From: a virus
Virus record (IMG/VR): IMGVR_UViG_3300045941_000172
Coordinates: 1-31,224 of that record
Strand: one strand, 5' to 3'
DNA: 31,224 nucleotides
In this document: positions 1 through 31,224 of the stretch, piece by piece
Layout of the letters: the number at the start of each line of letters is the position of its first letter
Numbering within the stretch: position 1 is the first letter of the stretch
The notes under the pieces: model-generated
What the model was told of the DNA's origin: nothing
What the model saw: only the letters and a program-made list of their open reading frames with translations
Database searches by the model: none
Made by a program: the position numbers and the translations under genes

Positions 1-49
1 CCCAGACGCATTTTTTCACAGAAATTTTTCCTGGGATCGGGAGTTTGGC
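1..49. other. AT-rich leader before terminase
   Basis: This is a short AT-rich island (two T runs and an A/T palindrome GAAATTTTTC) in otherwise very GC-rich DNA. CCCAG at 1-5 and CTGGG at 31-35 are inverted copies enclosing it. It lies directly before the small terminase gene, where cos or pac sites are often found, so it may be part of a packaging site or promoter. No clear -35/-10 pair is visible. GGGAG at 39-43 is the ribosome site of the next gene. Confidence 0.3.
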
Positions 50-523
50 ATGGGAATTTGCGGACAGGCCCCGACGCCGGCCAAGATCCTGAAGGCCCGC
101 GGCTCCTGGCGTGCGAAGGGGCGCGAGCAGACGGAAGTACACTACGAGGCGGGCGCCCCGAGCTGTCCGGCGTGGCTGACCAAGGAGGCCAAGGCCGAGT
201 GGCGCCGACAGGTCCGGCAGTTGACCCTGGCCGGCGTCATCGAGCAGGCCGACCGCGCCGTCCTGGCGGCATACTGCGAGGCGTGGTCGGAGTTCGTCAC
301 CGCCAGCCGGACGCTGGAGCGGGACGGCTACACCACTGTGACCGCCAAGGGCCGGCCCATGCCCAGCCCCTGGACCACGGTCAAGAATCATGCCGCCACC
401 CGGCTGGTCAAGCTGGCGGCGCACTTCGGGTTCAGCCCCGCCGCGAGGACCAGGGTCAAGGCCGGGGCGAAGGCGTCTGACGGGGAGGGCGCCGGTGGGA
501 AGGCCCGCTTCTTCTCAGCCTAG
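50..523 (+). CDS. terS: Phage terminase small subunit, P27 family
   Basis: This 157-aa protein is the DNA-recognition part of the packaging motor, which hands viral DNA to the large terminase. The N-terminus (APTPAKILKARGSWRA) matches the PxPxxLKxLxGxxxxR start typical of P27-family small terminases. It is followed by the PSCPAWLTKEAKAEWRR segment and a helical middle (DRAVLAAYCEAWSEFVTASRTL), also family hallmarks. The C-terminal third contains the NHAATRLVKLAAHFGFSPAAR helix seen near the end of the family. The length is normal. ATG at 50 is preceded by GGGAG at 39-43. The next gene, the large terminase, overlaps its end, which is the usual order. The family assignment is from recognised sequence pattern. 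Confidence 0.88.
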   Translation: MGICGQAPTPAKILKARGSWRAKGREQTEVHYEAGAPSCPAWLTKEAKAEWRRQVRQLTLAGVIEQADRAVLAAYCEAWSEFVTASRTLERDGYTTVTAKGRPMPSPWTTVKNHAATRLVKLAAHFGFSPAARTRVKAGAKASDGEGAGGKARFFSA

Positions 524-2156
524 TACCCGGTGGAAGGCGCTTCTGGGCCTGCTGCCCGGCTACGACCCGTTCCGCCTGGCCGGCGACTCCTGGTTCGACC
601 GCCGGGAGGCGAAGCGGGCGCTGGACTTCATTAGCGAGTGCGTCCGCCACGTCGAGGGCGCCCTGGCCGGCGAACTGCTGGCGCTGGAGCCCTGGCAGCG
701 GTCGGCGGTGGCGAACCTCTTCGGGTGGCTGCGCAAGGACGAGCGGGGGCGGGTGGCGAGGCGCTACCGCGAGTGCCTGGTCTACGTCCCGCGCAAGAAC
801 GGCAAGACGCCGCTGGGCGCCGCCGTCGCCCTTTACGTCTTCTTCTGCGACCGCGAGGCCGGCCAGCAGAACTACGTCGCCGCCGCCGACCGCGAGCAGG
901 CGAGCATGCTGTTCCGCCAGGCCCGCGGCATGGTCGAGCAGGAGCCCGAGCTGGACTCCCGCTGCAAGGTCTACGGCGGCTACGCCGCGGGCGGGCAGTC
1001 GCGGTCGATCGTCCGCGAGGAGGACGGGTCCTTTCTTCGCGTGGTCAGTGCCGACGCCGACACCAAGCACGGCGGCAACTCCCACCTGGTGCTGGTGGAC
1101 GAGCTGCACGCCCAGCCCAACCGCGACCTCGTGGACGTGTTGCAGACCAGTATGGCCAGCGCCAACCGACGCCAGCCGCTGCTGATCCACTTGACCACCG
1201 CCGACTTCCGGCGCGAGAGCATCTGCAACGAGAAGTACGAGTACGCCTGCAAGGTCCGGGACGGCGTGATAGCGGACCCGACTTTCTTGCCAGTCATCTA
1301 CGAGGCCACCGACGCCGACGACTGGACCGACCCGGCCGTCTGGCGGAAGGCCAACCCGAACCTCGGCGTGTCGGTGTCGCTCGAATACCTTCAGCGCGAG
1401 TGCGCCCGCGCGAAGGAAGTGCCGGCCTACGAGAACACGTTTCGACGGTTGCACCTGAACCAGCGTACCGAGACCGACACCCGCGCCATCCCCATGGACC
1501 GCTGGGACGCCTGCGGCTCTGCGCCCGTGGACGCCGACTCACTGGCCGGCTGCGAGTGCTACGCGGGCCTCGACCTGAGCACGACCACCGACCTGACGGC
1601 CTGCGTGCTGCTGTTCCCGCGCGAGGACGGCGGCTACACCGTGCTGCCGCACTTCTGGGCGCCCGAGCAGAAGGCCCGCGAGCGCTCCAAACGCGACCGC
1701 GTGCCCTACGAGTTGTGGGCCAGGCAGGGGCACGTCACCCTCACCCCCGGCGACGTGGTGGACTACGACCGCGTGCGGGCCGACATAAACGCGCTGGGCC
1801 AGCGTTACCGCATTCGGGAGGTCGCCGCCGACCGCTGGAACGCCACCCAGATCCTTACCCAGCTCCAGGGCGACGGCTTCGACGTGGTCGCGTTCGGCCA
1901 GGGCTACCAGTCGATGACCGCGCCGACCAAGCGCCTGCTCGACCTGGTGACCGCCGGACAGCTGAATCATGGCGGCAACCCGGTGCTCCGCTGGATGGCG
2001 AGCGTATTCGCGACCGAGCAGGATGCCGCCGGCAACCTGAAACCCTCCAAGAAGAAGTCGACCGACCGGATCGACGGCGTCGTGGCGACCGTGATGGCCC
2101 TCGGGCGGGCGATGCTCGCGCCGGTGGTGGGGGAGATGAGCGTGGAGGTGTGGTGA
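495..2156 (+). CDS. terL: Phage terminase large subunit
   Basis: This is the ATPase/nuclease of the head-filling motor (553 aa from the chosen start). The Walker A-like loop PRKNGKT lies at about residues 99-105 and Walker B LVLVDELHA at about 198-206, with D202/E203. The C-terminal RNase H-like nuclease shows its first Asp in YAGLDLSTTTDLTA (D360) and the last in DRIDGVVA (about D527). This is the HK97-type terminase (Terminase_1) arrangement. No ATG exists near the N-terminus. GTG at 495 has GGGGAGG seven bases upstream, so I chose it over an extended frame beginning at 390, which would run through the small-subunit gene. It overlaps terS by 29 bases, and its stop shares bases with the portal start (TGATG), suggesting translational coupling. 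Confidence 0.92.
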   Translation: MGRPASSQPSTRWKALLGLLPGYDPFRLAGDSWFDRREAKRALDFISECVRHVEGALAGELLALEPWQRSAVANLFGWLRKDERGRVARRYRECLVYVPRKNGKTPLGAAVALYVFFCDREAGQQNYVAAADREQASMLFRQARGMVEQEPELDSRCKVYGGYAAGGQSRSIVREEDGSFLRVVSADADTKHGGNSHLVLVDELHAQPNRDLVDVLQTSMASANRRQPLLIHLTTADFRRESICNEKYEYACKVRDGVIADPTFLPVIYEATDADDWTDPAVWRKANPNLGVSVSLEYLQRECARAKEVPAYENTFRRLHLNQRTETDTRAIPMDRWDACGSAPVDADSLAGCECYAGLDLSTTTDLTACVLLFPREDGGYTVLPHFWAPEQKARERSKRDRVPYELWARQGHVTLTPGDVVDYDRVRADINALGQRYRIREVAADRWNATQILTQLQGDGFDVVAFGQGYQSMTAPTKRLLDLVTAGQLNHGGNPVLRWMASVFATEQDAAGNLKPSKKKSTDRIDGVVATVMALGRAMLAPVVGEMSVEVW

Positions 2157-5104
2157 TGTACGGCGTCAGCGTCACGACCGGGTACGGGCCGTCGGCCTAC
2201 CGGATCGAGGATCGCGTCACGCAGCCCGCCGACCAGGTCGGCGACGGGCACTCCGCCGCCCTGGCCTACGCCTACGAGTACCTCGGCTGGGGCGACGCCT
2301 ACCGCGAGGACCGCATCACCGCCGAGACGGCGCTCACCTACAGCGCGTTCTGGGGCTGCGTGCGCGTCATCCTCCAGGCGATCTCCCCCCTCGGCTGGGG
2401 CGTCTTCGAGAAGCGCCCCGACGACCCCCGGACCAAGCTCCCCGTCGAGGACGACGTCGCGTGGCTGCTCGGCATGCAGGCCAGCCCCGAGATGTCGGCG
2501 CTCGACTGGCGGCAGGTGATGCTCTTGCACGCGCTGATCCGCGGCAACGCCTACGCCGAGATCGAACGCGACGGCTTCGGCCGGCCCCGCTGGCTGTGGT
2601 GGCTGGCAACCGAGCGGGTGACGCCGACCCGCCTGGACTCCGGCCGGTTCGCCTACGAGGTGGACAACGGCGTCTCCAGCCCCAAGGTCGTGATCCCGCC
2701 GGAGAACATGTTCCATTTGAAAGGCATGGGGCCGGACGGGCTGGTCGGCTACTCGGTCGTCGAGATGGCGAGACACACCATCAAGCTCGGCAAGCAGGAG
2801 GAGCGCTTCGGAAGCTCGTACTTCGGCAAGGGGCCGATGCCCGGCGGCATCCTGAAGATCCCCGGCAGCGTCTCCCCGGAGGCCAAGTCGCAGGCCCGGC
2901 GGTCGTTCGAGGAGACCTACGGCGGCACGGCCAACGCCGGGAAGGTGGTGGTGCTCACCGGCGGCATGGAGTTCACCCCGCTGTCGCTCCCCAACGACGA
3001 CGCCGAGTTCCTCGACTCACGCCTATTTCAGATAGAAGAAGTCTGTAGATGGTTCGGTGTACCTCCCCACAAGGTAGCGGACCTGGCCCACGCGACGTAC
3101 TGCCTGCCAGCGGGGTCGCTGGTGTTCACCCCTGGCGGTCCCGTGCCAATCGAGTCGGTGGCGGCGGGCGACCTGGTGTGGAGCATGGATGGGTCGAAGC
3201 GCATGGTAACCTCCCGGGTGGAGGCGTCCGGCCGTTCCGGGCGGGACGAGGTGCTGACCGTCCGGACCCGCAACCGCGTACTGAGGTGCAACGCCCGGCA
3301 CCGCGTCCTGGTGCGCCGGCAGACGCTCTCGCCGTCGGCGGGCGGGCGCGGGAGTCACGTCGTCGTCGGCGGGGTGAAGTGCCGCCGGGCGTGGTCGGAG
3401 GCGTGGGTGGCCGCGGGCGAGCTGCGGGAGGGCGACGCGCTCGTCAGCCTGGCCGGCCTGCCCGACCCGGGGGGCTCGGAAGCGCCGACGCGCGAGGCGA
3501 CCGTCGGGTTCATGGAGGTGCTGGGCATGCTGACCGGTGACGGGTTCTTTGCCCGCAACGCCCGATCGGGGCGCGGCACGACGTTCGGCATCTCCCACGG
3601 CGAGGACGACGCCTACCTGCCGCACTACGTCCAAACGGTCGAGCGGGAGTTCCGCCAGTACGACGGACCTTACGGCAGAAAGAACGGCGGGACGTGCGAG
3701 CTTACGGCCGTCCGCCGCGACAAGAACACCACCGTGTTCTACTCCGGCCTGGCCTACGACGAGTTGGAGGCATGTGGCGTCGTCGGCACGTCGAAGACGA
3801 AGCGGGTGCCGGGGTGGGTGTTCGGCCTGCGGGAGGAACTCCGCCTGGCGTTCCTCCGCGGCTTCCTCGATGCCGACGGCACCGTGACGAAGAACGGCCA
3901 GGTGCGGTTCGTGTCCGTCAACCGCATGCTGATCGAGCAGGTGCGGCACCTCTGCATCAGTTGTGGCGTCCGGGTGGCCAACCTGTATTCGGACAGGATC
4001 AAGAGCAAGTTCGAGGGCTACCCGGAGTACGAGCACGTCCTCTACTCGTTCATCTGCACGGACGCGAAGGAGAACCGGCGCATCGGCTCGCACACCCCGT
4101 GGTACGTCGATCGGATCGAGCAGCGCCTTGCCTCCCGGAGGGTGCGCGACCGGGACACGATCCGACCTTACGAGATTCGCGAGCGGCAGGCGGCGGACGG
4201 GTTGCTCGCCTCGCAGATTGTGTCCATCGTTCGCTCGGAAACGCCGGAAGACGTGTTTGACCTAACCGTAAGCGGCACACACACTTTCGTCGCCGACGGA
4301 CTGGTGGTTCATAACAGCAACATCGAGGAGCAAGAAATTGCCTTCGTCCGTGACTGCCTGCTGCCGTGGTGCCGGCGGCTGGAGATGGAGGCGGACATCA
4401 AGCTGTTCGGCCGCACCAACCGCGGCCGGCGGTTTACGCGGCTGAACCTCGACGCGCTCCTGCGCGGCAACTCCCAGACCCAGACCACCACGGTGATGCA
4501 GAAGGTGACCGGCGGCGTGCTGACCATCAACGAGGGTCGGGAGTACTTCGACCTGAACCCGATCGACGGCGGCGACACGCCGCTGGTGCAGGGCGCGATG
4601 GTGCCGCTGGAGCGCGTGCTGGAGGAGCCCGAGCCGCCCCCGCCGCCGGCCCCGCCCGCGCCGCCGCCGGACGAGGAGGAGGAAGACGACCCGAACGCCG
4701 ACAGCGCGGACGCCGACAACGCCAAGGGCGAGGGGAAGGCCGCCGAGAACACGGCGGAGGTGCGGCGGGTGTTCGGGGCGCTGCTGGAGGACGCATTCAT
4801 GCGACTGCTGCGCGTGGACGCCGACAAGGCGAAGCGTGCCGCCAACAAGGGCAAGCTGGCCGAGCACCTGGAGGAGTATTACGACGACGAGGCGGCTGGC
4901 CGAGTCGCCGTCGTTCTGGGGCCGTTGTTCGAGGGGTTGTATTTAGTGACGGGTGGCACGCCGGTGCTGCCGGTCAACGCGACGGCGGCCATCGCTGCCG
5001 TTATGCACGTCGAGTGGTGCAGGGAGTGGTTCGCCGCCCGCCTGGACGGCTGGGAGTCGCGCCCGGCCGAGGCCGCGCGCGAGGTACTGGAGGGGCTGTC
5101 ATGA
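2156..5104 (+). CDS. Phage portal protein (HK97 type) containing an intein
   Basis: This 982-codon frame encodes a portal protein interrupted by a 405-aa intein at residues 316-720. After splicing the portal would be about 577 aa. Portal hallmarks before the intein are TAETALTYSAFWGCVRVI near residue 60, LHALIRGNAYAEI, and the FQIEEVCRWFGVPPHKVADL segment. The intein follows HATY, and the chain resumes with SNIEEQEIAFVRDCLLPW, which is exactly the continuation seen in uninterrupted HK97 portals. The mature C-terminus has a Pro/Glu-rich linker (about residues 823-845) and a further helical domain of about 140 residues, longer than many portals. ATG at 2156 overlaps the terL stop. An open frame continues upstream to 638 but that part is a shadow of terL. 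Codons just upstream of the intein are atypical (see findings). Confidence 0.93.
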   Translation: MYGVSVTTGYGPSAYRIEDRVTQPADQVGDGHSAALAYAYEYLGWGDAYREDRITAETALTYSAFWGCVRVILQAISPLGWGVFEKRPDDPRTKLPVEDDVAWLLGMQASPEMSALDWRQVMLLHALIRGNAYAEIERDGFGRPRWLWWLATERVTPTRLDSGRFAYEVDNGVSSPKVVIPPENMFHLKGMGPDGLVGYSVVEMARHTIKLGKQEERFGSSYFGKGPMPGGILKIPGSVSPEAKSQARRSFEETYGGTANAGKVVVLTGGMEFTPLSLPNDDAEFLDSRLFQIEEVCRWFGVPPHKVADLAHATYCLPAGSLVFTPGGPVPIESVAAGDLVWSMDGSKRMVTSRVEASGRSGRDEVLTVRTRNRVLRCNARHRVLVRRQTLSPSAGGRGSHVVVGGVKCRRAWSEAWVAAGELREGDALVSLAGLPDPGGSEAPTREATVGFMEVLGMLTGDGFFARNARSGRGTTFGISHGEDDAYLPHYVQTVEREFRQYDGPYGRKNGGTCELTAVRRDKNTTVFYSGLAYDELEACGVVGTSKTKRVPGWVFGLREELRLAFLRGFLDADGTVTKNGQVRFVSVNRMLIEQVRHLCISCGVRVANLYSDRIKSKFEGYPEYEHVLYSFICTDAKENRRIGSHTPWYVDRIEQRLASRRVRDRDTIRPYEIRERQAADGLLASQIVSIVRSETPEDVFDLTVSGTHTFVADGLVVHNSNIEEQEIAFVRDCLLPWCRRLEMEADIKLFGRTNRGRRFTRLNLDALLRGNSQTQTTTVMQKVTGGVLTINEGREYFDLNPIDGGDTPLVQGAMVPLERVLEEPEPPPPPAPPAPPPDEEEEDDPNADSADADNAKGEGKAAENTAEVRRVFGALLEDAFMRLLRVDADKAKRAANKGKLAEHLEEYYDDEAAGRVAVVLGPLFEGLYLVTGGTPVLPVNATAAIAAVMHVEWCREWFAARLDGWESRPAEAAREVLEGLS
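3101..4315 (+). mobile_element. Intein with LAGLIDADG homing endonuclease, inserted in the portal gene
   Basis: In-frame protein-splicing element of 405 residues between portal Tyr315 and Ser721. Seen directly: Cys1 with block A (CLPAGSLVF and later VAAGDLVW), block B LRCNARHRVLV with conserved His67, two LAGLIDADG motifs (LGMLTGDGF, Asp147; FLRGFLDADG, Asp257/Asp259), a KRVPGWVF block D between them, block F VFDLTVSGTHTFVADG, and the terminal VVHN with His404-Asn405 followed by Ser. These are the residues needed for the class 1 splicing pathway and for a two-motif homing nuclease, so the element looks intact. Odd point: block B normally reads TxxH, but here Asn64 stands in place of Thr. The nuclease would be expected to cut inteinless portal genes at the ATY|SNIE codons. 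Confidence 0.93.
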
Positions 5105-5775
5105 CCGCCAAGCAAGCGATCGTCCGCATGAAGACTGACGACGTCGCCGAGGTGCTGGTGTACGACCAGATCGGCCGCGACCCGTGGTTCGGCGAGGGGA
5201 TCAGTGCCAAGGAATTCCGCGCCCAGGTGAAGGCCATCAAGGCGAAGACGCTCAATCTCCGCATCAACTCCCCCGGCGGCAGCGTCATCGAGGGCGCAGC
5301 CATGCTCAGCGCGCTCGACGAATTCAAAGGAGACATTGAGGCCGACGTGGACGGCCTCTCTGCCAGCGCCGCCAGTGTGCTGATGATGGGCGCCGACGTG
5401 ATCCGGGTCGCGTCGAACGCGCTGGTCATGATCCACGACCCCAAAGCCGGCGTGCTGGGCGGCGCCGAGGACATGCGCCGGCTGGCGGACCTGCTCGACA
5501 AGGTCAAGGGGCAGGCCCTCGACGCCTACGAGCGGCACTCGAAGGCCGGCCGCCAGCAGCTCGCCGACTGGATGGCGGCGGAGACCTGGTTCACCGGCGA
5601 GGAGGCCGTCGAGGCAGGGCTGGCCCACGAGGCGACCGCGCCCGTGGCGCTGGCAGCCCTGGCCGGCCACGGGGCGTTGATGGCCAGGCTGGGGTACAAG
5701 CCGCCGGTCACGCCGGCCGACCTGCTGGCCGCGGAGGAGACCCGTAAGCGGAAAGAGATCGCGACGCTGTTGTGA
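5101..5775 (+). CDS. Prohead maturation protease, ClpP-like (S14)
   Basis: 224-aa serine protease that trims the scaffold (delta) domain from capsid subunits during prohead maturation. The ClpP fold is visible from LRINSPGGSVIEG (residues 53-65), the nucleophile context GLSASAASVLMMG (catalytic Ser89), and the His context NALVMIHDP (His112). The C-terminal half continues with the conserved ETWFTGEEAVEAGLA segment (about 161-175). This is the normal length for phage ClpP-type head proteases. The ATG overlaps the portal stop as ATGA. The order portal, protease, capsid is the canonical HK97-type head cassette. Confidence 0.92.
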   Translation: MTAKQAIVRMKTDDVAEVLVYDQIGRDPWFGEGISAKEFRAQVKAIKAKTLNLRINSPGGSVIEGAAMLSALDEFKGDIEADVDGLSASAASVLMMGADVIRVASNALVMIHDPKAGVLGGAEDMRRLADLLDKVKGQALDAYERHSKAGRQQLADWMAAETWFTGEEAVEAGLAHEATAPVALAALAGHGALMARLGYKPPVTPADLLAAEETRKRKEIATLL

Positions 5776-5782
5776 CGCGGAC

Positions 5783-5811
5783 TTGACGTGGTCGGACCAC
5801 TTTGGTAGCCT
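5783..5811 (+). promoter_or_regulatory. Candidate capsid promoter with internal palindrome
   Basis: TTGACG at 5783-5788 (5 of 6 consensus) and TAGCCT at 5806-5811 (T, A and final T match) are 17 bp apart, in the gap between the protease and capsid genes. Most of the spacer is a perfect 13-bp palindrome, GTGGTCGGACCAC (5788-5800), a plausible operator that could occlude polymerase. The -10 match is modest, so this is a prediction. A separate promoter for the most abundant virion protein would make sense. Confidence 0.42.
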
Positions 5812-5866
5812 GTTCACCATCGGGACAGCGCCCGTCGGGCCACGTCCCACCAAACCAACAGCAGAG

Positions 5867-5916
5867 ACGACCCTCGTTGACGGTCGGATCGCGAGATCCA
5901 ACCCGACGAGGGTCGT
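5867..5916 (+). promoter_or_regulatory. Long hairpin in the capsid mRNA leader, burying the ribosome site
   Basis: A 50-nt element that ends one base before the capsid ATG. The outer stem pairs 5867-5877 (ACGACCCTCGT) perfectly with 5906-5916 (ACGAGGGTCGT) and is extended by a G-U and a G-C pair. After a 2-nt bulge there are three more pairs, one mismatch, and the stem GGATC/GATCC (5886-5890/5895-5899) capped by a GCGA (GNRA) tetraloop. The only Shine-Dalgarno-like run, GAGGG at about 5908-5912, is inside the outer stem, so translation should need unfolding or a bound factor. The pairings are read directly; the regulatory role is inferred. Confidence 0.75.
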
Positions 5917-5917
5917 G

Positions 5918-7294
5918 ATGTTCCCGCTACAAGCGCTCCAGCAGGAGCGAGCCCATAAGGCCCTGAGCGCCAAGGACGTCGTCGAACGCGCCGAGAAAGA
6001 GAACCGGCCGATGACGGCCGACGAGGTGGCGCTCTTCGACAAGCTCAAAGAGCAAATCGACGCCCTTGACACGCAGATCAAGGGCATCCAGACGCACGCC
6101 GACCGCCGGACCAAACTGGAGGCCACACTCGACGAGCTGGCGAAGCCCGCCGGCACCGAGTCGAAGCCCCAGCCGGTCGCGGCGCAGAACACCGGCACCC
6201 GGCCGGCAATTATCCCCCACGGCCACACCCGGCCGATGCGGGCGTTTCCCCGCACCGCCGAGGGCATGGAGTCGGCCTACCGCTCCGGGATGTGGCTCCG
6301 GGCCGCCATCCTCGGCGACCAGCGGGCGGCGCACTGGTGTCTCAACCACGGCGTCGGCACCGACATTCGCAACGCGCTGGGCGAGAACGTCAACAGCGCG
6401 GGCGGCTATCTGGTACCTGAAGAATTCTCTAGCCGGATCATCGACTTACGCGAGTCGTATTCGGTCTTCAGGCAGAACTGTTTCGTCCAGCAGATGGGGC
6501 GCGACACCATGGTGGTGCCCCGCCGGCTGTCGGGCGTGTCGATCACCGCGGTCGGCGAGAACCCCGCCAGCGCCATCACGCAGTCGCAGCCGGCGTGGAA
6601 TCAGGTGCGACTGACCGCCAAGAAGGCCGGCGGGTTGTGCCTGATGTCGAGCGAGGTCAGCGAGGACGCCGTCATCGACCTGGCCGACATGCTCGCCGAC
6701 GAGTTCGCCTACGCCTTCGGCCTGTTCGAGGACCAGTGCGGGTTCATCGGCACGGGCACCTCGGCCTACCTCGGCATTCGCGGGATCACGGACATTCTGA
6801 AGGCGGGCCAGTCGCTGGCGGGCGCGGTGGACGCCGCCAGCGCCCACGACACGTTCGCCGAGATCGACGCCACCGACCTGCAAACCGCGATGGCCAAGCT
6901 CCCCGAGTACGCCCGCATGGGGGCCAAGTGGTACTGCTCGGCGGTCTGCCTGGACATGGTCTTCGGCCGCCTGATGGCCGGGGCCGGCGGCAACACCATT
7001 CAGGACATGCAGGGCGGCTACGGCCGGTCCTACATGGGCTACCCGATCGTCGTGAGTCAGGTGCTGCCGACCGCGACCACCGACCTGTCGGACGTGGCGA
7101 TGCTGCTCTTCGGCGACCTGAAGAAATCGAGCACGCTGGGCGACCGCCGCGACATGCGGGTGTTCCCGTCGGAGCACCGCTACATGGACACGGATCAGAT
7201 CGGCGTCCGTGCGACGTGCCGGTTCGACATCGTGAATCACGACTACGGCGACGCGACGAACGCCGGACCCATTGTGGCCCTCGTGGGCGAGTGA
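5918..7294 (+). CDS. Major capsid protein, HK97 fold
   Basis: 458-aa coat protein that builds the icosahedral head. Residues about 1-75 form a charged helical/coiled-coil delta (scaffold) domain (ERAHKALSAKDVVERAEKEN onward). Next is a flexible Pro-rich linker (about 80-110), where the ClpP-like protease would cut. The mature part carries the family motif GGYLVPEEFSSRI near residue 163, plus the E-loop and P-domain segments, and ends GPIVALVGE. The size is right for an unprocessed HK97-type subunit. ATG at 5918 is chosen because a longer frame would start with TTG at 5783 and translate the promoter and leader hairpin. Codons for the GGYLVPEEF region (about 6405-6470) are unusually AT-rich for this gene. 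Confidence 0.93.
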   Translation: MFPLQALQQERAHKALSAKDVVERAEKENRPMTADEVALFDKLKEQIDALDTQIKGIQTHADRRTKLEATLDELAKPAGTESKPQPVAAQNTGTRPAIIPHGHTRPMRAFPRTAEGMESAYRSGMWLRAAILGDQRAAHWCLNHGVGTDIRNALGENVNSAGGYLVPEEFSSRIIDLRESYSVFRQNCFVQQMGRDTMVVPRRLSGVSITAVGENPASAITQSQPAWNQVRLTAKKAGGLCLMSSEVSEDAVIDLADMLADEFAYAFGLFEDQCGFIGTGTSAYLGIRGITDILKAGQSLAGAVDAASAHDTFAEIDATDLQTAMAKLPEYARMGAKWYCSAVCLDMVFGRLMAGAGGNTIQDMQGGYGRSYMGYPIVVSQVLPTATTDLSDVAMLLFGDLKKSSTLGDRRDMRVFPSEHRYMDTDQIGVRATCRFDIVNHDYGDATNAGPIVALVGE

Positions 7295-7536
7295 TGACCC
7301 TCCCCGTCCGCTTCAAACTGGCCTGGCAGTTCTACCGGGTGGGCGACGTGATCACGCCGCCCGCCTCACTCCGCGGCTGGCTCCTGGCGTGGGGCTACTG
7401 CGAGCCGGTCCAGGCCGAACCCGAACCCGCGCCGGAGGCCGCCGAGGCAAGCCATGATTCATCTCCAAGACACGAAGTTCGTCCACGCGCTGGCTCCGGT
7501 GTCGCTCAACGGCGCCGGCACCACGATCGCGATTGA
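7294..7536 (+). CDS. Small hypothetical head-region protein
   Basis: 80-aa product whose ATG overlaps the capsid stop (TGATG). The first 45 residues look protein-like: FKLAWQFYRVGDVITPPASLRGWLLAWGYCEPV resembles the short beta-rich proteins often found after phage capsid genes. The remainder is a low-complexity Glu/Pro/Ala run and an Arg/His-rich tail that is read through the start of the next gene (83-bp overlap). The tail composition suggests it is a by-product of the overlap. Function unknown. Position argues for a minor head protein. Confidence 0.5.
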   Translation: MTLPVRFKLAWQFYRVGDVITPPASLRGWLLAWGYCEPVQAEPEPAPEAAEASHDSSPRHEVRPRAGSGVAQRRRHHDRD

Positions 7537-7912
7537 CACGCTGGGCTACGACTACTGCACGTTCGTCGTCAGCTTCGGCCTGCTGGGCGCGGCGGACAAT
7601 ACCGTCCTGAAGGTGCAGGAGGCCGACGCGCTGACCGACGCCAACACGCTGACCAGCGGGGCGGACGTGACGGGGCTCGTCGTCGGAACCAGCCTGAACA
7701 TCGCCGGCAGCACCTCGACCCACGCGGGCGACACGAGCGACGGCACGCTGCACCTGTTCGAGGTGGACTTGCGCGGCCGCAAGCGCTACCTCGACCTCGC
7801 CATCACCACCGGGGCCGCCGGGCTGGTGGCGGTGATCGCCATCCTGTCCCGCGCCGAGCAGGCGCCGCAGACCGCCGCCCAGCGCGGGTGCGCCCAGATC
7901 CTGCGGGCCTGA
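7454..7912 (+). CDS. Putative capsid-associated structural protein
   Basis: 152-aa, beta-rich protein without Cys pairs or membrane segments other than one short hydrophobic stretch (GLVAVIAIL, about 123-131). Sequence such as LGYDYCTFVVSFGLLGAADNTVLKVQEADA and GRKRYLDLAITTGAAG resembles small phage structural proteins encoded between the capsid and connector genes. ATG at 7454 has GAGG at 7444-7447. It overlaps the end of the preceding small gene. A decoration or spike role is inferred from position only. Confidence 0.6.
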   Translation: MIHLQDTKFVHALAPVSLNGAGTTIAIDTLGYDYCTFVVSFGLLGAADNTVLKVQEADALTDANTLTSGADVTGLVVGTSLNIAGSTSTHAGDTSDGTLHLFEVDLRGRKRYLDLAITTGAAGLVAVIAILSRAEQAPQTAAQRGCAQILRA

Positions 7913-7924
7913 GAGGGGGTGGTG

Positions 7925-8515
7925 ATGATCGAGGCGTGCGACTACGGGTTGACCGTGGCCACGGCGCCGGCCGGCGAGCCGGTGTCGCTGGCGAAGGCCA
8001 AGGCGTGGCTGCGCATGGACCCCGACCTCACCGCCGACGACGCGCTGATCGCCGACCTGCTGGCGGCGCTCCGGGAGACCCTGGAGCGCGAGTTCGACCG
8101 GACGTTCGTCACCACCGGCTGGCTGCTGACGATGACGAGCTTCCCGACGTGGGAGGTCCGCCTCCCGCGCGGGCCGGTGACCGCGGTCGAGTCCGTCGAG
8201 TACCTCGACGCCGCGGGCGACTTGCAGACGCTCGACCCGGGCGCCTACGAGCTGGACGCGGCGGCGGACCCGGCCGTCCTCCAGCCGGTTTACAACGGCA
8301 CCTGGCCGGCCTGCCGCCAGACCCGGCAGGCCGTCCGGATCACCTACACCGCCGGGCACGCGGCCGCGGCGGTGCCGAAGCGTATGCGGCTGGCGCTGCT
8401 GGTGGCGCTGGCGTGGAACTACGAGCGGCGGGGCGACGGCGAGGGGCCGTCGATCGACCTGCCGCCCGCGACGCGGTCGCTGATGCGATCCGTTTGGAAC
8501 GGGGCGAGCCTGTGA
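7925..8515 (+). CDS. Head-tail connector protein (gp6-like)
   Basis: 196-aa protein. The pattern EPVSLAKAKAWLRMDPDLTADDALIADLLAALRETLEREFDRTFV, split here over residues about 18-62, is the typical start of the HK97 gp6/phage connector family. These proteins form a ring under the portal. The middle (RLPRGPVTAVESVEYLDAAG) and the VRITYTAGHA segment are also family features, and the C-terminus is helical. ATG at 7925 is preferred to the tandem GTG codons at 7919 and 7922 because GAGGGGG lies at the right distance. Confidence 0.85.
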   Translation: MIEACDYGLTVATAPAGEPVSLAKAKAWLRMDPDLTADDALIADLLAALRETLEREFDRTFVTTGWLLTMTSFPTWEVRLPRGPVTAVESVEYLDAAGDLQTLDPGAYELDAAADPAVLQPVYNGTWPACRQTRQAVRITYTAGHAAAAVPKRMRLALLVALAWNYERRGDGEGPSIDLPPATRSLMRSVWNGASL

Positions 8516-8531
8516 GGCGAGGGGGTGGGAC

Positions 8532-8945
8532 GTGGCGGACCTGACAATCACTCCGGGGAGCGTGGTCTACGGCTCCGGCGCGACGATCCGGAAGGAGTAT
8601 CTGGCCGGCGAGACGATCACCGCCGGCATGGCCGTGTACCTGAAGTCCTCCGACTCGCGCCTGTGGAAGGCGCAGGCCGACGGCACCGCGGCGGAGGCCG
8701 CCTTCGTCGGCGTGGCGCTCAACGGCGCCAGCGCCGGCCAGCCGGTGCAGGTGCAGTCGGGCGGTGAGATCACCATCGGGGCGACGGTGGCGATCGGCAC
8801 GGTGTACGTCGTCGCCACCACCGCGGGCGGCATCGCGCCCGTCGCGGACCTGATCAGCACCAACTACGTCACCGTGGTGGGGGTGGGCACCACGGCGGCG
8901 ATCCTGACCATCCTGCCGATCGTCAGCGGCATTCAGAAGGCGTGA
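8532..8945 (+). CDS. Small beta-rich virion protein, decoration-like
   Basis: 137-aa protein starting at GTG 8532 behind a GAGGGGG run. It has the pattern LTITPGSVVYGSG, AGETITAGMAVYL, FVGVALNGASAGQPVQVQSGG and GATVAIGTVYVVATTAGGIAP, recognised from a widespread small phage virion protein related to DUF2190-type capsid decoration proteins. It is all beta, with many Gly/Thr/Val residues and no charged catalytic motif. Position inside the connector cluster supports a structural role at the capsid surface or neck; which one cannot be read from sequence. Confidence 0.65.
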   Translation: MADLTITPGSVVYGSGATIRKEYLAGETITAGMAVYLKSSDSRLWKAQADGTAAEAAFVGVALNGASAGQPVQVQSGGEITIGATVAIGTVYVVATTAGGIAPVADLISTNYVTVVGVGTTAAILTILPIVSGIQKA

Positions 8946-8958
8946 GCGGGGGGAAGTG

Positions 8959-9279
8959 ATGACGGGCGTCGGCGCCATGCGGGACCGGGTGAAGGTGCAG
9001 TCGCGGACCACGCTAACGAGCGAGCTGGGCGAGGCCGTCGCCGACTGGGCCACCGACGCGGTGCGCTGGGCCAAGGTCGAGCCGATCTCCGGCGGCGAAT
9101 TGTGGCGGGCCAGGCAGGTGCAGGCCGAGTCCACCCACACCGTCACCCTGCGGTTCTACCCGGGGCTCACCACCCGGCACCGGATCGTGCTGGGCTCGCG
9201 CGTGCTGGAGATCCTGAACGTGATCGACCGGGACGGGGAGGGGCGGTTCTCCGAGTGCCTGTGCGTGGAGAGGGTCTAA
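8959..9279 (+). CDS. Head-tail adaptor / head closure protein
   Basis: 106-aa protein of the SPP1 gp16-like head-tail joining family. The start (GAMRDRVKVQSRTTL), the central WAKVEPISGGELWRARQVQAESTHTVTLRF segment, seen in parts here, and the final RIVLGSRVLEILNVIDRD-type strand pair are characteristic. It plugs the connector after packaging and links it to the tail. ATG at 8959 has GGGGGAA upstream. GTG at 8956 is possible but too close to it. The stop overlaps the next ATG (TAATG). Confidence 0.83.
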   Translation: MTGVGAMRDRVKVQSRTTLTSELGEAVADWATDAVRWAKVEPISGGELWRARQVQAESTHTVTLRFYPGLTTRHRIVLGSRVLEILNVIDRDGEGRFSECLCVERV

Positions 9280-9734
9280 TGGCCTACGAGGTGAAGGGGC
9301 AAGTTGAAGGACTCGACGTGGTCATGCGGGCGTTCCACGCGCTCAAGACCTCGACCCAGAAGAAGCACCTGAGGAAGGCGCTGGGCGAGGCGTCGCGCCT
9401 GACGCTGTGGGCCGCCCGCGCCCAGACGCCCAAGCGCAGCGGGCTCTTGTACAAGTCGCTCGGCAGGAAGACCAAGGTCTACAAGTCGGGCGTGGTGGTG
9501 GCGATCGTCGGGGCCAGGCGGGGCTTCCGAAAGAAGGTGGGCGAGCGGAAGGACGGCCGGCCGATCATGGCCGACCCGACCAAGTACCTGCACCTGGTCG
9601 AGCTGGGCACCCACACCGCCCGCGCGAAACACGTCCTCCGCGACGCCATCCGGAGGCAGGGGCCGGCGATCCGGGAGCTGATCGCCTCGGCCATGAACGA
9701 CGCGCTCGCCGAGGCCGCGAAGGGGGGCAAGTAG
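9279..9734 (+). CDS. Tail-completion protein, HK97 gp10-like
   Basis: 151-aa basic protein. VEGLDVVMRAFHAL at the N-terminus, the AARAQTPKRSGLLYKSL motif near residue 45-60 and YLHLVELGTHTARAKHVLRDAI near 110-130 are the signature of the HK97 gp10 neck/tail-completion family. It acts at the head-tail interface. Start and stop overlap both neighbours by one base or so (TAATG; TAGTG), so the connector genes are probably translated in a coupled fashion. Confidence 0.86.
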   Translation: MAYEVKGQVEGLDVVMRAFHALKTSTQKKHLRKALGEASRLTLWAARAQTPKRSGLLYKSLGRKTKVYKSGVVVAIVGARRGFRKKVGERKDGRPIMADPTKYLHLVELGTHTARAKHVLRDAIRRQGPAIRELIASAMNDALAEAAKGGK

Positions 9735-10162
9735 TGGCGACCATCGAGGGGGCGATGCGCGAGCTGTTGCTGGCCGACCCGCAGGTGGTCGCGCTGGTGG
9801 GCGACCGCGTCTACCCGCAGGACGCCCCCCAGGACGCCGCGCCGCCGATGGTGGTCTACCAGACCGCCGACCTCGACCAGTCCGTCTGCGTCAGCGGCGT
9901 GGAGAACGAGTTCAGCCAGTCGTTCCGCTTCGACTGCTACGGCGGCGCGGGCGAGCCCTACGCCTCCGCCAAGGCGGTCGCCGACGCCGTCCGCACGCGG
10001 GCGCTGGCGCTGGAGATCGCCGCGGCCCAGGGCGGCCGGATCGTGGTGGAGGGCGTGGCGCCCGAGGGCGGCGAGGACGGCCTGGAGCCGCCGGCGTTCG
10101 GCGAGGGCGACGGGATCGACTACGTCGGCGTGCAGGCCCGCGTCTTCTGGCGGACCAACTGA
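9734..10162 (+). CDS. Tail terminator-like protein (DUF3168 family)
   Basis: 142-aa protein starting at GTG 9734 within TAGTG. The pattern AMRELLLADPQVVALVGDRVYPQDAPQDAAPPMVVYQ is the usual DUF3168 opening. It is followed by the FRFDCYGG strand and a helix (AYASAKAVADAVRTRAL-like) that match this family of tail-terminator or joining proteins. It probably caps the tail tube and binds the connector. Its C-terminal YVGVQARVFWRTN strand is intact. Confidence 0.82.
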   Translation: MATIEGAMRELLLADPQVVALVGDRVYPQDAPQDAAPPMVVYQTADLDQSVCVSGVENEFSQSFRFDCYGGAGEPYASAKAVADAVRTRALALEIAAAQGGRIVVEGVAPEGGEDGLEPPAFGEGDGIDYVGVQARVFWRTN

Positions 10163-10174
10163 GGGGGGCGACCC

Positions 10175-10600
10175 ATGATCGGCAAAGGTTCACGGCTGTA
10201 CTACTCGACGAACGGCACCACCTACACCGAGCTGACCAACCTGGTCGAGATGGGCTCCCCGGACTCCGGCTCGCCCGAACAGATCGACGAGACGCCGCTC
10301 AACCCGACCAACTCAAGGCGCGAGTACGTCCCGGGGCTGATCGACACCACGGTGTTCCCGTTCAAGCAGTACTGGAACAAGACGCGGTACGCGCTGCTGC
10401 TGCCGTACATCTCGAACGGCATCACCCTCTACTGGCGGGTGACCTCGCCGGACAACGCCACGCCGGCCAACGCCAGCCGCTGGGACTTCCAGGGCAACCT
10501 GAAAAAGTGGATGGCCCCCGAGTTCAAGGTCACCACGTCGCTGATCATCGACGCCGAGGTGCAGATCACCGGCGACATCACGTTCACGCAGGGGAGTTGA
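10175..10600 (+). CDS. Major tail tube protein
   Basis: 141-aa beta-sandwich protein, predicted to stack in hexamers as the non-contractile tail tube. Seen: KGSRLYYSTNGTTYTELTNL at the N-terminus, the acidic PEQIDETPL motif typical of tail tube proteins near residue 33, and alternating hydrophobic strands ending in VQITGDITF. It sits between the tail terminator and the tail-assembly chaperone, the standard siphovirus place. GAGGGGGG precedes the ATG. It is shorter than lambda V, lacking the extra Ig-like domain. Confidence 0.82.
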   Translation: MIGKGSRLYYSTNGTTYTELTNLVEMGSPDSGSPEQIDETPLNPTNSRREYVPGLIDTTVFPFKQYWNKTRYALLLPYISNGITLYWRVTSPDNATPANASRWDFQGNLKKWMAPEFKVTTSLIIDAEVQITGDITFTQGS

Positions 10601-10615
10601 CACCCGGGAGGGCTG

Positions 10616-10999
10616 ATGACCGAGACGACGACCAACGGCAGGGTGTTGGGGCGCGGCGAGATCCTGGAGGCCCTGTGGGCCTGGCCGAAGCCGGTGCGCG
10701 TCGAAGTACCGACCCTCGACGGCGCGGTGTACGTCCGCATGCTCACCGCCGCCGAGAAGGACCGCTTCGAGGCCGCCAGCGTCCGCTACGTGGACGGCAA
10801 GGCCGAGGCGTGCCTGGAGAACGTCCGCGCCCGGCTGGTGGGGTTGTGCGCCTGTAACGAGGGCGGCGGCCGGCTGTTCACCGACGACGACGTAGACAGC
10901 CTGGGCGACTTGCCCGCGTCGCTGATCGACCCGATCTTCGAGGCGGCGCAGAAGGTCAACGGCATGGGCCGGTCCCGGGAGGAGGCGGCAAAAAACTGA
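10616..10999 (+). CDS. Tail assembly chaperone, upstream part (gpG-like)
   Basis: 127-aa protein that helps fold the tape measure and recruit tail-tube subunits. It begins with a loop-rich N-terminus, then VEVPTLDGAVYVRMLTAAEKDRFEAA near residues 28-50 and a helical RLVGLCACNEGG segment, typical of siphovirus gpG equivalents. It lies between tail tube and tape measure. Its last codons, GCA AAA AAC TGA, form a -1 slippery heptamer directly at the stop, so a fraction of ribosomes should continue into the gpT-like frame. The long product would be about 242 aa. RBS GGGAGGG precedes the ATG. Confidence 0.87.
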   Translation: MTETTTNGRVLGRGEILEALWAWPKPVRVEVPTLDGAVYVRMLTAAEKDRFEAASVRYVDGKAEACLENVRARLVGLCACNEGGGRLFTDDDVDSLGDLPASLIDPIFEAAQKVNGMGRSREEAAKN

Positions 11000-11038
11000 G
11001 GGGCCGGCCGGGGCTGCGGTTCAAGTTCCGGCTGGCCC
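10990..11038 (+). promoter_or_regulatory. Programmed -1 ribosomal frameshift site (slippery heptamer plus hairpin)
   Basis: A AAA AAC at 10990-10996 is in the correct phase (X XXY YYZ) just before the TGA at 10997-10999. Four bases after the heptamer a GC-rich stem begins: 11001-11011 pairs with 11028-11038 over 11 base pairs, with one G-U pair and no mismatch. The -1 frame continues open for 115 codons to 11343. This matches the conserved frameshift of tail-assembly genes in long-tailed phages. Confidence 0.9.
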
Positions 11039-11343
11039 TGGCCTTGAAGAAAGGGGTGGCGGAGCTGATGGCCGGCATGAGCGCCCTGGAGCTGACCCAC
11101 TGGGAGGAGTACGAGCGCCTCGACCCGTTCGGCCTGGAGCGCGGCGACTACCAGGCGGCGCAGGTGGCGGCGGCGGCGATGTCGCCCTACCGCAAGGACG
11201 GCGCCGACCCGCTCGACCCGGCCGACCTGGTGCCGGACTGGGGCGGGCTGCGGGAGGAGGCGAAGAGGTCCGAAGGCCCGGCGAACGGCTCGTGGGAGGC
11301 GTGGCAGGAGGCGCGGGAGCGGGAGGGCGAAGGTGGCCTCTGA
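10996..11343 (+). CDS. Tail assembly chaperone, frameshift extension (gpT-like)
   Basis: 115-codon extension read in the -1 frame after the slippery site, giving a gpGT-like fusion. The sequence LRFKFRLALALKKGVAEL leads into MSALELTHWEEYERLDPFGLERGDYQAA, a pattern typical of the gpT part (DUF4035-like: an Ala-rich helix, W-x-x-Y, then a D/E-rich segment). An internal ATG at 11071 and TTG at 11044 exist, but neither has a good ribosome site, supporting expression by frameshifting only. Its stop overlaps the start of the tape-measure gene. gpT-like domains bind the tail tube protein while the G part binds the tape measure. Confidence 0.85.
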   Translation: MRGRPGLRFKFRLALALKKGVAELMAGMSALELTHWEEYERLDPFGLERGDYQAAQVAAAAMSPYRKDGADPLDPADLVPDWGGLREEAKRSEGPANGSWEAWQEAREREGEGGL

Positions 11344-13033
11344 AGGCATCGGACCCATGGCGATCAAGATCACGGCCAACGCGGCGGGCGTCGCGAAGGG
11401 CGTCGATCAGGCCACGGGCTTCCTGAAGGCCGGCGCCCCCAAGATGGCCGCCGAGGCGGCGAAGGCCGGCCAGGGCGCCGCCGACGCGCTGGCGAGCAAG
11501 TTCGCCAGTACGCTCAAGGTCGCCATCGGCGCGGCGATCGCCGCCGCGCCCTTCGCGACGGCGGGCGCCCTCTACAAGGAGGGGGCGGAGCACATCCTGG
11601 CCCTCGGCAAGGCCGCCGAGGGGACGGCGACCGACCTGAAGTCAATGCAGATCATCGCCGCCGCGCTGGGCGACACCGAGTTCGCGGCGAAGGCGATGGA
11701 CAAGTACGCCGAGGCGATGACCAACTTCGCGCTCGCCGGGGCCGGCGCGGACACCCCGCTATCGCGGCTGGGCCTCGACGCCGACAAGCTACTGTCGGCG
11801 CCGGTCTACGACGCGCTCGGTCAGATCGCCGACCGCATCAAGGCACTGCCGCACCCCTTGCTCCAGGCCGCCGCCGCGGGGGAATTCTTCGGCGCCAAGA
11901 TGGCCGACGACATCCTGCCGACGCTCCTGAAGGGCAGCGCGTACCTCGACAAGACGCGGCAGAGCCTGGAGGCGTTCGGCGCCGCGTTCGGGGCGGGCGA
12001 CCTGGCCAGCGTCCGGGCCGCCGCGGAGGCGTGGAAACAGATCGCTTATTTCCGTCAGGGGCTCAGCAATCAGGTGGCAATCGGGTTGGCGCCCATCCTC
12101 GCCGAGATCAGCGCCCGGCTGCCGTCGCTGGCCGAGATGGGCCTCACGGCCAAGAACCTGGCCGGCTGGATCGTGGACGCCGCCGAGGCCGCGGCTCAGT
12201 TCGTCGCGACCATCGTGGACCTGACGCACAACTTCGACCTGATGGCCAGGGCCGGCGGCGCGGCGTGGGCCGCCATCGAGGCCGGGTTCAAGCGGATCGT
12301 CGAGATGGTCCTGCGGCTGGCCGCGACCATCGCCGACGCCCTGGACATGGACCAGCTGGCGCTGGGGCTGCGGGCGAAGGCGACGGGCTACAAGTGGGCC
12401 AGTTGGCTGGGGTTTCACGAGGCCAAATTCGAGTGGAAGCGCCTGATGGCCGAACTGACCGACCCCGGCCGCAACGCGCCTGCGACGAACTGGGTGGTGG
12501 ATTTCTTCGACAAGGTACGCGCCCGCATGGCCGCCGCGGGGAAGGACGCGCAGAAGAACAACCCCTTCGGCCTCTGGCTGGAGAGCGCGAAGAAGATGGC
12601 CGACGCGCTCGACGACCCGGTGAAGAAGTTCCAGGACGCCATGGCCAACATCAAGAAGTTGAGCAACCTGTTCACCGCCGACGACGCGCTGGCCATGCTC
12701 GACCAGGGCTTCCCGATGAGCTTCGTCCTGGACCCGCTTTCCGCACTCCAGCCCGGCGTCGGCGAACGCACCGCCTACAAGGCGTTCATGGAACTCCGTA
12801 ACGCCATCGGCGCCCAGCAGGGCTACCAGCCCACGCCCGCACTCCTGGCCGGCACCCGGGAAGCGTACAGCGCGATCACGGCGCACCAGATGACCACGAG
12901 CGAGTCGATCGAGCAGGCGCTGCAGCGCCTGCTGGGCGAGGCCAACGACCACATGAAGACGCAGCACCGCATCGGCCGGCAGATCATCGCCGCCGTTCAG
13001 AAGAACAACCTCAAGCTTCGGGGGATCGACTAG
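11333..13033 (+). CDS. Tail tape measure protein
   Basis: 566-aa, Ala-rich, mostly helical protein that sets tail length. It has a hydrophobic stretch KVAIGAAIAAAPFATAGALY near residues 63-82 and the segment ATDLKSMQIIAAALG followed by FAAKAMDKYAEAM, LSRLGLD, APVYDALGQIADRI, and FGAKMADDILPTLL, a recurring pattern of tape measures. A second hydrophobic region lies around residues 270-345. Short for the family, so the tail should be short (about 85 nm if 1.5 Å per residue holds). GTG 11333 has GGGAGGG at a good distance; ATG 11357 is the alternative. No lysozyme or peptidase domain is recognised. Confidence 0.85.
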   Translation: MASEGIGPMAIKITANAAGVAKGVDQATGFLKAGAPKMAAEAAKAGQGAADALASKFASTLKVAIGAAIAAAPFATAGALYKEGAEHILALGKAAEGTATDLKSMQIIAAALGDTEFAAKAMDKYAEAMTNFALAGAGADTPLSRLGLDADKLLSAPVYDALGQIADRIKALPHPLLQAAAAGEFFGAKMADDILPTLLKGSAYLDKTRQSLEAFGAAFGAGDLASVRAAAEAWKQIAYFRQGLSNQVAIGLAPILAEISARLPSLAEMGLTAKNLAGWIVDAAEAAAQFVATIVDLTHNFDLMARAGGAAWAAIEAGFKRIVEMVLRLAATIADALDMDQLALGLRAKATGYKWASWLGFHEAKFEWKRLMAELTDPGRNAPATNWVVDFFDKVRARMAAAGKDAQKNNPFGLWLESAKKMADALDDPVKKFQDAMANIKKLSNLFTADDALAMLDQGFPMSFVLDPLSALQPGVGERTAYKAFMELRNAIGAQQGYQPTPALLAGTREAYSAITAHQMTTSESIEQALQRLLGEANDHMKTQHRIGRQIIAAVQKNNLKLRGID

Positions 13034-14005
13034 GTGTCCGTGACCGTCGTCAAGGAACTGTTCCACGAGCGCACCTCCTCGATCACCGAGGAGGGCCACC
13101 GGGAGTACGGCCGCATCTTCGCGGTCCACACCGACACCAACACCACCACCGCCCGCGACGTCATCGAGGCCACCGCGTTGCCGGCGTGGGGGGACACCTA
13201 CCAGGTGACGGGGATCGAGGACCGGCAGGCGAGGTGCATCGGCAAGACCGCCGAGCCCAACGGCTCGCCGAAGCTCTGGCTGGTGCGCGTCCGCTACGGC
13301 TCCCGGTTCGGCATGGGCCGGGAGTCGATGGGCGGCGCCGCCGCGGGCGGCAACGGCTCGGGCATCACCCCGACGTTCGACGGCGACGGGCAGATCGAGG
13401 GCGGCGGGCCGAGCGGCAACGGGACGCCCTCGACCGTCGAGCCCACGCTCTTCGAGAACCCACTGCTCCGGCCCGCCGACGTGTCCTGGTCCACGGTACG
13501 GATCAAGCGGCCGCTGACGGTGGACAACGCGGGCGAGCCGATCGTCAACTCCGCGGGCGACCCGTTCGACCCGCCCCTGGAGTACGAGCAGGTGAACCTG
13601 ATCTTCACGGTGGTGAAGAACCGGGCCACCCACGACGCCGAGGCGTTGCGCGGGTACATAAACGCGATCAACTCCGCGACGTGGCTTCAGTTCCCGGCGA
13701 AGTCCCTCCGCTGCAACGACATCACCGCGACCCGCGAGTTCGAGAACAGCGGCTTCTTCTGGCGGGTGACGTTCATCTTCGAGTACCAGGCGCGCCTCTG
13801 GAACCCGTTGAAGGTGCTCGACGCGGGGTATCGGGAGCTGTTCCTGTTCGAGCACCAGCGCATCACCGACCAGTTCGGCGCCCCGCCGAGCCGGCCGGTG
13901 CTGCTCGACGGCAACGGCGAGCAACTGCCCGTCGGCGACCCGCCCGTGTTCCTGGAGTTCAACGTGTACGACGAGGCGGACTTCAAGGACTTCCGACTCT
14001 TCTAG
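13034..14005 (+). CDS. Putative distal tail / baseplate protein
   Basis: 323-aa protein directly after the tape measure. The GTG start touches the preceding TAG. The N-terminal 90 residues are beta-rich and resemble an adaptor domain. Residues about 97-135 are a Gly/Ser/Pro-rich linker. The C-terminal half is a regular globular region with NLIFTVVKN and WRVTFIFEYQ strands. I do not recognise a named family; it resembles unnamed tail proteins with the same position. By synteny it is expected to be the distal tail or hub protein linking tube and fibres. Confidence 0.6.
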   Translation: MSVTVVKELFHERTSSITEEGHREYGRIFAVHTDTNTTTARDVIEATALPAWGDTYQVTGIEDRQARCIGKTAEPNGSPKLWLVRVRYGSRFGMGRESMGGAAAGGNGSGITPTFDGDGQIEGGGPSGNGTPSTVEPTLFENPLLRPADVSWSTVRIKRPLTVDNAGEPIVNSAGDPFDPPLEYEQVNLIFTVVKNRATHDAEALRGYINAINSATWLQFPAKSLRCNDITATREFENSGFFWRVTFIFEYQARLWNPLKVLDAGYRELFLFEHQRITDQFGAPPSRPVLLDGNGEQLPVGDPPVFLEFNVYDEADFKDFRLF

Positions 14006-14014
14006 GGGGTGGCC

Positions 14015-15361
14015 GTGGCCGTAGCCTGGGACGAACGCAGCGCCGACCGGATCGCCGACGCCGTCAAGTGGGTGGAGCGGGACCGCTCGCTCCGCGCGCC
14101 GCCGAGCGGGCCGGGCCACTCCGTCGAGCCGGTCTACGTCCGCACCACCAGCGGCACCGCCGACGGCGACGGGCACTACCCCGGCGTGATCACCCTTTAC
14201 TCCGGCAACGCCGCCGCCTGGACCGAGTACTCCGCCGTGAAGCTTCGGCCGCCCAACGGCGAGACCCTCACCGACAACACCCGCTACGCCGCCCGGCCGG
14301 CGGGGAGGACGTCGGGCGGCGACGAGCTGTACACCGCCATGATGGGTCCGGGCGGCGGCGGCGGCATCACCGTCCGCGAGGTGGACCTGACGCCGTCCTA
14401 CTCCGGCATCACCACGCTGGAGTTCGACCAGGCCGACGGGATTACCGTCACCAACCCGTCGGCCGGCGTGGCGCGGATTGACATTACCGCCGCCGCCGCC
14501 CTGTCCGTCTGGGAGATCGACAACAGTACGTTCCCGCCGGAGGAAGACACGGTAACTAACGTAACCGCGATCATCTTCGTCGGAGATGACGGTTTCGAGA
14601 TACCTGGTGATAGTACACTTACCGCCGTGGTGTCGCTCAATTCGGCCAGCCCCATTCGCAACGGCAAGATGGACACCGAAACACAGGGGTTCAGCGGGGC
14701 GAAACAATTTTTTGGAGGACAGTACGGGTTGGGGTATTCCGCTGACACCGGTATAGGTACTACATACGCCGTTCTAACAGCTGGTCCGACCGAACTTTGG
14801 AATCCAACGCCGGGCAAAATCAAGAAGATTACCACTGTCGGTGCAGGCACGGCGAGAACCACCGACGACTTTTACTTTGATGGGATTCCAATCCCATCGG
14901 TTAGAACCACTGAAACCGTCGCCTATATCAGCACGGGAGTGGGCAGCTGGTCTTTCACGGCTGCTCCGTTCAATAACCCATCATCGACTTCTCCGCTGTC
15001 CATGGGGTTTTCACAGTCTTCGGCAGGGTTTAGTTGCACGTTTGGGCCAGGTGCACCGGAAGCTAGTATAAGCATTGGGAGTGGACCCAACGGAGCGTTC
15101 GGCGGTTTGACGCTGGGTACATTAAATCCAGGTAATAGTTTTGTCTCCATTCGTGCCAACACCAGCCCAATAGGCAAGCTGGACGTTTGGGTAGCTGACC
15201 ATGACTTCGCCAATCCGTTTGGGTTCCGAGGCAGCGGCACCGGCAAAACTGGGCCATTGGCTGGGGGAGGATTCTGCATCGGCGGCATCGTAACTAACCT
15301 GGGGGTTGCACCACCGCAACCCTTTCCCCTTTCGCCGGCCGGCTTCTCGGGGGTGCTCTGA
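14015..15361 (+). CDS. Tail fibre / receptor-binding protein with foreign C-terminal domain
   Basis: 448-aa protein. Residues about 1-165 are coded in the usual GC-rich style and look like a virion-attachment region, with a Gly-rich hinge (MMGPGGGGGIT, about 110-120) followed by the LEFDQADGITVTNPSAGVARIDITAA motif common in tail-fibre proteins. Residues from about 168 to 435 (DNA about 14520-15315) switch to clearly AT-richer codons and a Gly/Ser/Thr/Pro-rich beta sequence, consistent with an exchanged host-binding tip. No enzymatic motif is seen. Start: GTG 14015 is five bases after GGGGG; GTG 14009 is an alternative. Confidence 0.72.
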   Translation: MAVAWDERSADRIADAVKWVERDRSLRAPPSGPGHSVEPVYVRTTSGTADGDGHYPGVITLYSGNAAAWTEYSAVKLRPPNGETLTDNTRYAARPAGRTSGGDELYTAMMGPGGGGGITVREVDLTPSYSGITTLEFDQADGITVTNPSAGVARIDITAAAALSVWEIDNSTFPPEEDTVTNVTAIIFVGDDGFEIPGDSTLTAVVSLNSASPIRNGKMDTETQGFSGAKQFFGGQYGLGYSADTGIGTTYAVLTAGPTELWNPTPGKIKKITTVGAGTARTTDDFYFDGIPIPSVRTTETVAYISTGVGSWSFTAAPFNNPSSTSPLSMGFSQSSAGFSCTFGPGAPEASISIGSGPNGAFGGLTLGTLNPGNSFVSIRANTSPIGKLDVWVADHDFANPFGFRGSGTGKTGPLAGGGFCIGGIVTNLGVAPPQPFPLSPAGFSGVL

Positions 15362-16212
15362 TGTCGATCGAGATCCCGCCGGTCGTCGTCGGGGTGAGGA
15401 TCCCCGAGATCATTGTCGGCTCGCCCAACGCCGGCATCCTGCTGCCGACGCTCCAGGTCGGCGCCCGGGTCGTCCCGCCGGTCCTGACCGGCGCGAAGCC
15501 GGGCATGATCAAGACGCTCCACGTCCAAGACGGGGTGATCCTCTACGGCGCGTCGGCGAAGGCCAACACGGTAGACCTCAACGACAACATCGTTACCCTC
15601 GCCAAGCTCCAGCAGATCGCGACCGGCACCGTCCTCGGCCGCGGCACCGGCGGCACCGGCGACGCGGAGGTGCTGACGGTCGGCTCGGGGCTGCAAATCT
15701 CCGGCGGCGTGCTGGCGGTGGACGCCGTTCTCGACGAGGAGGCCGCCAACACCGTCTACGCCGGCCCGGCGTCGGGGGCCGACGCCACGCCGACGTTCCG
15801 CGCGCTGGTCACCAACGACCTGCCCAACGACGGCGTCACCTACGCCAAGTTGCAAAACGTGTCCGCCACGTCGCGCGTCCTCGGCCGCAAGACGTCGGGC
15901 GCCGGCGACGCGGAGGAGCTGACCCTGTCGGAGGTGCTCGACTTCATCAGTAGCGCCGCGCAGGGCGACATTCTCTACCGGGGCGCCAGCGCCTGGGCGC
16001 GGCTGGGCGCGGGCACGGCCGGCCAGGTGCTGAAGACCAACGGCACGGGCGCCAACCCGGCGTGGGTCAACGGCCTGACGGAGTGGGGCGGCGGGACGCC
16101 GATCAACGACACCGACACCGGCACCGCCCACACCTACGTTTTGACCAGCTCGCACGCCTACTTCTGCCACGCGACGAACTCCTGGCGCCGGGTGGCGACT
16201 TCCGGATTCTGA
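15361..16212 (+). CDS. Tail fibre protein with repeated segments
   Basis: 283-aa protein. Recognisable fibre repeats are LARGRGTGGTGDAEVLT-like (KLQQIATGTVLGRGTGGTGD, about 77-96) and KLQNVSATSRVLGRKTSGAGD (about 162-182), each followed by AEVLT or AEELT. Between them lies the ANTVYAGPASGADATPTFRALVTNDLP segment, read in pieces, a motif found in many phage tail fibres. Near the C-terminus is LGAGTAGQVLKTNGTGANPAW, another standard fibre repeat. ATG overlaps the previous stop. Probably part of the side or tip fibres. Confidence 0.78.
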   Translation: MSIEIPPVVVGVRIPEIIVGSPNAGILLPTLQVGARVVPPVLTGAKPGMIKTLHVQDGVILYGASAKANTVDLNDNIVTLAKLQQIATGTVLGRGTGGTGDAEVLTVGSGLQISGGVLAVDAVLDEEAANTVYAGPASGADATPTFRALVTNDLPNDGVTYAKLQNVSATSRVLGRKTSGAGDAEELTLSEVLDFISSAAQGDILYRGASAWARLGAGTAGQVLKTNGTGANPAWVNGLTEWGGGTPINDTDTGTAHTYVLTSSHAYFCHATNSWRRVATSGF

Positions 16213-16219
16213 GGATTGC

Positions 16220-16687
16220 ATGGCCAACGTCGTCTACACGAAGTTCCTCGCCGAGGTGGCCAAGGGCACCATCGACCTCGACGCCGCCGGCACGGTGGTG
16301 CGCATGCTGCTGGTGCGCGACACCTCCACCTACGTCGCCGACAAGGACGACGAGTTCGTGAGCGACCTGGCCGGCCTGGTCGAGATCAGCGTTGCCAGCT
16401 ACGCCCGGCAAACGCTGGCGTCGAAGGCGGTGAGCGTAGACGCCACGAACGACTGGGCGCTGTGGGACTGCGATGACGTGTCCTTCGGCAGCCTCGAGAC
16501 CGGGCAGACGGTGCTGGCGGTGATCCTCTACGTCCAGACCGGCGGCAACGACGCGAGCCCCTCGGACGACACGCTGATCATGTACATCGACACGGCGGCG
16601 ACCCTGCCGTTCGCGCTCCAGGGCGCCGCGTACACGGTGACGATCAACTCCGGCGGGCTGTTGCAGTTCTTCCAATTCGAGAGCTGA
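16220..16687 (+). CDS. Phage structural protein, tail region
   Basis: 155-aa protein. The pattern YTKFLAEVAKGTIDLDAAG, VVRMLLVRDTSTYVADKDDEFVSDL, ASKAVSVDATNDWALWDCDDVSFGSL and TLIMYIDT is recognised from a widespread phage protein family of about 150 aa found near tail-fibre genes. It is all beta, with no catalytic residues evident. It is expected to be a minor virion component at the tail tip. GAGG at 16211 supports the ATG. Confidence 0.68.
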   Translation: MANVVYTKFLAEVAKGTIDLDAAGTVVRMLLVRDTSTYVADKDDEFVSDLAGLVEISVASYARQTLASKAVSVDATNDWALWDCDDVSFGSLETGQTVLAVILYVQTGGNDASPSDDTLIMYIDTAATLPFALQGAAYTVTINSGGLLQFFQFES

Positions 16688-16694
16688 GGGGACG

Positions 16695-18371
16695 ATGGCG
16701 CACAACACGACCCTGAGCGCCGGCAGCGGCGGCGACACGATCACCAACTACGACATCGCCGCCGGCGGCGCCTTCCCCACCACCGGCAAGGTGCAGGCAT
16801 TCGTGCTGTACGCCTCCGCCGGGTCGAGCACCCCGCCGTCCGTCTTCCTGCTCGGGCAGAAGACGGCCGCGGACTCGTTGGGCGTCGTCCTGGCTAGCGA
16901 CCAGGGGGCGCTCACCGTCACGCTGCCGACGGGCGCCAGCACCAGCGCCAACCAGGCCACCATCATCGGCCACCTCGACGGCGTCGAGGGGTCGCTCGCC
17001 ACCCTGGCCGGCGCCGTCAGCGGTACCGAGGTGCAGGTGGACGTGCTGACCATGCCGACGGTGACGGTCACCGGCACCGTCGCGGCGACGCAGTCCGGCA
17101 CCTGGAACGTCGGCACCGTCACCGCCGTGACCGGGATCACCAACACGGTGACCGTCACCGGCACCGGCGGGACGTTCCCCGTGACCGACTCCGGCGGGTC
17201 GTTGACGGTAGACGGCACCGTCGCCGCGACCCAGTCCGGCACCTGGACCGTCCAGCCGGGGAATACGGCGAACACAACCCCCTGGCTGGCGACGATCCAC
17301 GACGGCACCCGCGCCGCCAGCGTGCGGGACACGGGCTCCTCCGACAGTCTGAACGTGGCGATCGTGGACGCCAGCGGCAACCAGATCACCACGTTCGGCG
17401 GCGGCAGTCAGTACGTCGAGGACACGGCACACAATTCGGGCGACACCGGCACCATGCTTCTGGCCGTCCGCCGCGACGCCAACACCACGTTGGCCGACAC
17501 GACGGGCGACTACGCCCCGCTGCAGGTCGATGCCAGCGGGTCGCTGAAGGTCTCCATCATCTCCGGCGCCGGCTCGGGCGGCACCAGCTCGACGGACGGC
17601 TCGACGTACAACGCCGGCTCCAGCGCCGGGACGCCGATGATGGCCGCGATGGACGACGTGTCGCCGTCGTCCATCGCCGAGGGCACCCTAGGCATCCCGC
17701 GGCTGACGTCGCTACGGGCCCTGCACGTCAGTCTGCGGGACAGCGCTGGTAGTGAGATCACCACGCTCCCCGTGTCGCTGGCCAGCGTCCCGTCGCACGC
17801 CGTCACCAACTCCGGGACGTTCGCGGTGCAGGCCGCACAAAGCGGCACCTGGAACGTCGGCACCGTGACCGCCGTCACCGACGCCAGCGTGCAGGGGAAG
17901 GCCGCCCACGACGCCGCCGTCTCCGGCAACCCGCTGCTCGTCGGCCTGGAGGCCCGCCGCGCCCGCATGACCGCCGTCAGCGCCGACGGCGACGCGGTGC
18001 GGGCGGCGGGCGACCGCTACGGCCGGACGCAGACCTGCGGCATCGACCTCTCGGCGACGCCCGTGCAGGCGACGAGTTCGGGCGACACCACGCTGGTGGC
18101 GGCGCCCGGCGCCGGTTCGCGGCTGAAGATTCTAAGAGTCGAGTTGAGCAACTCCCACGCGAGCACGGCGTTGACGGTCGGCGTCAAGACCGCGTCCCTG
18201 GCGAGTGGCGCCGTCTTCGGCAAGCGCTACCTGCCGGCGGCGGGCGGGGCGGCGGTGCTGACCTTCCCGGGCGGCCACCTGATGTGCGGCGACGCCGAGG
18301 CGTTCACCGTCAACCTGTCGGGGGCGGGCACGATCGAGTGTACTACGTATTTCGAGACGGTGAGTAGTTGA
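16695..18371 (+). CDS. Tail fibre-like protein with QSGTW repeats
   Basis: 558-aa, Thr/Ser/Val/Gly-rich protein predicted to be mostly beta. It has three copies of an A-x-QSGTWxV motif: VAATQSGTWNVGTVTAVT (near residues 129-146), VAATQSGTWTVQPGN (near 177-190) and VQAAQSGTWNVGTVTAVT (near 378-395). Such repeats form extended fibres in phage tails. The N-terminal 100 residues look like a separate structural domain. The C-terminal 120 residues (STPVQATSSGDTTLV onward) form a beta-sandwich-like region with an EFTVN-type strand. No enzyme motif. ATG has GAGGGGA upstream. Confidence 0.75.
   Translation: MAHNTTLSAGSGGDTITNYDIAAGGAFPTTGKVQAFVLYASAGSSTPPSVFLLGQKTAADSLGVVLASDQGALTVTLPTGASTSANQATIIGHLDGVEGSLATLAGAVSGTEVQVDVLTMPTVTVTGTVAATQSGTWNVGTVTAVTGITNTVTVTGTGGTFPVTDSGGSLTVDGTVAATQSGTWTVQPGNTANTTPWLATIHDGTRAASVRDTGSSDSLNVAIVDASGNQITTFGGGSQYVEDTAHNSGDTGTMLLAVRRDANTTLADTTGDYAPLQVDASGSLKVSIISGAGSGGTSSTDGSTYNAGSSAGTPMMAAMDDVSPSSIAEGTLGIPRLTSLRALHVSLRDSAGSEITTLPVSLASVPSHAVTNSGTFAVQAAQSGTWNVGTVTAVTDASVQGKAAHDAAVSGNPLLVGLEARRARMTAVSADGDAVRAAGDRYGRTQTCGIDLSATPVQATSSGDTTLVAAPGAGSRLKILRVELSNSHASTALTVGVKTASLASGAVFGKRYLPAAGGAAVLTFPGGHLMCGDAEAFTVNLSGAGTIECTTYFETVSS
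17077..17885 (+). repeat. Three coding repeats in the fibre gene
   Basis: Three imperfect DNA copies encode A-x-QSGTWxV units, at about 17077-17133, 17218-17256 and 17827-17880. The first and third continue identically at protein level (NVGTVTAVT). The long distance to the third copy suggests an old duplication of a larger fibre segment. Confidence 0.7.
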
Positions 18372-18372
18372 T

Positions 18373-20067
18373 ATGGCCAAACCGGCATCCGGCGCATCCC
18401 TGAACACCGGCCACTCGCTGTACACGTCGATGTCGATGTGCATCGCGCTCCTGGAGGGCACCGGCACCACGGCGGCCGACAGCGTGGCCGGCACGCACAA
18501 CGGCACGATCGGCAGTTCGAGCTACTGGGCCACGGTCGGCGGGGATGCCGTCATTCAGCTGACCAGCCCGGTGTCGAACCCCATCGCCATCGCCAGCCCG
18601 TTCAGCTTCGACGGGACGCAGCCCTACTCCTTCGCCTGGCGGGCCAAGCGCGACGCCGCCGACAACCTGGGCATGGTCTTCGGCGACAAGGACGACACGG
18701 CGAATTTCGTGTGGATGGACGGGGCGAACACCAGGGTGCGCCTCCGCTCCGGCAACAGCACCGACTACGACTTCACCACGTCGGGCATGACGACGGCGAA
18801 GGACTACCTCCTCGTCTACGACCGCGCCAACACCAAGATGCGGCTGTACGTCGATGGGACTCAGGTCGGGACGGGCGTCACCGTCAGCGCCGACGCCAAC
18901 GCGACCTTCTCGCTCGACTGCCTGGGCAACGGCTACGGCGCCGGCAACACGTTCGCGTTCGAAGGCGACATCCACTACCTCTACGTCTGGACCAACCGCG
19001 CCCTCGACGGCACCGACGCGACCACGCTGGACACCGACCCCTACGCGATCTTTGGGAGTACCGACCCGATCTCGCTCACGGAGCCCGACGCCTACCAGGT
19101 CTACCAGCGTGACCAGGCGGGCAAGGCCGACATGGTCCAGGTCGGCACCTACTTCGGCAGCCCGACCGCCATCGAGTCCTCGTGGGCCGGCGGCGCCTAC
19201 GTCACCACGGTGGGGACGCCGGCGGCGTCGATCTTCACCTCCAAGCTCGGCCGGCAGGCCACGGGCAACGGCACGTTCACCGCGCGGTGGACGAACACCA
19301 CGAGTAACAGCGCCAGCGTTAGCAACGTCAACGTCGGCGACCTGTTCGCCATCGCCGGCCAGTCGAACGCCTCGGGTCGCGGGACGAACAACCAGAGCTA
19401 CACCGGCACGGCGGGCTGGGCGGGGTTGTTCGGCAACGACAACCTGTGGAAGGCGCTGGCGGACCCGACGGACAGCAACACCAACCAGGTGGACAGCGTC
19501 TCGTCGGACGGCAGCGCGGCCGGAAGCCCGTGGCCACTGCTGGCCAGCACCATCGTCGGCACGGCCGGCATCCCGGTGGGGTTCGTGCCCTGCGCGCTGG
19601 GCGGGACGTCGGTCACCCAGTGGAAGGCCGGGGCCGACCCCTACGACCGCTCCACGCTGTTCGGGTCGATGGCCTACCGCGTGAAGGTGGCGAGCGGATG
19701 CCGCGGCTGCCGCGCCGTGATCTTCATCCTCGGCGAGACCGACGCGGGCGCCAGCATGAGTGCCGCCACGTTCTACGGCCACGCGATCACGGTGGTGTCG
19801 GACGTCCGCAAGTGGATCGGCTGCCCGACGGTCTTCTGCAAGATCGGCACCCTCTCGGGCTCGACCGCGATCAACACGGCCATCCAGCGCCTCTGGGACG
19901 AGTGCGCCGACGCGCTCCCCGGGGCGACGCTGCCCGACTACGACTCCAGCCCGCACTGGGTCGGCAACACCGCCCTCGCCGACGTGGCGAGCGCCATCTG
20001 GAGTGCGTTGCAGCCGCTGTTCTACGCCTCGACGGGAGGCGGTACGATGTACATCCCCGTGGAGTGA
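18373..20067 (+). CDS. Tail protein with LamG-like domain and SGNH (sialate O-acetylesterase-type) esterase domain
   Basis: 564-aa fusion. Residues about 30-220 form a LamG/concanavalin-like carbohydrate-binding domain (PYSFAWRAKRD, LRLYVDGTQVGTG-type strands, DIHYLYVWTNRAL). From about residue 322 the SASA/SGNH esterase motifs follow: AIAGQSNASG (nucleophile Ser331), ALGGTSVTQW, FILGETDA (Gly454-Asp457) and DYDSSPHW with Asp524 and His528. The Asp-His spacing is one residue longer than the usual DxxH, so activity is likely but not certain. It probably binds and de-acetylates surface polysaccharide during adsorption. The ATG follows the previous stop by one base. Confidence 0.82.
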   Translation: MAKPASGASLNTGHSLYTSMSMCIALLEGTGTTAADSVAGTHNGTIGSSSYWATVGGDAVIQLTSPVSNPIAIASPFSFDGTQPYSFAWRAKRDAADNLGMVFGDKDDTANFVWMDGANTRVRLRSGNSTDYDFTTSGMTTAKDYLLVYDRANTKMRLYVDGTQVGTGVTVSADANATFSLDCLGNGYGAGNTFAFEGDIHYLYVWTNRALDGTDATTLDTDPYAIFGSTDPISLTEPDAYQVYQRDQAGKADMVQVGTYFGSPTAIESSWAGGAYVTTVGTPAASIFTSKLGRQATGNGTFTARWTNTTSNSASVSNVNVGDLFAIAGQSNASGRGTNNQSYTGTAGWAGLFGNDNLWKALADPTDSNTNQVDSVSSDGSAAGSPWPLLASTIVGTAGIPVGFVPCALGGTSVTQWKAGADPYDRSTLFGSMAYRVKVASGCRGCRAVIFILGETDAGASMSAATFYGHAITVVSDVRKWIGCPTVFCKIGTLSGSTAINTAIQRLWDECADALPGATLPDYDSSPHWVGNTALADVASAIWSALQPLFYASTGGGTMYIPVE

Positions 20068-20071
20068 GGCC

Positions 20072-20212
20072 ATGCTCGGACTCCTGGTGCCAGGCGTGGG
20101 GATGGGCGGCGGGACGGGTTCGTCGGCGACGCCGCCCGAGGTGTGCGACCACGTCGATTTCGAGTGGACCCGCGAGGACGCCGTCGATTTCGGGGGGTGC
20201 GACGATGAGTAG
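20072..20212 (+). CDS. Small hypothetical protein
   Basis: 46-aa product starting at ATG 20072 with GGAG at 20060-20063. The N-terminus is hydrophobic and Gly-rich (LGLLVPGVGMGGG). The C-terminus is acidic with two Cys (CDHVDFEWTREDAVDF, then CDD). The next gene's ATG lies inside its last codons, which supports a translated, coupled gene. No family recognised. The context suggests a small tail-related protein. Confidence 0.5.
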   Translation: MLGLLVPGVGMGGGTGSSATPPEVCDHVDFEWTREDAVDFGGCDDE

Positions 20213-20510
20213 CCGCACGCTGGTGGCCGGATCGACCTACCGGTTCAAGCTCGCCGCCACCAAGGACGGCGCGGCGTGGGACCTGTCGAGTGCGACCGTA
20301 ACCCTGTACCTGCAAAAGCCCGACGGGACGCTGGTGACGAAGACCGGCACCGTCTACGACGGGCCGAACGGCCTGGCCCGGTTCGACAGCGAGGCGGCCG
20401 ACCTGGACCCCGCCGACGTCGGCGTCTGGTCGCGCTCGTGGGAAATCACCGACGGGGCGGTGGTGCAGGAGAGCCAATCGATCGTGTTCCTGGTCGAGGA
20501 CTCGCCGTGA
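20205..20510 (+). CDS. Baseplate/fibre-type Ig-like small protein (BppU N-terminal-like)
   Basis: 101-aa beta protein. YRFKLAATKDGAAWDLSSATVTLYLQKPDG, split over residues about 12-41, followed by LARFDSEAADLDPADVGVWSRSWEI and VFLVEDSP, is the pattern of the short immunoglobulin-like domains found at the N-terminus of BppU-type baseplate proteins and as free-standing phage proteins. It begins eight bases before the previous stop. It likely attaches to the tail tip; no catalytic role is visible. Confidence 0.68.
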   Translation: MSSRTLVAGSTYRFKLAATKDGAAWDLSSATVTLYLQKPDGTLVTKTGTVYDGPNGLARFDSEAADLDPADVGVWSRSWEITDGAVVQESQSIVFLVEDSP

Positions 20511-20524
20511 TCGGGGGTGGCGCC

Positions 20525-20863
20525 GTGGACGAACTCAAGTATCTTACGCTGCTCATCCAGGGCGGGAGCTTCGCCCTGCTCACCGGCATCGCCGTGTGGT
20601 TAATGAAGTGGATCCCCGCGCGGTTCGCGCAGGCCGACGTCTCGGCCAAGGAGGACCACGCCGCCCGCGGCGTCATGGTCCAGGCGTTCCGCGAGGAGGC
20701 GAAGTACGAGCGCGAGCAGTGCCAGCGGATGTTCGACACCCTGGCGGCGAACATCACCCAGCACCGGGAGGTGCTGTCTCAGATGGTGACCATCCTTAAA
20801 GAGAATCAGACGGTGGCGCATGTGGTGATGCAGCGGATTACGGGCGAAGGCAAGAACCCATGA
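20525..20863 (+). CDS. Membrane-anchored coiled-coil protein, copy 1
   Basis: 112-aa protein starting GTG 20525. An N-terminal membrane segment (LTLLIQGGSFALLTGIAVWLMKW, about 7-29) is followed by a charged helical domain with YEREQCQRMFDTLAANITQHREV. The downstream gene is a clear paralogue. The topology, an N-terminal anchor plus a soluble helical part, suits a lysis accessory, spanin-like or holin-associated protein, but no family is recognised. It is placed at the start of the lysis-type region, after the tail genes. Confidence 0.68.
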   Translation: MDELKYLTLLIQGGSFALLTGIAVWLMKWIPARFAQADVSAKEDHAARGVMVQAFREEAKYEREQCQRMFDTLAANITQHREVLSQMVTILKENQTVAHVVMQRITGEGKNP

Positions 20864-21090
20864 CGGAGAGGGGCGGTGGACGAACTCAAATACCTTACGC
20901 TGCTCATCCAGGGTGGGAGTTTCGCCCTGATCGCCGGCATCGCCGCGTGGCTCATGAAGTGGATCCCGGCGCGGTTCGCGCAGGCGGACACGGCCGCGAA
21001 GGAGGACCACGCCGCCCGTACCGCTTTGGTCCAGGGGTTCCGGGAGGAGGCCCGCTACGAGCGCGAGCAGTGCCAGCGGCAGTTCGAGAT
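20525..21090 (+). repeat. Tandem gene duplication (20525-20740 and 20876-21090)
   Basis: The 5' parts of the two neighbouring genes are close DNA repeats, offset by 351 bp, sharing the start context, the membrane segment and the EREQCQR region with mostly synonymous or conservative changes. The second copy carries an extra EREQCQR-like unit, so it also grew internally. Confidence 0.85.
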
Positions 21091-21319
21091 TCTGGCCGAA
21101 GGCATAGCCCAGCAGCGCGAGTCGGCGAAGGCCGAGCGCGACCAGTGCCAGCGGCACTTCGACGTCATGGCGGCCGGCCTGGACCTGCAGCGCGAGGTGA
21201 TGGGCCGGATGGCCTCGACCCTCGACCAGTCGGTGGTGCTCCTGCGCGAGCACCACGCCGCCGCGCAGGCGGTGATCGGCAGGATCATGCACGGCGACGA
21301 GATCGTTCCGCCACATTGA
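20876..21319 (+). CDS. Membrane-anchored coiled-coil protein, copy 2
   Basis: 147-aa paralogue of the preceding protein, starting at GTG 20876 with GGAGAGGGG upstream. The membrane segment LTLLIQGGSFALIAGIAAWLMKW and the following 40 residues are nearly identical to copy 1. It then contains two tandem units, YEREQCQRQFEILAEGIAQQRES and AERDQCQRHFDVMAAGLDLQREV, where copy 1 has one. The conserved Cys in each unit could make disulphides between chains. Function unknown, possibly a pair of interacting membrane-lysis components. Confidence 0.7.
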   Translation: MDELKYLTLLIQGGSFALIAGIAAWLMKWIPARFAQADTAAKEDHAARTALVQGFREEARYEREQCQRQFEILAEGIAQQRESAKAERDQCQRHFDVMAAGLDLQREVMGRMASTLDQSVVLLREHHAAAQAVIGRIMHGDEIVPPH

Positions 21320-21337
21320 ACCTTGGGAGGACTGACC

Positions 21338-21859
21338 ATGTTCGTGGTAAACGGTGACCTCCGCAGAATCCATGAGTACCTGTGCTCACTCTACACCCCG
21401 GAGGTGCGAGAGTGGGCCGAGCCGGCGGGCTACGCGGTCATCGTCGCGTTCTTGATTGTGCAGGGGCTGCGCTACGGCTGGGCCGGCGGCAAGCTGGCCG
21501 GCCGCTCCGCGTGGCGCCTGCTCGCCGGCGTGGCGTCCTACGTGGTGCCGCGCGGCGACCCGCTCATGCGGACGATCCTGCAGAGTCTGGCCAGCGAGTC
21601 GGCGACCTGGAACCGCTCCGAGGCCGCCATCCTCGGGCCGGGCGACGTCTGGTGCAAGCTCGCCTTGCAGGACCGGCAGGTCCGGGGCGTCCGCGACCTG
21701 TCGGTGGACAAGTGCAACGTGCTCGACGACCTGACGGCGGAGGAGTGTGCACGGATCACCAGGGCCGCCGCGCGGGCGGTGGCGCGCATCGAGGGTGCCG
21801 CGCGGGCCAACCGGCGGGCGCTGGCGACGATGGCGGCGAAACGGGGAGGTGCTGCGTGA
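21338..21859 (+). CDS. Hypothetical single-pass membrane protein
   Basis: 173-aa protein with one convincing membrane segment, AGYAVIVAFLIVQGLRYGW (about 31-49), preceded by a short helical N-terminus and followed by a long basic, helical cytoplasmic or periplasmic part. The C-terminus is Ala/Arg-rich (ARITRAAARAVARIEGAARANRRALATMAAKR). ATG 21338 has GGGAGG nine bases upstream. No family is recognised. Its position within the lysis-type cluster is the only functional hint. Confidence 0.6.
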   Translation: MFVVNGDLRRIHEYLCSLYTPEVREWAEPAGYAVIVAFLIVQGLRYGWAGGKLAGRSAWRLLAGVASYVVPRGDPLMRTILQSLASESATWNRSEAAILGPGDVWCKLALQDRQVRGVRDLSVDKCNVLDDLTAEECARITRAAARAVARIEGAARANRRALATMAAKRGGAA

Positions 21860-22587
21860 AGCGATCCACGGTGTTGCTGGTCTGTCTGCTGTGCTCCGCC
21901 ACCGTGCGGGGCCAGACCGTTACGCTACCCGAGAAGGTGCTCATCCCCAACGGCCGGCTCGGGTCGGTCCCGATCGTGTACGAGGGGGACGATGTCAAGT
22001 GGACGGCGTCCCCCGAGCTGGACGTTTTTAGGGAATACGACGCCGACCCGAAGAAAATTCGCCTGCGCGTGATGGCGCACCAGGACGGGGTCTATTACGT
22101 CAAGGCCATCGCCTGCAAGGGCGGCAAGATGTCGGAGTTCGCGACCTGCGACGTGGTCGTGGGTGTGCCGGGGCCGAAGCCGCCCGACCCCGGACCCGGA
22201 CCCGGTCCCAAGCCGCCCGACCCCAAGCCGCCCGGACCCGGACCCGGACCCGAGCCGTCGCCGTTCCCGGACCCCGGCGTGCGGGTGCTGGTCGTCTACG
22301 AGACCGGCCAGGAAGGCGCCCTGCCGCGCTACGTCCACACCAAGGCGTTCGCCAACGCCCTCGACAACAAGTGCGCGCTCGGCCCCGACGGCAAGACCCG
22401 GGAGTGGAGGATCTGGGACAAGGACGTCAACACGTCCAAGGCCCCGAAGATCTGGCAAGACGCCATGGCCCGGCCGCGGGCGAGCGTGCCCTGGCTGCTG
22501 ATTGGCGACGGCAAGACGGGCTACGCCGGGCCGCTGCCGAAGACGGCGGAGGAGTTCGACAACCTGCTGAAGAAGGTGGGTGGGTGA
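21856..22587 (+). CDS. Secreted protein with Pro/Gly-rich linker
   Basis: 243-aa protein. The signal peptide is KRSTVLLVCLLCSATVRG, with probable cleavage before QTVTLP. Residues about 20-105 are a beta-rich domain (VLIPNGRLGSVPIVYEG and the following strands). Residues about 107-142 are a striking Pro/Gly/Asp/Lys linker of repeated PGP, KPPDP and GPGPGP units. The C-terminal domain (VRVLVVYETGQEGALPRYVHTKAFANAL) resembles a small thioredoxin/GTPase-like alpha-beta fold but has no clear catalytic motif. The GTG overlaps the previous stop. Such proteins are frequent in Gemmata-like genomes, so it may have been taken from the host. Confidence 0.62.
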   Translation: MKRSTVLLVCLLCSATVRGQTVTLPEKVLIPNGRLGSVPIVYEGDDVKWTASPELDVFREYDADPKKIRLRVMAHQDGVYYVKAIACKGGKMSEFATCDVVVGVPGPKPPDPGPGPGPKPPDPKPPGPGPGPEPSPFPDPGVRVLVVYETGQEGALPRYVHTKAFANALDNKCALGPDGKTREWRIWDKDVNTSKAPKIWQDAMARPRASVPWLLIGDGKTGYAGPLPKTAEEFDNLLKKVGG

Positions 22588-23399
22588 TGGGCCAGATCGT
22601 CATCAACGATAGCAACTACCAGAACTACATCCAGCCGTGGGTCGGCTACGACGGCACCGACCGGGCCAAGGGCCTGATCCCGCGCGACTACCAGTCGCAC
22701 CCCGTGGGATACCTCGGGCCGGTCGCCAGCCCGTTCGACTCGTCGCTACTCATCCCCGAGAGCGAATGGGACGAACGCATCCGCGAGCAGGACGCGGCGG
22801 AGTCGAGCCTGTTCCACCTCCGCAACCGGGGCAACGCGGGCAGTCAAATTCAGAGCTATGACCAAAATGGTCAGGGTTACTGCTGGGCGTACAGCACCGT
22901 GGCCGCGGTGACGCTCGTGCGGGCCAAGAACCACCAGCCGTTCGCCCCGCTCAGCGCCCACGCCGTCGGCTGCAAGATCAAGAACTTCAGAGACGAGGGC
23001 GGGTGGAATTCCCTGTCGCTCCAGTTCGTCGCCGAGAAGGGCGTGCCGACCTGGACGTTCTGGCCGCCCAAGTCGATGTCGCGATCCTACGACACGCCCG
23101 AGACGTGGGCGAACGCACTCCAGAACCGCTGCACGGAGTGGTGGGACCTGTCCGACCGCGACGACGAGGTGCGGCAGCAGCTGGCCAGCCTGCTGCTCCT
23201 CAACGTCCCGGTGATGGTCGATTTCAACTGGTGGGGCCACTCGGTGTGCGCGGTGAAGCTCGTCAAGCGCAGCCCGTTCACCATCAAGATCTGGAATTCG
23301 TGGACGGACTCGTGGGGCGAGATGGGCATGGGCGACCTCGAAGGTAGAAAAGCCATCCCCGACGGGGCGATGGCCCCGCGCGTGATTTCCGCATCCTAA
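22587..23399 (+). CDS. Papain-like (C1) cysteine peptidase
   Basis: 270-aa protein with the complete papain active-site set: Gln93 and Cys99 in DQNGQGYCWAYST, His218 in WWGHSVCAV and Asn237 in IWNSWTDSWGEMGMG. The first ~85 residues precede the catalytic domain and may act as a propeptide or targeting part. There is no signal peptide. The ATG overlaps the previous stop (TGATG). Because it lies in the expected lysis position and no lysozyme, amidase or transglycosylase is visible nearby, it is a candidate lysis or cell-envelope-degrading enzyme; a role in virion processing or host-protein cleavage is also possible. Confidence 0.86.
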   Translation: MGQIVINDSNYQNYIQPWVGYDGTDRAKGLIPRDYQSHPVGYLGPVASPFDSSLLIPESEWDERIREQDAAESSLFHLRNRGNAGSQIQSYDQNGQGYCWAYSTVAAVTLVRAKNHQPFAPLSAHAVGCKIKNFRDEGGWNSLSLQFVAEKGVPTWTFWPPKSMSRSYDTPETWANALQNRCTEWWDLSDRDDEVRQQLASLLLLNVPVMVDFNWWGHSVCAVKLVKRSPFTIKIWNSWTDSWGEMGMGDLEGRKAIPDGAMAPRVISAS

Positions 23400-23417
23400 C
23401 TCGGAGGAGTGATAGCA

Positions 23418-23747
23418 ATGGCAGACGAAATCCCCCTCTACCCGCAGACGTTCCCCGGCGACCAGGCCATGGTCATCGTGGACACCGTCCGGGGCCGCGG
23501 CGGCCACTCGATCGGCTGCGCCGTCCAGGCCGGCTGGTGGCTGATCGGCTACGCATTGGGCCAGTACCTGCCGCCGGATCACGTCATGGCGAAGACGCGC
23601 GACGGTAACCCCATGACCGCCGAGCAGGCCGCCGACACCCTGGAGCACCTCTGCACCTCGACGTCCGAGGGCGTGGCGCTGGCGGTCGATTGGGTGGCCC
23701 TGGCCGACGCGGTCTGGGCGCTCCTCAAGGCGTGGCTCCAGAAGTGA
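23418..23747 (+). CDS. Small hypothetical protein, holin-like candidate
   Basis: 109-aa protein with ATG 23418 behind GGAGGAG. It has one moderately hydrophobic segment (CAVQAGWWLIGYALGQYL, about 34-51) and a hydrophobic, amphipathic C-terminal helix (LAVDWVALADAVWALLKAWL). Adjacent to the peptidase, a membrane-acting role in lysis is possible, but no holin family motif is recognised. It could equally be a soluble helical protein. Confidence 0.5.
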   Translation: MADEIPLYPQTFPGDQAMVIVDTVRGRGGHSIGCAVQAGWWLIGYALGQYLPPDHVMAKTRDGNPMTAEQAADTLEHLCTSTSEGVALAVDWVALADAVWALLKAWLQK

Positions 23748-23755
23748 GGTGACCC

Positions 23756-24046
23756 GTGGGAGCAATCTTCCTGGCCTGCGTCCTGAGTGCCGGCTCGCCG
23801 CCGCAGTCCACGCTGGCGGCGCTGGCGTCGTCGTCCGTGGCGGCGCCGCCCCAGTCCACCCTGCGGGCGTGCCGCCCCTGCGAGGGCGACCGGGACGGCG
23901 AGTGGACCTACACCGAGCGGGAGGGCGGCTACTGGTTCCGCTACGTCAACGCGGCCCGGCCGGTGCCGCCCCCGCCCGTCCTGCGGCCGATGGTGATGCC
24001 GATGTTGTTCGCGCCACAGGGGGGCGGCGCCGCCTGTTCGACCTGA
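23756..24046 (+). CDS. Small secreted protein with internal repeat
   Basis: 96-aa product from GTG 23756. It has a short hydrophobic N-terminus (GAIFLACVLSAGSPP), possibly a signal peptide or lipoprotein-like leader with Cys8. It then has a repeated PPQSTL segment (residues about 15-20 and 31-36) and a CRPC pair. The WTYTEREGGYWFRY stretch is strand-like, and the C-terminus is Pro/Met-rich. The arrangement is reminiscent of small envelope proteins following lysis genes, but no family match is claimed. Confidence 0.5.
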   Translation: MGAIFLACVLSAGSPPQSTLAALASSSVAAPPQSTLRACRPCEGDRDGEWTYTEREGGYWFRYVNAARPVPPPPVLRPMVMPMLFAPQGGGAACST

Positions 24047-24085
24047 AGGTGAGTGCGCGCCCCCGTGCGGGGCGATGGAGGCGGG

Positions 24086-24274
24086 GTGAACATCTACACG
24101 GTGAGGGTCTGTGAGCCGCCGAGCGAGGAACAGGTCTGGTTGTTCGTGGTGGCGCGTTCGTTTGACGCGGCGGCGCGGCTGGTCGAGCTGTACCGCCCTG
24201 GTTGCGAAGTGCAGGCCGTGGCGCTGGTCAACAAGCAGAAGGCGGTGGTCCTGGTCGAGGGCATGCTGGCGTGA
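24086..24274 (+). CDS. Small hypothetical protein
   Basis: 62-aa product starting at GTG 24086 with GGAGG at 24077-24081; an in-frame GTG at 24053 lacks such a site. It looks like a compact alpha-beta protein: IYTVRVCEPPSEEQVWLFVVARSFDAAARLVELY then VQAVALVNKQKAVVLVE. Its last bases overlap the start of the sigma-like gene (GTGA), suggesting coupled translation with it. Function unknown. Confidence 0.55.
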   Translation: MNIYTVRVCEPPSEEQVWLFVVARSFDAAARLVELYRPGCEVQAVALVNKQKAVVLVEGMLA

Positions 24275-24729
24275 CTCACCGCCGCGATCCCCTGAGCCCC
24301 GAGCAGCGGGCCATGGTCGAGGGCGTGCTGCGGCGGGTGCGGGGGGCGGTCGCCCGGAAGCTGGCGGCGGCGGCGCGGGCCTGCCGGGTCGGCTACGACG
24401 ACTTGAACCAGGAGGCGCTCCTGGCCGCCTGCCGCGCGGCGCGGACCTGGCGGCCGGAGCGTGGGCCGTTCGAGCGATACGCGATGGCGGCGGCGCTGAC
24501 CCACATCGACCTCCTCTGCCGCCGGGCTTCGGCCGCCAAGCGCCGGGGCGAGACGGCGACGCTGCCCGCGGGTCTGGTCGCCCCGCCCCCGCCGCCCGAC
24601 CCGCGGCGCGTGGCGGAGCTGCTGGCGACCCTCACGCCCGAGGAGCGGGAGGGGATCGGCGGCGACGTCCGCCGGGCGGTCTACGGCCGGGCGCTGGCCA
24701 GGGTGATTGAGGCGCTGGGGGAGGACTGA
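24271..24729 (+). CDS. Sigma-70-family protein reduced mostly to region 2
   Basis: 152-aa protein from GTG 24271. Residues about 12-88 align by pattern to sigma region 2: a helix with VEGVLRRVRGAVARKL, then YDDLNQEALLAACRAARTWRPERGPFERYAMAAALTHIDLLCRR, read in pieces. The DDLNQEALLA, WRPERG and FERYA elements equal the DLIQEG, F-RG and F-TYA marks of sigma factors. A Pro-rich linker follows, then a short C-terminal helix (LLATLTPEEREGI) that recalls the start of region 4, but no helix-turn-helix is complete. It may bind core polymerase without normal -35 recognition. Possibly a late-gene regulator. Confidence 0.68.
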   Translation: MTHRRDPLSPEQRAMVEGVLRRVRGAVARKLAAAARACRVGYDDLNQEALLAACRAARTWRPERGPFERYAMAAALTHIDLLCRRASAAKRRGETATLPAGLVAPPPPPDPRRVAELLATLTPEEREGIGGDVRRAVYGRALARVIEALGED

Positions 24730-24731
24730 CC

Positions 24732-25136
24732 ATGGCCTGGCAGCGCGGACCTTTACCCGAGGACACCTGGGGCTTCGGCGGCGTCGTCTCCCGGGAGATG
24801 CCGCCGGGCAGCTTCGACTTCGCGGAATTCAGGGGCGGCTACGTTCTGGCCATCGACGAGAACCTGCGGGTGATACCCGCGGCCGACGTGGTGTGGTATG
24901 ACAACTCCATGCACGCGCCGCCCGAGGAGGGGGAGCCAATCGTGCCGGACCCGACACTGTTGCACGTCGTCACCGTCACCGTGCCGGTCCCGGACGGGCC
25001 GCACGACGTGACATTCTCCCTGGCCGGCGTCGGCGACATCGGCACCGCCCGGGTGTGGGTGACGGGGGGGAAGCTGGTGCTGACGCAGTCCATGCGGGCG
25101 GTCGCCGTCGAGGCGCCGAAGGAGGACGAGCCGTGA
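24732..25136 (+). CDS. Hypothetical protein
   Basis: 134-aa protein, ATG behind GGGGGAGGACTGACC. The first 55 residues (GSFDFAEFRGGYVLAIDENLRVIPAADVVWY) look like a small compact domain. The C-terminal part (LLHVVTVTVPVPDGPHDVTFSLAGVGDIGTARVWV) is all beta. No signal peptide or membrane segment. No family recognised. It is transcribed with the sigma-like gene and a short acidic gene that overlaps its end. Confidence 0.55.
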   Translation: MAWQRGPLPEDTWGFGGVVSREMPPGSFDFAEFRGGYVLAIDENLRVIPAADVVWYDNSMHAPPEEGEPIVPDPTLLHVVTVTVPVPDGPHDVTFSLAGVGDIGTARVWVTGGKLVLTQSMRAVAVEAPKEDEP

Positions 25137-25309
25137 ACCCCGAAACCCCGCTCGCCCGTTGCATGCTCGCCGTCGGCATGACCCCGGACCTGCTCCGGGA
25201 GATGTGCCCGAACGCCCGCCCCGGACTATTGCGGGCGCTTGACGACCTGGTCAAACAGGCCCAGGACCGCCGCGAGGCCGAGGCCAAGGACCGGGAGGAG
25301 GAGCCGTGA
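25133..25309 (+). CDS. Small acidic helical protein
   Basis: 58-aa product, GTG 25133 overlapping the previous stop (GTGA) and ending in GTGA with the next gene. Composition is helical and highly charged at the C-terminus (LVKQAQDRREAEAKDREEEP). There are two Cys (ARCMLAV, EMCPN). No family recognised. The double overlap indicates a real, coupled gene. Confidence 0.52.
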   Translation: MNPETPLARCMLAVGMTPDLLREMCPNARPGLLRALDDLVKQAQDRREAEAKDREEEP

Positions 25310-25728
25310 GTAGCTTTGACCCCCGCGACTGGTTCGGCCCCGACCCGCCCCACTGGACGGTGATCCTGTTCTGTGTGCTGCTGTTCCTCGTGCTGTCCAT
25401 GATTCCGTGGATCGTCCTCGGCGCCCCCGCCCCGCGATACAAGGCCGGCTGGCGGGAGGCCGCCATCATAGGCGAGTGGCGCATGAAGTGGGGAAACGGC
25501 TGGCACAAGGTCCGCATCGGCGCCAACGGCGAGTGGGAGTCAACCGCCACGTTCGCCCCCTACACCGGATACCGGACGGTCGGCGAGTGGCGCCTGGACG
25601 GCGACACGCTCACCGTCGAGGAGGGCGGCGAGGGCGACGCCTACCGGGGCTCCTGGCGGGCCAGGTTCAAGCCCGGCTCGTGGCGGGGCGTGACGCCGTT
25701 CGGCAACGAGGTCGAGCTGGAGCGCTAG
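25306..25728 (+). CDS. Membrane-anchored protein with lipocalin-like beta domain
   Basis: 140-aa protein. One strong membrane segment, WTVILFCVLLFLVLSMIPWIVL (about 17-38), is followed by a beta domain with GEWRMKWGNGWHKVRIGANGEW, then VGEWRLDGDTLTVEE and RGSWRARFKPGSWRG. The GEWR...GDTL pattern resembles small lipocalin-like or DUF domains common in planctomycete proteins. It probably acts at the inner membrane, facing out. A role in superinfection immunity is possible but unsupported. Confidence 0.58.
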   Translation: MSSFDPRDWFGPDPPHWTVILFCVLLFLVLSMIPWIVLGAPAPRYKAGWREAAIIGEWRMKWGNGWHKVRIGANGEWESTATFAPYTGYRTVGEWRLDGDTLTVEEGGEGDAYRGSWRARFKPGSWRGVTPFGNEVELER

Positions 25729-25730
25729 TC

Positions 25731-26081
25731 GTGTTCGAGTGGCTGAAGCACTGGTGGTGCGGCGAGATGCGGGCGGTCTGCGCCCGCAGCAGCAAGTGGC
25801 CGAAGGTCCGCGCGGCGCACCTGAAGGCGGAGCCGACCTGCCGCGGCTGCGGCGGCACAAGGAGCTTGCAGGTCCACCACATCGTGCCGGTGCACATCGA
25901 CGCCGCGCTGGAGTTGGAGGAGTCGAATCTGATCACCCTGTGTGAATATCCCGGCCGCAACTGTCACTTCACCTGGGGACACTTCTACAACTGGGCGGAC
26001 TTCAACTCGCTGGTGCGCCAGGACACGGCGTGGTGGACGTTCCGGCAGTCCAACCGCGACGACATCGAGCCGGCGCCGTAG
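25731..26081 (+). CDS. HNH endonuclease
   Basis: 116-aa protein starting at GTG 25731. It shows the HNH core with a zinc site: CRGCG (Cys37, Cys40), LQVHHIVPVH (His49/His50), N66 in SNLITLCEYPGRNCHFTWGH, and Cys71/Cys78 with His79/His84. This is the compact form found in phages, where HNH proteins often support terminase cutting at genome ends. Here it lies at the far end of the late region, next to the integrase, rather than beside the terminase. A free-standing homing role is the alternative. Confidence 0.85.
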   Translation: MFEWLKHWWCGEMRAVCARSSKWPKVRAAHLKAEPTCRGCGGTRSLQVHHIVPVHIDAALELEESNLITLCEYPGRNCHFTWGHFYNWADFNSLVRQDTAWWTFRQSNRDDIEPAP

Positions 26082-26114
26082 ATTATCGGGTGCCGCCCGT
26101 ATCAGGATGCCGCC

Positions 26115-27308
26115 ATGGGAAGGCGCAGAAACCCCAGGCCCGAACGCCCGGTCGTCGTCCGTTACCAGACGCCCGACGGCAGGCGCTGCAGGTCCACCGA
26201 CCCCGGGGCTCAGAAGGTAACGACCCGGAGCGCCTCCTATTTCGCGCGGCTGGTGAACCCCGAGACCGGCAAGCGCGAGTGGGTGCCGCTGGAGACCGGC
26301 GACCTGGGCGCCGCCTGGGTCCGGCTGCGCGAGGTGCTGGCCGAGCGCGACCGGGAGGCGCTGGGGCTGGTGGACCCGACCTACGCCCACGCCGCGGCGC
26401 CCGTCCTGGAGCACCTGTGGGCGTGGGTGGCCTACCTCCGCGACGCCGGCCGGACGTCGCCGCCGCAGGTGCGGATGGTCGAGCTGCGCGTGACGCGACT
26501 CGTCACCCTGGCCGGCTGGAAGCGCCTGCCCGACATCGACCGGCCCTCGATCGTCGCGGCCCTGGCCGCCCTCACCCGGGAGGGTCGGAGCGCCAGGACG
26601 CGGAACCACTACCTCCGCCACCTGAAGCAGTTCCTCGCCTGGTGCGTCGCCGAGGGGCGGCTCCTGCGCAGCCCGGCCCTGGGCGTGCCGGCGGTGGACT
26701 GGGAGAGCGACGTCCGCCACCCCCGCCGCTCGCCGTCGGACGCCGACGTCGAGCTGCTGTTGAGTCACCTGGAGAGTCCCGACGCCCCGACCCGCCGGGG
26801 CATGACCGGCCCGCAGCGCGGGCTGGGCTACCGGCTGGCCATGGCGACGGGCTTTCGGGCGCGCGAGCTGCGCAGCCTGAGCCGGGAGTCCTTCGACCTC
26901 GACGCGGGCGTGGTGACCGTCCAGAGCGCCTACGCGAAGAACCGCCGCACCGCCAGGCAGCAGCTCCCCCCGTGGCTGGTCGAGGAGCTGCGGGCCTGGT
27001 TCGCCAGCGGCGGCGGGCTGTGGGACGGGTTCCCGGCCAAGTGGCCCGGCCGGGTGTTGAAGGCCGACCAGGAGGCCGCCGGGGTGGCCCATCGGACGGC
27101 GGAGGGGTTCTTCGACTTCCACGCGCTTCGGCACTGGTACTGCACCTGGGTCGCCAACCAGCCCGGCATCTCGCCGAAGACGCTCCAGGTGCTGGCCAGG
27201 CACGCTGACCCGGGGCTCACCCTCCGCGTCTACGCCAAGCCGCAGGCCGACGACGCCGAGCGGATCGTCAAGAGCATGCCCAGCCCGAAGCGCGGGAGGA
27301 GCGGCTAG
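26115..27308 (+). CDS. int: Tyrosine recombinase (phage integrase)
   Basis: 397-aa site-specific recombinase that joins attP and attB. The catalytic set is visible: Arg248 in ATGFRARELRSL, Lys275 in YAKNRR, His336 and Arg339 in FHALRHWY, His363 in LARHADPGLTL and the nucleophile Tyr373 in RVYAK. Residues about 85-185 are the core-binding (SAM-like) helices (RTRNHYLRHLKQFLAWCVAEGR). The N-terminal 75 residues begin with a basic stretch and include KVTTRSASYFARLV, a pattern I associate with planctomycete integrases and probably an arm-binding domain. The gene is directly followed by the repeat-rich candidate attP. Confidence 0.95.
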   Translation: MGRRRNPRPERPVVVRYQTPDGRRCRSTDPGAQKVTTRSASYFARLVNPETGKREWVPLETGDLGAAWVRLREVLAERDREALGLVDPTYAHAAAPVLEHLWAWVAYLRDAGRTSPPQVRMVELRVTRLVTLAGWKRLPDIDRPSIVAALAALTREGRSARTRNHYLRHLKQFLAWCVAEGRLLRSPALGVPAVDWESDVRHPRRSPSDADVELLLSHLESPDAPTRRGMTGPQRGLGYRLAMATGFRARELRSLSRESFDLDAGVVTVQSAYAKNRRTARQQLPPWLVEELRAWFASGGGLWDGFPAKWPGRVLKADQEAAGVAHRTAEGFFDFHALRHWYCTWVANQPGISPKTLQVLARHADPGLTLRVYAKPQADDAERIVKSMPSPKRGRSG

Positions 27309-27309
27309 T

Positions 27310-27329
27310 GGTTGTCCGTTTGGTTGTCC
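27310..27329 (+). repeat. GGTTGTCC pair, left
   Basis: Two GGTTGTCC copies, 12 bp start to start, immediately after the integrase stop. The 20-bp unit matches the right pair except for the two spacer bases at 27319-27320. Confidence 0.75.
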
Positions 27330-27531
27330 TCTATCCTTGCCGCGCGGTGAACGATGGCATACATTCGTGAGCAGACGCTACCGATTGTGCTGCACTCAGC
27401 ACTAGCAGCCGTGACATCGCATGAACAGACGCGAGCGCGTTATTGGGTGTCGGTAATATCGGTGCTCGTGACCGGACCAAGGTTCTAGTAAGCACTTACA
27501 CACTTACCACTTGCGTAGATAGACCGGGTTC

Positions 27532-27551
27532 GGTTGTCCGAATGGTTGTCC
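27532..27551 (+). repeat. GGTTGTCC pair, right
   Basis: Second pair of GGTTGTCC with the same 12-bp period and the same orientation as the left pair, 222 bp away. Possible integrase or excisionase arm sites. Confidence 0.75.
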
Positions 27552-27579
27552 GCGGAATCCCCCTGGCACTCACTGATCG

Positions 27580-27608
27580 TTGTAAAGAGAACAGTTGTAC
27601 AGTAGAGT
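27580..27608 (+). promoter_or_regulatory. Candidate promoter for the 27626 gene
   Basis: TTGTAA (27580-27585) and TAGAGT (27603-27608), each 4 of 6 to consensus, are separated by 17 bp and lie just before the next gene, in locally AT-richer DNA. Moderate match only. Confidence 0.35.
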
Positions 27609-27625
27609 AGTGGGCGTCCCGGCCG

Positions 27626-28123
27626 ATGGGTGCAATCTGCGATTGGTGCCGCATGCGCGACGAGTGGGAGGAGCTGGCAAGCCGGCTGCGGGCGTTCGCG
27701 CTGTCGCGCTACGCCCAGCTGGCGAGTTCCGTGACGTTGCACTTCCCGGGGGGCGACCGCATTACCATGCCGCTGGCCTGCGCGGCGCCACCGCCGGCCG
27801 AAGCGTCGGGCCGGAACGGCTGGGCGAGCGGCCCGGAGCCGAAGCACCTCTCCGACTACCGGCAGGTGTACTGGCCGGGGCTGGGCGTCTACCGGTTCAG
27901 CCCGAAGCAGGCCGTGGTGATCCACGAGCTGTGGTCGGCCCGCTTTGGCTCCGACAACCCCGACGTGGCCCAGGCGGCGCTACTCCAGAACGCCGAGAGC
28001 GACTGCGCCAAGCTGTCGGACCTGTTCCGGTCTAACGGCAAGGCACACCCCGCGTGGGGCACGTTCGTCGTGCCCGGCGAGACGCCCGGTGTCTACCGGC
28101 TCCCAGACCTGGCCGGCGAGTAG
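27626..28123 (+). CDS. Hypothetical protein
   Basis: 165-aa soluble protein. The start has a CDWCRMR motif. The middle includes VTLHFPGGDRITMP and LSDYRQVYWPGLGVYRFSPKQAVVIHELWSARFGS. The C-terminal part contains SDLFRSNGKAHPAWGTFVVPGETPGVYRLP, a pattern that resembles a winged-helix-like segment found in conserved planctomycete and phage proteins of unknown function. The ATG lacks a strong ribosome site. It lies between the integrase and the HTH gene and may take part in integration control, though sequence alone does not show it. Confidence 0.6.
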   Translation: MGAICDWCRMRDEWEELASRLRAFALSRYAQLASSVTLHFPGGDRITMPLACAAPPPAEASGRNGWASGPEPKHLSDYRQVYWPGLGVYRFSPKQAVVIHELWSARFGSDNPDVAQAALLQNAESDCAKLSDLFRSNGKAHPAWGTFVVPGETPGVYRLPDLAGE

Positions 28124-28158
28124 CCACCCGCCACCGGCCCAAAGCCTATCTCAGCCAG

Positions 28159-28188
28159 TTGAACCCGCGCGTCAGCCTACGGTAGTTT
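28159..28188 (+). promoter_or_regulatory. Candidate promoter for the HTH gene
   Basis: TTGAAC (28159-28164) and TAGTTT (28183-28188) are 18 bp apart upstream of the HTH gene. The -10 match is weak (3 of 6). The position between two genes is appropriate. Confidence 0.25.
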
Positions 28189-28216
28189 CCCTCCTGTCCA
28201 CGAGGCGTCAGGAGGG
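28189..28216 (+). promoter_or_regulatory. Hairpin burying the ribosome site of the HTH gene
   Basis: CCCTCCTG at 28189-28196 pairs perfectly with CAGGAGGG at 28209-28216 across a 12-nt loop. The right arm contains the GGAGGG Shine-Dalgarno of the gene starting at 28224, so initiation should be blocked when the stem is formed. The GGA within the right arm fits the kind of site bound by CsrA proteins. Confidence 0.6.
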
Positions 28217-28223
28217 TCTGGCT

Positions 28224-28424
28224 ATGATTGCACCGATGCAGGCGGCGGGCGACTACCTCACCACGGCGCAGGCCCGAGTGTACCTGGGCGGGGTGTGCCG
28301 CAACACGCTCTACCGGTGGGCCAGGGAGGCGGGGATGGTGCGCTTCAAGCGCGGCAACGTGGTGCGCTGGCCACGCTGGGAGTTGGACCGCGTCATCAAG
28401 CAGTCCACGAAGGCGGTGCGGTGA
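28224..28424 (+). CDS. Small HTH protein, excisionase-like (MerR/HTH_17 type)
   Basis: 66-aa protein consisting of one winged HTH: GDYLTTAQARVYLGGVCRNTLYRWAREAGMVRFKRGNVVRWPRWELDRVIKQ, read in pieces over residues about 9-61. The order YLT-A-A--L-V-RNTLYRWAREG-- and RW-R-ELDRVI is typical of phage excisionase and MerR-like HTH_17 domains. It probably bends DNA at attP or represses a promoter nearby. It is transcribed toward the leftward repressor operon and ends three bases from it. A Shine-Dalgarno site lies in a hairpin (see separate entry). Confidence 0.82.
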   Translation: MIAPMQAAGDYLTTAQARVYLGGVCRNTLYRWAREAGMVRFKRGNVVRWPRWELDRVIKQSTKAVR

Positions 28425-28426
28425 TG

Positions 28427-28831
28427 TCAGCGCCCGACCCGCTCGACGACGAAGTGACGGCCGCGGCCCTTGGTCGCGCCGGTCACTTTGTAGACGCCGC
28501 CCAGGTCCGCCCTGCCGCCGGCCTTGCGGGCGGCGACGTAGGCGGCCGGCAGGCCCTTGACGAGCAGGTCGTAGGCGGGAACCTCCTTGTCGGTGTGGGT
28601 GACGAGCAGGTCGTCCCCGCGGACCTCCTTGACCTTGAACGGGTAGAGGGACCAGCGCCCCATCTCGCGCGGCCCGGGGCGGGACCAGGAGGCGAAGCGC
28701 CCCGCCTGACCGACCTTGAGGGAGGCGATCTGGAGGGAGGCGCCGGCCTCCCCCTTCGGCCTGTCCTGTGCCGCCAGGGACGTGGCGAGCAAAGTCAGGA
28801 CGACGAGGGTCGCGAACGCGCGTCGGAACAT
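28427..28831 (-). CDS. Secreted protein in the lysogenic operon
   Basis: 134-aa product, encoded on the minus strand after the RHH regulator. The signal peptide is MFRRAFATLVVLTLLATSLAAQ with cleavage around residue 21. The mature part is a basic, beta-rich protein (LKVGQAGRFASWS, YPFKVKEVRGDDLLVTHT, YKVTGATKGRGRHFVVERV) without recognisable catalytic residues. It overlaps the end of the regulator gene by 37 bases, so both are likely co-transcribed and expressed in the lysogen. It could be a lysogenic-conversion factor, for example a superinfection blocker at the envelope. Proteins like this are common in planctomycete hosts. Confidence 0.66.
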   Translation of the reverse strand: MFRRAFATLVVLTLLATSLAAQDRPKGEAGASLQIASLKVGQAGRFASWSRPGPREMGRWSLYPFKVKEVRGDDLLVTHTDKEVPAYDLLVKGLPAAYVAARKAGGRADLGGVYKVTGATKGRGRHFVVERVGR

Positions 28832-29067
28832 GGGGGTGTCTCCCTGGGCGGCCAGAAGCCGCGGAGGCGCAAGAAGTCCTTGAGCGCCGTCTCGACGGTG
28901 CGGGTCTTGGACGGCTCGGGCTCCGTCGCCTTGCGGAACGCCTCCAGGGCCGCGTGAAGGTCGTCGTCGATCCAGCAGTGCAGTGCCGTCCCCGACCGCG
29001 GCGGCTTCTCGCCGCCGGTCGGAGGGGGGTCAGACGGTCGGGAGCGCTTCTTTGCCACGGCGATCAT
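28795..29067 (-). CDS. Ribbon-helix-helix DNA-binding protein, candidate repressor
   Basis: 90-aa protein. The basic N-terminal arm (AKKRSRPSDPPP) leads to the ribbon ALHCWIDDDLHAALEAFRKATEP (about 28-50) and the second helix KTRTVETALKDFLRLRGF (about 54-71), the CopG/MetJ-like layout. ATG at 29067 is preferred over an upstream ATG at 29094 because GAGG lies just ahead of it and the 29094 codon would fall in the operator. The gene faces away from the early operon. An 18-bp palindrome covers its predicted transcription start, arguing for self-control. It is the best repressor candidate in the window; no lambda CI-like protein is present. Confidence 0.72.
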   Translation of the reverse strand: MIAVAKKRSRPSDPPPTGGEKPPRSGTALHCWIDDDLHAALEAFRKATEPEPSKTRTVETALKDFLRLRGFWPPRETPPCSDARSRPSSS

Positions 29068-29078
29068 TGTAATTCCTC

Positions 29079-29096
29079 GTGTGGACACGTCCACAC
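29079..29096. promoter_or_regulatory. Perfect palindromic operator
   Basis: GTGTGGAC at 29079-29086 and GTCCACAC at 29089-29096 form a perfect inverted repeat with a 2-bp centre. It spans the predicted start point of the leftward repressor transcript. Shape and size suit a dimer-of-dimers RHH repressor. Confidence 0.72.
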
Positions 29097-29097
29097 A

Positions 29098-29127
29098 AGT
29101 CTAACAGTGATCAGGTAGTTTAGTCAA
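29098..29127 (-). promoter_or_regulatory. Leftward promoter of the RHH operon
   Basis: On the minus strand TTGACT (29127-29122) and TAGACT (29103-29098) are separated by 18 bp; matches are 5/6 and 4/6. The start point would fall in the operator palindrome and leave a leader of roughly 24 nt before the ATG. Confidence 0.6.
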
Positions 29128-29164
29128 CACCATGCCACAGAAGGATCGTGTTGGAAGAATTGTG

Positions 29165-29193
29165 TTGACAAGGATTCCATGTGTCCATATACT
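29165..29193 (+). promoter_or_regulatory. Rightward early promoter
   Basis: Perfect -35 TTGACA at 29165-29170, 17-bp spacer, and -10 TATACT at 29188-29193 (5 of 6). This is the best promoter in the window and reads into the early operon. It overlaps GTGTTGACA (29162-29170), which matches the operator half-site GTGTGGACA in 8 of 9 bases. GTGTTGGA at 29148 is a second nearby copy. Confidence 0.82.
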
Positions 29194-29230
29194 ACCCTCA
29201 GAGTCAGCCCAACCCTCACGGGAGTGAACG

Positions 29231-29422
29231 ATGACCCAGACCACCGACCGCCCCATCACCCCGGCCGAGCGCCTCGCCCCCGCCGTGATCACGGCGGGCT
29301 TCACCGCCGCGGCCGTGTGCTTTTTCCTCTCCCCCCACTGGCTGACCGGCTTGTGCGCCGGCGTGGCGCTGGTCGCGCAGGCGTGGGATTTGACCGCGTG
29401 GAAGCGCGGGGAGGTGCGGTGA
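29231..29422 (+). CDS. Small membrane protein, paralogue 1
   Basis: 63-aa product of the first early gene. Two hydrophobic helices: PAVITAGFTAAAVCFFLS (about 18-35) and WLTGLCAGVALVAQAW (about 37-52). The WLTG-CAGVA motif recurs in the next gene, so the two are related by duplication. GGGAGTG precedes the ATG. Early location suggests a host-interference or membrane-signalling role; no family recognised. Confidence 0.6.
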   Translation: MTQTTDRPITPAERLAPAVITAGFTAAAVCFFLSPHWLTGLCAGVALVAQAWDLTAWKRGEVR

Positions 29423-29574
29423 TGGCCCTGGCTATCACGGCGATCGGCGCGGCCCTGGCCGCGTGCTGCTACCTGCTGATGCCCGGCTGGCTGACGGGCG
29501 TCTGCGCCGGCGTCGCCCAAGCGGCATTCTTGGGGCTGGTGTTCGGCCGCCCGCAGAAAGCCCGGGCGGATTGA
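29422..29574 (+). CDS. Small membrane protein, paralogue 2
   Basis: 50-aa product whose ATG overlaps the previous stop (TGATG). It is nearly all membrane: AITAIGAALAACCYLLMPGWLTGVCAGVAQAAFLGLVF. It shares WLTG-CAGVA with the preceding protein and probably pairs with it in the membrane. Function unknown. Confidence 0.6.
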   Translation: MALAITAIGAALAACCYLLMPGWLTGVCAGVAQAAFLGLVFGRPQKARAD

Positions 29575-29601
29575 AGACCCCCCAGGCAAGGAGGACGAAC
29601 G

Positions 29602-29913
29602 ATGGAATCCCACGACAGGCCGACATCCCTGGTCCTCTCCCGCCACCGCGGCGAGCGGCTGCGCATCGACTGCGCGGGCGGCGAGGTGATCTGGATCGAG
29701 GTGTCGGAGTACGACCGGGGCCGGGCGCGGCTGCGGATCGTCGCGCCCAGGAACACGATCGTAAGGCGTGAGGAGATTTGCGGGCACGACGAGCGGTTCG
29801 TCGAGCCTTCGGCCACGGGCGAGGCGCGGGCCTACGCGCCTGGCGCCGGAGTGGGCGGCGCCGGGGGGCCACCGGGGGACCCCCCGCCCGGCGACCAGCG
29901 GCGGCAACCCTGA
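29602..29913 (+). CDS. CsrA-like RNA-binding protein with low-complexity tail
   Basis: 103-aa protein. Residues about 10-60 follow CsrA: LVLSRHRGERLRI (CsrA LILTRRVGETLMI), IWIEVSEYDRGRARLRIVAPR and TIVRREEI (CsrA EVSVHREEI). Leu12 and Arg56 occupy the RNA-contacting positions of CsrA Leu4 and Arg44. The tail beyond residue 70 is Gly/Pro-rich. CsrA dimers bind GGA motifs in hairpin loops and control translation. It is preceded by AAGGAGGA, itself a GGA-rich ribosome site, so self-control is possible. Host copies exist in many bacteria, so it may be recruited from a host. Confidence 0.85.
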   Translation: MESHDRPTSLVLSRHRGERLRIDCAGGEVIWIEVSEYDRGRARLRIVAPRNTIVRREEICGHDERFVEPSATGEARAYAPGAGVGGAGGPPGDPPPGDQRRQP

Positions 29914-30083
29914 CCCCGCCGCCGGCACCGCCGCCGTGGGGGCCGGTCGCGGCACGGGGTGGACGTGCCACCCCGCCCGGGAGGATGCTCCCCGGAGACC
30001 GCGCCCAGGCAACGTATCGGGGGTGAAACCTCCTTCCGAGCGGTGGCGGTGAGTTGAGAACCTAGACGAAGGGAGGGATCGAC
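29914..30083. other. Structured intergenic segment
   Basis: 170-bp gap between the CsrA-like and alpha-CTD-like genes. It contains a perfect hairpin GGGGTGG/CCACCCC (29956-29974), directly followed by a second stem CCGGGAG/CTCCCCGG (about 29978-29996, one bulge) and a third small hairpin GGGGGT/ACCTCC (about 30010-30024). Several GGA triplets lie in or near these loops. It could be a leaky terminator, a regulatory leader or a CsrA-binding region. No open reading frame is supported. AAGGGAGGGA before 30084 is the next ribosome site. Confidence 0.45.
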
Positions 30084-30500
30084 ATGACCACGACATTGGA
30101 CACGGAGTTTATGGGGCTGAGCGTCCGGGTGCGGAAGGCGATGCACCGACTGCGCGTGGACAGCATCGACAAGGTTTGCACGTTCGGCGGCGACGAGCTG
30201 CTTGAGCTGCGCAATTTCGGCATGTCCAGCCTGAACGAATTACGCGACTGGCTGGCGGAGAGGGGGAGGCACCTGCGCGGCGAGAAGCCGGCGACGGCCC
30301 CGCCGCCCCCACAACCCGCCGTCGCGCCCGGGTGTGAGCGGTGCCGGTTCTTCGACGTCGCCGGCAGCTCGTTCGGGGCCTGGGGCCTCTGCCGCCGGGG
30401 GATTCCGGTGGCCGGCCCGTCCGGGCAGGCGACGTGGCCGACGGTGAGGAGGGCCGACTGGTGCGGCGAGTTTCAACCCAAGCAAGGAGAGGACGCATGA
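30084..30500 (+). CDS. RNA polymerase alpha-CTD-like protein with four-Cys module
   Basis: 138-aa protein. Residues about 8-63 reproduce the RpoA C-terminal domain: MGLSVRVRKAMHRLRVDSIDKVC, DELLELRNFGMSSLNELRDWLAERG. Arg15 equals the DNA-contacting Arg265 of E. coli alpha, Gly46 equals Gly296 and Ser49 equals Ser299, but Asn268 is replaced by Lys18 and Lys298 by Ser48. After a Pro linker, residues 84-130 contain CERCRFF, GLCRRG, and DWCGEF, four Cys likely binding zinc. A free alpha-CTD can occupy UP elements or compete for activators. It is an early gene, so redirecting host polymerase is a reasonable idea but unproved. Confidence 0.82.
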   Translation: MTTTLDTEFMGLSVRVRKAMHRLRVDSIDKVCTFGGDELLELRNFGMSSLNELRDWLAERGRHLRGEKPATAPPPPQPAVAPGCERCRFFDVAGSSFGAWGLCRRGIPVAGPSGQATWPTVRRADWCGEFQPKQGEDA

Positions 30501-30748
30501 TCCCCGCGGTACACGTCACCGAAGCGCAACAATTTCTGGACCTCGAAGAGTCCCTCTGCCGCCTGGTCGGCGAGGTCCGCGACGTCCGCTCTAAGCTGGT
30601 CCGCATGGACGGCCTGTCGGTCGTGGCGCGGATGCTGGCGGCGGAGGAGCTGGGGCTCGCCGCCACGCGGCTGGGCCGGGCGGTGGCGCACCTCGACGCC
30701 GAGACGCTGCAGGCCGCCGACGTGGTGGCCCAGGAAGGGGGCGGGTGA
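30497..30748 (+). CDS. Small helical protein
   Basis: 83-aa product, ATG overlapping the previous stop (ATGA) with AAGGAGAGG upstream. Strongly helical throughout, with FLDLEESLCRLVGEVRDVRSKLVRMD and LSVVARMLAAEELGLAATRLGRAVAHL, probably a coiled coil. No family recognised. Coupled to the alpha-CTD-like gene and may encode a partner. Confidence 0.58.
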   Translation: MIPAVHVTEAQQFLDLEESLCRLVGEVRDVRSKLVRMDGLSVVARMLAAEELGLAATRLGRAVAHLDAETLQAADVVAQEGGG

Positions 30749-31041
30749 TGCGAGACGACCACGAGGATGGTCCGGCCTTCGTCCCGGGCGCCTGGTACAT
30801 GTTCGCCGCGCCGGGCGGGTTCACCCTGATCGGCCGATACGTCCGGCCGCTGGGCCTGCATGCTCACCGCTTCGAGCACGCCACGCACCTGCGCAACGCC
30901 GGCGACCTGTCGCTCCCGACGATCTGCAAGCAGGGGCCGGGGCCGAAGACGGTGCTGGTGGACCCGTTCCCCAGATACTGGAACGGCACCCCGATCTGGT
31001 GGGCCGACTACCTGGGGAAGACCCCGTGGGTGAAGCAATGA
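30748..31041 (+). CDS. Hypothetical protein
   Basis: 97-aa product whose ATG overlaps the previous stop (TGATG). Beta-rich and aromatic: FVPGAWYMFAAPGGFTLIGRYVRPLGLHAHRFEHATHLRNAG and WNGTPIWWADYLGKTPWVKQ. No membrane segment or known motif. The end overlaps the next gene by four bases (ATGA). Confidence 0.58.
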   Translation: MRDDHEDGPAFVPGAWYMFAAPGGFTLIGRYVRPLGLHAHRFEHATHLRNAGDLSLPTICKQGPGPKTVLVDPFPRYWNGTPIWWADYLGKTPWVKQ

Positions 31042-31224
31042 CCCCCCCCGACTGGCTCCTGGCCGCCGCCCACGACGACCCGCTCGGCGCCGACGCCCTC
31101 GCCGACTGGATGGAGGACGGCGGATTCGATCCCGCCGGCGCCAGGGTCACGACCCTGGCGCCGCACGGCGTGCGGCAGTGCCTGCTGGCCCGCTTCGACG
31201 GCGGGTACGGCGGGGACGGCGGGG
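31038..31224 (+). CDS. TIGR02996-like domain protein, partial (runs off the window)
   Basis: The first 62 codons are visible. DWLLAAAHDDPLGADALADWMEDGG matches the short domain (pattern L-A-IL-DP-DD-APRLV-ADWLEE-GD) found in many planctomycete proteins and named TIGR02996. After it the sequence turns Gly/Asp-rich. The rest of the protein is outside the window, so neither length nor function can be given. Its presence supports a planctomycete host. Confidence 0.6.
   Translation, partial: MTPPDWLLAAAHDDPLGADALADWMEDGGFDPAGARVTTLAPHGVRQCLLARFDGGYGGDGG

Follow-up and report, generated by a model that had tools for sequence, protein, structure and literature searches.

The major capsid protein (MCP) is what a phage infection produces in bulk, and its control is usually ascribed to transcription and gene order. 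The locus described here raises the question of what a stable RNA hairpin is doing over the ribosome site of such a gene. The window, the whole stretch of 31,224 nucleotides that was analysed, is an IMG/VR virus record (IMGVR_UViG_3300045941_000172) and encodes terminase, a portal protein with an intein, a protease, the MCP, a connector, tail genes and an integrase. A leader of 142 nt lies between the protease stop codon (TGA, 5773-5775) and the MCP start codon (ATG, 5918-5920), and the locus has the following features.

5101-5775, plus strand: upstream gene, read from its translation as a putative ClpP/S49-like head-maturation protease, with the start (MTAKQ) picked by eye.
5783-5811, plus strand: sigma70-like promoter, TTGACG-17-TAGCCT, predicted by promoter scoring.
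5822-5848, plus strand: SL1, the first stem-loop of the leader (GGGAC...GUCCC), from the RNA fold of 5819-5935.
5849-5866, plus strand: A/C-rich linker, ACCAAACCAACAGCAGAG, almost wholly unpaired in the fold of 5819-5935.
5867-5916, plus strand: SL2, a hairpin that sequesters the Shine-Dalgarno (SD) sequence, from RNA folding and found also in the sister phages L005, L006 and L007.
5908-5912, plus strand: the SD sequence GAGGG, within the 3' arm of SL2 and paired in the ensemble.
5918-7294, plus strand: MCP gene, HK97 fold family (PF05065, E 2.9e-36).

The initial annotation described a 50-nt hairpin at 5867-5916 with an 11-bp outer stem and an inner stem closed by GCGA, which ends one base 5' of the MCP ATG and buries the GAGGG, and folding confirmed every one of these details. 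The arms of the perfect outer stem are ACGACCCUCGU and ACGAGGGUCGU, and a U-G and a G-C pair extend it to 13 bp. It is followed by a 2-nt bulge (AC), a GGU/ACC helix, a C-A mismatch and an apical stem of 5 bp (GGAUC/GAUCC), which is capped by the GCGA tetraloop. SL2 ends at 5916 and only G5917 separates it from the start codon. The GAGGG is fully paired, with an unpaired probability of ~0.00 in the ensemble, and such pairing of the SD in a stable helix is a feature of SD-sequestering translational-control hairpins in general.

The minimum free energy of SL2 is -34.5 kcal/mol (z -6.04), and none of 200 shuffled sequences folded as low. The hairpin is retained in the longer context 5776-5960 (z -5.2), the fold that the annotation had proposed as a check, and the fold of 5819-5935, which contains both SL1 and SL2, has a z of -5.3. 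Other 50-mers of this 69% GC window reach -33 to -37 kcal/mol, so the raw energy of SL2 is not unique and its test must be corrected for composition and aware of position. By these two measures, and not by raw energy, SL2 is distinctive: no other called gene start in the window lies below z -1.5, and the cost of opening the initiation region at MCP, 21.5 kcal/mol, is the highest of the 31 called starts, the next being 17.9. The similar raw energies of other 50-mers are what speaks for a chance hairpin of a GC-rich genome, a reading that is scarcely credible against a z of -6, compensatory changes in the sister phages, enrichment at MCP starts and clustering on the MCP tree, which are described below.

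The predicted promoter at 5783-5811 has counterparts in the sisters, TTGCAT-17-TAGACT in L005, TTGACA-18-TAAATT in L006 and TTGCAA-17-TAGCAT in L007, so that a sigma70-like site is similarly placed in all four phages. The p values of these sites are 0.002 (window), 0.025 (L005), 0.002 (L006) and 0.057 (L007), combined 1.1e-5, from score weights that were chosen after the sequences had been seen; a generic promoter scan missed the 5783-5811 site. The linker between SL1 and SL2 is matched by likewise G-poor linkers in L005 and L006, and it is a possible ribosome standby site. Three other readings of the leader were rejected. Translation of the leader from TTG 5783, in frame with MCP, is ruled out by in-frame stops in L005, L006 and L007; a leader peptide from TTG 5877 ending in TGATG is not conserved in the sisters; and an intrinsic terminator has neither a U-tract nor a hit there in a terminator scan. 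A comparison with 4227 Rfam families gave no match in the whole window, none at E<=1 for 5700-5980 and none in six relatives.

The position of the promoter bears on the nearest known systems. In phage T4, hairpins of the genes e, soc, 49 and I-TevI sequester the SD or the AUG, and transcription from late promoters within the structure avoids it (PMC3014915). The likeness is that these genes also belong to a tailed phage and hold the SD, the start codon or both in a helix that lowers initiation; they differ in that none of them encodes a major capsid protein, and in that the promoter-like site here lies upstream, so the hairpin stays in the mRNA. A control of the gene e type, in which read-through transcripts would form the hairpin and a late promoter within it would yield a short, well-translated mRNA, shares the SD-sequestering anatomy (PMC3014915). 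It is nevertheless very improbable here, because the promoter-like site is ~49 nt upstream of the 5' arm of SL2 instead of inside the structure, likewise in the three sisters, and transcripts from it would carry the whole hairpin in all four. The split ribosome site of T4 genes 25 and 38 also has a stable hairpin near the start codon, but there the hairpin reduces the distance between the start codon and an SD that lies upstream, whereas SL2 itself contains the SD, and upstream of the hairpin no conserved purine-rich SD was found in L005, L006 or L007.

The sister MCPs are 63% (L005), 57% (L006) and 55% (L007) identical to that of the window, and in each of these phages the MCP start is directly preceded by a hairpin that carries the SD in its 3' arm. 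Two further records, L003 and L004, are identical over this stretch. The z values of the sister hairpins are -4.5 (L005), -4.3 (L007) and -2.1 (L006, -3.7 in its best window), and L005 and L007 carry an identical GAGGG in the 3' arm. The 5' arm keeps the motif CNUYGAY(N)GGUSGRA across the sisters, while the 3' arm changes in compensation. The annotation had named covariation in relatives as a check, and five pairs are indeed altered on both sides among the four sequences that make up the window's own clade, as counted by eye on a structure-based alignment. In the apical stem these are pair 2 (G-C to A-U), pair 4 (U-A, A-U and G-U) and pair 5 (C-G to G-C), and in the outer stem pair 3 (C-G to U-A) and pair 6 (G-C to U-A). 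Native arms fold better together than swapped arms (mean -27.6 versus -19.8 kcal/mol, p 0.04), with the exception of the 5' arm of L007 joined to the 3' arm of L005. Conservation and compensatory change together indicate a helix under selection. A DNA pattern search for the hairpin motif found L005 and L007 only, besides chance matches.

Further searches with MCP brought the set to about 230 loci. In many of them the MCP start directly follows a strong hairpin whose 3' arm or loop holds the SD, and the sequences of these hairpins differ, as in L179 (GCCGUCUCCG..CGGAGACGGC) and L022 (UAUCUCCCG..CGGGAGAUA); the loci L223, L225, L226, L227, L228 and L269 are further cases. A z below -3 combined with a paired SD was found in 25 of 106 MCP genes and in 21 of 494 non-MCP genes from those loci (p 3.6e-9), with one start-picking rule, a heuristic that favours SD-like motifs, applied to MCP and control genes alike. 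Among the 27 closest MCPs, a set defined by a 320-bit cut chosen after the fact, the hairpin is present in 15, against 6 of 157 other genes (p 1.6e-10). Several thresholds were set in the course of the analysis. On the tree of the 106 MCPs the hairpin label changes 13 times, compared with 34.3 times when shuffled (0 of 500 shuffles as low), a clustering to which near-copies add, and the window MCP falls within a group of nine rows that all have the hairpin. The hairpin is thus inherited along the MCP tree and specific to MCP starts, and MCP clades without it also exist. In L235-L259 a different hairpin, GAUCGGCC...GGCUGAUC, lies directly before the MCP start, and the start AUG can pair with an upstream CAU. 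A single-sequence search found no relatives close to the window MCP in bacterial genomes; profile matches in well-covered loci are at most 41% identical and include Planctomycetota bins, from which weak matches a Planctomycetota host might be guessed.

The shape of the hairpin in these relatives bears on two rival explanations. SL2 could mainly serve to stabilise the MCP mRNA at its 5' end or be processed by RNase III, with SD burial secondary. The window would allow this, since it offers about 21 bp in broken helices (13+3+5) and a 5' end with two hairpins, but in most relatives the stems are only 7-10 bp, and what is conserved is the SD in a 3' arm that adjoins the start. Stems of that length are too short for RNase III, so the processing that the annotation had also suggested is unlikely as a shared function, and the explanation as a whole is quite improbable. 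The second explanation is autogenous repression, in which the hairpin would be bound by the capsid or a different head protein. Such repression is exerted by the RNA-phage coat protein, with the coat/replicase hairpin, and by T4 gp32 and gp43, through hairpin operators that like SL2 are situated close to or at the start codon of a structural or replication gene of the phage. Here, unlike there, the hairpin blocks the SD without help, its sequence varies, and the binder is hypothetical. On its 3' side the hairpin of the window, L005 and L007 has an A that is bulged or mismatched, a feature of the kind that proteins read, and the hairpin sits on the start of the very gene with which it is inherited; its loop and stem sequences, however, vary widely between clades. 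We know of no HK97-type capsid that binds an RNA operator, and binding by a head protein appears unlikely.

The preferred reading takes SL2 for a translational operator acting in cis, one that by default holds MCP translation at a low level or shuts it off, and it is probably correct given the exact fold with its z of -6.0, the opening cost, the conservation in the sisters, the enrichment at MCP starts and the clustering on the tree. The translational control that the annotation had proposed is well supported in this respect, by the buried SD, by compensatory change in the sisters and by the strong excess of such hairpins at the MCP starts of this lineage over other genes. The annotation's description of MCP as the most expressed phage gene is an assumption. 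The MCP mRNA would carry its own 5' leader of ~100 nt, probably from the promoter at 5783-5811, and pairing of the SD in SL2 would keep access of the 30S subunit low by default. Use of the MCP site by a ribosome would then require that SL2 be opened or kept from forming. Candidate means for this are co-transcriptional timing, a 30S subunit on standby at the A/C-rich linker and an RNA-binding protein, and in relatives also competition for the 5' arm by a strand further upstream. Repression by SL2 in vivo, its being regulated and the agent that would regulate it are what we infer from the computed features. Against the operator count the stability of SL2, which should nearly abolish translation and is odd for a capsid gene, the upstream complementarity of the window, which is at background, and the MCP clades that do without the hairpin.

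The competing upstream strand is the basis of another proposal, a four-strand RNA switch in which upstream folding or ribosome traffic would set access to the SD. Several leaders contain, further upstream, a strand complementary to the 5' side of their SD hairpin. Scored by contiguous helices, since RNAduplex comparisons of own and swapped strands were noisy from long internal loops, MCP leaders match their own upstream strands better than swapped ones (Wilcoxon p 1.5e-5), and other genes do not (p 0.77). Long perfect matches occur in L226 (11 bp), L268/L269 (10 bp), L028 (9 bp) and L225 (8 bp), and L005 has a match of 13 bp with G-U pairs. The switch is also supported by sub-clade F (L272-L310), in which three strands between -62 and the MCP start co-vary at two positions: an upstream strand GCCRGYCG, a middle strand CGRCYGGC and a strand after the SD. 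Among 27 variants the common form occurs 19 times, the A/U/A form 6 times and the U/A/U form once; upstream and middle strands pair at 8 of 8 positions in all 27, and middle and downstream strands at 5-6 of 6 in 26 of 27. This covariation fits two mutually exclusive folds, one of which would hide the SD. It recalls attenuators of the ermC type, which have four strands and likewise mutually exclusive pairings, one freeing the SD, but here no leader peptide was found and the pairing in the window is at background. The upstream match of the window is 7 bp with two G-U pairs, not above swapped controls (z 0.19), and SL2 alone is far more stable, so no switch is claimed for the window, and as an account of SL2 such a switch is unlikely. 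Some 90-75 nt upstream of the MCP start, sub-clade F also has a hairpin that resembles a CsrA site, with an almost invariant GGA loop and a covarying stem (CUUGA/UCAAG, CGUGA/UCACG, UCUCGA/UCGAGA).

A protein that might act on such leaders in trans is encoded in the window.

29602-29913, plus strand: CsrA-family protein of the phage, candidate trans regulator (PF02599, E 5.9e-9).

Its translation retains the VxREEI motif. A CsrA above the family cut-off is also found in 7 of 23 other records with a hairpin MCP, mostly of at least 39 kb, and in 0 of 17 virus records without the hairpin, an association (Fisher p about 0.014) that is confounded by record length. The proposal is that the phage CsrA binds the MCP leader and sets access to the SD, either repressing it or opening the hairpin. 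Leaders repressed by CsrA/RsmA are likewise structured, and sub-clade F, with its GGA loop upstream of an AGGAG SD, has a CsrA-like two-site layout. The window leader differs from them: it has no exposed AGGA-like site, the GGA of both SL1 and SL2 is paired instead of lying in a loop or single strand, and the SD, GAGGG, does not contain GGA. The SL2 of L006 has no GGA at all, exposed GGA sites are only slightly commoner in MCP leaders than in controls (0.61 versus 0.50 per leader), and L179, in a record of 46.8 kb, has the hairpin and no CsrA. Of the annotation's suggestion, the CsrA-like protein itself stands, while SL2 is a doubtful binding site for it. Because the window leader offers no good site, CsrA is kept as a rival to the preferred reading, a rather unlikely one.

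SD-sequestering hairpins are already known in phages, and an inherited one on the MCP gene of tailed phages appears to be new. This is provisional, since the literature search for capsid-leader hairpins in tailed phages, which found none, had partial open-access coverage. An inherited hairpin over the MCP ribosome site across a broad environmental phage lineage suggests that synthesis of the shell protein is gated at translation; the element is a concrete piece of RNA that can be tested with a reporter. The recurrence of phage CsrA in the same lineage points to a specific candidate regulator. A wider and speculative picture, held to be improbable, is an HK97-type capsid lineage with an inherited leader-RNA switch that would be toggled by upstream pairing and phage CsrA together and would time capsid translation.

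Three further genes of the window, all on the plus strand, deserve mention. The portal frame (638-5104) contains an in-frame intein with LAGLIDADG and Hint/intein-splicing domains, and a papain-family cysteine protease domain (PF00112, E 3.8e-7) is encoded at 22371-23399. A small protein at 30084-30500 has an RNA polymerase alpha C-terminal domain (PF03118, E 6.3e-9), which is unusual in a phage, and it is a possible transcription modifier.
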